From positions 124,001 through 188,000 of the forward strand of contig JACDNV010000004.1 in the NCBI GenBank assembly GCA_017656425.1: a DNA stretch of 64,000 bases. The letters run 5' to 3'. The notes beneath the pieces are model-generated. The model worked only from the letters and a program-made list of their open reading frames with translations, did not search any database and was not told where the DNA came from. Source of the stretch: Candidatus Neomarinimicrobiota bacterium (GTDB lineage Bacteria > Fidelibacterota > UBA2242 > B5-G15). How positions within the stretch are numbered: the stretch's first letter is position 1; each line of letters opens with the position of its first letter. Position numbers and translations under genes: made by a program. Below are positions 1 to 64,000 of this stretch, piece after piece.

Positions 1-898
1 CTAAATATTTTCTGGGGTCAAAAACTTCTGGTTGTTCATACAGTACCTGTCTAATCTTTGCAGTAACTACAAGCCTACCATCCGTATCAATATTTATCTT
101 ACATACAGCAGATTTCGCAGCCCTTCTCAATTGATCCTCGGGTACACCAACTGCACCTTCTAATTTCCCACCATACTTATTACACAATTCCACAAATTCC
201 TGCGGCACTGACGAAGCACCATGTAAGACAATTGGGAAACCAGGTATTCTTTTTTCAATTTCTTCAAGTATATCAAATCTCAACGGCGGTGGGGTTTCTC
301 CAGGCTTTACTTTAAATTTATACGCACCGTGGGATGTCCCTATCGAAATTGCAAGACTATCAACTCCAGTTCTTGAAACAAAATCCTCAACATCATCCGG
401 ATTTGTATAATGTGATTTTTCAGCAGAAACATGTTCTTCTATCCCGGCAAGTACTCCAAGCTCACCCTCAACAGTTACATCATATTGATGAGCAAAATCC
501 ACAACCTGTTTCGTTATCTTAATATTTTCCTCATAGGGAAGATGTGACCCATCAATCATCACTGATGAAAAACCCATTTCTATAACTGACTTACATAATT
601 CAAACGAATCCCCATGGTCAAGATGTAAAGCAACCGGTACATTACTCCCCAGATCATCTCTCAGCATACGAATAGCACCCTCTGCCATATACCTCAATAA
701 TGTGGGATTAGCATAATTCCTTGCTCCCTTGGATACTTGCAATATAACTGGAGATTTACTCTCCGCACAACCCGTAATTACAGCCTGTAATTGTTCCATA
801 TTATTGAAATTATAAGCAGGAATTGCATAGCCCCCTTCCATAGCCTTTCTAAACATCTCTCTGGTATTTACAAACCCTAAATCGCTATAATGTACCAT
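1..898 (-). CDS. fba: Class II fructose-bisphosphate aldolase (3' end beyond window)
   Basis: Cleaves fructose-1,6-bisphosphate to dihydroxyacetone phosphate and glyceraldehyde-3-phosphate in the cytoplasm, using a divalent metal. The frame is open from an ATG at 896-898 to base 2 with no stop, giving 299 residues, so the C-terminus lies outside the window. The N-terminus begins MVHYSDLGFVNTREM. The metal-binding stretch VALHLDHGDS, the GELGVLAG segment, AISIGTSHGAYKF and the phosphate-binding LHGASSVP follow in the family order. A purine-rich ribosome binding site (GGAGAGGAAAG) sits directly before the ATG. The gene lies 49 bp downstream of the DUF1015 gene on the same strand. A tagatose-bisphosphate aldolase of the same fold is possible, but the sequence reads as the glycolytic enzyme. 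Confidence 0.93.
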   Translation of the reverse strand, partial: MVHYSDLGFVNTREMFRKAMEGGYAIPAYNFNNMEQLQAVITGCAESKSPVILQVSKGARNYANPTLLRYMAEGAIRMLRDDLGSNVPVALHLDHGDSFELCKSVIEMGFSSVMIDGSHLPYEENIKITKQVVDFAHQYDVTVEGELGVLAGIEEHVSAEKSHYTNPDDVEDFVSRTGVDSLAISIGTSHGAYKFKVKPGETPPPLRFDILEEIEKRIPGFPIVLHGASSVPQEFVELCNKYGGKLEGAVGVPEDQLRRAAKSAVCKINIDTDGRLVVTAKIRQVLYEQPEVFDPRKYL

Positions 899-947
899 CT
901 TTCCTCTCCTCTCCTTTTAATTAACAGCTCTAAATATAGAAAAAAGA

Positions 948-2189
948 TTAGACTTTTTCTAACAAGTTTTTATTCTCTAGTGAATATACAACTATTCCAT
1001 CTCTTAACTTAGGTTCAAACCATGTTGACTTTGGTGGCATTATTTTATTATCATTAGAAATATTAATAATATCTTCTATATCAACAGGGTATAATGAAAA
1101 TCCAGTTATCGCATTCCCCATATCCACTTTTTTCTTTATCTGTTCAACTGAATCAAAACCACCAATATATTCAATCCTATCACTTTGACTCGGATTATGA
1201 ATATTAAAATAAGGTTTTAGAATAAATTCGTGTAGAATATTTACATCAAGATTTTTAGCAATGTCATCATTTTTCTTAGATCTTAATCTTATTGAAAAAC
1301 ACTTTCCATCACAATAAAATCTAATATCCCCTTTTCTATTAGGTATTAAATCTTTTACCTGTTTTACATAAAATATTTTTGAGATATAATCAATAAAATC
1401 ATCCAGTAAAAAGTGCTCAACTCCTTTTATAATCCTATTATATGAAAGTATGAGTAACTGATCATGAGGAAATATAACAGACAAAAGCCAGCTATTAAGA
1501 TTAGAAAAAGATTTATCTTTTGAATTTTTGAAAATATTATATGCCGCTTCTGCTCTATGGTGTCCATCAGCTATATAAAGAAAATCTATCTCTTTAAAAA
1601 AATCTTCTATATTAAGAATTAAATCTTTCCTATTAACCGCCCACAATTTATTGAGAACACCATTTTCGTCTGAAAATTCAAAAACAGGTTTCTCCATTAA
1701 AACCGAACCAATTAATCCCTTAAAATTGCGATCATCTTTAAAAAATAACATAACTGGTCCAGTTTGTGCTTTAACAACTTCAATATGTTTTGTTCTATCT
1801 ATCAACTTTTCTTCTCTTGTTAATTCATGCTTTTTAATCCGACCACTTTCATAATCCTCCATTGATACTATTGCATACAGACCTATCCTTTCCTTTTTAT
1901 TAAACTTTTGTGATAGAACATAAAAATGAGGGGCATTGTCTAAAATGAATATTTTCTTCCTTAAAAACCACTGCCAGTTTTCCCTTGCTTTTTTATAAAT
2001 AATACTATCATACTCATTAAAACTATCATCAAATAGCCCATCCGCCCTTGTAACTTTAAAAAATGACAACTCATTCATTGACAATGCTTTCCTAACATCA
2101 TCCCGCGACACAACATCATACGGGGGGGTAGTTACATTTTTTACATATTCTTTCTTTGGCCTGAATCCACAAAAGAGTTTGATTATCAT
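948..2189 (-). CDS. DUF1015 family protein
   Basis: A 413-residue soluble protein of the DUF1015 family, whose biochemical role I do not know. Visible family hallmarks are the N-terminal TPPYDVVSRDDV, the central YIADGHHRAEAAYN and the C-terminal MPPKSTWFEPKLRDG. It starts at an ATG and ends 49 bp before the aldolase gene on the same strand. No signal peptide or membrane segment is visible. Members are commonly found beside metabolic genes in bacteria. A ParB-like fold and ligand or nucleotide binding have been suggested for related proteins, but nothing here proves either. Family assignment is firm; function is not. Confidence 0.85.
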   Translation of the reverse strand: MIIKLFCGFRPKKEYVKNVTTPPYDVVSRDDVRKALSMNELSFFKVTRADGLFDDSFNEYDSIIYKKARENWQWFLRKKIFILDNAPHFYVLSQKFNKKERIGLYAIVSMEDYESGRIKKHELTREEKLIDRTKHIEVVKAQTGPVMLFFKDDRNFKGLIGSVLMEKPVFEFSDENGVLNKLWAVNRKDLILNIEDFFKEIDFLYIADGHHRAEAAYNIFKNSKDKSFSNLNSWLLSVIFPHDQLLILSYNRIIKGVEHFLLDDFIDYISKIFYVKQVKDLIPNRKGDIRFYCDGKCFSIRLRSKKNDDIAKNLDVNILHEFILKPYFNIHNPSQSDRIEYIGGFDSVEQIKKKVDMGNAITGFSLYPVDIEDIINISNDNKIMPPKSTWFEPKLRDGIVVYSLENKNLLEKV

Positions 2190-2262
2190 GATTTTATAGC
2201 CTTAAAATATAATCCTTTTAACAAAAATCTTTTTTAGCAAAATATTTTCATACTTCTAAAAT

Positions 2263-4365
2263 TTATTTTATATTCAAGATTTTGAATATAAAAGCATATT
2301 CAAAGGCAATATCTTTCAAATAATCATATCTTCCTGAATGACCGAAATGTCCTGCGTTCATATTAGTTTTTAATAAAAGTAGATTATTATCTTTTTTCAT
2401 CGCACGCAATTTCGCCACCCATTTAGCTGGTTCCCAGTATTGCACCCTTGGATCATACAATCCGGCAGTAACGAGGATATTAGGATACTCCTGATTAGTT
2501 ACATTATCATATGGAGAATAGGATTTGATATACCAGTAATATGGCTCTTCGTTGGGACTGCCCCACTCATCATATTCAATAACTGTAAGAGGGATAGTTT
2601 GATCTAACATTGTATTTAATACATCCACAAAAGGTACCTTTGCAATTACCACCTTAAATAAATCGGGTCGAAAATTAACCACAGCACCCATAAGTAAACC
2701 ACCAGCACTTCCTCCAGATATAACCAATTTATCCTTTGATGTATAATTGTTGTTAATTAAGTACTCGGCAACATCTATGAAATCATAGAAGGTGTTCTTT
2801 TTCTTTAATAATTTACCTTTAAGATACCAGCTTCTACCGAGTGCACCTCCTCCTCTAATGTGGGCGATTGCATAAAGAAATCCCCTATCAAGTAAAGGAA
2901 GCCTGTTAGAACTAAATCTCGGATCTATAACCGAACCATAGGATCCATAACCGTAAAGGTAACACGAATGATTACCATCTTTCTTATAACTTTTTTTATA
3001 CAAAAGGGAAACAGGTATTCTTACACCATCCCTTGCCTTTACCCATATTCGTTCCGTTTTATAATTCCTTGAATCATAACCTGGTATTTCATCAACTTTC
3101 CTGAGGATAGCCTCGCCAGTTTCTGTATTAAAATCATATACAGCGCGGGGAGTTATCAAAGAATTATAAATATATCTTAACATAGGTGTATTATACTCAT
3201 AGTTTTCACCAAAACTCATAGTGTAAACTTCTTCATTTGATGGTATGTTATATTCACTTCCACTTACTAGATTCATTACTTTCAACTTTCTAAGACCATC
3301 TTCTCTATAATCTATCACAAGGAAATTTCTAAAAGGATACACATTATATATCATCTTCAGTGAATCATGTTTTATAAAATCTGTCCAGTTTTTTTCAGAA
3401 GGATCATTAACAGGTGCTTTTACAACCTTGAAATTCATAGCGTTTTTATTGGTTGTGATGTAGAAATAATCTCCGTTATGAGATATATAATACTCTATTC
3501 CATATTCCCTCTTTTTTATTAACTTCAAATTATTAGTGGTACTATTGGCTTTCAAAAAATAGACTTCAGATGTAACCTGGCTATTCAGTTCAATAAAAAT
3601 ATACTCACCGCTTCTTGATCTACGCACAGATACATAGAATTTACCATCATTTTCCTGATAAATGAGATTGTCATTTTTAAAATCATCTCCGACAATATGC
3701 CTGTATACCCTGTAGGGTCTCAAGGTTGAATCGAGTGTCGTATAAAATAGGGTCTTACCATCACTTCCCCACGCAACACCATAGTAAACGTTCGGTATGC
3801 TTTCTCTCAAAAATCTATTACTTCCAATATCTTTTAACCTCAAGTAATACATTTCTCTGCCTGTTGTATCAATTAGAAATGCTATATATCTCTGGTCGGG
3901 GCTTAATGTCACAGAAGCAACTCTGCAATATTTTTTACCTTTGGCCAATTTATTTACATCAAGATAGACTTGCTCTTCAGCATCAATCGATCCCCTTTTA
4001 CGACAATAGATAGGATATTGTTTACCTTTCTCATATTTAATGTAATAGTAGTAGTCTCCATTTTTAGAGGGAACAGATTGCTTATCTTCTTTCAAGTATT
4101 TTTTAAGTTCCTTAAACAGCTTTTTTTGTAATCTTCGCGTGTCTTTCATTACCCAATCAGTATATCTATTTTCATCATTAAGATAATCAATTACCCTTTG
4201 ACTGCTTCTTTCACGAAGCCAGTAATAATTATCAACACGGATGTCGTTAAAAATCGTATCGTAATGGGGTATTTTATCTGCGACTGGAGGATTACATTCT
4301 TTCCTGCAAAAAGGAAGCATCAAAGTAATTACAAAAGTCGTTAATACAAATAAATATCTAATCAC
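2263..4365 (-). CDS. S9 prolyl oligopeptidase family, probable exported oligopeptidase B
   Basis: Serine peptidase of the prolyl oligopeptidase/oligopeptidase B group, 700 residues. It hydrolyses short peptides. Residues 1-20 form a signal-like hydrophobic stretch ending near Cys20 (LMLPFC), so a lipoprotein or periplasmic location is likely. The propeller region spans about residues 75-420 and the alpha/beta hydrolase domain about 450-700. The nucleophile is Ser553 in SGGSAGG, Asp638 lies in LYDPRV, and His673 lies in NAGHFGHSGR, so the triad is complete. The sequence YDEWGSPNEE is also typical of oligopeptidase B relatives. It is transcribed away from the foldase gene at 4581, across a 215-bp divergent spacer. 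It may recycle peptides from the cell envelope. Confidence 0.9.
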   Translation of the reverse strand: MIRYLFVLTTFVITLMLPFCRKECNPPVADKIPHYDTIFNDIRVDNYYWLRERSSQRVIDYLNDENRYTDWVMKDTRRLQKKLFKELKKYLKEDKQSVPSKNGDYYYYIKYEKGKQYPIYCRKRGSIDAEEQVYLDVNKLAKGKKYCRVASVTLSPDQRYIAFLIDTTGREMYYLRLKDIGSNRFLRESIPNVYYGVAWGSDGKTLFYTTLDSTLRPYRVYRHIVGDDFKNDNLIYQENDGKFYVSVRRSRSGEYIFIELNSQVTSEVYFLKANSTTNNLKLIKKREYGIEYYISHNGDYFYITTNKNAMNFKVVKAPVNDPSEKNWTDFIKHDSLKMIYNVYPFRNFLVIDYREDGLRKLKVMNLVSGSEYNIPSNEEVYTMSFGENYEYNTPMLRYIYNSLITPRAVYDFNTETGEAILRKVDEIPGYDSRNYKTERIWVKARDGVRIPVSLLYKKSYKKDGNHSCYLYGYGSYGSVIDPRFSSNRLPLLDRGFLYAIAHIRGGGALGRSWYLKGKLLKKKNTFYDFIDVAEYLINNNYTSKDKLVISGGSAGGLLMGAVVNFRPDLFKVVIAKVPFVDVLNTMLDQTIPLTVIEYDEWGSPNEEPYYWYIKSYSPYDNVTNQEYPNILVTAGLYDPRVQYWEPAKWVAKLRAMKKDNNLLLLKTNMNAGHFGHSGRYDYLKDIAFEYAFIFKILNIK

Positions 4366-4580
4366 AAGCCCTCACTAATTTTTCAATAACATTTAAATGC
4401 CCATAGAAACCTCTAAAATATATTCAATTTTGTCATTCAATAAAAGAAACGAAGTAAAATTATTAATAATATCGCACTAAAAGATTTCTACTACAAGTTA
4501 ATCTTAAGTTTGCTTACAGGTGTGAAAGTCAGTAAATTTCTCCTGTTTTCTAAACTACTAACTACTAAGGAGGCTGATAA

Positions 4581-6410
4581 ATGGGATTAATGACAGGTAT
4601 CAGAGGACATACTCAGTTAATACTATGGATTCTACTAATACTATTTGTTTTAAGTATGACAATCGGTGGGCTTGTCGGCGGTGCCAATATACTTGACATC
4701 ATTTCCGGAAAAGCAAAGTTAAAAAATCTTGCAGGTATTGTCGGTAAAGATGAATTAAAGGCTCAGGACTTTTATAATCTTCTTCAAAATGAGTTAAATC
4801 AACTTAGGGCTAATGGCAAGGAAATAGACGACCAAATGATTGAACAGGTTTCCGATAGAATATGGAATACATTCGTAAAGGAAGTAATACTAAAACAAGA
4901 GGTAAAAAAATATAGCATGGAAGCAACGGATAATGAAATATTTCAAAATCTTGTAAATAATCCCCCTGAATTTTTACAGAAAAATGAAGCATTCCAGACC
5001 GACGGCAAATTTGATTACAATAAATATATACAGGCTCTTACTAATCCACAAGGTAATGAGTGGCTCGGCGTTGAGCAATATATGAGATATGCACTACCAT
5101 TGAATAAAATAACTATAATGATTCAAACTTTCGCTACTGTTTCTGATGCAGAAGTACTCGATTACTATAAAAAGACTAAAATTAACTACGATATAGAGAC
5201 ACTAATCATACCTATTTCAATTGTACCTGATACAAATATTATTGTAACTAACGATGAAACAATAAATTATTATAATAAAAATAAAGAACAATTTTTTGTG
5301 GATGAAAGCAGAAAGTTGAAATATGTATATTTTGAGATTAAACCAACTATCCAAGATACTCAAAATGCGCTCTATACTATTGAATCAATAAAAAACAGGT
5401 TAAAAAATGGTGAAAGCTTTGAAACGTTAGCAGCTGAATATTCCGAAGATCCCTATACGGCAAAAAATGGTGGCGATCTCGGATGGTTTGGAAAAGGGCA
5501 TATGACAAAACCCTTTGAAGACGCTGCATTTTCCGCAAAAAAAGGTGAAATCGTAGGTCCCGTATTAACACAATTTGGATATCACTTGATAAAAATTAAT
5601 GACATAAGAGTGAGGAAGGGCAAAAAAGAAGTTAAGGCAAGCCACATTCTTATTAAAATCAAACCAGGACCAGAAACTATACAAAATATAAAAGCAAAAG
5701 CAAATCTTTTTGCTTATGATGCTGGTGAATATGGATTTGAAGCAGCTGCTGATAGCCAAAAAATCGAAATAAGAGAAACAATGCCAATATATAAAAATAC
5801 TATGTATATCCCTGGTTTAGGATATGTACCTAAGGTAACTAAGTTTGCTTTCTCTGATATACCTCTTGAAACTATTTCAGATGTATTCTCTCTTGATAAT
5901 GCATTTGCAGTTTTTAAACTATCTGAAATAATCCCTTCTCACTATAAGAAAATTGACGAAGTAAAAGATATTATAATAAGAGAAATCAAAATGCGAAAAA
6001 GAGAAGAAATATTACAGGCAGAAGCTGATTCTATATACTCACTTGTAACGGAAAAGAAAAAAGAGCTTGAAGATCTCGCTAATGAAAATAAAAAACTGTC
6101 TTATGGCAGACATATTGGTATAACACTTGACAAACCTATTAAAGGTATTGGGCAATCAAATAAGCTTATCGGTGCAATTCTTGAGTTAAAAGAAGGTGAA
6201 ATTGCAAAACCTGTAAAAAGTGGATCACAATACATAATTGTAAAACTACTTAATAAGACTAATTTTGATGAACAACAATTTAATACGGAAAAAGAGGCTT
6301 TGAGAAATTATCTTCTTACTAAAAAGCGGGAAACATTCTATAGCAACTGGTTATCAGAGTTAATCAAAAGAACAAAGATTGTAGATAATAGATCTCAGAT
6401 TTTATATTGA
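4581..6410 (+). CDS. PpiD/SurA-like periplasmic peptidyl-prolyl isomerase
   Basis: A membrane-anchored periplasmic foldase of 609 residues. A short cytoplasmic tail precedes one transmembrane segment (about residues 13-35), followed by a SurA_N-type chaperone region. A parvulin/PpiC domain lies at about 235-345, with NGESFETLAAEYSEDP, NGGDLGWFGKG and the closing GYHLIKI. A second, degenerate rotamase-like region occupies about 350-470, where ASHILIKIK marks its start. The protein would help fold or escort outer-membrane and secreted proteins, which suits a genome rich in barrels. A strong ribosome binding site (AAGGAGG) lies about 8 bp before the ATG. It ends 3 bp before the convergent GlmU-like gene. 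The PpiD-like topology fits better than SurA because of the N-terminal anchor. Confidence 0.88.
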   Translation: MGLMTGIRGHTQLILWILLILFVLSMTIGGLVGGANILDIISGKAKLKNLAGIVGKDELKAQDFYNLLQNELNQLRANGKEIDDQMIEQVSDRIWNTFVKEVILKQEVKKYSMEATDNEIFQNLVNNPPEFLQKNEAFQTDGKFDYNKYIQALTNPQGNEWLGVEQYMRYALPLNKITIMIQTFATVSDAEVLDYYKKTKINYDIETLIIPISIVPDTNIIVTNDETINYYNKNKEQFFVDESRKLKYVYFEIKPTIQDTQNALYTIESIKNRLKNGESFETLAAEYSEDPYTAKNGGDLGWFGKGHMTKPFEDAAFSAKKGEIVGPVLTQFGYHLIKINDIRVRKGKKEVKASHILIKIKPGPETIQNIKAKANLFAYDAGEYGFEAAADSQKIEIRETMPIYKNTMYIPGLGYVPKVTKFAFSDIPLETISDVFSLDNAFAVFKLSEIIPSHYKKIDEVKDIIIREIKMRKREEILQAEADSIYSLVTEKKKELEDLANENKKLSYGRHIGITLDKPIKGIGQSNKLIGAILELKEGEIAKPVKSGSQYIIVKLLNKTNFDEQQFNTEKEALRNYLLTKKRETFYSNWLSELIKRTKIVDNRSQILY

Positions 6411-6413
6411 TAA

Positions 6414-7919
6414 TTATTTATTATTTTTACTTATATCTTTTAGGACATCAAGACCATGTGGTTGGGGCATAACCCAACGCACAGGTTGAATTCCACCGTC
6501 TTTTCTAACTACTCTTTCTACCAATTTGCATTTAAGAACTGAATGTTCAATAAAAAGATCATCTTCAATTAAACATCCGAATATATATGTTGTCCCCTTA
6601 ATTGTTACATTTTTACCTATTTTTACCGGGAACTCATCGCTTCCTGTAATATTAACTCCTGACTCAATTCTGCTGTTATCCCCTATTTCTACACGTCCTT
6701 TTATTATATCACCACGCATTATTATGCAATTTTTCCCAATCTTCACAATTTGATTCGTATAGGTAGATATGGAGACATTTTCTTCAATAATCGAACCCTC
6801 ACCAATTTCGATATTTCCAACTAACTTTGCTCCCGCCCTGATCTCAACTTTTTTATTAAGCTTAACACCAGAAGAAATATAAGCACCTTTGCCGATAAAA
6901 ATATCCAATGGTCCATTACTCTTATCCATTTCTATAATATCATAAACAACCTTATCAGCAATGAAGAAATCATCATCATCTTCTATAACAATAATATCTC
7001 GTAATTTTAGCCATACCTTTTGTCTATAAATTTGTTCCATTCTTTTCAGAACACTTTTTACATTGAACCCTATTACTGTTGTATCATCTTTTGCATGTTG
7101 TGCTCCTACTTTTAATCCTCTCTCATTGAAAATTCCGATTAAGTCAGTTAGATAATACTCCTTTTGAACATTATCAGGCACTATTCTACTAATATTCTCT
7201 ATCAGTGGTTCAAATTTAATAGCATATACTCCTGTATTGAATTCCTTTATATTTTTCAGATAATCTTTACTAAACTTAAAATTAAGTCCATTATATTTTA
7301 CCTCCCAAACATCATCATTAGACATTGCATCTATATCCTTTTGCTCCTTGATTGCAATAACTCTATTATAATACTCACCGGTAGGCATACCATTTGCATC
7401 AATTTCTGGAACGCGGATTATCCTTCCATATGTATTTTCAACAGGATTGCCGGTAAAAATTCCGGTCAAAACGAACATATCGTATTCACTCTTTTCAAAC
7501 GAATCTTTAAATTCGCTTACTACATCAGCAGTTATAAGCCCCATATCCCCTGGGAAAATATATATATCTTTAACATTTTTTAATCTTTTTATCTCTTCCA
7601 AAGCGGTCATAACAGCATGACCTGTGCCCATCTGTTTTCCCTGAAATACATATACCAGCCCCTCTTTTTTTTCTACCGCCTCCACAACCTGATCAGCCTT
7701 AATTCCAACAACTATTACCTGATTTTTTGAATTTAATCCCTTCCTCGCTGCCTCTGATACCCTAACAACTGTGGGAACTCCCCATATTTCATGTATCATT
7801 TTTGGTTTTTCAGATTTTATCCTCTTCCCATGACCCGCAGCAAGTATAATAGAAATAGGAGAACCATCATCGATTAATTGACTTGAATATTCTCTAATAA
7901 TTTTTTTTATATCTCTCAT
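6414..7919 (-). CDS. GlmU-like sugar nucleotidyltransferase with left-handed beta-helix
   Basis: A 501-residue protein with an N-terminal nucleotidyltransferase domain (about residues 22-290) and a C-terminal hexapeptide beta-helix (about 340-480). The nucleotide-binding signature IILAAGHGKRIKSEKPKMI and the FQGKQMGTGHAV segment match GlmU, which makes UDP-N-acetylglucosamine for peptidoglycan and surface sugars. The C-terminal part ends in GIQPVRWVMPQP and does not clearly resemble the standard GlmU acetyltransferase site, so only the uridylyltransferase half may be active. It is the last gene of a nine-gene minus-strand run, 12 bp after cdsA. Another sugar-1-phosphate nucleotidyltransferase specificity is possible. 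Confidence 0.82.
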   Translation of the reverse strand: MRDIKKIIREYSSQLIDDGSPISIILAAGHGKRIKSEKPKMIHEIWGVPTVVRVSEAARKGLNSKNQVIVVGIKADQVVEAVEKKEGLVYVFQGKQMGTGHAVMTALEEIKRLKNVKDIYIFPGDMGLITADVVSEFKDSFEKSEYDMFVLTGIFTGNPVENTYGRIIRVPEIDANGMPTGEYYNRVIAIKEQKDIDAMSNDDVWEVKYNGLNFKFSKDYLKNIKEFNTGVYAIKFEPLIENISRIVPDNVQKEYYLTDLIGIFNERGLKVGAQHAKDDTTVIGFNVKSVLKRMEQIYRQKVWLKLRDIIVIEDDDDFFIADKVVYDIIEMDKSNGPLDIFIGKGAYISSGVKLNKKVEIRAGAKLVGNIEIGEGSIIEENVSISTYTNQIVKIGKNCIIMRGDIIKGRVEIGDNSRIESGVNITGSDEFPVKIGKNVTIKGTTYIFGCLIEDDLFIEHSVLKCKLVERVVRKDGGIQPVRWVMPQPHGLDVLKDISKNNK

Positions 7920-7931
7920 TCTACATATCTC

Positions 7932-8744
7932 CTATTGCACAAGTAACATTAATCTTAAGAAAAGGTAATATATTGGAGTTACAATAAAAAACGCATCAAA
8001 TCTATCGAGAAAACCACCATGACTTAAAAGCAATCTGCCACTATCCTTTACACCAACACTTCTTTTTAATACCGATTCAAATAAATCTCCAATTTGGGCA
8101 AATACACCAATAATCGAACCAATAATAATTGCACCAGCCAAACCAATATGTATCTTCCCGGTAAAATAAAATACCAATAGGAGTAATATACTACCAATTA
8201 ATCCAGCTATCCCTCCTTCAATAGTCTTGTTTGGACTGACCTCAGGTGCCAGTTTATGTCGACCTATTAGTTTGCCAACAACATATGCAAGACTATCACA
8301 GGACCATATTGCCAGTACCATTATCAACAAAATAATCCAGCTTTCAGTGTTTTTCCACAAACTATCTCTTATTATTATTAAAAACGATAAAGTAAAAGGA
8401 ATATAAAAAAACCCAAATAATGTCAAAGAAGCGTTTTCAAACGCTTTCTCAATTCTTGAAAGAAAAGAAATGACTATTAAAAAAACAATTATAAAAGTTA
8501 AAATTAAATAAATAATACCGTTAAAGTAATAGACTGTAATTATAAATAATAACCCCATCGCAATTGCATAATTACTAATCGGCTCATATCCCTTTTTATT
8601 CGATAATCTATAAAATTCATATTGAGCAAAAAATGAAATTATTAAAGTCAGTGATAAAAGGTAGTAATTCCCTAAATATATGCATAAGACAATCAGTGGA
8701 ACACCAAATACATTTATAATCATCCGTTTTGCAAAATTTCCCAT
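7932..8744 (-). CDS. cdsA: Phosphatidate cytidylyltransferase
   Basis: Makes CDP-diacylglycerol from phosphatidate and CTP, the branch point of phospholipid synthesis, in the inner membrane. The protein is about 270 residues and almost entirely hydrophobic helices. The family signature is complete near the C-terminus, with SVGVKDSGRLLLSHGGFLDR followed by FDA. SPNKTIEGGIAGLIGS is the other conserved block. I chose the ATG at 8744, 4 bp after the rlpA stop codon. A GTG at 8759 would add five residues and overlap rlpA by 11 bp. Close packing with rlpA and pyrD indicates cotranscription. Confidence 0.92.
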   Translation of the reverse strand: MGNFAKRMIINVFGVPLIVLCIYLGNYYLLSLTLIISFFAQYEFYRLSNKKGYEPISNYAIAMGLLFIITVYYFNGIIYLILTFIIVFLIVISFLSRIEKAFENASLTLFGFFYIPFTLSFLIIIRDSLWKNTESWIILLIMVLAIWSCDSLAYVVGKLIGRHKLAPEVSPNKTIEGGIAGLIGSILLLLVFYFTGKIHIGLAGAIIIGSIIGVFAQIGDLFESVLKRSVGVKDSGRLLLSHGGFLDRFDAFFIVTPIYYLFLRLMLLVQ

Positions 8745-8748
8745 ACCT

Positions 8749-9189
8749 TTACTCGTCACCCCATTTGATCACAGTAACTTTTACCTTCCCAACACCATCT
8801 TTATCAAGACCTATTTTTGCAGCAGCTCCATAAGACAAATCAAGATCCCTACCCGGAATGAAAGGACCTCTATCATTAATTTTAACAATTACAGATTTGC
8901 CAGTCTTTAGATATGTAACTTTAATTATTGTCCCTAGTGGTAAAGTCTTATGAGCAGCAGTTAATCCATACATATCAAAAATCTCTCCACTGGAAGTCTT
9001 TCTACCATGGAAATCTTTACCGTAGAAGGAAGCAGTCATTATAGCAGTATGCTTAACCCCTTTTATCAAATCAGCAATACCTTCACCTGTCTTCCTTCTG
9101 TAATCTCTCTCGTATGTATACCTTGGACTTGAAGCACACGAGAATAATAAAATAGCTGATAATCCAAGAAACACAACTCTATAATTCAT
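8749..9189 (-). CDS. rlpA: RlpA-like double-psi beta-barrel lipoprotein
   Basis: A small outer-membrane lipoprotein of 146 residues. The signal peptide ends in a lipobox LLFSC with Cys18 as the predicted lipidated residue. The double-psi barrel covers about residues 52-142. It contains ASFYGKDFHGRKTSSGE, AAHKTLPLGT, KINDRGPF and GRDLDLSYGAAAKIGL, all standard for RlpA septal lytic transglycosylases. No SPOR domain follows, so peptidoglycan targeting must differ from the Pseudomonas protein. The start overlaps the pyrD stop by 4 bp (ATGA), indicating translational coupling. Confidence 0.9.
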   Translation of the reverse strand: MNYRVVFLGLSAILLFSCASSPRYTYERDYRRKTGEGIADLIKGVKHTAIMTASFYGKDFHGRKTSSGEIFDMYGLTAAHKTLPLGTIIKVTYLKTGKSVIVKINDRGPFIPGRDLDLSYGAAAKIGLDKDGVGKVKVTVIKWGDE

Positions 9190-10091
9190 TTTAAAGCAGC
9201 TCCCACTAAATCAGCTATATTTAAAATCCCATTCTTTCTACAATATTCTACGATAAAATTATAGATCTCTTCCGCGATTAATGGATTATTAAAATGAGCT
9301 GTGCCAATTTGAATTGCCGAAGCTCCAGCCAAAATAAACTCTATAGCATCTTCTGAGGAAAAGATACCCCCCACGCCGATAATTGGTATATTCACTTCAG
9401 ATTTAACCCTTATAACATTAGCTATTGCTATCGGTTTTATTGCGGGGCCAGAATATCCAGCAATTACTCTATTTATAACCGGCTTTTTTTTATAAATATC
9501 TATTGCACAACCATAGACTGTGTTTATTAATGTAATGGCATCTGCACCATTATCATTACAAACTCTCGCAATCGAAACAATATCGTCAACATTGGGAGAT
9601 AGTTTAACAATCAGTAACTTTTTCGTTAACTTCCTCACTTTAGAAATCAAATTGCTTAATGTTATACAATCCTTACCAAATTGTATCCCACCTTTATCAA
9701 CATTAGGACATGAAACATTTATCTCATACCCATCAATCCAATTATATTTATCCAGATCTTCTACTATTCTAAGATATTCATCTTCAGTATTCCCTGCTAT
9801 ATTAATGATCTTTTTTATTCTAAGATTTTTCAAAAATTCCGATTTCTCCTTTAAAAACCTTTTCAAACCAATATTGGCAAGACCAATTGAGTTTAACATT
9901 CCACATTTTGTTTCAAAAATCCTTTCTGGTGGATTACCCTCTCTCTCCTCTAGAGTTATAGTTTTAGTAATCAACCCACCGTAATAATCCAGATTAACAA
10001 TGTCAATTAATTCATCTCCATATCCAAATGTTCCCGATGCCGGTAATATTGGACTATCAAGAATAAAATCATCTCTTAGTCTTACTGACAT
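9186..10091 (-). CDS. pyrD: Dihydroorotate dehydrogenase B, catalytic subunit
   Basis: FMN enzyme oxidising dihydroorotate to orotate in pyrimidine synthesis. As the class 1B type it would pair with PyrK for NAD-linked electron transfer. About 301 residues from the chosen ATG at 10091, which gives MSVRLRDDF, the usual short lead before SPILPASGTFGYG, and has AGGAA just upstream. The frame is open further, with ATGs at 10112 and 10136 that would overlap pyrK. Visible blocks are EINVSCPNVDKGG (with the class 1B active-site Cys), VKLSPNVDD, NTVYG and IIGVGGIFSSEDA. Adjacency to pyrK confirms the 1B assignment. Confidence 0.93.
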   Translation of the reverse strand: MSVRLRDDFILDSPILPASGTFGYGDELIDIVNLDYYGGLITKTITLEEREGNPPERIFETKCGMLNSIGLANIGLKRFLKEKSEFLKNLRIKKIINIAGNTEDEYLRIVEDLDKYNWIDGYEINVSCPNVDKGGIQFGKDCITLSNLISKVRKLTKKLLIVKLSPNVDDIVSIARVCNDNGADAITLINTVYGCAIDIYKKKPVINRVIAGYSGPAIKPIAIANVIRVKSEVNIPIIGVGGIFSSEDAIEFILAGASAIQIGTAHFNNPLIAEEIYNFIVEYCRKNGILNIADLVGAALK

Positions 10092-10098
10092 CAATTTC

Positions 10099-10860
10099 CT
10101 AAAGTCTGACATGTCTCCCATCAAATACGGGCCCATCCTTACAGACTAATTTATATTCCTTTTTGCCTTCTTTGTAATACTCCACAGCGCATCCCTGGCA
10201 TAATCCGGTACCACAACCCATAACCTTTTCAAGGGCAACCTGAATGTTATAATTTTTTTTATTTGATATGTTTATCAGGCTTTTTAACAAAGGCTCTGGG
10301 CCACAGCAAAACATATTCTTACCATGATTTATCTCACTTTCTTTTGATAAAAATAGGTCAACAACTGTACCTTTAAAACCATAGGAGCCGTCATCGGTGG
10401 AAATATAGATTTTACCCTGTTTATCAAGATTTATTACTTCATCCCTGTTTTTAAACCCGGCAAAAAAAATATAATCAATATTTTTTTCATTTAGATAGTC
10501 TGATAGAAAAACTAATGGTGCTATACCAATCCCGCCTCCAATCAATATCAACTTACCAGAACTATTTTCTATCTTAAAACCTTTACCAAGTGGACCGAGT
10601 ACTTTTACCATATCTCCCTTTTTCATTTCACTCATAAAGATTGTGTTATATCCAACAACTTTATACAATATAGTGACTATATTGTGATCAATTCCTGCTA
10701 TGCTAAAGGGTCTTGGGAAAATACTATCAAAATAAAGATTAATAAATTGACCGGGAAGTGCATGGGACAAATCGACTCCGAAATCGAGTTCCATTCTATA
10801 TGTATTTTTTGCTATTCTCAAATTACTCAAGACCGTTGATTTAACAAAATACCGTCTCAT
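10099..10860 (-). CDS. pyrK: Dihydroorotate dehydrogenase B, electron transfer subunit
   Basis: Iron-sulfur flavoprotein that passes electrons from PyrD to NAD, 253 residues. The ferredoxin-reductase-like FAD domain carries PGQFINLYFDSIFPRPFSIAG. The NAD-binding part has LIGGGIGIAPLVFLSDYL. The [2Fe-2S] cysteines lie near the C-terminus in CGTGLCQGCAVEYY, with the last ligand in LVCKDGPVF. This order is standard for PyrK. It lies 7 bp before the pyrD start and 5 bp after the TPR lipoprotein gene, in the same minus-strand run. The C-terminal cysteine motif distinguishes it from other ferredoxin reductases. Confidence 0.93.
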   Translation of the reverse strand: MRRYFVKSTVLSNLRIAKNTYRMELDFGVDLSHALPGQFINLYFDSIFPRPFSIAGIDHNIVTILYKVVGYNTIFMSEMKKGDMVKVLGPLGKGFKIENSSGKLILIGGGIGIAPLVFLSDYLNEKNIDYIFFAGFKNRDEVINLDKQGKIYISTDDGSYGFKGTVVDLFLSKESEINHGKNMFCCGPEPLLKSLINISNKKNYNIQVALEKVMGCGTGLCQGCAVEYYKEGKKEYKLVCKDGPVFDGRHVRL

Positions 10861-10865
10861 TTGTA

Positions 10866-12731
10866 TTACTTCTCTACTGGAATCTTCTTATTAACATCGC
10901 TTCTTTTATTATTTATATTGGCTGTCGAATCCTTAGCTATGAAATGATTATATACATTAACGATTTGCTCAAGTTTTTTTTCAATACTTGCATAATCTTT
11001 CTTATTTCCATAGTTATCAATAAATATCTTATACCACTTCATAGTATTTTCAAGATCATAAATCCTATTTTCATAAAGCCAAGCAATTGCCAAAGCGCTC
11101 TTTTCACCATATTCAGTATCACCATATTCATTGAAACAATCTTTGAGTAATACAATTGCAGAATCAGGTTGCCTATCAAAATACTTCTCTGCTTTTCTGA
11201 AAATATCTTCTGCTTCTCCTTCCCTACCCAACTTTCTTATTTTACCGGACAATAACAAGGATGTATATTCTGATTCCGGATATTCGCTTATTAACCTGTT
11301 ATAAAATTCTTTTGCACTGATCGTATCTTCTATATCTTTAGAAATGTAATAAAGAGTATACAATGTCTTATCAGAAATACCATAGATGTCAGAATTATCC
11401 ACTATGCGCTTTAATGTTGCAATTGCACTGTCTGGAAGATTAAAGTTGAAGTAATAAATCTCCGAGAGCTCATATAATTTTTCATAATATTCTCTATAAA
11501 TTAAATTAGTATCGGCTAAATCCTGTTCAGAAGTTTTTTTCATTATAATTGCCTTTAACTTTTCTGTATCACTACTACCTATTGCTCCCTCCAGCGCTGA
11601 ATTGGATTCATTGCTTTTCTTTGCCTCATTCAGAAGTTTTAACTTTTTCTCAAGTTCATTTTTAATATTAAAATACCGGCTAAGTAGCTGAAATTTCTGC
11701 TTTGAATCAAAGGCATATCGTGAATCAGGATATTCCTTTGGTACCATTTCGTATTGCTTTTGAGCCTCTGCATATCTATTAAAATAATACATATTGAGCT
11801 CAGCCATATTATAATAAGCTTCTGCAGATTCTGGAGTTTTTGGATAATTCTGCGTAATCTGAGAAAACCTCGAATATGCTGATTCTTTGTCTCCTTCATT
11901 TAAATATATTTTAGCAAGCAGAAGTTCAAGCTCTTGCCAAATGCTTTTATTATTCTCGTCAGCAAGTTTCTCCAAAATCATATTCCTTGCCTCGTCGTAT
12001 TTACCTGCTTCTGTATATATTTTAACTAATAATACCTGTATATCATCCCGAATGGTTTTATTTGGCGAAAAATCATAAATTTTGTTTAAACTCTCTATTG
12101 CATTATCAAGCATTTTAAGTTCTACATAACACTCAGCTATTTTGTATTGGCTTTCCGCACATAATTTATTGTCGTTGGATATATCAATAATTCTATTATA
12201 ATAATAAATTGCTGAATCAAGATTACCCAGTTCATAATATATGTCACCTGTTATTTTCAAAATCTGCGAAATATACTTTTTACCAATAACTGTTTTTCTA
12301 AACCTTTTGGATTCACTTAATGCCAGATCATATTCACCGAGACCCCAGAGGCTTCTTAATAACCACACTCTTGCTTCTTGTACTCTGTCACTATTACCAT
12401 ATATATTCAAAAAATTTTTAAATATTTTCCTACTTGTGAAATAATCACCCTTATAGTAATTACATTTACCAATCAGCAGATATGCATCATCCACCCATTT
12501 GCTGTCAGGATACTTTTCAATTACCTTATTTGCCTTCTCAATGGCTTTATCTAGATCTCTTTTTACAGAAACAGGTAACTTTTCTCCCTCTTTCTTATTC
12601 CTTTCTAAACTCTTTATTGCATTTTTAAAGTATTGCTCGGCATTATAAAAAGTATTATAGTAAGCACATGAAAATAAGGCAACCAATACATAAATAAGAT
12701 ATATCTTTGTTTTAATCAATCTTTTAACCAT
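10866..12731 (-). CDS. TPR-repeat lipoprotein
   Basis: A 621-residue predicted lipoprotein made of tetratricopeptide-type helical repeats. The signal peptide ends in LVALFSC (lipidated Cys22), directly followed by AYYNTFYNAEQYFKNA. Repeats cover roughly residues 50-340 and 410-590, for example YPDSKWVDDAYLLIGKC and YPKTPESAEAYYNMAEL, resembling YbgF/YfiO-type repeats. A coiled-coil-like, lysine-rich stretch lies between, at about 350-400. A scaffold role at the inner face of the outer membrane is likely. The specific partner is unknown. It overlaps the sirtuin stop by 8 bp, so it is translationally coupled, and it precedes pyrK by 5 bp. Confidence 0.8.
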   Translation of the reverse strand: MVKRLIKTKIYLIYVLVALFSCAYYNTFYNAEQYFKNAIKSLERNKKEGEKLPVSVKRDLDKAIEKANKVIEKYPDSKWVDDAYLLIGKCNYYKGDYFTSRKIFKNFLNIYGNSDRVQEARVWLLRSLWGLGEYDLALSESKRFRKTVIGKKYISQILKITGDIYYELGNLDSAIYYYNRIIDISNDNKLCAESQYKIAECYVELKMLDNAIESLNKIYDFSPNKTIRDDIQVLLVKIYTEAGKYDEARNMILEKLADENNKSIWQELELLLAKIYLNEGDKESAYSRFSQITQNYPKTPESAEAYYNMAELNMYYFNRYAEAQKQYEMVPKEYPDSRYAFDSKQKFQLLSRYFNIKNELEKKLKLLNEAKKSNESNSALEGAIGSSDTEKLKAIIMKKTSEQDLADTNLIYREYYEKLYELSEIYYFNFNLPDSAIATLKRIVDNSDIYGISDKTLYTLYYISKDIEDTISAKEFYNRLISEYPESEYTSLLLSGKIRKLGREGEAEDIFRKAEKYFDRQPDSAIVLLKDCFNEYGDTEYGEKSALAIAWLYENRIYDLENTMKWYKIFIDNYGNKKDYASIEKKLEQIVNVYNHFIAKDSTANINNKRSDVNKKIPVEK

Positions 12732-13494
12732 TGATACCTTTCAAATTTTTAAACTCTTCTACAAACTCAGGAAGTATTTCCCCAGCTTTACCTTCGAACC
12801 ATAAATCTACAAAATCAGTTAAAAAACTCCTGCACGGATTTACCTCTATAATATAAGCACCATTATACTTTGCATATCTTGGGAAATCAGAAGCCGGACG
12901 CACCGCTCCTGATGTTCCAACTATTATAAAGAGATCGCAGTTAACTGATGCATAGTAGGCTTTCTCGACGGCATCTTCCGGAAGTTGTTCACCAAACCAC
13001 ACAACATTAGGTCTGATTAAACCCTTGCACTCACATTTTGGTATACGATCAGATGACTCGTTATATATCTTCTCAAATTCTTCTAATGAAAACATTTTAC
13101 CACACTTGATACAATAGTTCTCCATTATATTACCGTGAAGTTCTATAACATTTCTGCTACCTGCCTTTTGATGAAGTCTATCAATATTCTGAGTTATCAA
13201 ATAAAAATTCTGGACATATTTTTCAATCTCTGCTATAGCAAAATGCCCGGGATTTGGCTTAGCTTTGAGTATTACATTCCTACGATATTCATACCATTCC
13301 ATGACTCTCGCGGGATTTTTATAAAACCCTTCAAAACTTGCCAGTTCATCTGGAGAAAATTTGCTCCATAATCCATTATCTCCTCTAAAAGTATGTATTC
13401 CACTTTCTGCTGATATACCTGATCCAGTTAGTACAGTAACAAAACCTGTATTTTTTATTATTTTTTTCAGTCTTGAATCCTTTATTAACGACAT
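12724..13494 (-). CDS. cobB: NAD-dependent protein deacylase, Sir2 family (class III-like)
   Basis: Sirtuin that removes acyl groups from lysine using NAD. 256 residues. The NAD pocket is shown by VLTGSGISAESGIHTFRG, the TQNIDRLHQKAG block follows, and the catalytic His120 is in ELHGN. Zinc ligands are Cys128, Cys131, Cys154 and Cys156. Tyr68 and Arg71 in WYEYRR match the Tyr-x-x-Arg pair that defines class III sirtuins such as SIRT5 and E. coli CobB, which prefer succinyl and malonyl lysine. Desuccinylase activity is therefore inferred as well as deacetylase activity. It lies 9 bp after the glucan phosphorylase gene, in a run that also encodes metabolic enzymes. Confidence 0.92.
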   Translation of the reverse strand: MSLIKDSRLKKIIKNTGFVTVLTGSGISAESGIHTFRGDNGLWSKFSPDELASFEGFYKNPARVMEWYEYRRNVILKAKPNPGHFAIAEIEKYVQNFYLITQNIDRLHQKAGSRNVIELHGNIMENYCIKCGKMFSLEEFEKIYNESSDRIPKCECKGLIRPNVVWFGEQLPEDAVEKAYYASVNCDLFIIVGTSGAVRPASDFPRYAKYNGAYIIEVNPCRSFLTDFVDLWFEGKAGEILPEFVEEFKNLKGING

Positions 13495-13503
13495 AATTTA
13501 AAT

Positions 13504-16059
13504 TTATAAGTACCAGTATATTAAATCGTTGTCATAAACTATGCCAAGCTCTTTATGTTTCGGAATAATTCTAATGGAATAACCATTAAGACCGCTCTGC
13601 CACGAAGATATGGTAGCTCTATATATATAATCTTCTCCTCTTTTTTCAATCATTTCCATTTCTACAAACTTTCCATCTACAATTTGCATATCAAACCCAA
13701 TTTTTCCATAATAGATTTGTACACAAACATCTTCAGGATCCAGTTCACCTAAGGAAATAGTTGAGATAATCTCAAGACTATCAGTTATTTTTATCCGGTT
13801 GCTAAAATTATCTTCTACTTTTAAAATCTTAGCCATTACCCAATTTTTTGCCAGTTTATCCTTCCATTTGGCGAACTCTCTTGCCAATCTATAATTGTTA
13901 TCTTTAAGCTTTATCATAGCCTCATAAGAACATTTATACATTTTATCCGTATATTCATATAACATTCTATTTGTATTAAAAACAGGGCAGATTGATATCA
14001 TGGATCTTTTCATTAATTTAATCCAATCTCTTGGCATACCATTTTTATCTCTCTTGAAATATAGAGGAATAATTTCCTTTTCAAGTAAATTATACAGTGC
14101 ATTTGCATCCTGTTCGTCCCAGTAATCATAATCAGCATACTCTTCCCGCCTACCTATTGCCCATCCTATTTCGGGATTATATGCCTCATCCCACCAACCA
14201 TCAAGAGTACTGACATGAATACCACCATTGGCCACAGCCTTCATACCGCTTGTACCACATGCCTCCAGACCGCGACGAGGATTATTCAACCAGACATCAC
14301 AACCCTGCAACATATATCGAGCAATATTTATATTGTAGCTTTCTAGAAATACAATTGACTGACGGAATGGCTCCTCATTCGAAATATCTATAATCTTTTT
14401 TATTAACTTTTTACCCTCCATATCCTTGGGATGCGCATTCCCTGCTATTATGATCTGGACTGGCATTTCTTTATTGGTTAAAATCTTTGCTAACCTGTCG
14501 GGATTGTGAAAAATCAATGCCCCTCTCTTATAAGCTGCAAACCTTCTTGCAAAGCCAATTGCCATTGCATCGGTATCAAGAACTGAATCAATTCTTTCGA
14601 CCTCAGATTTTGATTTACCAAGTCTAATATATTGTTTTTTTAGTTCCCTTCTGGCAAAACCAATCAATCTTTCTTTTCTACGTTCGTGTGTTTTCCATAG
14701 TTCTACATCAGGTATTTCTTCTACTTTCTCCCAAATTTTCTGGTCTGCCGGTTCTTCTTTCCATTTTGGACCGATATAACGATCAAAAAGGTCAGCCATT
14801 TCCTTTGAAATCCAGGATGGCTGATGAACACCATTGGTAATATGTATTATTGGGACTTCATCCTCTATAAGACCTTTCCATAGATTTCTCCACATTCTGC
14901 GAGATACACTTCTGTGCAACTTACTTACAGAATTTATCTTATTAGAAAGCTTAATTGCTAAAATAGCCATAGAAAAACTATTATCTCCGCTATTATCGCC
15001 TACCCCTAATTGCCATAATTGATCAAATTTAATCCCTAAATCCCTACAGTAGTTAGAAAAATATTTTTCCATTAGTTCTCTTGGGAAAATATCAATTCCT
15101 GCTTTAACAGGTGTATGTGTCGTAAATACCGTCCCCGACTTTACGACTTCAAGTGCTTCCGGAAAATTTAACCCTTCTCTTTTTATAAGACTTCTAACTC
15201 TTTCAAGAGCTGAAAAAGCAGAATGTCCTTCATTAAGATGATAGATTATCCTCCCATCTCCAAGATATTCTATAAGTTTTGTTCCACCCATTCCGAGCAC
15301 AATTTCCTGCTGAATCCTAGTCTCAAGATCGCCACCATATAAGCTCTCTGTTACTCTTCTATCACGTTCGGCATTATCTGGATTATCGGTATCAAGCAAG
15401 TACAGAATTATTCTACCAATTAGCACTTTCCATACATTAACCTTTACTTTTCTCCCAGGGAAATCAACCTCGATAACGACAGGATTATTGTTTTCATCGA
15501 CTAAAGGTAATACTGGCAAGTTATAAAAATCATAATTCAGATATTCCTCGTCTTGCCACCCGTTTATATTTAATTTCTGTTTAAAATAACCTCTTCTATA
15601 AAGAAGTCCAACACCGAAAAGAGGTATCCCCAGTTCTGAAGCACTTTTTAAATGATCACCAGACAATACACCAAGTCCACCTGAGTATATAGGTAGACAT
15701 TCCGTTAAACCGTACTCCATAGAAAAATAGGCAATCTGTAAATCTTCAGTATATCCGTTTTTTTTCTTAAACCAGGGCTCTTTGTTAATGAATTGATCAA
15801 ATTTTTCTAAAACTCTATTATAAAGAAATAGATATGTATCATCCTCTGCTTTTTCCTCAAGTACCTTTTGGTCTATATTATTCAATATAAAAACTGGATT
15901 ATGGTTACTTTTTTCCCATAATTCCATGTCCAATCTGATGAATAGCTCCCTTGCATCAGCTTCCCATACCCACCAGAGATTGTAAGCCAGTTCCTTCAGT
16001 CTTTTAATTTTATCTGGAATGTATGGCTCAACTACAAAAGATTTTATCGCATTAACCAT
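13504..16059 (-). CDS. glgP: Alpha-glucan (glycogen) phosphorylase, short type
   Basis: PLP enzyme releasing glucose-1-phosphate from glycogen or maltodextrin, cytoplasmic, 851 residues. The N-terminal part carries LAYNLWWVWEADAR, characteristic of the bacterial alpha-glucan phosphorylase subfamily, and YSGGLGVLSGDHLKSA. The PLP-binding lysine is Lys607 in ACGTSGMKAVANGG, next to STLDGWWDEAY. The C-terminal roughly 100 residues form an extra beta-rich extension typical of this type. It lies between a PAS hybrid kinase (12 bp upstream) and the sirtuin (9 bp downstream). No glycogen synthase or branching enzyme is in the window. Confidence 0.94.
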   Translation of the reverse strand: MVNAIKSFVVEPYIPDKIKRLKELAYNLWWVWEADARELFIRLDMELWEKSNHNPVFILNNIDQKVLEEKAEDDTYLFLYNRVLEKFDQFINKEPWFKKKNGYTEDLQIAYFSMEYGLTECLPIYSGGLGVLSGDHLKSASELGIPLFGVGLLYRRGYFKQKLNINGWQDEEYLNYDFYNLPVLPLVDENNNPVVIEVDFPGRKVKVNVWKVLIGRIILYLLDTDNPDNAERDRRVTESLYGGDLETRIQQEIVLGMGGTKLIEYLGDGRIIYHLNEGHSAFSALERVRSLIKREGLNFPEALEVVKSGTVFTTHTPVKAGIDIFPRELMEKYFSNYCRDLGIKFDQLWQLGVGDNSGDNSFSMAILAIKLSNKINSVSKLHRSVSRRMWRNLWKGLIEDEVPIIHITNGVHQPSWISKEMADLFDRYIGPKWKEEPADQKIWEKVEEIPDVELWKTHERRKERLIGFARRELKKQYIRLGKSKSEVERIDSVLDTDAMAIGFARRFAAYKRGALIFHNPDRLAKILTNKEMPVQIIIAGNAHPKDMEGKKLIKKIIDISNEEPFRQSIVFLESYNINIARYMLQGCDVWLNNPRRGLEACGTSGMKAVANGGIHVSTLDGWWDEAYNPEIGWAIGRREEYADYDYWDEQDANALYNLLEKEIIPLYFKRDKNGMPRDWIKLMKRSMISICPVFNTNRMLYEYTDKMYKCSYEAMIKLKDNNYRLAREFAKWKDKLAKNWVMAKILKVEDNFSNRIKITDSLEIISTISLGELDPEDVCVQIYYGKIGFDMQIVDGKFVEMEMIEKRGEDYIYRATISSWQSGLNGYSIRIIPKHKELGIVYDNDLIYWYL

Positions 16060-16071
16060 AGTAACCCCTTC

Positions 16072-19000
16072 TCAATTTTTCCCAACTCCATTCTTTGCCG
16101 GAAATAACTCTTTGATAGCTACAAATATATCGTGAATGTCATAAGGTTTTGAAACAATTTTGTTAACCAATACTTTTTTTCTATTCTTTACCTCCATTTC
16201 CAATCCCCATCCCGTTATAAGTATTATCTTTATATCCTTCTTTAATTTTCTCATCTCCATTGCTATATCCCAACCTGAAAGGCCTGGCATTCCAATATCT
16301 GTGCATACTAATTCTATATCCCCATCATTTTTAAAAATATCTAAGGCGTTCTTACCATTCTCTGCTGTCTTTACATTCATTCCAAAACTTAATAAAATAT
16401 CTTTTAAAATTCCTCTCGGGCCATCCTCATCATCAACAACAAGGACATTTAATCGTGGAAGTAAGGCATCTTCACCCTTTATTTTTCCCGTCCTTTCAAA
16501 ATTAGCTGATTTTTTTGATGAAAGTGGTAGTCTAATCTTTATTGATGTCCCTTTGCTTAATTCGCTTTCAACATATATATCTCCCTCATGGTTCTTTACT
16601 ATACCATATACCATACTCATTCCCAAGCCCGTTCCCTTACTTCCTTTAGTTGTGAAGAAAGGTTCATATATTCTTTTTAAAGTCTCTTCACCCATACCAA
16701 TACCGGTATCGATGAATTCTATCTCAACATATCTACCTTTTGGCTTAACAATAATAGACAAATCTCCACCATTTGGCATGGCATCTATAGCATTTAAAAT
16801 AATATTAGTAAAAGCTTCCCTCAATTCGGTCTCTTTCCCATAAACATAAAAACTATCATCATAGAATTTCTTAATATTTATTTTCTTTCCTGCCCTTTCC
16901 ATTTCATGTTTCCATTTACCTTTTGTAAAACTTACGCTATCATTAATAACATGTGTAATATCAACAAGGGTTCCTTCTTTTTTACTCCCAAATTTAGTAA
17001 AACTCTGTATCCTCTTTACAATTTCCGTCCCATCAATTGCTGCCTTTTCTATAATTTTAAGTTCATTAACTAAATCCTGGTCATCACATTTATTCAATAA
17101 CATTTGAAGCCTTCCAATAATTGTACTCAGAAGGTTATTAAAATCATGTGCTACGCCTCCAGCTACTTCTCCAAGAGCTCTCATCTTCTCTGACTCTGCC
17201 ATAAATCTATGAATTTTTTCCCTTTCTTCTTCCATTTTTCTTAATTGAATAATCTGAGAAATGTGATTTGCAAAAATCTCAAGCGGTTTTACTATATCAT
17301 CATTTGGTATCATACCACTCTTAGAGTCGTCGACAGAAATTATTCCGATTACTTCTCCACCGCTATTTTTCAAGGAAATAAGTAAACTATCTTTGTTATG
17401 CCATCCATCCTTCCTTCGCGGATATTCGATTCTCCCAAAATCAACAGAATCTTTCCTAACCAGATCTTTCATTGTATGTAGAATATAACAAGACTGCTCA
17501 CCAACTTTTATTCCTTTCTCTAATAATTTTAGATAATCATCCTTATTTAACCCGGACTTCAACATCTTGCCCACCTTTCCCTTTTTAATTCCATAATATC
17601 CCAGTATCTCCCTATAGGGGTATTCTGAAATAAATGTGTACATCAGAACTCTATTATAATCCGAAACATCCACAATCGCACGGCACATTCTTTTAAATAG
17701 TTCTTTTTTATCACCTACAGTCAAAATATCAGCGGATATCCTGCTAAATTTTTCAATTTGTGACGTAAGTTCCTTTATGCGCTGTTCTGCTTTCTGTTTT
17801 TCTGTTATATCTAGCAAATGAGCAACTACTGAAATCTTATCATTATCCTTAAAATATATGGAGCTTACCTCCAAAACCTTTATCTTACCATCTTTACATA
17901 TTACCTTAATTGTATGTTTTGGACTAAAATTTTTACTGTTTATCTTCTCGAGATAATTCCTTTCAGCAATTTTAACGCTGTCTGGTGTTAAAAATTTTCT
18001 AAAATCTGCATACTCAAGTTCCGACTTACTATAGCCTGTTATTTTTGTAATTGTATCATTTGCAAAAGTAATTCTAAAACTGTCATCAATCACCACTATA
18101 CCCTCATGAGAATACTCAACAACTCTTCTATATTTTTCCTCGCTTTCTTTTAACCTATCCTGTGCCTTTTTTTCTTCACTATAATCTCTCGAATTATCTG
18201 TATAGAATAAAAATTTGCCTGAATCATTACGTATCTCATTTACACTGACTGATACCCAGAAAAGTGAACCATCTTTCCTTTTTCGCAATTCATACCCTCT
18301 ATAAACTCCCTTATCTTTGCACGTTTTTATGACCTTCTTAAAGTGATCAATAGGATTTGGTTCCCCATATAGACTAAAGACTTTTTTACCAAGTATTTCA
18401 TCAGTATTATAACCATACAAATTACTGAAGAACCTATTTGCGTAAATTATTTCAAATTTTTCATTGAATGCCACAATTGAAATAGGGGCATTGTGAGTTA
18501 TTTTACTTATTTCTGCTATCTTTTCTTCATATCGTTTTCTTTCAGAAATATCCCTGATTATTAACAAGGTTGCAGGTTTACCAGAAAAATTTACAACATT
18601 AACACTGGCTTCCACATTTATATCACACCCATCTTTTCTTTTTAATACTGTTTCTATTCTTGATGGACACTTTTCTCTTATAATTTTAGATTTTTCTTTC
18701 TGACAAACTTTATCAAACAAATCAAATTCCAAATTTTTTATTTCATCATAATCATAGCCAAGCAGTTCTGGAAATTTTCTATTACAATATATAATTTTAC
18801 TATTCTGACATATCACTACTGCATCATTTATATTCTCAACTAGCGTACGATATCTTTGTTCATAGTCTAAAAGTTCTGTAATATCAGATGCTATTTCAAT
18901 TACGCCAATCATTTCATTACGGTTGTCTACTACTGGATACCCTTTGATAAACCATCTGCTACCATCTCTGTGAATTTTTATATTGGAATATGGCTTATTA

Positions 19001-19227
19001 CTCTTGATAACTGTTTCAATCGGACAATCATCACATACTTTATAGGGACTATCTCCCCATATTTCATAACAATAACTACCCAGAATATCAGAGACCTTTT
19101 TTCTGGCAGCCTTGCAAGCCGCGTTATTAGCAAATAGTACTTTCCTGTTAAGTGATTGATAAACCACAAGTTCATCAATCACATTGACTATTATATCTAA
19201 ATTTATGCTGTTTATTTTTTTCTTCAA
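16072..19227 (-). CDS. PAS/GAF hybrid sensor histidine kinase with C-terminal receiver
   Basis: A 1051-residue signalling protein with no clear transmembrane segment, so probably a cytoplasmic sensor. Four PAS modules lie at about residues 5-120, 125-240, 245-365 and 370-490, with PAC-type ends such as IIRDISERKRYEEKI. A GAF-like region covers about 500-670. The phosphoacceptor is His694 in GEVAGGVAHDFNNLL. The ATPase domain follows, with NAIDAMPNGG, FIDTGIGMG and GTGLGMSMVYGIV. A receiver domain closes the protein at about 926-1045, with Asp977 in CTDIGMP and Lys in VSKPYD. The first PAS carries three cysteines near residues 63-76 (VCDDCPIETV). It is the first gene of the nine-gene run ending at 6414, so it may sense the state that the run responds to. 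Its target is unknown. Confidence 0.9.
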   Translation of the reverse strand: MKKKINSINLDIIVNVIDELVVYQSLNRKVLFANNAACKAARKKVSDILGSYCYEIWGDSPYKVCDDCPIETVIKSNKPYSNIKIHRDGSRWFIKGYPVVDNRNEMIGVIEIASDITELLDYEQRYRTLVENINDAVVICQNSKIIYCNRKFPELLGYDYDEIKNLEFDLFDKVCQKEKSKIIREKCPSRIETVLKRKDGCDINVEASVNVVNFSGKPATLLIIRDISERKRYEEKIAEISKITHNAPISIVAFNEKFEIIYANRFFSNLYGYNTDEILGKKVFSLYGEPNPIDHFKKVIKTCKDKGVYRGYELRKRKDGSLFWVSVSVNEIRNDSGKFLFYTDNSRDYSEEKKAQDRLKESEEKYRRVVEYSHEGIVVIDDSFRITFANDTITKITGYSKSELEYADFRKFLTPDSVKIAERNYLEKINSKNFSPKHTIKVICKDGKIKVLEVSSIYFKDNDKISVVAHLLDITEKQKAEQRIKELTSQIEKFSRISADILTVGDKKELFKRMCRAIVDVSDYNRVLMYTFISEYPYREILGYYGIKKGKVGKMLKSGLNKDDYLKLLEKGIKVGEQSCYILHTMKDLVRKDSVDFGRIEYPRRKDGWHNKDSLLISLKNSGGEVIGIISVDDSKSGMIPNDDIVKPLEIFANHISQIIQLRKMEEEREKIHRFMAESEKMRALGEVAGGVAHDFNNLLSTIIGRLQMLLNKCDDQDLVNELKIIEKAAIDGTEIVKRIQSFTKFGSKKEGTLVDITHVINDSVSFTKGKWKHEMERAGKKINIKKFYDDSFYVYGKETELREAFTNIILNAIDAMPNGGDLSIIVKPKGRYVEIEFIDTGIGMGEETLKRIYEPFFTTKGSKGTGLGMSMVYGIVKNHEGDIYVESELSKGTSIKIRLPLSSKKSANFERTGKIKGEDALLPRLNVLVVDDEDGPRGILKDILLSFGMNVKTAENGKNALDIFKNDGDIELVCTDIGMPGLSGWDIAMEMRKLKKDIKIILITGWGLEMEVKNRKKVLVNKIVSKPYDIHDIFVAIKELFPAKNGVGKN

Positions 19228-19587
19228 AATCTGTACCTGTAAACTACCAAACCGACTATCAAAAAGTCACACATCATCTTAAATTTTAATCAAATCGGAA
19301 TAAAAATACCCACCATAACAACTGCCATTCAAATTAAACAAAAAAATCCTTAACCTGCCATTCTTTTTTAGTACCTGTACTTATTATTGGAATTAATAGT
19401 TATCATAATTGATAAATTTTTATCATATTTTAGATTTGAGGTGCTATAAAAAAACACATAGAACCAACATACAATTTGATACGACATCCAACTTTTCAAA
19501 AATAAAATTTCAGACAATATAAATATGATTGTGTCTAATATGAAAATATATAAGAATAACCTTCTGTGTAATATGAAAATATTTACT
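19228..19587. other. Intergenic spacer, 360 bp, no gene seen
   Basis: AT-rich spacer upstream of the nine-gene run and downstream of the polysaccharide locus. A short direct repeat, TAATATGAAAATAT, occurs at about 19536-19549 and 19568-19581. The promoter for the kinase gene should lie here, but no convincing -35/-10 pair stands out from the AT-rich background. No ORF with coding character was found. Confidence 0.5.
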
Positions 19588-21078
19588 CTACCTTTTTATA
19601 GATAAAAATAAATTAAAAATATTACTTTTGCACAAACGATTAATCCAGTACAAGTTTAATTTTTTATATAACGCAAAAGTCATCCACAATACTACTATAC
19701 TCATTGCAATCTTTATTAACAATATATATTTGTTCAAATTCAAATTCTTCAAAATAATATAAAAGAGAATAAACACCAAAAATTCCCATATTAAGATTAT
19801 CAAATAATAATAACTGATTGAATAAGATTTTAATTTTAGTTTCAATATTGTTAAAGTTGAAATAAATAATATAATAATTGTTACAATGAACGAATAGATA
19901 TTACCATAAAATTTTAAATCTTTTAAAAGCAGAAAAAAAACCAGAAAAGTAATCATACCTATAAAATTTACTAATGTTGTATAGGGTTTAATAAATAAAC
20001 CATCAAGTATACTTCTACATATAGCATATGTTAAATAAAATCCAACGAATAACCCACTTAATCTAAATAAGTTTTCATATTCAAGATAACTACTGTTAAA
20101 AATGATAATTACTATTTCTTTCATAAATAAAAATAAAAACAGTCCCAATGGGATGAAAATAGAAATAGAAACTTCAAATATCTTATCAAAATCTTCTTTA
20201 ACCTTTTCTTCGCTGTATTTTTTTGCTCTGAAGGAAAACTCCGGTAATAGAACTAATCCCAATGCGGATGCGAAGATTTCAAACACTTGAATTATATAAA
20301 TAATAAGACCTACTACTGCTGTTTCAACTAAACCATATAATTTCGAAGTAAAATAAACAGGAAGAAAAAAAATTCCTGCTGAAAAAAAAATTGATGGCAA
20401 TCTAAATATACCATATCTAAAAAACCCAGAGACATCAGGTCTGTTATTAATTATTAAATTATAATCTTTATAAATAATTTTTGTATTTCTATAAAACTTA
20501 AAGTAAATAATCCCAATAATTACAATATTTAAAAGTGAAAATAATAAAAAATAGGTTGATATAATATAATTTTCTTTTACATTTAGCAGAAATAACAAAA
20601 AAACTGTGCTCAAAGAAATAAACCAGAATACAAGATTAACTAGGTTCATATAATTGAATTTCCTAAGCCCTCTGAAATAACTAAGGGTTATATAATAAAT
20701 ACAAACAGATAAGATATATGCGCTTAATGGTAAGAGTAAATATTTATATTTATTATCATTAAAAATCAAATTTACCAGTCCATTTCTATATATAATGCTA
20801 ATAAAAATAAATACTCCATAATTTACAAAAAAAGTTATCAAAGTGGCTTTAAGATAATTTTTTGAATTCTGTTCGTCAGCGCTAATAAATTTGGACAGAG
20901 ATGTCTGTAAATTAAATAAAAATATGGGATATCCAAAAAGTACTAATCTTCTAATAAGAACAAATATCCCCATCGATTCTTTTGACAATAGCGTAGCAAA
21001 TATCTTAATTACTGCAACACCGCATATTGCACTAAATACTTGGACTATGAAAGTTTTTATAATTTGTTTTTCAATCAA
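19588..21078 (-). CDS. Wzx-type polysaccharide flippase (MOP superfamily)
   Basis: A 496-residue integral membrane protein with about 12-14 hydrophobic helices, reading as a lipid-linked oligosaccharide translocase. The N-terminus (TFIVQVFSAICGVAVIKIFA, then a Lys-Glu-containing loop) and the early SLSKFISADEQNSKNYLKAT resemble Wzx/RfbX proteins. It would move the undecaprenyl-linked repeat unit across the inner membrane for Wzy polymerisation. Sequence conservation in this family is low, so the call rests on topology and on its place at the end of a polysaccharide locus that also encodes Wzy-, Wzz- and Wza-like proteins. A 27-bp gap separates it from the acetyltransferase gene. Confidence 0.8.
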   Translation of the reverse strand: MIEKQIIKTFIVQVFSAICGVAVIKIFATLLSKESMGIFVLIRRLVLFGYPIFLFNLQTSLSKFISADEQNSKNYLKATLITFFVNYGVFIFISIIYRNGLVNLIFNDNKYKYLLLPLSAYILSVCIYYITLSYFRGLRKFNYMNLVNLVFWFISLSTVFLLFLLNVKENYIISTYFLLFSLLNIVIIGIIYFKFYRNTKIIYKDYNLIINNRPDVSGFFRYGIFRLPSIFFSAGIFFLPVYFTSKLYGLVETAVVGLIIYIIQVFEIFASALGLVLLPEFSFRAKKYSEEKVKEDFDKIFEVSISIFIPLGLFLFLFMKEIVIIIFNSSYLEYENLFRLSGLFVGFYLTYAICRSILDGLFIKPYTTLVNFIGMITFLVFFLLLKDLKFYGNIYSFIVTIIILFISTLTILKLKLKSYSISYYYLIILIWEFLVFILFYIILKNLNLNKYILLIKIAMSIVVLWMTFALYKKLNLYWINRLCKSNIFNLFLSIKR

Positions 21079-21105
21079 GTTTTATACATTTTGTAACAGT
21101 CACAT

Positions 21106-21609
21106 TTAAAAATCAATCTTTCTGATTTCTTTTGCTGGTACACCAGCCACAATCGTATAAGGAGGTACATCCTTGGTAACAACAGCCCCTGCCCCAACTA
21201 TTGAATATTCACCAATTACAACTCCGGCCAAAATAGTAGCAGACGATCCGATTGATGCACCTTTCTTTACTACTGTTGGAATTACCTTCCAGTCCTTTTC
21301 TGTCTGTAATTCACCATCAGCATTTGTTGCTCTTGGATAAAGATCATTTATAAATGTTACATTATGTCCAATAAACACTTCATCTTCTATTGTAACACCT
21401 TCACAGATAAATGAATGTGAAGATATTTTACACCTTTTTCCTACTTTTACACCCTTCTGGATTTCTACAAATGGACCAATTTTAGTTTTATCTCCAATTT
21501 CACAGCCATAGATGTTAACAAAACAAAATATTTTAACATTTTCCCCCAAAATAACATCATCACTAATTCTTATAAAATTGTCTTTAATATATTTTTGGTC
21601 AAGTTTCAT
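21106..21609 (-). CDS. Hexapeptide-repeat N-acetyltransferase (WbpD/WlbB-like)
   Basis: Left-handed beta-helix acyltransferase of 167 residues. The repeats run from VILGENVKIFCFVNIYGCEI to VVIGEYSIVGAGAVVTKDVP, ending with the common VAGVPAKEIRKI. FICEGVTIEDEVFIGHNVTF followed by NDLYPRAT matches the WbpD/WlbB group, which acetylates the 3-amino group of UDP-GlcNAc3NA. It lies 1 bp after the oxidoreductase gene and is next in line to the aminotransferase, the full trio for a diacetamido uronic acid. An acetyltransferase for dTDP-3-amino-deoxyhexose is the main alternative. Confidence 0.87.
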   Translation of the reverse strand: MKLDQKYIKDNFIRISDDVILGENVKIFCFVNIYGCEIGDKTKIGPFVEIQKGVKVGKRCKISSHSFICEGVTIEDEVFIGHNVTFINDLYPRATNADGELQTEKDWKVIPTVVKKGASIGSSATILAGVVIGEYSIVGAGAVVTKDVPPYTIVAGVPAKEIRKIDF

Positions 21610-21610
21610 T

Positions 21611-22609
21611 TTAAAACCTAACCTTGATGCTATCGTTTTTTATAGAAAACTCAGATGCTTCTAATATTTTAACAACATCAAGGCCTAAATAACAGTCAGA
21701 TATAGGATTTTTATGATTGATAATACTTTCAACAAAATCTTTACATACCAAAGTTAAAGCTTCTGTATCATCTAATTTCGGTGCATACATATCTCCTGTT
21801 CTATACGATATCAGCATTCTATGTACCCCTTCCTGATTAGTCGCTATAATTCCTTTATCATATACTTTAACTTTTTCACTTGGCTCTGTATCATCATATA
21901 CAATCATTTTCTTTGTCCCACCAATTAAAATTTTTCTCACTTTTGTCGGTGCTAACCAATTCACATGAAAATGAGCAATTAATCCATCATCTAAGAAAAT
22001 TGTAATATATGCAATGTCCTCTATATTATTATAATGTGCTATACCACTTGCCAATACAGCTTTTACTTTTGATTTAATAATATACTTCATAATTGAAACA
22101 TCATGGGCAGCTAAGTCCCAAACAACATTGACATCATGCTGAAACAGACCTAGATTTACTCTTACTGAATCAAAATAATATATATCACCGATATCACCAC
22201 TTTCAATAATTTCCTTTATTTTCCTGACAGCACCTGTATATAAAAATGTATGGTCAACCATCAGTACCAAACCATTCTTCTCTGCTATACTTATTAGTTC
22301 CTCTGCATGCCTTACTGATGAAGTCATTGGCTTCTCTAACAGTACATGCTTACCGCACTCTAACGCCTTCTTACATAAAGGATAATGAGTAGCAACAGGA
22401 GTCGCAATTGCGATAGCATCAATATCTTTGTTTTTAAAAACTGCTTCCATATCCTCTATAATTTCTACCGATGGGTACCTTGATTTTATTATAGTGTGAC
22501 GATTTTTCTCTTTGTCAAAACCGTAAACTTTTTTAACCTGAGGAGTTGACAAAAAATTTCTGACCAAGTTTGGTCCCCAATATCCCAATCCTATAACAAC
22601 AACATTCAC
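21611..22609 (-). CDS. Gfo/Idh/MocA family sugar oxidoreductase
   Basis: NAD(P)-dependent sugar dehydrogenase of 332 residues. The Rossmann start VVIGLGYWGPNLVRNF and the catalytic-site block GKHVLLEKPMTSSVRHAEEL are typical, as is DLAAHDVSIMKYI for the sugar-binding half. In the company of an aminotransferase and a hexapeptide acetyltransferase it probably oxidises the C3 hydroxyl of a UDP-sugar, as WbpB/WlbA does, so that the aminotransferase can act. No UDP-GlcNAc 6-dehydrogenase (WbpA) is in the window. Substrate is inferred from context only. Confidence 0.88.
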   Translation of the reverse strand: MNVVVIGLGYWGPNLVRNFLSTPQVKKVYGFDKEKNRHTIIKSRYPSVEIIEDMEAVFKNKDIDAIAIATPVATHYPLCKKALECGKHVLLEKPMTSSVRHAEELISIAEKNGLVLMVDHTFLYTGAVRKIKEIIESGDIGDIYYFDSVRVNLGLFQHDVNVVWDLAAHDVSIMKYIIKSKVKAVLASGIAHYNNIEDIAYITIFLDDGLIAHFHVNWLAPTKVRKILIGGTKKMIVYDDTEPSEKVKVYDKGIIATNQEGVHRMLISYRTGDMYAPKLDDTEALTLVCKDFVESIINHKNPISDCYLGLDVVKILEASEFSIKNDSIKVRF

Positions 22610-22631
22610 TTGTACACTCCTTTTAAAAATC

Positions 22632-23729
22632 CTATATCATTTTTTTTAAAAAATCTTTTATGCATCGGGAAACATAATATATCTGCTCATTTGTAATCTC
22701 AGGGTAAATAGGTAAAGAAATTCCCCCATCCGCTAGATCCTCCGCAACAGGGAAATCACCCTTTTTATATCCAAGGTATTCAAAACATGGTTGTAAATGA
22801 AGTGGTATCGGATAATGCAATCCAGTACCTACACCTCTGTCATAAAGATAACTTCTTAACTTATCTCTTATTTCTTTTCTATTTTTTACTTCTCTATTTA
22901 TTTGGATTACATATAAATGATACACATGATAGGAATAATCCATTTCCTTAGGGAGAATTATCTGTTCTATCCCCGATAGAAACTCATTATAACATCTGGC
23001 CACCTTTCTTCTTTTTTCTGTCCATTCTTTTAAATATTTTAATTTTACATATAAAACTGCCCCTTGAATATTTTCCATTCGATAGTTATGTCCAAATACG
23101 ACATGATTATATTTATCTTTAGATCCATGATTCCTCATCAAATAAAACTTTTCAGCAAGTGCCTCGTCATTTGTCATCACTGCTCCTGCTTCACCATAGG
23201 CTCCCAGATTTTTCCCTGGATAAAAACTAAAAGATGCAGCTACTCCAATACCACCCACTTTTTTACCTTTATACTCTGCTAAATGTGATTGAGCTGCATC
23301 CTCCACTAAAACCAAATTATATCTTTTCGCTAATTCGCTTAATGAATCCATATCAGCAGGCTGTCCATATAAATGCACAGCTACAACAGCTTTTGTATTT
23401 CTAGAAATTACAGATTCAATTTTTAAAGGATCAATATTATAACTTTCTTCATTGCAATCAACAAATACAGGTTTAGCACCACACAATATTACGCCCCAAG
23501 CAGTGGCAATAAATGTATTGACCGGTATTACAACTTCATCACCAGGTTTTATACCCAGTCCCCATAATACCAAATGATTTCCAGCAGTTCCACTGCTAAC
23601 ACCAATGCAATACCTTACATTATGCATTTCTGAAAATTTTTTTTCAAATTTTTTAACATATTCTCCCATAACAAACGAAGAATTTTCAAAAATATTATTA
23701 AAAGCTTCCCATATTTCATTTTTAATCAT
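22632..23729 (-). CDS. DegT/DnrJ/EryC1/StrS aminotransferase
   Basis: PLP-dependent sugar aminotransferase of 365 residues. SSGTAGNHLVLWGLGIKPGD, VIPVNTFIATAWGV and the VEDAAQSHLAEYKGKKVGG block are standard. The PLP lysine lies in SFSFYPGKNLGAYGEAGAV. It probably transaminates a 3-keto UDP-sugar, WbpE-like, given the flanking oxidoreductase and acetyltransferase. It is the first gene of the four-gene block 23729-19588. A 597-bp AT-rich spacer separates it from the divergent glycosyltransferase at 24327. dTDP-sugar aminotransferases such as FdtB are closely similar alternatives. Confidence 0.9.
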   Translation of the reverse strand: MIKNEIWEAFNNIFENSSFVMGEYVKKFEKKFSEMHNVRYCIGVSSGTAGNHLVLWGLGIKPGDEVVIPVNTFIATAWGVILCGAKPVFVDCNEESYNIDPLKIESVISRNTKAVVAVHLYGQPADMDSLSELAKRYNLVLVEDAAQSHLAEYKGKKVGGIGVAASFSFYPGKNLGAYGEAGAVMTNDEALAEKFYLMRNHGSKDKYNHVVFGHNYRMENIQGAVLYVKLKYLKEWTEKRRKVARCYNEFLSGIEQIILPKEMDYSYHVYHLYVIQINREVKNRKEIRDKLRSYLYDRGVGTGLHYPIPLHLQPCFEYLGYKKGDFPVAEDLADGGISLPIYPEITNEQIYYVSRCIKDFLKKMI

Positions 23730-24326
23730 GTTATATTGTATGTTTAGATCTAAAAATGGAACTTTAATAGTTTATTTTCCCTATATTTCTTATTATTTTT
23801 GAATTAATACTATTTACTTTTATCAAAAATTACTCAGGGTAAGTTATAAATAAATAAAATATTATTCCAATAAATTTTGTACAAATTCATTCCCTAACAC
23901 TACTACATTTAATCTAAATGGGAGACAGTTCTTTTAACAAAATATATTGCTATAAGTTGTACTTAAACTAATAAAGATGAAAATTAAAATTCCAAATAAA
24001 TATCTATAAGAGAATCACAAATACCAGATAAAAGTAATATAATAAAATATATTCTGTTCAATTTCAAAAATATCTATTTTTTATATATTACAAAAATCGA
24101 TATGAGTCTTTTTTATGAATTATGCCCTCAGCTCTCTAATAATTTAAATTTCGCCACAAATATATCTTTAATCAAAATTTAAAAATTCCTTTTTTATTTG
24201 GAATGGTAACTTGGTTCCTTTCCCACATATTGAAAAAACCTTTTCAGAAACTTTTTGTATTTCAAAAATATTCAAATTAAAATTTGATGAGATTTTATTA
24301 TTAATTATATTATCAGATTTAAAGAA
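23730..24326. other. Divergent intergenic spacer, 597 bp, no gene seen
   Basis: Very AT-rich spacer between the minus-strand aminotransferase block and the plus-strand glycosyltransferase. All frames are interrupted and show no coding character. Promoters for both directions should lie here. No clear repeat, insertion-sequence end or stable hairpin was recognised. Confidence 0.5.
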
Positions 24327-25337
24327 ATGAATTTTTGTGAGAGAATAATTTTGGATAACTTTCCATTAATATCTATAGTAATAGCCATAAGGAACGAAGA
24401 AAAATATATCAAAAAGTGTTTAGAAAGTTGCTATAATCAAACATTGTCTAAAAGACTATATGAAATACTCATCATAGATGGCATGAGTAATGACTCCACA
24501 TTATCAATTGTAAACAATTTTGTTGAAAAACATAAAAATCTTAGAATAAAAATTCTATCAAATACAAAGAAAATACAAGCAGTTGGATGGAATATTGGAA
24601 TAAAAAACGCAAAAGGGAAATATATAATACTATTATCAGGTCATGCCTATCTCACTATAGATTATTTGGAAAAATGTCTTATGTTTCATGCAAAGTACGA
24701 TGCTCCTTGTATCGGGGGAGTAGTAAAACTCGTAGGTGAAGATAACAAAAGTAAATCAATAGGGGCAGCGTTCAATAGCATTATTGGTTCAGGAAATGCG
24801 AAGTATTGGTGCGGTACTAAAATTGAGTACGTGGAAACTTTGCTCTTTGGAATGTATAAAAAAGAAGTGATTGAAGAAGTCGGATATATTGATGAAAATT
24901 TAGTTAGAGGAGAGGACTGGGAATTAAATTATAAAATAGTGAAAAAATTCGGTAAAATGCTACTTATACCAGAAATAAAATCATTTTTATACGCAAAATC
25001 AAACTTTAAAAACCTTTTTAAAAGACAATTTATTGCTGGATTATGGAAACCTTATATTTTCAAAAAACACCCCAAATCAATATTATTTCGTCATTTGCTG
25101 CCACCTATTTTTACTTTTGCGACATTTCTATCTATAATAATTTCAATTATTTTAAAAACACCTACGATAACACTATCAATTATAATCCCATACTTATTGG
25201 TAATAAGTAGTTATAGTATTCTTTTAAAAATAAAAGATAAAAGTTTATCTATAACATATCTGATAATATCCTTTTTGATTATACATTTTACGTATGGAAT
25301 GGGACTTATCTTAGGAATCTTTAAATTTTTATTTTAG
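24327..25337 (+). CDS. Family 2 glycosyltransferase, ExoA-like, with C-terminal membrane helices
   Basis: Inverting GT-A glycosyltransferase of 336 residues that would add a sugar to the lipid-linked repeat unit. The start ISIVIAIRNEEKYIKKCLES is the usual nucleotide-sugar site. The second block is ILLSGHAYLTIDYLEKC, in which GHA replaces the common DxD, as in ExoA-type enzymes. VRGEDWELNYKIVKKFGKML provides the acidic ED motif. The C-terminal 80 residues hold three hydrophobic helices. It is the only plus-strand gene in the locus and converges on the polymerase gene, overlapping it by 17 bp, so it was perhaps inserted or reoriented during remodelling. Acceptor and sugar are unknown. Confidence 0.88.
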   Translation: MNFCERIILDNFPLISIVIAIRNEEKYIKKCLESCYNQTLSKRLYEILIIDGMSNDSTLSIVNNFVEKHKNLRIKILSNTKKIQAVGWNIGIKNAKGKYIILLSGHAYLTIDYLEKCLMFHAKYDAPCIGGVVKLVGEDNKSKSIGAAFNSIIGSGNAKYWCGTKIEYVETLLFGMYKKEVIEEVGYIDENLVRGEDWELNYKIVKKFGKMLLIPEIKSFLYAKSNFKNLFKRQFIAGLWKPYIFKKHPKSILFRHLLPPIFTFATFLSIIISIILKTPTITLSIIIPYLLVISSYSILLKIKDKSLSITYLIISFLIIHFTYGMGLILGIFKFLF

Positions 25338-26757
25338 CCTTATAATATTTCTGAAAATCAATCAAGAGTAAAACAAATATAAAACATAAAAATAATCCTT
25401 TTGAAACAATTAAAACTGTATAGTTTGCAGAAATAAATGAGAAGGTAAAATTCATTACTAAACCGCTAACCAACATTACATATATAACATTTTTTTTATA
25501 ATTTGAAGCCTCTAATAGCTTCTGCTGGAATAAATTTGTTAAAAAGCCCAACAGTAATGTAAAAAAGATAACCCCAACCAATCCAAAATCAGCCCATGCG
25601 CTTCCAAGATATATAGCATTGGCAAATCCAGTTGTAAATGGCATTCTCCACCAAATTTTTGCTACATAATTTGCTATATTAAATGTCCCATCTTCAAATA
25701 ACCATGAAAACAATTTTGTGGATCTTCCTAATAGAAACTCATGCATTGACGGGAAAATTTTGTAGTATTGGTATAGAACATCAGCAGGGGCTAAAAATAC
25801 TCTATAAAATAAAGCATTTAATATAGTTTCAGTATTTCTAAGCAGTGGATTCGTAGTAAAGTAATATATAACAATGGGGAATGCAAATATTAACAGTAAA
25901 CCAAGAACTATGTATTTAAATTTAATTTTACCTTCTTTTAAAAAATAAAAGGAGATAAGAGATAAAAAAATTTGAGCTACAGGAGCTTTTGCTGTCGTAA
26001 TAGCATTATTTATAAGTCCAGTAACTAAAAATATTATAAATAACACCTTATATTTATTTTCTTTGTATAAAATGCATAAAAATAAACTGCCCACGATTCC
26101 AAGTGGATAAAAAAGGTCCCTATTCCATGAATATAAGTATTTTTCAATTATATTCACTTCCAATAACTTAAAAGCCTCTTCCCTTAAAGCCCACATATAA
26201 GCATAAGATTTTGGATTTTTTATCATTTCCAGTAGAGGTATCTTTTTAATTCTTATTAAATATAAAAACAATAGGGCAAAACATAGTATTAACAAATGAA
26301 TTAACAACTTATAGAAAATATGATCATATTCGCTTTTTTTTATTTTCATATAATACATTTTGCTTATTTTATCTATGTTAATATCCCATAAATATTTGGA
26401 TGTTAACAATCCGATCGGAAATAATATATAAAAAGATAAAATAGAAAAGAAATACATGTTTTCAATCTCATTAGTGGTTTTAGTTATAACAAAAATAGAT
26501 GGAATAGAGATAAAAATTGTATAAGAAAAAAGTAATAATGAGGGAAACGATAAAATTCTTAATCCATTAAAACCATAGATAAATCGCTCATTGTAAATAA
26601 TTAATTCATAAACCAATATAGAGGAAATCACTAATCCAAATAGTAAAGCAATTTCCTCATTAACAAATATAAACAATAGTAAACTTATAATCGGAAGTAT
26701 AATAATCAAAAATTTATCATAATCAAAGAGTTTCGCATCTTCTATAGTTTTATTCAT
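25321..26757 (-). CDS. Wzy-like O-antigen/oligosaccharide repeat polymerase
   Basis: Polytopic membrane protein of 478 residues with about 11-12 hydrophobic helices and a large central loop (about residues 300-385). The loop contains LLGRSTKLFSWLFEDG and then WWRMPFTTGFANAIYLGSAW, which resembles the oligosaccharide repeat unit polymerase group. It is expected to polymerise flipped repeat units on the periplasmic face. Its gene sits between the Wzz-like gene and the convergent glycosyltransferase. Family conservation is poor, so the call depends on topology and locus context. Confidence 0.78.
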   Translation of the reverse strand: MNKTIEDAKLFDYDKFLIIILPIISLLLFIFVNEEIALLFGLVISSILVYELIIYNERFIYGFNGLRILSFPSLLLFSYTIFISIPSIFVITKTTNEIENMYFFSILSFYILFPIGLLTSKYLWDINIDKISKMYYMKIKKSEYDHIFYKLLIHLLILCFALLFLYLIRIKKIPLLEMIKNPKSYAYMWALREEAFKLLEVNIIEKYLYSWNRDLFYPLGIVGSLFLCILYKENKYKVLFIIFLVTGLINNAITTAKAPVAQIFLSLISFYFLKEGKIKFKYIVLGLLLIFAFPIVIYYFTTNPLLRNTETILNALFYRVFLAPADVLYQYYKIFPSMHEFLLGRSTKLFSWLFEDGTFNIANYVAKIWWRMPFTTGFANAIYLGSAWADFGLVGVIFFTLLLGFLTNLFQQKLLEASNYKKNVIYVMLVSGLVMNFTFSFISANYTVLIVSKGLFLCFIFVLLLIDFQKYYKAKIKI

Positions 26758-26770
26758 AGAATATTTCTTA

Positions 26771-27889
26771 TTAATTGAATTTTTTTATTCTATCTTTGAG
26801 TTTATTATACTTGTCTTTAAAATAAATATAATAAATACCTAACAATGATGAAAAAATGAAAGTTAAAACGACAATTTTAGCTCTTTTCGGTTTAGCCTTT
26901 CTTTCTGGTGGAATAGCTTTATCTACAACTTGAATTATAGAAACCATTTTATTTTCATTTAGCCTGGCTTGTTCATATACAGGTCCTAAATATTCTAATA
27001 CTTTAGTATAATATGTTAGATTTCTTCTTATCTGAGAAAATAATACTTCAATCTTAGGAACCTCTTCGGACTTAAATATTAATTTTTCATTATGCGGATT
27101 GTTTAATAGCTCGTTATATTTATCACGAAATGCATCAATTCTCATTTTTAACTGATTAACAGAGGGAGTATTTCTACCATATGTTTTTAATGCAACATTG
27201 TATTCCACTTCGGTTACCGCTAATTGTGCATGAACTTCTGCTAACATACTAATCCAAGATTCCAACTGGTCTGGCAAACTTATTACATTATATTTATCCA
27301 TGAATAATTTTAATTTATTTTCATAAAACTTGATACTATCAATCACTTCTTTGTACTTATTTTCATAAATTGTTCTTATTTCGTATGCTACATCATAATT
27401 TAAAGTTCTCAAAATACTATCTGCAGCATACACAAGATAATTCGCAATCTCAGCTGCCTTATATTTATCTCTATCAAATACACTTATAATTATCTGAGAT
27501 TCTTCTCCAACATTGATTTTAACATTACTTCTTAATTTCTTTAGGGTCTTTTCGAAGCTATCTGTCCTATATCTCTCTTGTAATTGAAATCTTTCAATTA
27601 TTCGTTCTAATAAGGTCCTGCTTTTTAAAACTGTCATGACCTTATTCAGATTCGACTCTAATCCAATTCCACTTGGTATTCCAAGGTTTGATAAAATTTC
27701 AATTCCCGGGATTGAAAAAGACCTCGATTTACTAATTAAAACAGTGACATCAGCTTTGTAAGTTTTAGGTAGAAGCAAACTAATGATTATCGATAACATG
27801 GTAAAACTTAAAACTATTACTATTAGAATAACTTTATTCTTCCAAAGTAAATATATTAGACCAATTAAACCGTTATTATTCCTACTCAT
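26771..27889 (-). CDS. Wzz-type polysaccharide chain length determinant
   Basis: Inner-membrane polysaccharide co-polymerase of 372 residues. A first transmembrane helix lies at about residues 16-40, a long helical periplasmic region follows, and a second helix lies at about 330-355, preceded by the proline-rich VVDKAIPPERKAKPKRAK that marks Wzz/GumC proteins. No cytoplasmic BY-kinase domain follows, unlike Wzc. It probably controls chain length with the neighbouring Wzy-like polymerase and contacts the SLBB export protein encoded 13 bp upstream. Confidence 0.88.
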   Translation of the reverse strand: MSRNNNGLIGLIYLLWKNKVILIVIVLSFTMLSIIISLLLPKTYKADVTVLISKSRSFSIPGIEILSNLGIPSGIGLESNLNKVMTVLKSRTLLERIIERFQLQERYRTDSFEKTLKKLRSNVKINVGEESQIIISVFDRDKYKAAEIANYLVYAADSILRTLNYDVAYEIRTIYENKYKEVIDSIKFYENKLKLFMDKYNVISLPDQLESWISMLAEVHAQLAVTEVEYNVALKTYGRNTPSVNQLKMRIDAFRDKYNELLNNPHNEKLIFKSEEVPKIEVLFSQIRRNLTYYTKVLEYLGPVYEQARLNENKMVSIIQVVDKAIPPERKAKPKRAKIVVLTFIFSSLLGIYYIYFKDKYNKLKDRIKKFN

Positions 27890-27902
27890 ATGTACCCCCT
27901 GA

Positions 27903-29117
27903 TTACTTATAATATTTAGTTGCCGCTAGATATGTTAGAAATACAGACATTAAAGACGCAGTTATTTCAAGAATTGAAGACCTTTCTCCTACAAGTATAT
28001 CCCGATTATTTCTTTTAACCATTATAATATCACCCCGCTCTATTAATACATTTAGTCCTTTTTCAATTTCCCCATTTTTACGAATTACCGTAACTTTATT
28101 AAGACTTCCTTTTTCTGTTACACCTCCTGCTATTCCAATATAATCATGGGCAGTTAAACCAGGTATATAGCCATATTTCCTTGGTAATTTAACATAGCCC
28201 AACACCGTAACACCTTCCATCGCTAAAATATCAACCTCATCACCAGGCTGTAATATAAAATCATCGAAATTATCTGATGAAACTTGAATTATTTCTCTTT
28301 CCGAACTGACTTTTCTTCTTATTAATACTTTTGATAGATCAGCTGTTGGTTTTACATTAACTAATCTCAATAAAAAGTCATTCAAAGTCTCATTATTTTT
28401 AACTACATAATATCCCTGGTTATACACCTCTCCCCTTACTTCAACACATTCACTATCAACACTACCAAAAGGAATAAAAATCATTTTGCATTCCTTTAGA
28501 AATGGATTGTTTTCTTGATCTCCGGTAAGCAAATACATTGTAAAATCTACAGTATCTACCTCATTATTATTATTAAATATCAATATTTCATTCTGTTTTG
28601 CCAAATTATTAAATCCACCCGCTTGATCTATTAATTCACTTAATCTAATGACTGGGGTTATAGTATATATACCTGGCTTATTGATTGCACCTAAAATTTG
28701 AACTTTAAAATTACGAATATCAGATAGAACAACAATAATCTTTGCTTCTTTATACCCATTATTTTTAATAATATCTACTACTTTTTCCACTCCATCCTTT
28801 AAGTTCATACCTGCCAACCTAAATTTTCCGACACCAGGTAAAACTATATACCCATTTGGATTAACTCTAGTTCTATAATCAAAAGAGATATCGGTTACGA
28901 TCATTATATAAAATTCATCACCTGGGCCTATTATGTAATCTTCAGGATTAATAACTTTCTCTAATATAAATCTTTGTTTCAACGACACCTCGCCCATTAA
29001 GTAACCAGTAGGTTGTTCATAAATTGTACCCTTTTTACCTTCTTCCTGCATTTGCATAAAAGCAATTTGAGAAACAAAAATAAATGTTAAAAAAATTTTT
29101 AAAATTACCTTAATCAT
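27903..29117 (-). CDS. Polysaccharide export protein, Wza/SLBB type
   Basis: Periplasmic/outer-membrane export protein of 404 residues. After a signal peptide (about residues 1-20, no lipobox cysteine) comes the Poly_export domain with YIIGPGDEFYIMI and VNPNGYIVLPGVGKFRLAGM. SLBB domains follow, seen in VQILGAINKPGIYTITPV, VEVRGEVYNQGYYVVKNNET and VTVLGYVKLPRKYGYIPG. The C-terminus is hydrophobic (SVFLTYLAATKYYK) and may form the outer-membrane helix. With Wzz it would form the export channel. Absence of a lipidation cysteine differs from E. coli Wza. Confidence 0.9.
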   Translation of the reverse strand: MIKVILKIFLTFIFVSQIAFMQMQEEGKKGTIYEQPTGYLMGEVSLKQRFILEKVINPEDYIIGPGDEFYIMIVTDISFDYRTRVNPNGYIVLPGVGKFRLAGMNLKDGVEKVVDIIKNNGYKEAKIIVVLSDIRNFKVQILGAINKPGIYTITPVIRLSELIDQAGGFNNLAKQNEILIFNNNNEVDTVDFTMYLLTGDQENNPFLKECKMIFIPFGSVDSECVEVRGEVYNQGYYVVKNNETLNDFLLRLVNVKPTADLSKVLIRRKVSSEREIIQVSSDNFDDFILQPGDEVDILAMEGVTVLGYVKLPRKYGYIPGLTAHDYIGIAGGVTEKGSLNKVTVIRKNGEIEKGLNVLIERGDIIMVKRNNRDILVGERSSILEITASLMSVFLTYLAATKYYK

Positions 29118-29236
29118 AATTCCACTCCATATTTATTTTATCACTACCACCAACCAACACAAAAATTTTTCTAAATATTAATTATTCAATTCCCTGTACT
29201 TTCTTATTTCTACAATAATATCACATCTTGTTATTA

Positions 29237-30382
29237 TCATATTTTCCCTTTAAATAATTTTCTATATGTAAATAGTAATTTATTTTCTTCGCTTTCCCAG
29301 ACAAACTCTTTTTTCATCTTTTTTATTTTATTTTTAATGTTATCATAGTTACTGTATAAATATATAATTTTGTCCGCTATATCATTACTATCTAATGGAT
29401 CAACAAAAATTCCATAATTGGTAAACATTTTTTTCCAATAATCAAAATTAGATATTATAACAGGCAATCCAATACTAATATACTCATATATTTTCGTAGG
29501 TTGACTAAACTTGTTATTTCCCGTCGGATAAAATGTACATAAACCCACATTTGCCTCAACTAAATAATCATATACATTTTGAACTTTCAAATACCCTAAA
29601 TATCTGACATATTTCCAACCATCTAAATTGTTGCATTCATGCTCAAACTTTTTACTCCCCCACTTCCCTACCAACCACAAAGAAAAAATTTCCTTTCCAA
29701 TTTTTTTATTAGCTATGTATACAGCATTAATACATTCTTTAATCCCTCTTTTCTCATCTAGTAATCCTGTAATTATTAGTATAAAATTATTTTTATTGCT
29801 TTCATATACTTTTTCTTTTTTAGCTTTATACTTCTTTATAATGGATAGAATGGGGAAATTTTGGATGATAATCGTTTTATCTTGACTAATATTTCTAAAT
29901 TTTGATTTAATATGTTCAGTAGCAACAATAACAAAATCATAAAATCTTGAAGCAAATTTTTCAAATATATCAAAAGTAATAGATAATAATTCCCTTATAA
30001 TTGATAATTTTATATAATATTTTTCCTTTATAAAATTCGAATAATCTTCATGAACATCATAAATAACCTTTTTACCAACTATCTTCAAAATTAAACCAAC
30101 AATTATTAATTCAGGATCATGAAAGTGATATACTTCTGCATTGATTTTTATAGCCTTTATCAATGCAATCATAGGTTTAAATAGTATTCTAAAAAAGCGA
30201 TTTGGTAGTGTAGGTAATGGAATGATTTTAATTCCACCAATAATTTCTTTTCTCTCGAATGTAACAATATAATAAACATCATAACCTGCTTTATGTAAAG
30301 AACGCAACTCTTTATAAAAAATTCTAGGATCAAACAAAGAATGCACTGTACTAATATGACAAACTCTCTTCTTTTTCTTCAA
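29237..30382 (-). CDS. Family 4 glycosyltransferase
   Basis: GT-B glycosyltransferase of 381 residues. The N-terminal half contains VCHISTVHSLFDPRIFYKEL and VYHFHDPELIIVG, then KVIYDVHEDY. The C-terminal half has LIITGLLDEKRGIKECINAV and the donor-binding region QPTKIYEYISIGLPVIISNF with its conserved glutamate. Similar proteins occur in capsule and exopolysaccharide loci. It is the upstream-most minus-strand gene of the locus, 119 bp before the SLBB gene and divergent from the lipoprotein gene at 30554. Donor sugar is not predictable. Confidence 0.9.
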   Translation of the reverse strand: MKKKKRVCHISTVHSLFDPRIFYKELRSLHKAGYDVYYIVTFERKEIIGGIKIIPLPTLPNRFFRILFKPMIALIKAIKINAEVYHFHDPELIIVGLILKIVGKKVIYDVHEDYSNFIKEKYYIKLSIIRELLSITFDIFEKFASRFYDFVIVATEHIKSKFRNISQDKTIIIQNFPILSIIKKYKAKKEKVYESNKNNFILIITGLLDEKRGIKECINAVYIANKKIGKEIFSLWLVGKWGSKKFEHECNNLDGWKYVRYLGYLKVQNVYDYLVEANVGLCTFYPTGNNKFSQPTKIYEYISIGLPVIISNFDYWKKMFTNYGIFVDPLDSNDIADKIIYLYSNYDNIKNKIKKMKKEFVWESEENKLLFTYRKLFKGKI

Positions 30383-30553
30383 TATTTTTTATCCTCAATT
30401 ATTTTAATATTTATGTATCTAACTCTTTATGCCCTGATAATTCCAATTACCTTCATTTTTTAAATTAAGAAAAAAATAGAACATATCAAATATTCTATTC
30501 TCACTCAAAATTTAACTATAAACTTTATTGATTGTCATAATATTCAACTGGAA

Positions 30554-31387
30554 ATGAGGATATTTATGAAACGTCTTTCTCTAATTTTATTTACATCCTT
30601 ACTATTATTTTCATGTAAAAATAATAAGGTTTCCTCTACATTTCGAAACGATATTACCATCGATGCTAAACTTGACGATTGGGAAAAATTTATTTACATC
30701 AAAGATATCAATTCCGGCTTTGCGGTCGCTAATAACGATTCATTCTTATACATTGTTCTTAAAACAAATGACCAAAAAATTGTAAGGAAAATATTAATGA
30801 ATGGACTTACCGTATGGTTGAAAAGAAAAGGACTGAAATCTGCAAAATATGGCATAAAATACCCTCTTGGAATGGCACAGTCTCGTAAAGGTTATGATCA
30901 AGAAGGTTTTACTCCACCACATGGTTTCAACCGGAAAAGAAATAAGCCCAAGTTTGATATTAATAAAATGATAAAAATTACAAAAAAACAACAGACTGGA
31001 ATAGAGATATGTGGACCCGAAAAAGACGACTTCATTATACTTGGTTTCGATAACAAAGATGGAATAAGAGTCTCTATTGGTACATACGAAGATCAGTTTG
31101 TGTATGAACTTCGATACCCAATTTACAACAATACTGACTACTCATCCTATTCTCTAAATATAAAACCAAGGGGTGTCATTAATTTGACGCTCGAATCCAG
31201 AGCACAATTACCAGAATTCCATAAAGGAATAAGAGGTGGGTTTAATCACCCGGGAGCTGGTTTCCCCAATAGACGGGGCGGAGTACCAATATCAACTCCT
31301 CCGGGCAGAAAGATACCAGGTGCAGATAACTCAATGTATAGAGACCTTAATTTAAAACTAAAAATCAAATTAGCAGAATCAGAATAA
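30554..31387 (+). CDS. CBM9-like lipoprotein of unknown function
   Basis: A 277-residue predicted lipoprotein with lipobox LLFSC (Cys21). Residues 35-230 read as a CBM9-like or DOMON-like beta-sandwich, beginning DITIDAKLDDWEKF and including SFLYIVLKTND, the usual opening of this fold. The C-terminal 60 residues are rich in Gly, Pro and Arg (GGFNHPGAGFPNRRGG), which is unusual, and may be disordered. The gene has GGAAATGAGG shortly before the predicted start. It converges on the frameshifted barrel gene with 7 bp between. No enzyme signature is visible. Confidence 0.7.
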   Translation: MRIFMKRLSLILFTSLLLFSCKNNKVSSTFRNDITIDAKLDDWEKFIYIKDINSGFAVANNDSFLYIVLKTNDQKIVRKILMNGLTVWLKRKGLKSAKYGIKYPLGMAQSRKGYDQEGFTPPHGFNRKRNKPKFDINKMIKITKKQQTGIEICGPEKDDFIILGFDNKDGIRVSIGTYEDQFVYELRYPIYNNTDYSSYSLNIKPRGVINLTLESRAQLPEFHKGIRGGFNHPGAGFPNRRGGVPISTPPGRKIPGADNSMYRDLNLKLKIKLAESE

Positions 31388-31394
31388 TATCTCT

Positions 31395-33171
31395 TTACCA
31401 GTTATATTCAAACCCGAAGGTCCACCGATTTGATAAAGAAATATCAGAACCTGTCTTCAAATATACCCTAAATTTATCTTTGACAGAATATTCAAGTCCC
31501 AGTCCAGTCGATATGTATCTGTCAAACTCCGTTGGTGGAGTTTCTGTATACAATTCAAATCGATTAGTTTCCTCATCATCAATCTTCAGGACCCCGTTCT
31601 CCCAGTATTTTCTTATTCTATAGGGAAACAATCTTTTACCAGTCGTTTCATATTCTGTTAGACTGGAATTAAAAGATACGGAAAGTAGAAGGTTAAAATT
31701 ATTGGATAACCTTAATTCCATTCCAATGGGGACATTAATATACCATTTTTTTATACTCTTTTGTAAACTCATACAATCTTTCATAATCTACCAAATTTCC
31801 AGAGTCAGAAGGTTTGTAGATCGTATAAACAGTATAGATGCTATCCGTATAAAGATACCTCTCACTGATTCTTATCTTTTCAATGTGCTTACTTAAATAT
31901 ATGCCGGTGAAAATCCTGATCCCATCATCAGGCATGAATATAAAAGAATTAAAAATTGAATAATTATTAGATTCCTTATTCCCATCTCCATTAAAATTAC
32001 CTATGCTTTTCCTATAATTCTGGAATCTCCGTTTATGATAACTTTCATCACTATCATCATAATAATCATAGACTTTATCTGAATAAGACGTATCATCGGA
32101 AAGAAATTTCATCGAATAATCAAGCGAAGAAGATCTAAACAACAAGCCTGTTCTTATTATAAATTTTTCGTTCAGTCTGTTTTCTATATTAAAATTAAGA
32201 TACCTACTTTTTCCATCAGATTCATTCGCTTTCCAGAAGTCGTAATATCTATAATTAAAGTTATAATAATCTGGATTCAAGGCATTTTCTTTCCAGGTTT
32301 TAGAAGTATCCATGGCATTTTCTGTTTGAGAAGAATTCCCGAAGATTGTCCCAGCGAAAATTCCAGTACTTATTTTTTCCGTCAATTTATAAAGAAGCCC
32401 AATCCCAAGTAACATATGCTTTCCTGATATATCCACATCAATATCATCAAGATAATAATAGTAATTATGAGGGTTCTCTTTCCAGTAAGAGTTGTACATT
32501 TCACCATCTCTATTAACACTTAGATATTCCAGTTTAAAGGCAATGCTCATTTTTGAATTCAATTCATATCCCGCTATTAATCCAGGCTGAAATCCAAATA
32601 TTTCCTGCTGATTCTTTTTACCAAAAATAGCGCTGGTATCATATTTCACTTCGTTACCAAGAGATTGTAAGAAATAATCCCCCCGATCCATCTCTCCATA
32701 GCTAGGATAACCGTAAAACGCACCATAATCAAATATAGCGCGATTATAAATAAAAAGATTTAACTTATTACCAGGTGAAAACACCAATCCCAAATTATAC
32801 AATGGACTCTGATCGATCAAGCCATAATAACTGTAATACAGCCATCCTGGACCATAAAAATCATCAATATCAAATCCAATTCTCGTATATAGAGGTATGT
32901 ATGACCGATAATAACTATATGTGCTTCCAAAATCAAAATAGATAGAATTTTTATTAAACTTCACAATATAGACTGGATTCAAATTCAAGTCTGCAAATTT
33001 ATCAACATACATTCCTAATGAGTAATCAGGATATACAAGAGACTTAACAGTTGTAAAATTATAAATTTCATATAAATACGGAACTTCAGGATATCCTGTG
33101 CTTGGTCTGGGAACATATGCAAAAGTATTCCCTATTAACAATAGAATTAAAATTTTTAATTTCCATTTCAT
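31395..33171 (-). pseudogene. Outer-membrane beta-barrel protein gene with -1 frameshift at an A7 run
   Basis: Two overlapping frames form one protein. The upstream frame (31735-33171) has a signal peptide and many alternating aromatic strands such as SIYFDFGSTYSYYRSYIP, and stops soon after EYKKMVY. The downstream frame (31395-31784) supplies strands ending in WTFGFEYNW, the terminal aromatic signature of a barrel. The minus strand has seven A residues at 31746-31752. With six A residues the reading becomes EYKKWYINVPIGMEL and continues unbroken, giving about 591 residues. Causes may be a sequencing error in the homopolymer, a real mutation, or programmed slippage. The closed barrel would need both parts. 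No family name is recognised. Confidence 0.75.
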
Positions 33172-33306
33172 TTTACACTCCCTCTTACTTGAATTAATTA
33201 AATTTATATGGATAACTTCGGTAAATCATGTATAAAAGATTAAAAATGATATAATCATTTATGATTAAAAATTAATTAAATTTTGCCTTGTTATTATGGT
33301 GGCATT

Positions 33307-34965
33307 ATGTTCAATTCTTACTTTCATTTAAAATATCTAAGCGATAACCTAAACTCAAAATTCAGATCTCTTTTTGTCACATCGATTTTCACTTTTGAAA
33401 AGGGCAAACTACATATTGCAATCTCTAATGGGAATTGCATTGTGTTTTCAATAACAAATCCACTCCCATATTTAACAATTAAAGAAAAAACGCCCTATCC
33501 AAAATCAAAAGTATCTCTATTTAAAGAAATACATGGTCTGCAAATTACAGGTATAAAAATCAATATCAACGATAGACAAATAATCTTTGATTTTGAATCT
33601 AGTAACTACCTTTTACTATTTAATTGCTACGGAATAAACGGAAATGTTTTTCTTTTTTCAAAAAACTATGACTTTATCGATTCATTTAAAAAAAAAGAAA
33701 GGGAAATCCCTGTAATCAGTCAAGATTTAATACATAATTTTAAGAATCCTGAAGAAGTACTCTTGCAATATGAGGATCTAAATCAATTTATCAACCAATT
33801 TCAGGATAAACGAATAATCGACTTACTAAAAAATTACTATAATCGCAGATTTGATAAAGTATTAATCCAGGAAATCTGCTACAGATCTGGAATCGACGAA
33901 AAAAAACAGGTATCGACGTTAAAGGATATACAGATTGAAAAATTAATTAACAGTATAAAACAAATTTTCGATGAAATAAATCAAAAAAATTTCTACATAT
34001 ATTATGACGAATTACCCATTTTCAGCTTAATAAATCTCGAATCGAGGAAAAAAGTTGATTTCAAAATCTTCGGTAACTGTCTAAACGCAACAAATGAATA
34101 TATCTCCCGATATTTTAGCGATTTTCAATTCCGTCAAGAAAAGACAAATTTAATTAAAATTCTCGAAAAATATATTTCTCTCAATGAGCGAAAACTTGTA
34201 AGACAACAAAATGATCTAAAGAATATAAAGTCTCCAGATATTTACAGGGAATGGGCAGAGACTATAATTGCAAACTATAATAGAGTAAGTGAGAAATCCG
34301 ATTTTGTAATTCTTCCACGGTTAACCAATCCAGAAGAGAAAATTAAAATTCCATTAATCAAAGGATTGAGTCCTGAAGAAAATGCTAAAAAGTATTTTCA
34401 AAAGGCAAGAAATATAGAGAATTCGAAAGAAGTTTTAATTAAAGCCATTAACGAAACAGAAAATAAAATAAATAGAGCAAAGGAACTGATCGGAAAAATT
34501 GAGAAAATAAAAATATGGCGGGAATTAAAAGAATATACCAAAAAAATTAAATCAATATATCAACCCGTTGTTAGAAAGAAGGAACAGCAGGAACGATTAC
34601 TCTATGTGCAAATAAACTATAAAGGATGGGAAATTTTAATAGGAAGAAGTGCAAAGGATAATGATGAACTCACTTTCAACATAGCTAAACCCAATGACTT
34701 CTGGTTCCACACTCAATATGTCCCTGGCTCGCATGTAATAATAAGAAACCCTAAAAAAGCCGATAATCTTCCTGAAGAGATAATCAAAATTGCTGCAGGA
34801 CTTGCTGCATTCAATAGTAAAGACAAAAATTCAAAACTTATTCCTGTTATATATACAAAAAAGAAGTATGTATGGAAACCGAAGAAATCTGAGCCTGGAG
34901 TAGCTGCTTATAAATTTGAAAAATCTATAATGGTAGAACCAATCAATCCTCAAGCCATTCAATAA
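33307..34965 (+). CDS. rqcH: NFACT family protein, RqcH-like ribosome quality control factor
   Basis: About 552 residues. RqcH binds obstructed 50S subunits and recruits Ala-tRNA to add alanine tails to stalled peptides. The NFACT-N domain starts MFNSYFHLKYLSDNL, and the Asp-Arg pair needed for tRNA work in RqcH is seen as INDRQIIFDF (Asp89, Arg90 from the chosen start). A coiled-coil middle lies at about 270-430 with the TNPEEKIKIPL segment. The NFACT-R domain near the end has NDFWFHTQYVPGSHVIIRN and AAGLAAFNSKDK, then VYTKKKYV-like residues. I chose the ATG at 33307 with GGTGG upstream; a TTG at 33283 would add eight residues. It converges on the PorV-like gene with a 23-bp overlap. Confidence 0.9.
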   Translation: MFNSYFHLKYLSDNLNSKFRSLFVTSIFTFEKGKLHIAISNGNCIVFSITNPLPYLTIKEKTPYPKSKVSLFKEIHGLQITGIKININDRQIIFDFESSNYLLLFNCYGINGNVFLFSKNYDFIDSFKKKEREIPVISQDLIHNFKNPEEVLLQYEDLNQFINQFQDKRIIDLLKNYYNRRFDKVLIQEICYRSGIDEKKQVSTLKDIQIEKLINSIKQIFDEINQKNFYIYYDELPIFSLINLESRKKVDFKIFGNCLNATNEYISRYFSDFQFRQEKTNLIKILEKYISLNERKLVRQQNDLKNIKSPDIYREWAETIIANYNRVSEKSDFVILPRLTNPEEKIKIPLIKGLSPEENAKKYFQKARNIENSKEVLIKAINETENKINRAKELIGKIEKIKIWRELKEYTKKIKSIYQPVVRKKEQQERLLYVQINYKGWEILIGRSAKDNDELTFNIAKPNDFWFHTQYVPGSHVIIRNPKKADNLPEEIIKIAAGLAAFNSKDKNSKLIPVIYTKKKYVWKPKKSEPGVAAYKFEKSIMVEPINPQAIQ

Positions 34966-35950
34966 AAGCCTTCCTGAATTCTGTTAAATCAATAGATAAA
35001 CCAACCCTGTGAGAATTACCCAGCTCTCTATAAATCCTGCCAAACCCAAATGCATAATTAAGTTTAATTACATTTGTATTAATTCCAGCCCCAACTGTAT
35101 AGTCTCCAATATCATCCCTGCCCGCTCTAAGACTAAAATTCTTCTTTATTCCGATCTCTAACCCGAACCTCAATCTTACGTTACCAACTAATAGATAAAA
35201 AGCTTTATCATTTTCCTCTTTCCCTGCTGAGAAATCCAAACCAATAGATGGTTCAAGATATGATATAAATTTCCCGGGTTTAATCCTTATTGAAACACCT
35301 GCTAAATATGATGGTAGAATCAGTTCTTTCTCACCATCATCCCATATTATCGGAGTCGTGAAGAAGTCCTTTGCGACAAAGCCTATTTGAAACATTCCAG
35401 CATTACGCAAAATTCCAATATCAATACCTATACCCCATGCTCGGGCTCTATATAATTTTTCAAATGGAATCTTTAAAGTAACTCCATAATAAATATTTTC
35501 ACTTTTCAACTTAGCGATTGAAAAATACAGGGCACCGAAAGCAGTATTAAAAAATTTCATGTTTGAGTAATCGGGTCTAAAAGAATTTTCCACACCCTGT
35601 ATCTCAATAAAATTGGATATATTGTGAATGCTATCTACACCAACCCTTGTTAAGCCAATTGAATAGCTGTAACCGTTCCTGCCCGGTATCAATAAACTAA
35701 CACAATCATAATTAACAATACCGGCAAATTCTTCGGTATGTGTAACCTGAAATAATATCCTTTCACTTTTTAATGCTAACGCTGGATTCCAATAAAATGC
35801 AGTAGCAGGACTTGCATTACTTATTACAGCTCCACCTAATCCAATCTCGCGAACACCCGCGCCAAACTTCAAAAACTCACCTGTATATTTCGTCTGTATC
35901 GGATATATTATATTAAACACAACTAATAGTATTGATAATATTCTACTCAA
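34943..35950 (-). CDS. PorV/PorQ-like outer-membrane protein
   Basis: A 335-residue outer-membrane protein with signal peptide (about residues 1-19). The mature N-terminus FLKFGAGVREIGLGGAVISN followed by SPATAFYWNPA is the hallmark of the PorV/PorQ family (UPF0164), FadL-like barrels linked to type IX secretion. PorV shuttles sorted substrates to the PorU sortase in Bacteroidetes, and a PorU-like gene lies at 51298-55179 here. Family members in FCB genomes are often multicopy, so a direct secretion role for this copy is inferred. It lies 3 bp after mutS on the minus strand. Confidence 0.85.
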   Translation of the reverse strand: MSRILSILLVVFNIIYPIQTKYTGEFLKFGAGVREIGLGGAVISNASPATAFYWNPALALKSERILFQVTHTEEFAGIVNYDCVSLLIPGRNGYSYSIGLTRVGVDSIHNISNFIEIQGVENSFRPDYSNMKFFNTAFGALYFSIAKLKSENIYYGVTLKIPFEKLYRARAWGIGIDIGILRNAGMFQIGFVAKDFFTTPIIWDDGEKELILPSYLAGVSIRIKPGKFISYLEPSIGLDFSAGKEENDKAFYLLVGNVRLRFGLEIGIKKNFSLRAGRDDIGDYTVGAGINTNVIKLNYAFGFGRIYRELGNSHRVGLSIDLTEFRKAFIEWLED

Positions 35951-35953
35951 GCT

Positions 35954-38566
35954 TTAAAGCCCATATTTCTTTTTTAATTCATTAAGTTTGTTCAAAGCCT
36001 CCAGCGGAGTAATGGAATTTATATCTATCTCCGAGAGTTCCTTTTTAATTTTACTTTCAATTTGATTAAACAAACTGAGTTGGTCAGGATTTTTATCTAA
36101 TTTCTGAAATATATCCTTTTCAGTTGGCAATACCCTTTCTTCACGAGATATATTTGATAAAATTTCATTTGCCCTTAGAGTTACCTCGACTGGGACACCA
36201 GCCATTTGTGCTACGTGAACACCATAGCTCTTATCGCATGCACCTGGAATAATCTTTCTCAAAAATATCACCTTATCACCATATTCCTTAACAGCTACAT
36301 TTAAATTAATAACTCTTGGTAATATTTTTTCCAGTTCTGTCAATTCATGATAATGTGTTGCAAATAGCGTCTTCGAGCCTATCTTTTCATTGTTATGAAG
36401 ATATTCGGTCACAGCCCAGGCTATAGCTATTCCATCGTATGTCGATGTCCCTCTCCCAATTTCATCAAGAAGTATTAACGATTTTGGAGTGGCATTGTTC
36501 AAAATATTTGCTGTCTCTATCATTTCCATCAGGAAGGTTGATTCACCAGCTGCGAGATTATCGCTTGCTCCTACCCGAGTAAAAATTTTATCAACTACAC
36601 CGATTTCTGCGCTCTCAGCCGGAATAAATGAACCAATCTGTGCAAGTAATACTATCAGACCAACCTGGCGGAGATACGTGGATTTGCCTGCCATATTAGG
36701 ACCTGTTATAATAAGTATCTGCTTTGTCTGGTTATCAATATCAAGGTCGTTTGGTATAAACTTCTCTCCAGAAGGTAGTAGAGCTTCAACAACCGGGTGT
36801 CTACCATTTTTTATAAAGATTCTGGACGAATCATTTATTACGGGTCTTGTATAATTGTTTTTTATAGCGATATAAGCAAGAGATGAGAATACATCTATCT
36901 GAGAGACTACATCTGCTATTTTAAGAATATCTTCAACATATTTTAAAATCTCCTCTCTTAAAAATTGAAATATCTCATATTCGATTTCGGATATTTTTTC
37001 CTCAGCATTGAGTAGCATTTCCTCATACTCTTTCAACTCTGGCGTAATGAACCTCTCAGCATTGACTAAAGTCTGCTTCCTTATATAATTCTCTGGCACT
37101 TTGGAAATGTGCGTCTTTGTGACCTCTATATAATATCCAAAAACTTTATTATAGGAAATTTTGAGTGAGGGTATACCGAGCCTGGCTCTTTCTTTTTCCT
37201 GCAATTCCAGAATCCAATTTTTACCATCTCTTAAAACTCTTCGATATTTATCAAGCTGTTCATTGAATCCCTCTTTGATAAATCCACCTTCATGTATACC
37301 TGTCGGTAAATCCTCGTCTTTTATAGCATCATCAAGAATTTTTATTAATTCTTTTGGAATATTTATGCCTGACAAAAGTTCTTTGAAGGTATCTACTTTT
37401 TCAAACTCTTTTAGTATTACAGGTATAAGCTTAAGAGTTTCTCTAAGCTGATAAACCTCCCTCGCAGTGGCTCTATTTGCACTTATTCTCGAGAGCAACC
37501 TTTCAAGATCAGAAAAATCTTTTAATAAATTACGAACATTTTCTCTTTTATCGGTGTTATTATAAAAATATTCAACTTTATCAAGGCGTGAATTAATACG
37601 TTGTGGATTTTTCAAAGGATGAGCCAACCATTTTTTCAATAACCGACTCCCGGATGCTGTAACAGTTTGATCAACTACCCAGATCAGGGAACCTTTAACT
37701 TCACCACTCTGCATTGTTCGAAATATCTCAAGATTCCGTTTTGTAAATTCATCTATTAGGACATAGTCACTTTCCAGCAGAGGCTGGATTTTTACAACAT
37801 GTTCAAGGCTTTTTTGATTATTCTGATGTAGATAGTGTATTATAGCACCTGCTGCTGATATACCTAGCTTGTATTTCTCAATTCCAAATCCCTTCAATGT
37901 CTCAGTTTTAAAATTCTCTTTAAGCGTTCGCTCAGCATACTCATAAGAGTATACCCAGTCATCAATCTCTGCTACACGTAGAACCTTTCCCTTAAATTCA
38001 TATTCAATGGATTTATAATCCGATTCAGGGCATATAATTTCGGATGCTTTCAGAGTACTTACAGTATCTTTATAACTTTTATCATCCGAATCAGTTAAAT
38101 AAAATTCTCCTGTTGAGACATCTATAGCAGCTATACCAACACCCTTCTGAGTTTTATAAATTGAAACAAGATAGTTATTTTCCTTGGTATCCAGGAATCT
38201 ATCAGTAATCGCTGTTCCCGGAGTAATTACCTCAACAACTTCTCTTTTTACTATACCTTTAGCTTTCTTTGGGTCCTCAACCTGTTCGCAAATTGCAACC
38301 TTCAGCCCAGCTTCAAGCAACTTATGCAGGTAACTATCAAGAGCATGGTATGGAAAACCGGCGAGAGGAACCTTCGAAGCTTTGCCATTTGCACGTTTTG
38401 TAAGTGTAATATTTAAAATTCTGGATGTTATTTTTGCATCCTCCTCAAATGTTTCATAAAAATCCCCCATCCGAAACAATAAAATTGCATCAGGATATCT
38501 CGACTTTATTTCTCTGTATTGTTTCATTACTGGTGTTGATACTAAATCTTCTTTTGCCATATTCAT
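35954..38566 (-). CDS. mutS: DNA mismatch repair protein MutS
   Basis: Mismatch recognition ATPase, 870 residues, full length. The mismatch-binding domain has the Phe-x-Glu motif in LFRMGDFYETFEEDAK. The core and clamp follow, then the ATPase with Walker A ITGPNMAGKSTYLRQVGLIV, Walker B SLILLDEIGRGTSTYDG and LFATHYHELTELE. The C-terminus ends SITPLEALNKLNELKKKYG, the usual MutS tail. This is the MutS1 type, active in repair, rather than MutS2, because the N-terminal domain is present and no Smr domain follows. It is followed after 3 bp by the PorV-like gene. No mutL is in the window. Confidence 0.96.
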   Translation of the reverse strand: MNMAKEDLVSTPVMKQYREIKSRYPDAILLFRMGDFYETFEEDAKITSRILNITLTKRANGKASKVPLAGFPYHALDSYLHKLLEAGLKVAICEQVEDPKKAKGIVKREVVEVITPGTAITDRFLDTKENNYLVSIYKTQKGVGIAAIDVSTGEFYLTDSDDKSYKDTVSTLKASEIICPESDYKSIEYEFKGKVLRVAEIDDWVYSYEYAERTLKENFKTETLKGFGIEKYKLGISAAGAIIHYLHQNNQKSLEHVVKIQPLLESDYVLIDEFTKRNLEIFRTMQSGEVKGSLIWVVDQTVTASGSRLLKKWLAHPLKNPQRINSRLDKVEYFYNNTDKRENVRNLLKDFSDLERLLSRISANRATAREVYQLRETLKLIPVILKEFEKVDTFKELLSGINIPKELIKILDDAIKDEDLPTGIHEGGFIKEGFNEQLDKYRRVLRDGKNWILELQEKERARLGIPSLKISYNKVFGYYIEVTKTHISKVPENYIRKQTLVNAERFITPELKEYEEMLLNAEEKISEIEYEIFQFLREEILKYVEDILKIADVVSQIDVFSSLAYIAIKNNYTRPVINDSSRIFIKNGRHPVVEALLPSGEKFIPNDLDIDNQTKQILIITGPNMAGKSTYLRQVGLIVLLAQIGSFIPAESAEIGVVDKIFTRVGASDNLAAGESTFLMEMIETANILNNATPKSLILLDEIGRGTSTYDGIAIAWAVTEYLHNNEKIGSKTLFATHYHELTELEKILPRVINLNVAVKEYGDKVIFLRKIIPGACDKSYGVHVAQMAGVPVEVTLRANEILSNISREERVLPTEKDIFQKLDKNPDQLSLFNQIESKIKKELSEIDINSITPLEALNKLNELKKKYGL

Positions 38567-38646
38567 AAAAAGCTTTACTCTGTTGAAATATAAAAATTTA
38601 TAGGGTGATTAGTAAGCTTAAAAGTTTTATAATTCTTTAAAAGTTT

Positions 38647-39108
38647 TTATTTGAAATCCGAAATCAGAAAACTTCTCTCTTTTCTAACAGCGGATCCAAA
38701 AACGCCATAAGCTCCTACAACACCTGAAGCATCCATTTCTTTTACAACATAATTGTAATAATTTTCATCAAAAGCAACTACCTCAACTCTAATAGAATCA
38801 TCGGTTTCAATTACTTCAGAATTAATGATATAGAAGTTCACATACAAAGTTTCATCTATCACCGGTAACCAGTCACCGGACTCTTCTTTTTGAGAAACAA
38901 TTAATGAATAAGCCTGCGTACCTTCCCTAGAATCCCAGCTAATTTTCAAATTATCGTTCATTGTTATATCAAAATCTTTTGGTACCTTCGTTACTCCAGT
39001 TATAGTATCCCCCTCTTGTGTCAATAATAGTAAATTATATGTTGAATCTGGTAAAATCTTAAGTGAATCGGTATAGTAATTGTAAAGAAATACTAACCTC
39101 CTCTTGAC
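38647..39108 (-). pseudogene. 5'-truncated gene remnant, DUF4249/fibronectin-III-like C-terminus
   Basis: The frame is open from a TGA at 39109-39111 down to the stop at 38647, but it lacks an ATG or GTG; only an internal TTG at 39022-39024 could start it. The upstream part still reads as protein (KILPDSTYNLLLLTQEGDTI), then TGVTKVPKDFDI and a beta-rich domain with NLKISWDSREGTQAYSLIV. This looks like the C-terminal half of an exported DUF4249-like or fibronectin-type protein whose signal peptide and N-terminus are gone. The break lies about 165 bp from the left inverted composite repeat, so rearrangement there is the probable cause. Domain naming is tentative. Confidence 0.6.
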
Positions 39109-39273
39109 TCATCCCTCCCCTTTTCTTTTCTCAGTCGGATTATAAAATCCGACATTCCAGTTTCACAGAACGCCAACCCCCATCCCCACAATTTTCTCTG
39201 CCCCTTTATAACTTGAATTGATTTTACAAAACCGTTTTTTTTGTCAAGAATTTTTTTAATGTATTATGAAACT

Positions 39274-39401
39274 GTCATTGCAAGGAATCCCATTGGGGCG
39301 ACGAAGCAATCATCTATGCAAGTAGTAATATAATTAAAACATACTGTTATCAGCTCAAACACAACAGATTGCCACGCTCGCTTACGCTCGCTCGCAATGA
39401 C
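39274..39401 (-). repeat. Palindromic element copy 1 (128 bp)
   Basis: Starts GTCATTGCAAGG and ends CTCGCTCGCAATGAC, so the ends are inverted repeats of about 30 bp, with inner ends GAAGCAATC and GATTGCCACG. The centre is AT-rich (TAATATAATTAAAACATA). It is read on the minus strand to match the other four copies. Its centre is closest to copy 2 at 46359. It resembles MITE or REP-type non-coding elements. No ORF is inside. Confidence 0.85.
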
Positions 39402-39437
39402 AGGGGCTACTGAAGTATTTACACTAAGTTAATTTTC

Positions 39438-39570
39438 TAGCTGGTTAGCTTGTTAGCCCGTTGTCTGCCAGCTTAATGGCTTGCTAGTCTGACAGCCTGT
39501 TAGCTTGTTGGCTTGTTAGCTTGATAGCCTGATAGCCTGTTAGCTTGTTAGCTTGACAGCCTGTCAGGCC
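39438..39570. repeat. 8-bp-period tandem array 1, consensus TTAGCYTG
   Basis: About 16 degenerate units with an 8-bp step, for example TTAGCTTG, TTGGCTTG, ATAGCCTG and ACAGCCTG. One unit near the start is 7 bp. The step is not a multiple of three, so a coding repeat is unlikely. The inverted copy at about 46250-46325 has about 9 units, so copy number has changed between the two arms. Confidence 0.85.
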
Positions 39571-39580
39571 ACTTACATTT

Positions 39581-39676
39581 TAGCCATCCGGCTATCTAGC
39601 TACCCAGCCATCTAGCTATCCAGCTATCTAGCCATCAAGCTATCCAGCCATCTAGCTATCTAGCCATCTCGCCATC
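39581..39676. repeat. 8-bp-period tandem array 2, consensus YAGCYATC
   Basis: Twelve exact 8-bp steps (96 bp) of units such as TAGCTATC, CAGCCATC, TAGCCATC and CAGCTATC. It follows array 1 after about 10 bp and uses a different consensus with the same AGC core. The inverted copy at 46163-46236 has about nine units. Confidence 0.88.
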
Positions 39677-39735
39677 CCAATAAGATGAGATTGCTTCGCT
39701 CCGTTTCACTACGCTCGCAATGACGGCGGAAATGC

Positions 39736-40522
39736 AAACTGTCTTGCTACCGTTTACAATTACAGGATAAATGGGAAATAATTTAAAAATGTTTATTGGC
39801 TGACTTCATAATTAAATATTACACTTCAAATGATTCTGAACTTGCTTTAAAAGTACAAATCTGATTGTGCAGAATATTTGAAAAAATATAAAGATAACTA
39901 CCTAAATTTTCCTAAATACCCTGATTATATAAAAAATATGTATAAACAACAAATATCGTTTAGTCAATAAACTAATAATTGGAAAGAATGTGGTATAATA
40001 TGAGGGTATTCTGTATCTATGTAAACTTTTTAAATGAACCTTTTTGTACAATTGATAAATCTCCGTGATAACTGGTTAACTAAACATACTTTCATATTTA
40101 AAGGTAAGGCTTATGAACTCAAACAACTCTTTTATATGAAATTCTCTGAAAATGATTATAAACTTAATGTTAGATACAGTTTCTTAGGTAAGTCTCGTCA
40201 TAATATCCCTATCTCTGTATTTATTCCTATATCCCCTCCTCTCTTCTGAACTCTAATATGGGACTAAACCTATATATTTTTCAAATTCTTTATATACTAT
40301 CCTCTACAATGTCTCCTGTATTAATCCCTTTCCCATAGAGATCCTTCGGACATTAACTCCCCATCATTTAATATCACTTCTCGCAATAATCTCTTCGCTT
40401 TACTAAAATGATATTGTTTTTCTTTCTTTGCTATACCTTCCTCCTTTCTTTCTCTTTAACATCTTTTTTCCTAATTCAAGGAGTATATGGCTTTTTATTT
40501 CCGTTACCATTTTTATACAAAA
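39736..40522. other. Non-coding stretch with decayed coding remnants
   Basis: About 790 bp between the left repeat and the patatin gene. On the plus strand, 39796-39970 reads as coding-like peptide in two frames (LADFIIKYYTSNDSELALK, then KSDCAEYLKKYKDNYLNFP), joined by a frameshift near 39855 and closed by a stop. A 71-codon frame at 40034-40249 (NWLTKHTFIFKGKAYELKQL) could be another fragment. I recognise neither. The rest (40250-40522) is T- and C-rich on the plus strand with no gene. Confidence 0.4.
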
Positions 40523-41455
40523 TTATGAATACAATCTTTCAATTTCAGTTAAGGCCTTAATTGCAGATTCTTCACCCGCTTTAATAATATCTTTAGCTCT
40601 ATAAAATTCTAAAAGACTATACTCTTCAACCGAAGGTGATATTAAAATATCCGGTTTCCATAACAAAAGCTGTAAAGCTTGCAGTTGAGTCTCAAATATA
40701 ATTATCGTTTGTAGAAGAATTTTTAAAAGATTTGGTTGTTTGTAAATTTTCCTTGACCTTTCATTTTTGAGATTTATTGTTTCTCCTTCTTCTTTATCAT
40801 TAAAGAAATTTAGTTGCTTAAGAAACTGTTCTTTTGATACAGATAGAAATTTATTAAGAATATTTTGCCTATCATGATTTTTTAGCTTCCAGTATTTTTC
40901 GGGATTTGGTATAGCATTCACTGCGATTATAATATCGGCATTGTTTTCATATGCAACACTAACGGGTAATGGATTAACCAATCCTCCATCGACGAGCAGC
41001 CTCTCCCGGTACTTTACGGGCGTAAATAAAATAGGTATTGCAATACTTGAAAGTATAGCATCAACCAGTTTACCACTATTTAGTACTATCTCAGTTCCAT
41101 CACTAAGATCAGTTGCAACAGCGCTATATGATATCGGCAGCTGTTCAATTTCTTTTTCGTTAAGGTGATTACTAATGAAATCTCTGACTCTGTCTATATT
41201 GACGAACCCGCTTTTTTGCAATCCAGGGGTAAATGTTTTTACTACAAACCTTTTGTCCACTTGTAATGCTATTTCTCCCATAAGCTCAGCAGAAAAACCG
41301 GCTGAGTAATATCCTCCTACAAAAGCTCCCATGCTAGTTCCAACTACAATATGAATTGGAATCTTATTTTTTTCCAGTACTTTAATGACCCCGATATGAG
41401 CTAATCCCCTCGCTGCTCCGCTACCTAATACCAGAGCAATCCTTGGATTCTCCAT
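40523..41455 (-). CDS. Patatin-like phospholipase, RssA type
   Basis: Cytoplasmic or membrane-associated lipid acyl hydrolase of 310 residues. The oxyanion loop GSGAARGLAHIGV, nucleophile Ser41 in GTSMGAF and catalytic Asp156 in VDGGLVNPLPV form the complete Ser-Asp dyad. The C-terminal 110 residues are less conserved and contain helices (LLKILLQTIIIFETQLQALQ). It overlaps the upstream GT2 gene by 31 bp, so the two are translationally coupled, and it is the last gene of the TetR-linked cluster. It would deacylate a phospholipid or glycolipid. The substrate is unknown. Confidence 0.9.
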   Translation of the reverse strand: MENPRIALVLGSGAARGLAHIGVIKVLEKNKIPIHIVVGTSMGAFVGGYYSAGFSAELMGEIALQVDKRFVVKTFTPGLQKSGFVNIDRVRDFISNHLNEKEIEQLPISYSAVATDLSDGTEIVLNSGKLVDAILSSIAIPILFTPVKYRERLLVDGGLVNPLPVSVAYENNADIIIAVNAIPNPEKYWKLKNHDRQNILNKFLSVSKEQFLKQLNFFNDKEEGETINLKNERSRKIYKQPNLLKILLQTIIIFETQLQALQLLLWKPDILISPSVEEYSLLEFYRAKDIIKAGEESAIKALTEIERLYS

Positions 41456-42147
41456 AATATTCTCCCTATCATATTCCGGATAATTATTAATATTAAAAAA
41501 TAATTTTTTATAACATGTCTACTTATTTGCAACGCCTCATGAAAGTATGAGTATGCGGCTCTATTTGTTGAGTACTTGTCAAATTTTATCAAATGCTTTA
41601 AACCCCATAAATGTACAATCTTAATTTTTTTATTATTTGCTCTATAATAAAGATTTATGATAGTTTCAACACCATACCCAGTATTCATTATTTTATCTAC
41701 TATGTGAATTATGTCTTTTCTAAGAACAGCTCTCTCGCCGGACAATGGTTTCAATGGATTGAACAATTTATTAAAAATACTTTCTGTCGGCTGCCCTATA
41801 ACCATATCGGCTTCTTCCTTGAGGAGTGGCTGAATAAGCTGAACAATATATCTTTCTTTAAAATTTACCAGATCAGCGTCGACAAAAACCAATATATCCC
41901 CATGTGCTTCAACTATTCCAACAGACATGGCATAACCTTTCCCTCTATTGTAAGGGAATTCGATTACTTTTACCTTTGGCTCGTGTAAGAAATTTTCAAG
42001 AACTTTTCCTGTATTGTCAGTAGATCCATCATTTATTACAATAATTTCGTCAATGTAATGCGAGTTTATTAGTCCTTTTAATGTTCCTGGAAGAGTAACT
42101 TCCTCATTATGTGCGCAAACGATTACCGTGATGTTTGAGTTATTCAT
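41425..42147 (-). CDS. Family 2 glycosyltransferase, DPM1/polyprenyl-phosphate type
   Basis: GT-A glycosyltransferase of 240 residues. ITVIVCAHNEEVTLPGTLKG, IIVINDGSTDNTGKVL and ILVFVDADLVNF give the nucleotide-sugar site and the metal-binding DAD. Size and sequence resemble polyprenyl-phosphate or glucosyl-3-phosphoglycerate-type enzymes. A single amphipathic or membrane helix may be near the C-terminus (YFLILIIIRNMIGRILW). It is 26 bp downstream of the radical SAM gene and overlaps the patatin gene. A lipid acceptor is plausible but not shown. Confidence 0.88.
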   Translation of the reverse strand: MNNSNITVIVCAHNEEVTLPGTLKGLINSHYIDEIIVINDGSTDNTGKVLENFLHEPKVKVIEFPYNRGKGYAMSVGIVEAHGDILVFVDADLVNFKERYIVQLIQPLLKEEADMVIGQPTESIFNKLFNPLKPLSGERAVLRKDIIHIVDKIMNTGYGVETIINLYYRANNKKIKIVHLWGLKHLIKFDKYSTNRAAYSYFHEALQISRHVIKNYFLILIIIRNMIGRILWRIQGLLWY

Positions 42148-42173
42148 AAATATATCCCTTTGTAAAAACGGTT

Positions 42174-43622
42174 TTAATTTTCTTCTCTATATAGATAATT
42201 CCAGATGGGATCTAAAAGTTTTGCTACTTCGTTATCATATTCAATCATTCCATTGTAATAATTATCATCTTTTAGCGATTCTTCGGCTGAACGGTATCCA
42301 GGTTTCGCTTTTGTTTCTAATAATACTTTCCTGGCTTCATCATAGTGGTCTCTTATAAAACATGGTCTTATTTCGTTACCCCTGGTTGCCGGGGGTAACA
42401 TATAATTATACGATCTTTGCCATTTTCTTATTTCACTGAATAAATTAGAAAATAATGCATCAGTTAAACTTTTCCCCTTAGTATATAAGTCATTGATATT
42501 ATCTACCCAGTAGGGAACAAATACACACGGATATATATTTCCATTCCAATCTATGTATAAATATCCCCCTGACCTACCAGCTGCAATACAGCCCGATGAG
42601 AATGTTCCTCCATTCCAGAAATCGGCTATAAACCTTCTTTCTTTCCTTACAAAATGCTGCTCTTTTTCCCACATATTTTTTCTCTTCTCAGGCGGGACTT
42701 GCCACGATATATCGACACCTCTACCAATCGGCATATATTGAAAAATCCACATATATGAAGCACCCTGTTCATCTAAATAAAATTTTATCATCTCATCTGA
42801 TATAATTTTTTCACAATTTTCCTTTGTTGCGGTTACAGAAATACCAAAAGGGACACCGACATCTCTTAAGTTTTTAAAAGCATTTAATATTTTTTTAAAG
42901 GTTCCTTTCCCTCTTCTTTTATCAGTTTCTTCTTCAAAACCTTCCACAGAGATAGCTGGTGTAATATTTCCGACTTCAGCTAACCTTTGCGAAGTAACTT
43001 CATTAATCAATGTTCCATTTGTATATACCAAGAAATATTGATTATTATATTTTTTGGCAATTTCGATAATATCGGTTTCGTTATCTTTCCACATAAATGG
43101 CTCTCCACCTGAGATAACTGTAAACCACGTTCCCCACTTTTCATATTTTTCCTTCAGTATTTTTTCAACAACATCAGCAGAAAGCGATGGTAATCCTTTT
43201 GGCAAACTTGCAGCATAGCAATCCTTGCATTTCAAATTGCATTTACCTTCAGGTGATATCACCAAAAAACCAGGAGGATTAATTTTGTACGTCTTGATAA
43301 ACTCATTCTTAATTTTTCTACTACCGAATCCCAGGAACCCTTTTATGAATACATTAATAATGCTATTTCTAACTCCAGGTGAACCATTCTTGTATGCTTT
43401 AAGCGCGCTTCTTATTACATTCATTGCAATGTAAAACTTGTCTTCTCTCTCTCTTTTTGGCCCCATGGTTACTGAATTTCCCAGGTTTACCATAAAAAAA
43501 TAAGCAAGTTTCTCAACCAAAGGAATAGTAATTGCAGATCCAATTTTAGATGATAGAATGTAAAGGCATGGTTTAAGGAGGTTGTAAGTCAAGTTTGTTC
43601 TAACGCATTTAGGTATTCTCAT
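42174..43622 (-). CDS. Radical SAM protein with SPASM-like C-terminus
   Basis: A 482-residue radical SAM enzyme. The [4Fe-4S] cluster cysteines are Cys128, Cys132 and Cys135 in KCNLKCKDCYA. Next come TVISGGEPFMW, the SAM-binding SGGEP block, and AISVEGFEEETDKRRGKGT. The C-terminal part has GCIAAGRSGGYLYIDWNGNI followed by YPCVFVPYW, and a later cysteine in IRPCFIRDHYDE, which fits an auxiliary-cluster (SPASM/Twitch) domain. An N-terminal extension of about 110 residues with hydrophobic patches precedes the barrel. It is the first gene after the TetR regulator, with a candidate operator between them. Its reaction is unknown; neighbours suggest a lipid or glycolipid substrate. Confidence 0.9.
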   Translation of the reverse strand: MRIPKCVRTNLTYNLLKPCLYILSSKIGSAITIPLVEKLAYFFMVNLGNSVTMGPKREREDKFYIAMNVIRSALKAYKNGSPGVRNSIINVFIKGFLGFGSRKIKNEFIKTYKINPPGFLVISPEGKCNLKCKDCYAASLPKGLPSLSADVVEKILKEKYEKWGTWFTVISGGEPFMWKDNETDIIEIAKKYNNQYFLVYTNGTLINEVTSQRLAEVGNITPAISVEGFEEETDKRRGKGTFKKILNAFKNLRDVGVPFGISVTATKENCEKIISDEMIKFYLDEQGASYMWIFQYMPIGRGVDISWQVPPEKRKNMWEKEQHFVRKERRFIADFWNGGTFSSGCIAAGRSGGYLYIDWNGNIYPCVFVPYWVDNINDLYTKGKSLTDALFSNLFSEIRKWQRSYNYMLPPATRGNEIRPCFIRDHYDEARKVLLETKAKPGYRSAEESLKDDNYYNGMIEYDNEVAKLLDPIWNYLYREEN

Positions 43623-43666
43623 TTTTGCCTCATCTATTATATTATTTCCAGTAAATCATAGAACGT

Positions 43667-43691
43667 TCGACCATTATATTCAAACGGTCGA
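43667..43691. promoter_or_regulatory. Candidate TetR operator O1, upstream of radical SAM gene
   Basis: Inverted repeat TCGACC, 13-bp spacer, GGTCGA. It lies 45 bp upstream of the radical SAM start and 18 bp after the TetR stop. The same TCGACC-N13-GGT layout, with a shared TCAAA before the right half, occurs at 44319-44343 upstream of the TetR gene. That makes autoregulated TetR binding the likely explanation. Confidence 0.6.
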
Positions 43692-43708
43692 TTTTTTGTC
43701 AAAAAAAT

Positions 43709-44290
43709 TTATTTTTTTGTTATTCCATGCATAATAAGTTTTAAAACATTATCAATTTTTTCGCTTGATAATTTGAATCCATTTGAAAGTTGAGACTGTA
43801 TTTCCAAGCCTTTTATTGTAAAGAAAATTGAGTCTACAACGGATTCAATATTGTTTATAAGAAATTTACCTGTTTTTATTCCCTCCTCAACTATATTTCT
43901 TAAAACCATTATTTCTTCTTCTTTAATTTTTTCTATAACCCCTTTTAAGAATACGTATTCATTTGAATATTCATTTAGAATCACACTATATAAATTATTA
44001 AATTCTTTTGCTCCATTAATTTTTGTAATGGTATAGAGATAGATTTTCCTCTCTGGTTCAGCTACGGCATTTATTGATTTAAGAATCCTCTGCTTTAACA
44101 TATAAAATTCTTTTTCTATTACTGCTTTAAATATGTCATTTTTACTTTTAAAATAGTGATATATAGTACTTTTAGCTTTACTAACAGAATTTGCTATGTC
44201 CCACATAGTTGTTTTCTTAAACCCGAATTTTGCAAAAATTTTACGGGATGTTTCTACAATATTTTTTCTAATTTCGTCATTAGTTCCCAT
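43709..44290 (-). CDS. TetR/AcrR family transcriptional regulator
   Basis: A 193-residue one-component regulator. The N-terminal helix-turn-helix is clear: KFGFKKTTMWDIANSVSKAK followed by STIYHYFKSKNDIFKAV. The ligand-binding C-terminal domain (about 60-190) is all helical with no recognisable ligand motif. It is 86 bp upstream of the radical SAM gene on the same strand. Two candidate operators with identical spacing flank it (43667-43691 and 44319-44343), so it probably represses itself and the radical SAM-GT2-patatin genes. Fatty-acid-like ligands are common in the family, which is only a hint here. Confidence 0.92.
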   Translation of the reverse strand: MGTNDEIRKNIVETSRKIFAKFGFKKTTMWDIANSVSKAKSTIYHYFKSKNDIFKAVIEKEFYMLKQRILKSINAVAEPERKIYLYTITKINGAKEFNNLYSVILNEYSNEYVFLKGVIEKIKEEEIMVLRNIVEEGIKTGKFLINNIESVVDSIFFTIKGLEIQSQLSNGFKLSSEKIDNVLKLIMHGITKK

Positions 44291-44318
44291 CTCAGCTAAA
44301 TTTCCATATTCTAAATAT

Positions 44319-44343
44319 CGACCAAAAGCGTCAAATGGTATTG
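44319..44343. promoter_or_regulatory. Candidate TetR operator O2, upstream of tetR
   Basis: TCGACCA, then TCAAATGGT, with the same 13-bp spacing between TCGACC and GGT as O1 at 43667. The outer three bases of the right half (ATT) do not match the palindrome. It lies 29 bp upstream of the TetR start codon, a usual autoregulatory position. Confidence 0.5.
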
Positions 44344-44516
44344 CAATATAATATTTTTTACTAATGAAGTCAATGATCTTTTTATTTCCATCTGCTCACT
44401 CCACGTTTTTCTCCAGATTTAACGATAGCTGCTCAAGTATGCATGATAAACAGTTTCTAACAGGGATAAAAGCTCTAACAACTACATTAGAACTTAAAAA
44501 CCCGCATTTGTAAGTT

Positions 44517-46105
44517 AATCTTTAACTCGGGAGGATTTACGTAATAGGGATATTGATATTTAGTTTATCAAGGAGTTTTTCTGTTTTTTTGTCGATTTCA
44601 GCTATTTTCCATTTGTTGTTGATTTTTACTTTTCTTATCTCAGAAAGATGTAAGAGCACATCATGGACTGAATATCTCGATAGAAGTTTTTTTCTCAATA
44701 GTATTTGATATATCTTATAATACCATTGCAAAGCAATCGTGTTGATAAAATTCCAACCTTCAAGTGATTCTTCATTTTGCATATAGGTACGGTCTGCTTC
44801 CAGTAGATTTTTAAATACATCGAACATTTGCTCAACACTACTTCTACTTTTGTAAAACTGAAAAATCTCTTCTGCAGATTTAGAAGTGCAGTTGCTAATT
44901 ACTGAAAGCGTTCCAAAATAATGTTGTTTTTCATAGAATTTATCAATGTGATACTCTTCAGGATGAGTTTCTATGCGGGTTAAATAATCTTTCTCTTCAA
45001 CGCTTTTTAAATGTTCATCCAGATATATATAAACTGTTCTGGAGGAGAGAGTAGATTTAGAATACCAGATAAAACGTTTTTTATATTTAAAATATCCATC
45101 CATACAACGTTTATCACCACTTTTTAAGCAACTGTAATCTATAAGTATGCTATTCCTTTTCAGTGGAATAATATATTGAAGTTCATTCTCCTCCATTTGG
45201 TTAACGTTATCCTCAGAATAAAATCCTTTATCGGCAATAATAACCGCATCTCTGGCGCCACTTTCTTCAATACATAATTTAAAAGCACTTATCTCACGCA
45301 CATTACCAGGAGTAATACGATAGTAAACCGGCATGTGATTTTTTACGGAAAAAATAAAAAGTAAGTTTACCTGTGGAAGATATACCCTCTTATTGTTATA
45401 ACCGTATTTTGAAATAATGATATTCTCTGACTGTGTGAATAACGGTGTAGCATCTATCAGAATGTGATCACCTTCAGATATAAAATCTTTAAAATACTTT
45501 ACTATTTCACTGCGCATAATACCCAACTCTCTAAGAAATTTACTAATCCTTTTCTCTGTTATCTTAATATTAGCAAAAATCTCAGAGAGAAAACTATGTT
45601 GATGATGAAAAGGCATATTCTTTATATGAGACCGGTGAAATAATCTGTAAAAGGCAAGGGCTACTATGAATTGCCACTCATCTATAAAATAATTCTGAAG
45701 ACTCCTTATCGAATCAGTCATGGAGTCTAATATGAACTTGCTGGCGCCATATTCTTTTACCTGAAGAGATATAATAGAAGGAGTTGTTTTCTCTAATTTC
45801 CTCTTAGGAGATTCAATAAAACCCTCTGGTGTGATTTTACCAATAATCTTCCCCGTTTTCTTTTTAGGTTTTTTCTTCTCAGGATCCCAGACACACTTGA
45901 CTTCATAGAGGTAATAGTTACCGTTAATTAGTCTTAGTTCAGTACCTTTGCGTTTATGTTTTAGAGCCCATTCAGGATGCCTCATGATATACCGTATATA
46001 CGTAATATGTATATAGCATATTACAAGGTCTAATGCAAGCATTTTCAGACGAATAATCAATTCTTTACTGAAAACTATTACGTATTTTGAGCAGAGTTAG
46101 AGATT
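44517..46105 (-). mobile_element. IS4/IS1634-like insertion sequence, about 1.59 kb
   Basis: One transposase gene bracketed by imperfect terminal inverted repeats of about 31 bp. The left end reads AATCTTTAACTCGG, and the inverted right end reads AATCTCTAACTCTG; the inner parts share TACGTAATAG. The transposase stop codon lies inside the left repeat. No convincing target-site duplication was found on either side, so one flank may have been deleted after insertion. The right end lies 24 bp from the right composite repeat. Confidence 0.8.
44537..45985 (-). CDS. DDE transposase, IS4/IS1634-like
   Basis: Catalyses cut-and-paste movement of the surrounding insertion sequence. About 482 residues from the ATG at 45985 (MRHPEWALKHKRKGT); the frame is open to 46060 but the extra 25 residues look non-coding. 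The N-terminal region with NYYLYEVKCVWDPEKKKPKK is typical of COG5421-type transposases. Catalytic residues are visible as Asp in ILIDATPLF, Asp in VIIADKGFYSEDN and Glu in YKSRSSVEQMFDVFK, the last giving the Y-x2-R-x3-E-x6-K signature of the IS4 superfamily. The protein is full length without stops, so the element may still be active. Confidence 0.9.
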   Translation of the reverse strand: MRHPEWALKHKRKGTELRLINGNYYLYEVKCVWDPEKKKPKKKTGKIIGKITPEGFIESPKRKLEKTTPSIISLQVKEYGASKFILDSMTDSIRSLQNYFIDEWQFIVALAFYRLFHRSHIKNMPFHHQHSFLSEIFANIKITEKRISKFLRELGIMRSEIVKYFKDFISEGDHILIDATPLFTQSENIIISKYGYNNKRVYLPQVNLLFIFSVKNHMPVYYRITPGNVREISAFKLCIEESGARDAVIIADKGFYSEDNVNQMEENELQYIIPLKRNSILIDYSCLKSGDKRCMDGYFKYKKRFIWYSKSTLSSRTVYIYLDEHLKSVEEKDYLTRIETHPEEYHIDKFYEKQHYFGTLSVISNCTSKSAEEIFQFYKSRSSVEQMFDVFKNLLEADRTYMQNEESLEGWNFINTIALQWYYKIYQILLRKKLLSRYSVHDVLLHLSEIRKVKINNKWKIAEIDKKTEKLLDKLNINIPIT

Positions 46106-46162
46106 GATATTCGGGTAATCCCAATTAGTGTGAAACGGAGCGTGGTAATCTCATCTGATTGA

Positions 46163-46236
46163 GATAGCTAGATGGCTGGATGGCTAGATAGCTGGATAGC
46201 TAGATGGCTGGGTAGCTAGATAGCTGGATAGCTAAG
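46163..46236. repeat. 8-bp-period array 2', inverted copy
   Basis: About nine 8-bp steps of units such as GATAGCTA, GATGGCTG and GGTAGCTA, the reverse complement of array 2 (consensus YAGCYATC). Unit order matches the left array closely, but about three units are missing. It therefore arose from a common ancestor by unit loss or gain. Confidence 0.85.
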
Positions 46237-46249
46237 AGGTAAGTGATCT

Positions 46250-46325
46250 AACTGGCTGTCACGCTATCAAGCTAACAAGCCAGCAAGCTAACAGGCTAAC
46301 AGGCTAATAAGCTAACAAGCCAGAG
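46250..46325. repeat. 8-bp-period array 1', inverted copy
   Basis: About nine 8-bp steps such as CAAGCTAA, CAGGCTAA and CAAGCCAG, the reverse complement of array 1 (consensus TTAGCYTG), against about sixteen in the left arm. Confidence 0.83.
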
Positions 46326-46358
46326 AAGTAACTTGGTGTAACTACTTCAGTAGCCCCT

Positions 46359-46489
46359 GTCATTGCGAGCGGAGCGTAAGCGAGCGTGGCAATCTATTAT
46401 GTTTGAGCTGATAATGATATGTTTTAATTATATTCCTACTTGCAAAGAAGATTGCTTCGTCGTCCACGTTATGGACTCCTCGCAATGAC
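46359..46489 (+). repeat. Palindromic element copy 2 (131 bp)
   Basis: Begins GTCATTGCGAGCGGAGCG and ends CTCCTCGCAATGAC. The inner TIR ends are GGCAATCT and AGATTGCTTCG. Within the right TIR is a small hairpin, GTCCACGTTATGGAC, also present in copy 4. The AT-rich centre matches copy 1. Confidence 0.87.
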
Positions 46490-46722
46490 ATGTGGTTATT
46501 ATCATGGGTTAAGCGTGGAAAAGAAATAATAAATAATATCAGTATTCTTAGTGTCCTTTGTTAGAAAAAATCTCTTAGTGTCCTTGGTGAGACGCAGTCC
46601 GGCTTGCCAGCTTGCTCGCTAATAAAAGTTCGAAGTTCTACGTTCTATTTTCTGTGTTTGTATAGTTATAACATTGAACTTTATAACGTTGAACATTGAA
46701 CTTTCTTAACTTAAATCCTAAT
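46490..46722. other. Short spacer with small direct repeats
   Basis: No gene is visible. CTTAGTGTCCTT occurs twice, about 25 bp apart, near 46548-46585. TTGAACTTT and related ATAACGTTGAAC units recur at 46672-46705. GTTGAACTTTCTTAA also follows the decayed paralogue near 47609, so this sequence seems to have been duplicated with the coiled-coil gene. Confidence 0.5.
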
Positions 46723-47055
46723 TTAACCTTTAAAGAAGGCAAAGAGTATCCCTATGATGGCACCAATCTGCCCAACCCAAAAGATAAACATCCATTTGAT
46801 CAGTTCTGATTTTACTTTCTCATCGTTGGTTTTCAGGGCTTCGATTCTCTCGATGAGTTCAGTTTTAACTTCGGCAATTTCTACTCTTACCTTAGCCAAT
46901 TCTTCGGAGAGTCTTTTTTCGAATTTTTCTTCGACGAATTGGATTACGTTGTTTTTAGTTTCTTTCTGTGCTTCGTTTATAAGTTCGACTAAAGCTTCTA
47001 TGCCGTCATCCCCGAGTTTTTCTCTTAAAGGCTTTTTAACTGTTACAACAGGCAT
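46723..47055 (-). CDS. Small coiled-coil protein with C-terminal membrane helix (DUF1640-like)
   Basis: A 110-residue protein. A short N-terminal segment (VVTVKKPLREKLGDDGIEAL) leads into a long charged coiled coil (about residues 25-85, with repeated Glu/Lys/Leu) and one transmembrane helix (KWMFIFWVGQIGAIIGILFA). It resembles DUF1640/CCDC90-like proteins, which recur in many bacterial drafts as small multicopy genes with no established role. A decayed paralogue lies at 47640-47831 with three palindromic elements between them. Being found with repeats suggests that it may travel with mobile or selfish elements, which is inference. Confidence 0.75.
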   Translation of the reverse strand: MPVVTVKKPLREKLGDDGIEALVELINEAQKETKNNVIQFVEEKFEKRLSEELAKVRVEIAEVKTELIERIEALKTNDEKVKSELIKWMFIFWVGQIGAIIGILFAFFKG

Positions 47056-47131
47056 TTCGACCTCAATAGTTAATGCAACTTAAATATACTAATTCTCAGA
47101 TATGGTTGCAAGTGTATGGGGATTATCTTCC

Positions 47132-47262
47132 GTCATTGTGAGCGAGCGTAAGCGAGCGTGGCAATCTATTTTGTATAAGCGAAGTAGTGTATATTTATAG
47201 CTTCAATCATTTTATAAAGCAGATTGCCACGTCGCTCACTAACGTTCGCTCCTCGCAACGAC
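47132..47262 (+). repeat. Palindromic element copy 3 (131 bp)
   Basis: GTCATTGTGAGCGAGCG at the left, CTCCTCGCAACGAC at the right, inner ends GGCAATCT and AGATTGCCACG. The centre (TTTTGTATAAGCGAAGTAGTG) resembles copy 5 rather than copies 1, 2 and 4. The small internal hairpin seen in copies 2, 4 and 5 is not preserved here. Confidence 0.85.
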
Positions 47263-47271
47263 GTGTCGATT

Positions 47272-47393
47272 GTCACTGCAAGCGATAGCGAAGCAATCTG
47301 TTATGCTTTAGTTGATAACGGTATGCTTTAATCGTTATTCCAACTGCAAAGTAGATTGCTTCGTCGTCCACGTTATGGACTCCTCGCAAAGAC
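47272..47393 (+). repeat. Palindromic element copy 4 (122 bp)
   Basis: GTCACTGCAAGCGATAGCG at the left, CTCCTCGCAAAGAC at the right, inner ends AAGCAATCT and AGATTGCTTCG. It carries the GTCCACGTTATGGAC hairpin. The centre (GTTATGCTTTAGTTGATAAC) resembles copies 1 and 2. It lies 9 bp after copy 3 and 8 bp before copy 5. Confidence 0.85.
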
Positions 47394-47401
47394 GTAGCCC
47401 T

Positions 47402-47530
47402 GTCATTGCGAGCGTATTGAAACGGAGCGAAGCAATCTCTTTTGTGTAGTCGAGGTAGTGAACATTTGAAACCTCAAGCGTTTAGCAAAGTAGATTGCTT
47501 CGTCGTCCCAATGGGACTCCTCGCAACGAC
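47402..47530 (+). repeat. Palindromic element copy 5 (129 bp)
   Basis: GTCATTGCGAGCGTATTG at the left, CTCCTCGCAACGAC at the right. The right arm hairpin is GTCCCAATGGGAC, a paired change relative to GTCCA/TGGAC in copies 2 and 4. The left arm shares GAAACGGAGCGAAGCAATCT with the half element at 39687-39724. Confidence 0.85.
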
Positions 47531-47639
47531 TTGTGGATATTAACTTTGATAAAACGTGGCAGTGTATGGGGCCCAAAATTTTACGCTTTATGTTTGGTTA
47601 GGGATAATGTTGAACTTTCTTAATTTGATCTCATTTTCC

Positions 47640-47831
47640 GTTCCGTAATTTCCACTTCAATCTTATTTAGGTTATCCATGAGTCTTTGTTCAAATTTTTT
47701 TGACGAATTTGAGAGTATCATTTTTGATTTTTTACATTTAGTTGTTCAGTTCTATTAGAGCATAAACGCCATCATTTCCTAATTTTTTCTCTTAATGATT
47801 CTTAAACACTTACAACTGATATTTGAAACAT
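47640..47831 (-). pseudogene. Decayed paralogue of the coiled-coil membrane protein
   Basis: Translating the minus strand from the ATG at 47829-47831 gives MFQISVVSV, a stop, then ESLREKI, and, after frame changes, coiled-coil fragments comparable with VVTVKKPLREKLGDDGIEAL of the intact gene at 46723-47055. Further on, KFVKKFEQRLMDNLNKIEVE-like residues match its EKRLSEELAKVRVEIAEVK region. At least one stop and two frameshifts are needed, and the membrane helix is missing. It is a clear relic of a duplication. Confidence 0.7.
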
Positions 47832-48207
47832 AGCGAATATACAGATATTATAATTATTTTAAAATATAATAGGCAGAAGATAAATGAACGATAAGACTAA
47901 CCCAAAATTTTTTAACACCATAAAAATATGTTTTTTTATTTAAAAACTGTGTTTATATTACTTGTGAATATTTGATTAGGAAGAATTTAACTCATAAAGT
48001 ATTTGACTGGGAAATTGAGTAAGAAAAATAGATAATGGAATTTTTTATTATATCAATCTTTCTAAAAGTTATTTTGGAGAAAAGCCACTAAGTCATCATG
48101 TTTCCCCTACCGGTAATATTCCCCGTGATTGATAAATATATAATAAAAAATAAGAGGTAAAATTTTTGTGTTATCAATAACAAAGAAAAAACTACAAGGA
48201 GGAAAAA
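47832..48207. other. Spacer and probable long leader of the RRM gene
   Basis: About 375 bp, AT-rich, no gene seen. The last 150 bp would form the 5' leader of the RRM gene and contain a small hairpin GTTATCAATAAC (48170-48181), then a strong Shine-Dalgarno AAGGAGG. No known riboswitch class was recognised. Confidence 0.4.
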
Positions 48208-48480
48208 GTGAACATCTATGTTGGTAATCTATCGCGTGAATTAAGTGAAAATGAACTATTAGAAGCATTTCAGGCATATGGAGAAGTTTCATCGGCAAAG
48301 ATTATTGTAGATAGAGATACGGGTGTTTCCAGAGGTTTTGGTTTTGTTGAAATGCCGAATAAGGAAGAAGCCGAATCAGCAATAAATGGGCTGAACGGTA
48401 AAGAGCTTAAAGGTCGTAATCTTGTTGTAAATGAAGCAAGACCACGCAGAAATAGGTACAATCGAAGCAGACGCTATTAA
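48208..48480 (+). CDS. RRM-domain RNA-binding protein
   Basis: A 90-residue bacterial RNA-binding protein comprising a single RRM and an Arg-rich tail. RNP2 is IYVGNL at residues 3-8 and RNP1 is RGFGFVEM near residues 41-48. The tail (ARPRRNRYNRSRRY) is basic. Bacterial homologues, such as cyanobacterial Rbp proteins, are often cold induced and bind RNA. The start is GTG, fixed by AAGGAGG 6-7 bp upstream. A hairpin (48494-48526) follows the stop. It stands alone between the repeat region and a decayed dipeptidase gene. Confidence 0.93.
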   Translation: MNIYVGNLSRELSENELLEAFQAYGEVSSAKIIVDRDTGVSRGFGFVEMPNKEEAESAINGLNGKELKGRNLVVNEARPRRNRYNRSRRY

Positions 48481-48493
48481 ACCTTAAAAGTAA

Positions 48494-48526
48494 AAGCCCT
48501 CTTGCTAAAATCTGGCCTGAGGGCTT
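48494..48526 (+). terminator. Probable terminator hairpin after the RRM gene
   Basis: AAGCCCTC and GAGGGCTT form a perfect 8-bp stem with a 17-nt loop, starting 13 bp after the stop codon. It is followed by CTCTCTTAATAGTTCTT, only weakly U-rich, so it could also stabilise the mRNA end. Confidence 0.55.
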
Positions 48527-48614
48527 CTCTCTTAATAGTTCTTATTAGGAACAACGGGTAATTTTTTATTATAATCAATCTACATAATTATAATAAAGGT
48601 TCGGGGTTGTGCCG

Positions 48615-49281
48615 ATGAAGAGGCTCATATTATTCTTAATTTGCTTTACTTTTTTATTTCTCCAGCAGGATTGGGGAGGTAGTTATCCTGATGGATGCAC
48701 CTCCATAATGGTAGGCAGAAAAGCGACAGTTGATGGATCGGCCATTACTTCACATACCTGTGATAGTCATAGAAGCAGAGGTTGGCTGGATATTGTTTCA
48801 CCCATGAAGCATAAAAGAACAGATATGGTGACTCTGGTAAAAAGGATAGAGTGTGAAACTACTGCCATGCCATTATATATTTATGTACCAACTGGCAAAA
48901 TACCACAGGTAAAATATACACATGGTTTTATCAATACAGCCTATCCATGTATGAATGAGCATCAACTGGCTGTCGGTTAGTCGACTTTTGGAGGAAGAGA
49001 GTCATTGAAATCCGATAGTGGACTTATAGATTGTCAACATTAGCAGCTCAAAGCTGGGGAGATATGAGGCATGATCTTGAAGAAGTCTGGGTCCATTACA
49101 GAAACAATTATTGGATAATCAAAGTGATGTAGAAAAGGAAGCTATGAGATTATATAAAATTTCAAAGAAGAGGACTGTAAAATATCTGACAAACTATTCT
49201 ATCAATTGGGGAAATAAAGTAGTTGAAAAAGCCTGAGAAATAGATGATTATCTATGGGCAAAGTATGATGAAAAATTTTAA
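48615..49281 (+). pseudogene. Decayed C69-family dipeptidase
   Basis: The 5' part encodes a signal peptide followed by DGCTSIMVGRKATVDGSAIT, where the Cys would be the N-terminal nucleophile of peptidase family C69, then YTHGFINTAYPCMNEHQLAV. A TAG stop at about 48978 interrupts the conserved G-E-S-T-F-G-G stretch, which continues as STFGGRESLKSDSGLIDCQ. After a large deletion the C-terminus remains as RTVKYLTNYSINWGNKVVEK, a stop, then YLWAKYDEKF. The normal enzyme is over 400 residues, and about half is missing. No function is expected. Confidence 0.82.
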
Positions 49282-49294
49282 GTAAATATGAAGA

Positions 49295-49789
49295 ATGCTT
49301 ATAATTAACATAATATATTGTCTTTTTTCCGTCATAAGCCTGGTACTTATTTTATTTAATCTACCCGGGACTTTTTTAATAACAATATTCTCGTTTGTAA
49401 GAGAATTAATTGATACGAATTCAGGGATCAGATGGGAACTGATTTTAATATTATTGTTTATATCTTTATTACTAGAAGGTAGCGATTATCTGATCTCAAT
49501 ATTTACAATAAAAAGATATGGTGGTTCAAGGGCTGGTATATGGGGAGCGATCCTAGGTGGTATTATTGGGGGTATTGTAGGTTCAGGATTTATGCCCATT
49601 ATTGGTTCTCTACTCGGAGTTATTGTTTTTAGTTTCTTTGGTGCATTATTTTTTGAAATTATGAATAAACGAGAGTTAAGAAAAGCATTCAGTGCAGGTA
49701 AAGGTGCCTTTTTTAGTTTTATTTTTTCAAAAATAATAAAATTGTCTGCAGGTATAATAATGATTATTCTAACACTGGTATGGAAATAA
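49295..49789 (+). CDS. DUF456 family membrane protein
   Basis: A 164-residue integral membrane protein with about four to five hydrophobic helices. The glycine-rich block AGIWGAILGGIIGGIVGSGF and the preceding EGSDYLISIFTIKRYGGS are typical of DUF456. The glycine repeats resemble a glycine-zipper. The function of the family is not established. It begins 13 bp after the decayed dipeptidase and converges on the RodZ-like gene. Confidence 0.85.
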   Translation: MLIINIIYCLFSVISLVLILFNLPGTFLITIFSFVRELIDTNSGIRWELILILLFISLLLEGSDYLISIFTIKRYGGSRAGIWGAILGGIIGGIVGSGFMPIIGSLLGVIVFSFFGALFFEIMNKRELRKAFSAGKGAFFSFIFSKIIKLSAGIIMIILTLVWK

Positions 49790-49807
49790 AATAAATGCTT
49801 TAATTTT

Positions 49808-50644
49808 TTATCTGTAAATCTGTTTTTCTATCACGCCATCCTTAGTTATGGTAAGTTTTACAGGAATCCCATTTTCTCCAATCTTACCCAGATCCTGTCC
49901 GTTAAAATAGATTTTTACTCCAGCAGGTTTCCCAATTCTTAACATGATAGTATTTTTTGCATATAATGTTTTTGTATTTTCAGGGTAATAAATATAATCA
50001 TATGGTGGATTATTATCCTTCATAATTTCTATCCAGCAGGTGTCGAGTATAACGATCCGAACCGAGAAAGAATCAATCTTTGATGTAGGCTCTGATACTG
50101 TGGGCTCAACTTTAATCTTTGTAGTATCAGTTTTTTGTGTATAGGCTGGGGTAATTAAAGTACTTTTTGAAACTGTGGTATCAGCTGGTTTTTGTTGCGC
50201 ATTCTTTTGAATTGTCTGAGCTTTGTTTGTGGGTTCTGTATTCACCTTTTTTCTATCTTCTACTACCTGTTTAATTATAGTGATAAGAAAAATTATCATC
50301 AGGATTACAATAACAGTTGTAGGTATATCTATTCCAGTTTTTTCTCTCTTTCTTTCAGGTTTTTCTTTTTCCTTTTTGAGTGGTTCTTTCTTTTTGGATA
50401 TCTGAACAGATTCATCTTTTTGTGATTTATATGAAACATATTCTTCGATTATTTTATCCGGATCAAAATCAAGTTCTTTAGCATATGAACGTAAGAAAAG
50501 TCGTATATAGGTCTCAGGTAAGATTGTGAAGTCGCCTTTTTCGAATGCTTCGAGGTATTTTTTATTAATTTTTGTTCTTTCAGAGATCTGGTCGAGACTC
50601 AGACCCAATTCTTCGCGTCTTTTCTTTAACTCCAGGTAAAACAT
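49808..50644 (-). CDS. RodZ-like helix-turn-helix membrane protein
   Basis: A 278-residue protein with an N-terminal cytoplasmic HTH (KRREELGLSLDQISERTKIN followed by KKYLEAFEKGDF), a Lys/Glu-rich linker (about 75-100), one transmembrane helix (about 103-122), a Thr/Gln-rich stalk, and a C-terminal beta-rich DUF4115-type domain (about 190-278) ending KLTITKDGVIEKQIY. This architecture is that of RodZ, which links MreB to the cell wall and sets cell shape. It lies 60 bp downstream of maf. MreB is not in the window. Confidence 0.85.
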   Translation of the reverse strand: MFYLELKKRREELGLSLDQISERTKINKKYLEAFEKGDFTILPETYIRLFLRSYAKELDFDPDKIIEEYVSYKSQKDESVQISKKKEPLKKEKEKPERKREKTGIDIPTTVIVILMIIFLITIIKQVVEDRKKVNTEPTNKAQTIQKNAQQKPADTTVSKSTLITPAYTQKTDTTKIKVEPTVSEPTSKIDSFSVRIVILDTCWIEIMKDNNPPYDYIYYPENTKTLYAKNTIMLRIGKPAGVKIYFNGQDLGKIGENGIPVKLTITKDGVIEKQIYR

Positions 50645-50704
50645 TTCATTCCCTTTTTTCCGCTACAAGAAATATTATAAAATTTTGTTTTTAAAACAAA
50701 GTAA

Positions 50705-51295
50705 TTATAAGCATCTAATTAAATTTTTTCTAACGTTATGATAAAAGTTGGGTATCGGAAAGCCCACTACATTAAAAAAACAACCATTTATTTTATCAAT
50801 AAAAACAGCACTAAAATCCTGAATTCCATAGCTTCCGGCTTTATCATAAGGGGTATAATTTTTTATATAAAAATTTATTAAGTTGTCATCAATCTTTCTG
50901 AAAATTACTTCTGTTTTTTCAATTCCCTGAATGTATTTCCCATTATTACTATTAAGAATGCAATAAGCGGTATATACAAAATGTTTATCACCGCTCAGAT
51001 TTTTCAACATATTGTAGGCATCCTTCTCGTTTGCAGGTTTTCCAAGTATTTTTCCATTTTTGACAACGATAGTGTCGGCTGAGATGATCCAGGCATCAGG
51101 GTGTTTTTCAATTAGACTTCTTGCTTTGTTATATGCGTGTAGGATGCATATTTTTTCAGGAACTGAAGCAATATTATTATTCTCCTGGTAATGAGGTGCG
51201 GAGATGTCAAATTCATTAATTATTATTGATAATAATTCTTTTCTCCTTGGAGATGTAGAACCCAGTATTATCTTTTTCCCATAGAAATTAAGCAT
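50705..51295 (-). CDS. maf: Maf-family nucleoside triphosphate pyrophosphatase
   Basis: Hydrolyses non-canonical or excess NTPs (dTTP/UTP type) to monophosphates. 196 residues. The opening IILGSTSPRRKELLSII and the ISADTIVVKNGKILGKP block are family signatures, with the catalytic Asp in SADT. The later DKAGSYGIQDFSAVFIDKIN followed by GCFFNVVGFP is also conserved. It begins 2 bp after the PorU-like gene ends and probably shares its transcript. Maf also affects septum formation in some bacteria. Confidence 0.92.
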   Translation of the reverse strand: MLNFYGKKIILGSTSPRRKELLSIIINEFDISAPHYQENNNIASVPEKICILHAYNKARSLIEKHPDAWIISADTIVVKNGKILGKPANEKDAYNMLKNLSGDKHFVYTAYCILNSNNGKYIQGIEKTEVIFRKIDDNLINFYIKNYTPYDKAGSYGIQDFSAVFIDKINGCFFNVVGFPIPNFYHNVRKNLIRCL

Positions 51296-51297
51296 AA

Positions 51298-54200
51298 TCA
51301 GTACCCTTTGACCATTTTCCCTATGTATGTAAATGTTTTACCTTCTAAATCCTCTGCATAAATTTTATATATATAAACTCCACGAGAGATGATATCATTA
51401 AAATTATCTTTACCGTCCCATTCTATTCTGTTGAATCCTGCAGGATAAATAATACCGTCATCAATAGTTTTAATTAGCAGTCCTCTTATGGTAAATATTT
51501 TTATTTTTACGTAGCAGTCTCTGGTGTTATAAAATGTAAAGTAGGTTTTCTCACAAAAGGGATTAGGAACGTTATAAGGTTTTAGTAGTTTGAACTCTGT
51601 AACAGGATTAAATTCAAAAACTGCACTGACTTCCGACGGATTATTTGCATTGTCCCATGCCTTTATCGTCAAGGTATGAGTCCCAGGAGCTAAATTCTCG
51701 GGCATAAAAAATGTAATAGTCCCGGATGTGTCAGAATTTTGATCATATATAAAATTTTTTGTTATTATATATGTCAGGTCTTTATCCTCATCAATTGATA
51801 GTGTTATGTTATGTCCCATATAGCCAGAAATGTTTATCCCATGTTCATCGATAATTTTTATTTCAAGCGGGGAATCCGGTGTTATTATATCCCCATCGAT
51901 AAAATTAGAGTTATTTAGATACAGTAAGATTCTTGGACCCGTAGAGTCAACAATATCACTTATCCCCCCATAGTATACGGGAAAATAAGAACCTGCATAT
52001 TCCTCTCTATTTGTACTATCCCAGCCGAAAAATGTTATTTTTCCAGGGGTAGTTTGCCAGCTTATATCTTTTGGAATATAAAAACTTGTTTTGAAATTCG
52101 TGTTAAAATTGATTATACCCTGGAATAGTTTTTCCCCCGGTAGCATGTAACTCATAATGTGGGCAACTTTTCTCATATCATAAACTGTTCTTTGTACCAT
52201 TCTATCACTATCATAAACTACGATATTTCCATTTCCATTTGGGTTATTATCTTTTATATAACCTTTTAAAGAAACTTTTGATAAGATCTTTAAAGTATCA
52301 TTATCCATTTTTTCAAAATGTGCGGTTTTGTATGGCAGAGCAAGATATATAGCTGGGTCTCCGAGAAGCACGTATTTCTCATCGTTTTCACTATTTCCAT
52401 TTATTATCTGTCTGGTTAGCTCTCCAATTCTAATTTTATTTGCACAGGAATCGTTAAATAATTTTGAATAAAATTTATTTACAAAATTTGCATTGGCACT
52501 TCCGTAGACACCACGGGTAGCAGAAAGTGTTGCAATAGCTCCATTGTCTGGTTGGATTACAAGAGCTTCTGCCATACAGTTTTCATAAATATCATCAAAA
52601 TATCCCCAACTACATGTAGCAGCTAACCAGAACGGTAACTTCATGCCAGTATGAATTCTATTCAAATCTCGTTTCATTTCAAGTATATATTCCTGTGCCC
52701 AGACGGTAGGACTACCATGTCCCATATAGTTTATGATTGCTGTTCCGTCTTCAAGTTTTTTTAAAATATCTTCTGTAGCTGATGGTCGCTTTACTCCATA
52801 GGCGGATTCGTCAAAAATTGCAGGATATTCCTCGAGATATATTTTGTTGATATTTAAAAATTTTGGAAGAACCTTTGCTATGTGATCTTCTGAATCATAA
52901 ATATGCATTGGTTCGTAGTTATTCGGTCTTGCCACATCATCTGCAACAAGAGTAATGGTACTCCTCCATATACCATAACTAGGATTCAGTATATAATTTT
53001 TGATCTTTTCGACGGCATACTCAGCTTCTTCTACCGTTCTCGCGGTAATTCTCCCTATTGATAAATCCATGTATCGATCGGTACCATTTATGTAGGTAAA
53101 TCGAGCATCAGTTGAATAGGTTTGTTGAGGACTGTAAAGAAAATTGTCCGATTCGACCTGATATGTCATAATTATATTACCTTCGTTGGATTTTATCCCT
53201 CTATAATCATAAGTTCCGTCACCAAGAAGCAATACGAACTTTGGTTGTGGATCCCAGTAATTATATGCATATTGTAGAAAATAGCGAATGGCATGTGGAT
53301 CAGGAATGTCTGCGTTAAATTCATGTATAATATCGCTCTGGTATACAACTTTTGTTGTTAACCTGTTTTCTTCTTGAACCAGATTTGAATGTATGTTTGC
53401 CAATTCATTGGCGGGGTTTGCGAATTCCTCAGTTGTAATAATAACGTATTCAGCACCGGGGACAGTCTCATTTCTTAATTTATTCCATTGATTCTCAGGG
53501 ATGTATTCAAGTCTTACTGGTTTTTTTATTTCACTTTTATCAATTACTAGAAAATGATTTAGTTTGTTACTATAGAAAGTAAAGTAGTATTTTCTATTCT
53601 CTTTCTCAATTGGCACTTTTTTTACATTTGACCAATCTGTTATATCGTAAACCGATGGATTTGAAATATTCGTATTAAAGACAATTTTGACATTTTTATC
53701 CAATTTTTGAATCCAGAAGTCTTTTGGATTCTTAGTGATATCAAGGGAGGCGAAATATAGCCATTCGATGAAATCCAAATATGCGTTCGCTTGATGTATG
53801 TTTGATGAATATTCTATTTTGAATATATTAATTCCCTCGATGATATCATTGTTGGATAGTTTTCTATTTATAAATGAGCTGTTATAATTCCAGCATGTAA
53901 AGTTGTCAAATGAAGCTGGATTATTATTCAGGTATACGGAAAAATTATGTCTAACACTAATATCTTCGACGCGGGTTCCACCGGCAACTCTTATCCTTAG
54001 CCATCCAGTAAATGAAGGATCATCACCCGGTAGATATACAGAGAAATAGTGAGAAGTGCCGCTACCAGCGAATTTCTCGCCATACCATCTCTTTCCTGAT
54101 TTCATAAAATTGGTAAAATCTTTTTCGTGGTGGATAAAAAACATTCCAGTAGCAATCATTGTGTCGATTGAAGAAGTTTCCAAGATTTGCATTCTCTTCG

Positions 54201-55179
54201 GATTTCCAGGATTATCCGCAATACAAAGCCAGTAAAAATTAGTATCCGAGTAGCAATTTTTTTTATATATGAGATAATATTGAGAATGCTGTGATATAGT
54301 GTATGTTCCTTTGCCATAGAATGTGAGAGAATCGCCAGGTCCAAATGTATTATCACTACTATGAATCACTATAGCATTTTCAACTAGATTTTCTGGAATA
54401 TTTATTGTCGGATCTTTGGAAAGCTCACCCCCACCAGTAGAATTTGAATATAAAAAGATTCTATCATGGGATATAGGAGAGTTAATTGCATTAACCTTAT
54501 GCAGTTCATCATAAGTGATTGAATATATACCGTCTTCTGTTATTGGAATCTTGATCCATTTGCCTGTTGGATAAATTGTCGGTTTGGATATGGAAAGTTT
54601 ACGCCTTTTTACCCATTTGTCAATGTATTTGGAGTTGATAAATGTTCTTTTGTAGTATTCTATTTCATTTTTATTAACGGATGAGGTGTTGGATTGGGAA
54701 TTTTCTGAAATTGATTCATAATCTATTTTGATTATAATTCTTCTCAGGACATTTATTTTATTATCTATTAATTTTAAACCAAATATTTTTAACGTGGTGA
54801 CTGGAATATTGCCGAAATAGCCTGGTTCGTTTAAACTTACCTCACCAACTCCCTTAATAATGTTTATAATTTTATCTGAAAAAGGATATTGTCTTATCGG
54901 CTGGTAATTCGATTCTATTACTGTCATATGTGGCATCTTTAATGATGGTAGAGCTATATTCTCAGTAAAAAATGGTAGATAAAATTGATCGATCTTCTCA
55001 AGTGAACTGTTACCGATTTTAATTGCCTTGATCTTATTATTTTCGTATATGAAATCCATACTGTCTGACGAAGTAAATTCAATAACTAGATCTTTTTCCG
55101 ATTCGCTTATAATACTGAATGAACCAGAATATATCAATGTAGTAGTTAGTAGTGTGCTTATTATAACTTTTATTTTAAT
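51298..55179 (-). CDS. porU: PorU-like type IX secretion C25 peptidase (probable AUU start)
   Basis: Cell-surface gingipain-type peptidase that in Bacteroidetes acts as the type IX sortase. A conventional TTG at 55135-55137 gives 1279 residues but cuts into the signal peptide. Reading back in frame gives KIKVIISTLLTTTLIYSGSF, a good signal peptide, opening with ATT at 55177-55179 directly after GGAGGAAAT. I therefore propose an AUU start and about 1293 residues. The C25 domain holds LLGDGTYDYRGI, His821 in YMGHGSPTVW and Cys856 in AATCSWGYFDD. A C-terminal FlgD-like domain (about 1204-1293) ends GVYIYKIYAEDLEG, as in sorted type IX substrates. It lies next to maf and divergent from the MBL gene. 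Other C25 peptidases are possible, but length and N-terminal region fit PorU. Confidence 0.88.
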   Translation of the reverse strand: MKIKVIISTLLTTTLIYSGSFSIISESEKDLVIEFTSSDSMDFIYENNKIKAIKIGNSSLEKIDQFYLPFFTENIALPSLKMPHMTVIESNYQPIRQYPFSDKIINIIKGVGEVSLNEPGYFGNIPVTTLKIFGLKLIDNKINVLRRIIIKIDYESISENSQSNTSSVNKNEIEYYKRTFINSKYIDKWVKRRKLSISKPTIYPTGKWIKIPITEDGIYSITYDELHKVNAINSPISHDRIFLYSNSTGGGELSKDPTINIPENLVENAIVIHSSDNTFGPGDSLTFYGKGTYTISQHSQYYLIYKKNCYSDTNFYWLCIADNPGNPKRMQILETSSIDTMIATGMFFIHHEKDFTNFMKSGKRWYGEKFAGSGTSHYFSVYLPGDDPSFTGWLRIRVAGGTRVEDISVRHNFSVYLNNNPASFDNFTCWNYNSSFINRKLSNNDIIEGINIFKIEYSSNIHQANAYLDFIEWLYFASLDITKNPKDFWIQKLDKNVKIVFNTNISNPSVYDITDWSNVKKVPIEKENRKYYFTFYSNKLNHFLVIDKSEIKKPVRLEYIPENQWNKLRNETVPGAEYVIITTEEFANPANELANIHSNLVQEENRLTTKVVYQSDIIHEFNADIPDPHAIRYFLQYAYNYWDPQPKFVLLLGDGTYDYRGIKSNEGNIIMTYQVESDNFLYSPQQTYSTDARFTYINGTDRYMDLSIGRITARTVEEAEYAVEKIKNYILNPSYGIWRSTITLVADDVARPNNYEPMHIYDSEDHIAKVLPKFLNINKIYLEEYPAIFDESAYGVKRPSATEDILKKLEDGTAIINYMGHGSPTVWAQEYILEMKRDLNRIHTGMKLPFWLAATCSWGYFDDIYENCMAEALVIQPDNGAIATLSATRGVYGSANANFVNKFYSKLFNDSCANKIRIGELTRQIINGNSENDEKYVLLGDPAIYLALPYKTAHFEKMDNDTLKILSKVSLKGYIKDNNPNGNGNIVVYDSDRMVQRTVYDMRKVAHIMSYMLPGEKLFQGIINFNTNFKTSFYIPKDISWQTTPGKITFFGWDSTNREEYAGSYFPVYYGGISDIVDSTGPRILLYLNNSNFIDGDIITPDSPLEIKIIDEHGINISGYMGHNITLSIDEDKDLTYIITKNFIYDQNSDTSGTITFFMPENLAPGTHTLTIKAWDNANNPSEVSAVFEFNPVTEFKLLKPYNVPNPFCEKTYFTFYNTRDCYVKIKIFTIRGLLIKTIDDGIIYPAGFNRIEWDGKDNFNDIISRGVYIYKIYAEDLEGKTFTYIGKMVKGY

Positions 55180-55393
55180 ATTTCCTCCAGGGTTTTTATT
55201 GATGTTTATTCAAAGACTCCACATATTTTAATAGCTTTTTACGTTTAATGCTAAGTTTTGATTCCTTAAATGAAGATAAGTACTAAAGATTATTCTGGTT
55301 TTTGCATGCATTCTGATATTGTTATCATGCTTTTTTCTGAATTACATATAACTATCTTATTACTTAAAGAGTGAAAGAATGGGGGGTTAATTC

Positions 55394-56173
55394 ATGGAAA
55401 GAAACGATAATTATATAAAATTTTTAGGGACAGCTGGCGCAAGGTATGTTGTTGCAAAGCAGATAAGGGCATCAGGGGGTATATTTATAAGTTTGGGTGG
55501 TAGGAATATCTTGCTTGATCCAGGGCCGGGTAGCCTTGTAAGATGTGCAAAGTCGAAACCTACTATTGATGTTACAAAGATTAATGCCATCATCTTGACT
55601 CACGCACATATTGATCATTCAAATGATGTTAATGTGATAATTGACGCAATGACTGAGGGAGGCTTAAAAAAACGAGGACTTCTTTTCGCACCGGAGGATT
55701 GTATATCAGGCGAAAATAACATATTATTTAAATACCTAAAAAGTTATTTAAATGACATTATTATTCTGAAACCCGAAAGTACATACTTTATCGATGGAAT
55801 TGAATTTGTAACGTCTATAAGACTTTTGCACTCGGTAGAGACCTATGGTATAAAGTTTCATTTCGGTGATAAAATGATCTCCTTTGTTGCGGATACCGCA
55901 TATTTCCCTCAGCTTATTGATTCTTATAGAGGATCATATATGCTGATTGTAAATGTAGTACTATATGAAAAGTCCAAAGATAAAGACATAAAACATCTCT
56001 GCATAGATGACGTGTGTAAAATTATAAAAGAGATAAAACCAGAGAAGACGGTATTAACTCATTTTGGTATGACCATGATAAAAGCAAAGCCCTGGGAAGT
56101 TGCAAATATTTTAAGTAAAGAATTAGGCAGAGAAGTGATAGCAGCTAGTGACGGCATGACTATTGAAATTTGA
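55394..56173 (+). CDS. Metallo-beta-lactamase fold hydrolase
   Basis: A 259-residue cytoplasmic metal-dependent hydrolase. Metal ligands appear in ILTHAHIDHSNDVN (His-x-His-x-Asp-His), the bridging Asp in SFVADTAYFP, and a late His in VLTHFGMTMI. Early residues KFLGTAGARYVVAKQIRASG resemble RNase Z/PhnP-type enzymes, which cleave phosphodiesters. The specific substrate is unknown. A strong Shine-Dalgarno-like GGGGGG lies just upstream. It is divergent from porU across about 215 bp and is followed by a palindrome at 56181. Confidence 0.85.
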   Translation: MERNDNYIKFLGTAGARYVVAKQIRASGGIFISLGGRNILLDPGPGSLVRCAKSKPTIDVTKINAIILTHAHIDHSNDVNVIIDAMTEGGLKKRGLLFAPEDCISGENNILFKYLKSYLNDIIILKPESTYFIDGIEFVTSIRLLHSVETYGIKFHFGDKMISFVADTAYFPQLIDSYRGSYMLIVNVVLYEKSKDKDIKHLCIDDVCKIIKEIKPEKTVLTHFGMTMIKAKPWEVANILSKELGREVIAASDGMTIEI

Positions 56174-56180
56174 CTAAAAT

Positions 56181-56208
56181 GTTATGGTTACAAATTTGTA
56201 ATCATAAC
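56181..56208. repeat. 28-bp near-perfect palindrome after the MBL gene
   Basis: Two 14-bp arms around the perfect core TTACAAATTTGTAA, flanked by GTTATG and CATAAC. The single non-complementary position can pair as G-U in RNA. It lies 7 bp after the stop codon at 56173. It could be a terminator, although a U-tract is lacking, or a protein-binding site. Confidence 0.55.
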
Positions 56209-56270
56209 ATATATGTAACAAATATTTGTATGCTTCGTCAAATTAAATGATTATTAAAAGAGGAGTAAAA

Positions 56271-56414
56271 ATGGTACTGTTAGAGGGGAAAATTGTACGT
56301 ATAGACTTAAAAGAGCAAAATGGAGTAATATTTAAAATTTCTGGCAGATTTCTGGCCTCATGTAGAACTGTCAATAAAGCTTGGGTTATTTTAGAGAAGA
56401 ATATGGGTTTTTAA
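56271..56414 (+). CDS. Small ORF of 47 codons, unknown
   Basis: A short frame beginning ATG after a good ribosome binding site (AGAGGAG), encoding MVLLEGKIVRIDLKEQNGVI and ending KNMGF. I do not recognise it. It lies directly upstream of a decayed nitroreductase and may itself be the 5' remnant of a longer gene. The good initiation region is the only argument for expression. Confidence 0.3.
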   Translation: MVLLEGKIVRIDLKEQNGVIFKISGRFLASCRTVNKAWVILEKNMGF

Positions 56415-56424
56415 AAAGAGCTAA

Positions 56425-56977
56425 TGTAATTTTGGATTGAGAAGAGAAGGTTTTATAGTTCACTGGACCTCGTTGTAATTGATGACAATTTAATTGATGA
56501 ACTTGCATATCGTGCCGTTTTTGCTCCATCATGCTTTAATAATCAAATATGGAGTTTTGTTATTGTATACGAAAGTAAAAAGTTAAATGAATTGAAAGAA
56601 GCCTTATCTTCCGATAATGCATGGGCAAAAGATTCATCTGTAATAGTTGCGGTATCGTCAAAAGAGGATTATGATTGTGTATTAAAGGATAGAAAATATT
56701 ATCAATTTGATATGGGTATGGCCATTGGATTTTTACTCTGTTAAGAGCAACTGACCTGGGTCTTGTAGCTCATCCTATTGCAGGATATAATCCAGATAAG
56801 GTCAGAGAAGTATTGAATATTCCATCTGATGTTGAAGTAATAACATTAATTATTATTGGTAAGCATAGTAATACAATAAAATCATCACTAAGTGAGGGAC
56901 AGGTATAAGCGGAATTAAAAAGACCAGAAAGAAAAATGTTCGAAGAGATTTGTTTTAAGGATTTCTATTCGGAATAA
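56425..56977 (+). pseudogene. Decayed nitroreductase-family gene
   Basis: Reading frames together restore a nitroreductase-like protein: DDNLIDELAYRAVFAPSCFN, then QIWSFVIVYESKKLNELKEA, KDSSVIVAVSSKEDYD, a frameshift near 56736, and RATDLGLVAHPIAGYNPDKV with VREVLNIPSDVEVITLIIIG. A stop at about 56907 precedes the last fragment (LKRPERKMFEEICFKDFYSE). The N-terminal Arg-rich FMN-binding start is also scrambled. Intact relatives are FMN flavoproteins of about 170-200 residues. At least two disruptions make it non-functional. Confidence 0.8.
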
Positions 56978-57079
56978 AAATTATACTTCCTAAATAATTC
57001 TACAATCAGACAATATTCTTGCAAAGCCTTGATTTAGAAAGTAAATTTTCAGGCTTTAATAAATTGATATAGGATCAGA

Positions 57080-58399
57080 ATGTTAACGCAGATACAGAAT
57101 GGATTTGTAGAAATAATAAGATTTATTAGGGGTGAAGGTAAGCTGACAGAATCCAACATAAAGGAGTCAGTAAAGAGGATACGAAGGGTTTTAGTTGAAG
57201 CGGATGTTAATTATCAGGTAGTTAAAGATTTTATAAACAAGACCACTGAAAAAGCCTTAGGTCAGGAAGTTTTGAGGAGCTTAAATCCTGGTGAAGTTTT
57301 TACAAAGATAATTTATGACCAACTGGTCGATCTTCTTGGGGGTGAGAACAAACAGTTGCGTACTGCATCAATTCCACCTACCATTATAATGCTTATTGGT
57401 TTGCATGGCTGTGGTAAGACAACATTCGCGGGAAAGCTTGCAAGATATTTATCGAGTAAAGGAAATAAACCGGTGCTGGTTTCTACCGATATTTATAGAC
57501 CTGCTGCTATCGCGCAGATAGAAAAGGTTGGTAGTCAGGCAGGGGTGCCTGTTTTTGAAGAAAAAGTTGGGGTTATTGAGAAAGTAAAAAAGGCAATATT
57601 TTACACAAGAGAGCATCACAGGGATACATTAATTATAGATACTGCGGGAAGATTGCATATCGATGAGGAGATGATGACTGAACTTGTAAAATTAAAGGAT
57701 GAAATAAAACCTCATAATATTTTGTATATAGCGGATGGAATGACAGGACAGGATGCAGTTAACACAGCGAAAGAATTTAACGAACGTCTTGATATTGATG
57801 GTATTGTACTTACAAAAATGGATAGTGATGCAAGGGGTGGAGCAGCATTGTCGATTAAATACATTACTGGCAAACCTATTGTTTTTATAGGCGTTGGAGA
57901 GAAGTTAACAGATATTGAAAAATTCTATCCAGACCGATTAGCAAAGCGTATTCTGGGAATGGGTGATATTGTTGGATTGGTTGAAAAGGTTCAGTCGGTT
58001 ATGGATGAAGAATATGCTAAGACACTAGAAACAAAGATAAAAAAAGAAAAGTTCACACTTAATGATTTTTTAGATCAGATAAAAAGGTTCCGCAAAATGG
58101 GTTCACTGGAAAACGTTGTACGTATGATACCTGGAATATCCAGACTAAAAATAAAGAATTTGCAGGTTAATGAAAAGGAGCTTATAAAAACCGAAGCTAT
58201 TATACAATCAATGACAAAGGAGGAACGGTACAGACCTTCAATTATAGATGGCTCTCGTCGAAGAAGGATTGCTAAAGGGAGTGGAACTACGCCTGCTGAT
58301 GTTAATAGAGTATTAAATCAATACTGGCAACTTGTTAAATTGACAAAAAGTTTAAAAAAGCTTAAATTCCCGTCTGATTTTTCGGGTTTTAATTTTTAG
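57080..58399 (+). CDS. ffh: Signal recognition particle protein Ffh
   Basis: SRP54 GTPase that targets membrane proteins cotranslationally, 439 residues. The N domain begins MLTQIQNGFVEIIRFI. The G domain has GLHGCGKTTFAGKLARYL (G1), VSTDIYRPAAIAQ, IDTAGRLHIDEEM (G3) and LTKMDSDARGGAALSI (G4 and closing loop). The methionine-rich M domain covers about 320-435, with RFRKMGSLENVVRMIPGIS and ending near KKLKFP. It starts the plus-strand run ffh-rpsP-khpA-rimM-trmD-rplS, the classic bacterial order. No 4.5S RNA gene was seen in the window. Confidence 0.96.
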   Translation: MLTQIQNGFVEIIRFIRGEGKLTESNIKESVKRIRRVLVEADVNYQVVKDFINKTTEKALGQEVLRSLNPGEVFTKIIYDQLVDLLGGENKQLRTASIPPTIIMLIGLHGCGKTTFAGKLARYLSSKGNKPVLVSTDIYRPAAIAQIEKVGSQAGVPVFEEKVGVIEKVKKAIFYTREHHRDTLIIDTAGRLHIDEEMMTELVKLKDEIKPHNILYIADGMTGQDAVNTAKEFNERLDIDGIVLTKMDSDARGGAALSIKYITGKPIVFIGVGEKLTDIEKFYPDRLAKRILGMGDIVGLVEKVQSVMDEEYAKTLETKIKKEKFTLNDFLDQIKRFRKMGSLENVVRMIPGISRLKIKNLQVNEKELIKTEAIIQSMTKEERYRPSIIDGSRRRRIAKGSGTTPADVNRVLNQYWQLVKLTKSLKKLKFPSDFSGFNF

Positions 58400-58421
58400 A
58401 GTGTAATATAGGAGGATAGAG

Positions 58422-59090
58422 TTGGCAGTAAGAATAAGGTTGCTCAGAATGGGGAAAAAGAAAAGACCTTTTTATAGGATTGTAGTTACCGATTCCAGAG
58501 TAAAACGTGATGGAAAATATATTGAAAAAATAGGTTATTATGATCCTATACCTGATCCATCAATCATAAAGATAGATAGAGAAAAAGCTATAAATTGGTT
58601 AAAAAAAGGCGCACAACCTACAGATACGGTATATAGCCTGTTTAAAAAGGAAGGCATAGCTCTGGAGTGGCATCTTATTAAAAATAATGTTGATGAGAAA
58701 ACAAGAAATATAGAAATCCAGAAATGGGAAATGGCAAAGAAATTAAAAGAGGAAGCAAAAAGAAAGAAGGAAGAACCTGCGGTTGAGGAAGAAATATCTG
58801 TTGGGGAAGAATTAGAACGGGTTGAGGAATCCGAAGGTGAGAAAACTGTTATTGAGGGAAATGCGGAAGAAACTGAAAAGGAAGAGAAATTAACAGAAGC
58901 TGAAGCTAAAGAAGGGAAAATAGGAGATAAGAAATCTGAAGGAATCGAGACAGTAAAGAAAACTGAAGTATTAACTGAAGAAACTGAAAAAGAGGAACTC
59001 AATCAGGAATCGTCCGAAGACATTAAGGCAGAGGGAACCAAGGAAGATACTTCCGCTGACAATAAGAATAAAGAGGCTGAAGGACAGTAA
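58422..59090 (+). CDS. rpsP: 30S ribosomal protein S16 with long acidic C-terminal extension
   Basis: Residues 1-85 are a normal S16: [20 protein letters not shown], then [20 protein letters not shown] and [14 protein letters not shown]. Residues from about 110 to 222 are an extension dominated by Glu and Lys with repeated acidic patches ([20 protein letters not shown]). Normal S16 is 80-100 residues, so total length is more than doubled. The start is TTG with GGAGG about 7 bp upstream. Extended S16 tails are known in some Bacteroidetes-related genomes, but their role is unclear. It lies 22 bp after ffh. Confidence 0.93.
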
Positions 59091-59189
59091 AATAGAGGTT
59101 TTACTAATTGTATTTTTTTATTATATTAACAAATGTTATGAGTAGAACAAGGATAATGAGACGAGAAACCAGTTGTAAGGAGAGGTAGC

Positions 59190-59423
59190 ATGAAGGATTT
59201 TGTTGAGTACATCGTAAAAAAATTAGTTGATCGTCCAGATCAGGTAAAGGTCTCTCAGATTGATAGTGAGAGAACTGTAATTCTTGAGTTATCAGTTGAT
59301 CCAGCTGATTTGGGAAAGGTTATCGGGAAGAATGGTAGGACAGCTAAGGCATTACGTACTATTATTACCGCAGTCGCTGCGAAACAGGGACAGAAACGGG
59401 CTATTCTTGAAATTCTTGAGTAA
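59190..59423 (+). CDS. khpA: KH-domain RNA-binding protein KhpA
   Basis: A 77-residue single KH-domain protein. [20 protein letters not shown] carries the KH GxxG loop as GKNG. Opening residues [20 protein letters not shown] are usual for KhpA/YlqC. It binds RNA, and in Firmicutes it acts with KhpB in cell-wall control. Its place between rpsP and rimM is the conserved one. A 99-bp gap precedes it, with AAGGAGAGG before the ATG. Confidence 0.94.
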
Positions 59424-59435
59424 AAGCTTTAGGAG

Positions 59436-59939
59436 ATGCATGAGAGAAACTATTTATTCCCCATAGGTATAATTTCTAGGCCTAAAGGGCTTAGAGGGGA
59501 ATTAATAGTTTCTCTAACATCCACTCACCATTATATTTATGACATTGGCGATGTAGTGTGGTTGGGAAATAACCCTAACCACCTACATCAGTGGAAAATT
59601 GAATATTTTAAAATAAATGGTAGAAAAGGATATTTGAAATTAAAAGATGTTAATAATGTGGCAGAGGCAGAGTATTTTAGGAATATTGGTGTTTATTTCC
59701 CGATTGTTGACGGTAAAGAATTTGAGTATCTAAAAACGAAAGGTTTCAATGTTGTAGATATTAAAACCGGCGAAAATCTGGGTAAGATCGTGGATTTCTT
59801 ATTGAATACTCCACAGATACAATTAGTAGTTGAGAAAGATAAAAAGGAATATTTTATCCCATGTGTGAATGAAATTGTGGTTAGGATAAACTTCAAAAAG
59901 CAGATAGTTTTAGTTAATAAATTTGAAGGTTTAATGTGA
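59436..59939 (+). CDS. rimM: 16S rRNA processing protein RimM
   Basis: Ribosome maturation factor that helps assemble the 30S head with S19, 167 residues. The N-terminal domain has IGIISRPKGLRGELIVSLTS and KLKDVNNVAEAEYFRNIGVY. The C-terminal PRC-barrel has FNVVDIKTGENLGKIVDFLL and YFIPCVNEIVVRINFKKQIV. The start is ATG with AGGAG just upstream, 12 bp after khpA. The stop codon overlaps the GTG start of trmD by 4 bp (GTGA). Confidence 0.93.
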   Translation: MHERNYLFPIGIISRPKGLRGELIVSLTSTHHYIYDIGDVVWLGNNPNHLHQWKIEYFKINGRKGYLKLKDVNNVAEAEYFRNIGVYFPIVDGKEFEYLKTKGFNVVDIKTGENLGKIVDFLLNTPQIQLVVEKDKKEYFIPCVNEIVVRINFKKQIVLVNKFEGLM

Positions 59940-60643
59940 AAATGAAAATATATATATTAACAGCATTTCCTGAAATATTTAAAGCATGTCTTAATATAAG
60001 TATGTTTAAAAAAGCACACGAGAGAGCCGGTGTTGAATATTTAGTTATGAATCTAAGAGATTTTTCTACTAACAAACATAAACAAATTGATGATACTCCT
60101 TATGGTGGAGGCTCGGGTATGGTATTGAAACCCGAGCCATTTTTTTTTGCCTATGATTACATAATAAAAGAGAATCCTGATAGGAAATTTCGAGTCATTT
60201 ATCCAACGCCTCAGGGGAAAGTTTTTAACACTGAAATTGCAAAAAATCTTGCTAGAGAAGATATTCTGGTATTCTTTTGTGGGCATTATAAAGGAGTGGA
60301 TGAAAGAGTTATTCAATCACTTGTAACTGATGAGATAAGTATTGGTGATTATGTGTTAACCGGAGGTGAGCTACCAACACTGATTATTATAGATACTTTA
60401 ATAAGACACATCCCCGGGGTTTTGCATAGTTATGAGTCGGCTGAAAGCGATTCATTTGAGGATAGTTTGCTTGAAGGTCCAGTTTATACTAAACCTGCAG
60501 AGTTTCGAGGACTAAGGGTTCCTGAGGTTTTACTTTCTGGCAATCATGAATTGATAAATAAATGGAGATATGAACAGCGATTGAAAAGAACAAAAGAGAG
60601 AAGGAAAGATTTAATTGAAAAAATTGAAAAGGAACAAAAGTAG
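59936..60643 (+). CDS. trmD: tRNA (guanine-N1-)-methyltransferase TrmD
   Basis: Makes m1G37 in tRNAs, preventing frameshifting, using SAM bound in a trefoil knot. 235 residues. The start region is MKIYILTAFPEIF, then DDTPYGGGSGMVLKPEPFF, VFFCGHYKGVDERVIQSLV and SIGDYVLTGGELPTLIIIDT, with LLEGPVYTKPAEFRGLRVPE as the usual substrate block. The GTG at 59936 is placed 6 bp after GAAGG; an ATG two codons later is equally possible. Translationally coupled to rimM. Confidence 0.95.
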   Translation: MKMKIYILTAFPEIFKACLNISMFKKAHERAGVEYLVMNLRDFSTNKHKQIDDTPYGGGSGMVLKPEPFFFAYDYIIKENPDRKFRVIYPTPQGKVFNTEIAKNLAREDILVFFCGHYKGVDERVIQSLVTDEISIGDYVLTGGELPTLIIIDTLIRHIPGVLHSYESAESDSFEDSLLEGPVYTKPAEFRGLRVPEVLLSGNHELINKWRYEQRLKRTKERRKDLIEKIEKEQK

Positions 60644-60655
60644 CTGGAGGTTAAC

Positions 60656-61015
60656 ATGGATAAATTAACAGCTGCAGTGGCAGATCAGCTAAGAACGGAT
60701 ATCCCAAATTTTAAAGCAGGGGATACAATAGCTGTTGATTATAAAATAGTTGAAGGAGAAAAAGAAAGAATGCAAAGATTTAAAGGGGTAGTAATATCAA
60801 AAAGGGGTGGTGGTCTAAACGCTACCTTTACCGTTAGAAAAATTTCCGGCGGTATAGGTGTCGAAAGAATTTTTCCCCTCCACTCCCCAAATATTATAAA
60901 AATAGAGAAATTAATGGAAGGTCGAGTAAGAAGAGCAAAGCTCTATTATCTCAGGAAACTTACTGGTAAGGCAGCGAGAATTAAAGAAAAGTTTCCAAAG
61001 AAAACATCGAAATAA
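60656..61015 (+). CDS. rplS: 50S ribosomal protein L19
   Basis: Ribosomal protein of 119 residues at the 30S-50S interface. [40 protein letters not shown], then [20 protein letters not shown] are textbook L19, and the tail is [26 protein letters not shown] precedes the ATG 12 bp after trmD. It ends the conserved ribosome-maturation run; the MFS gene follows after 30 bp. Confidence 0.96.
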
Positions 61016-61045
61016 TAAACCTAGCTATAAAAAATTTCTAAATAA

Positions 61046-62236
61046 ATGGGAAAATTTGGACATTACGAGAAGAAGGCTATTTTATTTACTGGTCTGGCAC
61101 ACTCCTTTCATCATATTGGAATGTTACTTTTCCCTCCTGTATTAGTGGCTGTAAAGAAAGATCTCAATGTCTCTATATTCATTTTAAGTGTGATTTACAC
61201 AATATCTGGATTTTGCAATGGTCTTGGTGCGCTTCCTTCTGGCATTCTGATTGATAGACTTGGTACGAAGAGGCCTCTGATTCTGAATCTTGTGGGAGTA
61301 AGTATCGGGGCAATTTTGATATTTCTTTCCCGCGATATTTATTCATTAGCAGTTGGTCTGGCGATATTGGGGCTTTTTTCCAGCCTTTATCATCCAGCAG
61401 GATTGACGCTAATATCTCACACGGTGAAAGAAAGAACACACGCCCTTGGTTTTCATGGCATAGCTGGTAGCTTAGGTCTTGCTTTTGGTCCTTTATTTTC
61501 TGGTTTTGTTGCTAGCTTTTTTAGCTGGAGAACTGTTTTTCTAATATTTGGGCTGGCTGGCTTTGCCCTGACATTTATGGTTCAAATGTTTTTAAAAGAA
61601 TATGAAATTCATGAGGGTAAAAACAGGATAGTTCAAACTAATGCCACCTTAAGGAGCACTTTAATTTTCTTTTTCATGATATCAATTTTATATGGTATGG
61701 CTTATGCTGGTTTCACCACATTCATTCCTATCCATTTTTCTGAAAATGCGAAGAAAATATTATCGAATACTGGTTATATCATCCGAGGTGGTGTGCTTAC
61801 ATCCATTGTACTGCTTGCTGGTGTTTTAGGGCAGTATCTCGGTGGCATAATTGGGAGTAGGAAAAAGCTGGAAGTAACTTTATTTTTTATAATCCTCCTT
61901 AATATACCACTATTGATATTGATGACTTTATCGAAAAATTGGATGTTACTCATAATTACGATTTTATTTGGAATCGTCCATTTTGCTTACCAACCAGTTC
62001 AGAACAGCCTTCTCGCCGAATATACAAGTCACAAAAGAAGAGGTACGTGGTATGGCGTTCAATCTTTTCTGGCATTCGGTGTGGGCAGCTCTGCCTCTGC
62101 AATTTCTGGCTACATAACGGATTTGCTATCAGTAAGATGGGTATTTATAACTATGGGTCTGATTTTAATCCCTGCTTTGATATCTGTGATAATTTTGTAT
62201 TTTATGGACAGGAATAGAGTAAATGAAAACAGATGA
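61046..62236 (+). CDS. Major facilitator superfamily transporter
   Basis: A 396-residue inner-membrane transporter with about 12 helices. HSFHHIGMLLFPPVLVAVKK and GFCNGLGALPSGILIDRLGT followed by KRP (the loop 2-3 MFS motif) are seen, and SLYHPAGLTLISHTVKERTH resembles the fosmidomycin-resistance/FSR-like group. The central loop (about 185-200) is short. It starts 30 bp after rplS, so may share that transcript. Substrate is unknown. Confidence 0.87.
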   Translation: MGKFGHYEKKAILFTGLAHSFHHIGMLLFPPVLVAVKKDLNVSIFILSVIYTISGFCNGLGALPSGILIDRLGTKRPLILNLVGVSIGAILIFLSRDIYSLAVGLAILGLFSSLYHPAGLTLISHTVKERTHALGFHGIAGSLGLAFGPLFSGFVASFFSWRTVFLIFGLAGFALTFMVQMFLKEYEIHEGKNRIVQTNATLRSTLIFFFMISILYGMAYAGFTTFIPIHFSENAKKILSNTGYIIRGGVLTSIVLLAGVLGQYLGGIIGSRKKLEVTLFFIILLNIPLLILMTLSKNWMLLIITILFGIVHFAYQPVQNSLLAEYTSHKRRGTWYGVQSFLAFGVGSSASAISGYITDLLSVRWVFITMGLILIPALISVIILYFMDRNRVNENR

Positions 62237-62645
62237 GGAAAAACTTTTTATATTATACCTTCTGTTGAAAAAGTAGAACAGCTACTTAGTTTTAAAAAGC
62301 CTAGAAAAATATTCAACACGGATTGCAAAAAAGAGGTGTTAGGCTAATTGAGTTCCGCACGAATGATTGCAAAAATACTATTAATGAAAGTAACAGTACA
62401 ATTTTATTCCTGCATATTTCATATTTATATTACAAGGTTATCGAGCCTGCTAATAAAATCGCAATGTAGGAAGATTTACCCATTTATAGGGGATACCGAT
62501 TGTTGTATTAGATACTGGTGATCTATTCTACCCTGGGCTGATCAATCTACTTTATGAACCATTTCAACAAGAAATTACACCAATTAAAGTGGATATCACA
62601 ACATTTAAGGATGAAAAGAAGAAGTGATTTTATATTGTTGAATAA
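62237..62645. other. Intergenic stretch with one short coding-like remnant
   Basis: About 409 bp between the MFS gene and the CDP-alcohol phosphatidyltransferase gene. From 62490 to the stop at 62625-62627 the plus strand reads GIPIVVLDTGDLFYPGLINL and continues to KVDITTFKDEKKK. It has no start because a TAG precedes it in frame. The pattern resembles the middle of a metallophosphoesterase-like protein (LDTGDLF), but it is too short to name. The rest shows no gene. Confidence 0.35.
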
Positions 62646-63341
62646 TTATAATTGTCCGTCTTTTTCCTTTTCCAGACGTGATAGTCTATCGAGTCTTATT
62701 GCGTCTTTTACTGAGAATATACAGAAAACAATAATGAAAATTGTACTAATCAGAATACCACCTAAATCAGCAACGGTCATTTCCAGTTGCTCACCAAACT
62801 TTATTGTCGGGTTAAATCCAATCAGTACAAAATTTATTAGAGCTATACCAATTCTGACTTCTGTAGGACCTATTTTATTGAATGATATCCTGAAAATACC
62901 CTCAGTATAAGAACCGACATGGGCATATATATTAAGTAAAAGATAGCCAATTGTAATGAATAGTGCTATTTCCAGTTTCATCAGAGGTGAGAAACCTATA
63001 CCAATTGTTACCACAGCAGTTGTAAAGGCATCACAGATATGATCAACAAAGTAGCCATATTGCTCTCTCTCCTGATGTCTTACACGTGCAAGTGTGCCAT
63101 CAAGACTATCTGCATACCAGTGTATTAGTAGACCCAAGTTACTGAGTAAAAGCCACCAGCTGGATTTCAATGTCAAAATATAGCCGGCTGCTATTATGAA
63201 GCCTGAAATAATTCCGAGAATTGTCAAATGGTCTGGCTTGATCCATTCAGGTAGTGCGGCTGCCATTTTGGGAAGAACGCGACGTTCCCATGGTCCAGTT
63301 AGGGTATCTATTACCCTTTTTGCTTTTTTGTTATTATCCAT
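62646..63341 (-). CDS. CDP-alcohol phosphatidyltransferase family protein
   Basis: Integral membrane enzyme of 231 residues that transfers a phosphatidyl or related group from a CDP-linked donor to an alcohol. The full motif is present as DSLDGTLARVRHQEREQYGY followed by FVDHICDAF, giving the D-x2-D-G-x2-A-R-x8-G-x3-D-x3-D pattern. About six helices surround it. It could serve phospholipid or polar-head synthesis; the alcohol is not predictable. It is 23 bp after the GtrA-like gene on the same strand. Confidence 0.88.
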   Translation of the reverse strand: MDNNKKAKRVIDTLTGPWERRVLPKMAAALPEWIKPDHLTILGIISGFIIAAGYILTLKSSWWLLLSNLGLLIHWYADSLDGTLARVRHQEREQYGYFVDHICDAFTTAVVTIGIGFSPLMKLEIALFITIGYLLLNIYAHVGSYTEGIFRISFNKIGPTEVRIGIALINFVLIGFNPTIKFGEQLEMTVADLGGILISTIFIIVFCIFSVKDAIRLDRLSRLEKEKDGQL

Positions 63342-63364
63342 GCTAAACCTGCCGTTTATTCAAT

Positions 63365-63859
63365 TCAATTTTTGGCTTTATGATGATGCGCTATTGATTT
63401 TCTGAAAATAATAAACTCATTTATAAGGAACTTGAAAATAGGACCTGCTGACATACCAATTATTCCAGCTAACATATAATGTACACCTAGGAATTTGTTA
63501 AGAGAATAAAGAGTACTGAGATTGATTGCAAAGTCGACAGATGCTGTCAGAATGTTGTATTTATAGAGTCTTTTTAAAAAGTCACTAAGTGTGAAATGGA
63601 CACGGTCGTTCCAGGTTATAAAATAGTGCCAGGTAAAGTTATGTAATATGGCAAGCTCAATTGCAAGAGCACCAGAGATTGAAATTGGGAGATCAAGTTG
63701 ACCGTGAAATAACCATAATGAGCCAAGATTGACAAAGGTTCCTAACCATGCTACGAACTGAAATCTGATTATATTCTTTAGTTTCATAATAAGTCTCCGT
63801 GATAGATTAGTAGATTTTTTAAATAAAAACAAAAATTTTTTGTAATATTCGAATGGCAT
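63365..63859 (-). CDS. GtrA-like membrane protein
   Basis: A 164-residue protein with four hydrophobic helices, starting FQFVAWLGTFVNLGSLWLFH after a basic N-terminus and containing ILHNFTWHYFITWNDR, the conserved N-x2-W-x2-x3-W block of GtrA. GtrA-type proteins are thought to flip undecaprenyl-linked sugars for surface decoration. It is next to a CDP-alcohol phosphatidyltransferase, so a lipid-carrier role fits. It is divergent from the radical SAM gene at 63872. Confidence 0.82.
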   Translation of the reverse strand: MPFEYYKKFLFLFKKSTNLSRRLIMKLKNIIRFQFVAWLGTFVNLGSLWLFHGQLDLPISISGALAIELAILHNFTWHYFITWNDRVHFTLSDFLKRLYKYNILTASVDFAINLSTLYSLNKFLGVHYMLAGIIGMSAGPIFKFLINEFIIFRKSIAHHHKAKN

Positions 63860-63871
63860 TATGAATTGCTG

Positions 63872-64000
63872 ATGGGAAAAGTAATTAAAGAGATATATAG
63901 CAAATCAATATTGAGCAGAACAGGTATAGGTGGGATAGATTTTGTGATCAATCCCTATGTGGGCTGTAGTCATGGATGCAGGTATTGCTATGCACGTTTT
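63872..64000 (+). CDS. Radical SAM protein, SplB/Rv2578c-like (5' part only)
   Basis: Forty-three codons from ATG to the window end: a short lead, then GIDFVINPYVGCSHGCRYCY, which contains the C-x3-C-x2-C cluster motif of radical SAM enzymes. NPYxGCxHxCxYCYAR is characteristic of the SplB-like/Rv2578c subgroup. The rest of the gene is outside the window, so length and function cannot be judged. Confidence 0.85.
   Translation, partial: MGKVIKEIYSKSILSRTGIGGIDFVINPYVGCSHGCRYCYARF

Follow-up and report, generated by a model that had tools for sequence, protein, structure and literature searches.

The intergenic mosaic elements of Neisseria (NIMEs) are built of dRS3 ends, which are REPs of the CGTC type, and RS elements or cores, and their arrays are the repeat class found most commonly at rearrangement borders in that genus (PMC3898611, PMC9778887). 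The CGTC-tagged REPs form the families CGTC-1 to CGTC-4, which include dRS3, RPE-4 and RPE-6 (PMC3733652). Contiguous 7-bp units are used by the ribbon-helix-helix (RHH) ParB of pSM19035 (PMC9499535). Here, we report a composite repeat in which REP-like ends are joined to arrays of octamers, found in a Candidatus Neomarinimicrobiota bacterium.

The stretch analyzed (64,000 nucleotides, positions 124,001 to 188,000 of contig JACDNV010000004.1, assembly GCA_017656425.1; hereafter the window) belongs to a genome of 2.8 Mb in 50 contigs (G000; its contigs are given as C-numbers). Within the family, the only sister genus in the comparison was represented by G001, a 350-contig assembly. Two copies of the repeat, referred to as the left and right arms, enclose a 6.4-kb segment of the window. 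We think it likely that the arms are two members of a dispersed intergenic mosaic repeat family, that such repeats give portable homology for gene exchange, and that the 6.4-kb segment lies between the arms by chance.

The composite unit and its two arms

An initial, sequence-only reading had described the arms as inverted composite repeats in mirror order, and this was borne out. The left arm (39274-39724, + strand) and the right arm (46130-46489, - strand) each carry an element, array 1, a linker, array 2 and a half element (Table 1), and the left arm and the reverse complement of the right arm align collinearly as one piece, from the element by way of the spacer, array 1, the linker and array 2 to the half element (blastn E value, 4.8e-84; 73% counting gaps), so that their relatedness runs through all modules and beyond the short element. 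Ungapped pieces of the two arms are 85-90% complementary, exact inverted matches reach 46 bp at most (at 39591), and the arms differ by base changes, by indels (mostly of whole octamers) and by truncation of the right half element, which lacks its final ~15 bp. The GC content of the arms is 45-46%, versus a window mean of 32% and 26-35% in the inner genes. On the right, the arm is part of a larger cluster, in which additional REP ends continue as far as 47530. A 5'-truncated gene had also been reported on one flank; it exists (38647-39024, TTG start, no family match) but lies ~250 bp away from the arm, which therefore does not cut it directly.

Table 1. Features of the two arms, the segment between them and the adjoining repeat cluster (window coordinates)
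Feature	Coordinates	Strand	Remarks
Full element of left unit	39274-39401	+	End type A 39274-39312 (+), ~53-bp core, end type B 39366-39401 (-)
Left array 1	39444-39563	-	~15 octamers, RGCYAACA on - strand, one register break
Linker between arrays, conserved	39564-39581	+	Consensus about AGACCAYTTACCTCTY, from comparing copies
Left array 2	39582-39677	+	12 octamers RGCYATCY
Left half element	39688-39724	-	One REP-like end, type B
Decayed sequence	39725-40522		First ~61 bp also flank a C14 unit copy (93%)
Patatin-like phospholipase gene	40523-41455	-	RssA-like, below NCBIfam cutoff
Family 2 glycosyltransferase (GT2) gene	41425-42147	-	
Radical SAM/SPASM protein gene	42174-43622	-	
TetR-family regulator gene	43709-44290	-	
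IS1634-family insertion sequence	44518-46105	-	Transposase 44537-46060; end coordinates approximate
Right half element	46130-46151	+	~15 bp lost near IS end
Right array 2	46162-46233	-	9 octamers RGCYATCY on - strand
Right array 1	46254-46323	+	~8-9 octamers RGCYAACA on + strand
Full element of right unit	46359-46489	-	Type B end 46359-46395 (+), type A end 46449-46489 (-)
LA_3696-family coiled-coil/TM gene	46723-47055	-	
Extra REP-like ends, same mosaic	47132-47530		47132-47167 (+), 47221-47262 (-), 47402-47438 (+), 47492-47530 (-)

The REP-like ends (26-45 bp) stand as inverted pairs around ~50-bp cores, and in the 128-bp element a type A end (GTCATTGCGAGGAG-N-CGACGAAGCAATC) and a type B end (GTCATTGCGAGCGAGCGTAAGCGAGCGTGGCAATC and variants) face each other with their heads outward. 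The ends have a 5-bp outer stem (ATTGC/GCAAT) with an internal loop, or a weaker one. In the stretches read, 43 of 45 ends begin with a C/TGTC head (TGTC, 28; CGTC, 15), and the remaining 2 have AGTC. Elements like the left full element occur on C11, C14 and C31 of G000 and on C11 of G001. A pattern for the REP-like ends matched 54 of 245 phylum genomes, while a reversed control pattern gave 0; ends of one kind are thus spread over roughly one in five genomes of the phylum.

Array 1 reads (RGCYAACA)n on the other strand and array 2 reads (RGCYATCY)n; both arrays therefore consist of one octamer type, RGCYANCN, pointing away from the linker. The two 8-bp arrays noticed initially thus exist, but rather than being unrelated they are built of one octamer type running in opposite directions. 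Runs of four such octamers were found in 2 of 245 phylum genomes, both belonging to this family. An Rfam scan of the window matched nothing, and RNA folding of the arrays gave z values of -4.6 (left) and -1.4 (right), so that no consistent structure is claimed for the arrays.

Dispersal of the unit and blocks bounded by repeats

The unit is not confined to the two arms. With the left arm as the query, G000 gave 30 matches (C2, C4, C11, C14, C27, C31 and C32) and G001 gave 10, and whole or partial units lie in about ten clusters of G000, in either orientation and often several per locus; copy numbers in G000 (from similarity searches and reading of individual stretches) are minimum values because several contig ends lie in or near repeats. 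A similarity search of 40 relatives (G001 included) found the unit absent from the 39 others. A scan of GTDB contigs (own genome left out) for the linker pattern returned three single, chance-like matches, a search of a phage collection matched nothing, and literature searches by end sequence and octamer sequence returned nothing relevant.

The order of the modules is identical on C2, C14 and C31. Full units are those of C2, C14 and both window arms, near-full or truncated ones stand on C31 and C32, and on C27 and C11 arrays and elements occur apart from one another. The unit is also repeated, truncated and rearranged on C14, C27, C31 and C32, with tandem units on C14, two direct copies 9.8 kb apart on C31 and four arrays inside 3.4 kb on C27. 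Clusters of repeats lie in intergenic regions (C27, C31, C14 and window 46130-47530). Given a unit dispersed in this manner, a pair of inverted copies 6.4 kb apart calls for no particular explanation, and the closeness and orientation of the two are therefore not a cassette signature.

Some blocks bounded by repeats are far more similar than core genes. C27 of G000 and C274 of G001 have in common a block, consisting of a REP end, an AAA_14/DUF4143 gene and array 1, that is 92.7% identical over 1,572 bp and ends inside repeats on either side (the AAA_14/DUF4143 gene alone, 95.8%), and C11 of G000 and C242 of G001 share several pieces at 86-95%, against 65-79% for core genes of the two genomes (mutS, an RRM gene and other core loci). 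C274 and C242 are short contigs that may have been misbinned, with a relative of G000 as their true source; the argument would then be weaker, so the high-identity blocks are evidence but not proof of exchange. Within G000, window 46876-47167 matches C27 at 97.6% over 292 bp and then drops to 83%, in the region of the LA_3696 coiled-coil gene; all four LA_3696 copies found in G000 adjoin REP mosaics. From these comparisons, repeat-bounded blocks look as though they were exchanged between loci and genera, and the composite repeat seems to provide the common homology through which small gene blocks are swapped.

In each unit, REP-like ends (C/TGTC-ATTGC...GCAAT-C) paired around a ~50-bp core are followed by the opposed octamer-array module and a single closing REP-like end. 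In the model that we propose, copies of this unit may have been spread by an enzyme or by recombination and would then offer portable homology to RecA-type recombination, through which neighboring small genes (AAA_14/DUF4143 ATPases, LA_3696 coiled-coil, toxin-antitoxin and four-helix genes) could be exchanged, duplicated and rearranged. The analysis tied no enzyme to the REP-like ends. A RAYT appears to be a poor candidate for the mobilizer: the sole Y1_Tnp-type match in G000 sits within an 817-aa frame on C5 and is not known to adjoin REP-like ends. A Mutator-family transposase lies near the C32 unit copy.

Several other features were recorded around the repeats. The other LA_3696-family genes of G000 (C27:191-634, C4:189534-189806 and, at a contig end, C31:11559-11756) belong to a family with a promoter-like upstream region in common and a varying number of internal coiled-coil repeats; within the phylum, the family was found in G000, G001 and G033 only (3 of 149). 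A decayed second copy of this type (window ~47647-47824, - strand; 67% DNA match to the intact copy) lies beside the REP cluster. In both genera, AAA_14/DUF4143 ATPase genes recur between REP or other repeats (L024:970-2160, L026:1517-2833, L073:230-1426 and L075:2132-3451), as do toxin-antitoxin-like pairs and four-helix (23S IVP) proteins. A second dispersed repeat, consisting of arrays of AGTTCAACGTTCGACGTT-like units, often lies beside REP clusters (L026:1-3300, L075 and window 46640-46720). At the end of C2 (L021:11770-12170), a tRNA-like gene precedes degenerate copies in tandem that share a TCCCGGAGGGATCCCTATGGGA insert.

The octamer arrays, the inner segment and alternative explanations

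A rather unlikely alternative is that the octamer arrays are predicted binding arrays of a DNA-binding protein (e.g., RHH, parS-like) dispersed over the chromosome by the REP-like ends. The core C (128/128) and core G (126/128) of the array 2 octamers are nearly invariant, and homologous arrays differ mainly at octamer positions 1, 4, 6 and 8, a nonuniform spread over the eight positions (P of 0.004 for array 2 and 0.001 for array 1, disjoint array pairs) that, at the level of sequence, fits constraint on a binding core but to which shuffling and expansion of octamer variants could also contribute. Plasmid matches came only from Arsenophonus and Providencia, with (AGCTAACA)n and (AGCTATTA)n arrays beside parA; in an Arsenophonus plasmid the AGCTAACA octamer, in opposed layout, adjoins parA, an RHH-like gene (weak, E value of 0.007) and repA, and the same octamer lies beside parA in Providencia plasmids. 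By analogy, these plasmid arrays look like a centromere-like array, and the RHH ParB of pSM19035 recognizes arrays whose units are 7 bp long (PMC9499535). Against the binding reading, neither a ParA nor an RHH gene was recognized among the examined genes beside arrays in G000, unrelated viral contigs also carry similar octamer arrays, and of two control octamers, one returned a similar number of matches (3); for these reasons, the likeness to plasmid partition is a lead only, and convergence may explain it. A Providencia plasmid stretch (L104:1780-3159) with parA, a small downstream gene and three kinds of AGCTANNA octamer arrays on either side looks like a partition locus.

A fuller version of the binding reading is unlikely, by our estimate slightly more so. 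It would make the octamer arrays putative protein-binding arrays, centromere-like or nucleoid organizing, that came from a plasmid partition system and were copied chromosome-wide inside REP-bounded units, giving many parS-like sites that would double as exchange points for small genes.

We also doubt that the 6.4-kb segment forms a cassette able to move or invert, with the composite arms as its terminal inverted repeats, as the sequence-only reading had proposed, and regard this as improbable. The decayed sequence, the TetR gene set and the insertion sequence said to lie between the arms are present, and the insertion sequence and decayed sequence, the collinear inverted arms with their 46-bp exact match, and an inner set without a high-similarity match in G001 (neither the radical SAM nor the GT2 gene has a close copy there) would all suit a cassette. 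On the other side, the arms belong to a family found at about ten loci, the space between them holds no integrase or invertase (the sole recombinase is the IS transposase), and no target duplication was seen at the arm flanks. Nor are the inner genes tied to the arms: TetR, radical SAM, GT2 and patatin genes are a recurrent set in relatives (e.g., C17 of G004, and G036), where they lie in other places without arms, and patatin homologues in G004, G015 and G016 likewise lack arms. What survives of the cassette proposal is that the repeats are mobile-looking composites and that blocks bounded by them look exchanged.

Inversion of the 6.4-kb segment through the arms is possible, though neither an empty site nor the other orientation was seen in the genomes compared. 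In G001, the sites that could show an empty or inverted state are lost at contig ends, one contig stopping within mutS and another ~200 bp upstream of where the RRM gene aligns. Within the decayed region, ~100 bp (40112-40210) match C11 of G001 at 74%; a 71-aa open frame there (40034-40249, + strand; no family match) is broken in the G001 match. We read the segment as a resident lipid/envelope-like gene set plus an insertion sequence that happen to lie between two inverted units.

It is very improbable that composite transposition or an IS1634-mediated rearrangement built the structure and carried the arms along. The IS1634 copy does lie next to the inner edge of the right arm, on the side where the half element of that arm is truncated, but the IS1634-type element is single copy in G000, so that there is no IS pair for a composite transposon, and other unit copies lack IS1634. 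The ends of this IS have AATCT-TAACTC and TACGTAATAG in common as inverted repeats. An integron-like array of gene cassettes with attC-type sites can be all but dismissed: small genes (toxin-antitoxin, four-helix proteins) do lie between palindromic repeats, but units occur in either orientation and GTTRRRY-type core sites were not seen by eye.

Comparison with described systems

The dispersed mosaic repeat that we favor shares with MITEs and composite transposons its noncoding, dispersed nature and inverted ends, and differs from them in that neither a target duplication nor a parent transposase was seen and the insertion sequence is single copy. Its octamer arrays resemble the parS arrays of pSM19035 in being contiguous short direct repeats with a conserved core at several sites per genome; here, however, the unit is 8 bp rather than 7 bp, the arrays are chromosomal and without adjacent parA/parB, and binding is only putative. 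Were the opposed octamer module bound by a protein, it would represent a new type of dispersed array in chromosomes.

With the CGTC-tagged REPs, the ends described here have in common a C/TGTC head, a stem starting with AT and an arrangement as inverted dimers. No dedicated transposase is known for those REPs, and the ends described here may likewise have none. They differ in their 5-bp outer stem with an internal loop (published stems are 8-9 bp with a loop of 4-5 nt), in a CT tail instead of CCA and in being joined to octamer arrays.

Among described systems, NIMEs come closest, both in their layout and in the effect on rearrangement and exchange proposed for them. Both systems have short inverted tagged repeats around cores of 50-150 bp, form intergenic clusters with a mosaic structure and are tied to rearrangement and to the exchange of adjoining genes. 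The locus had at first been thought to match no described element; NIMEs do have its general plan, but no description of the inverted octamer module was found in the literature. The ends here are GTCATTGC...GCAATC, whereas those of NIMEs are dRS3 (ATTCCC-N8-GGGAAT), copies are far fewer, and descriptions of NIMEs include no module of two opposed octamer arrays; since the end sequence and the octamer module differ, we do not class the repeat as a NIME. The comparison suggests that a bacterial family with sparse sampling has a mosaic system resembling NIMEs, and it offers a testable case of dispersed intergenic repeats serving as portable homology for gene exchange between genera.
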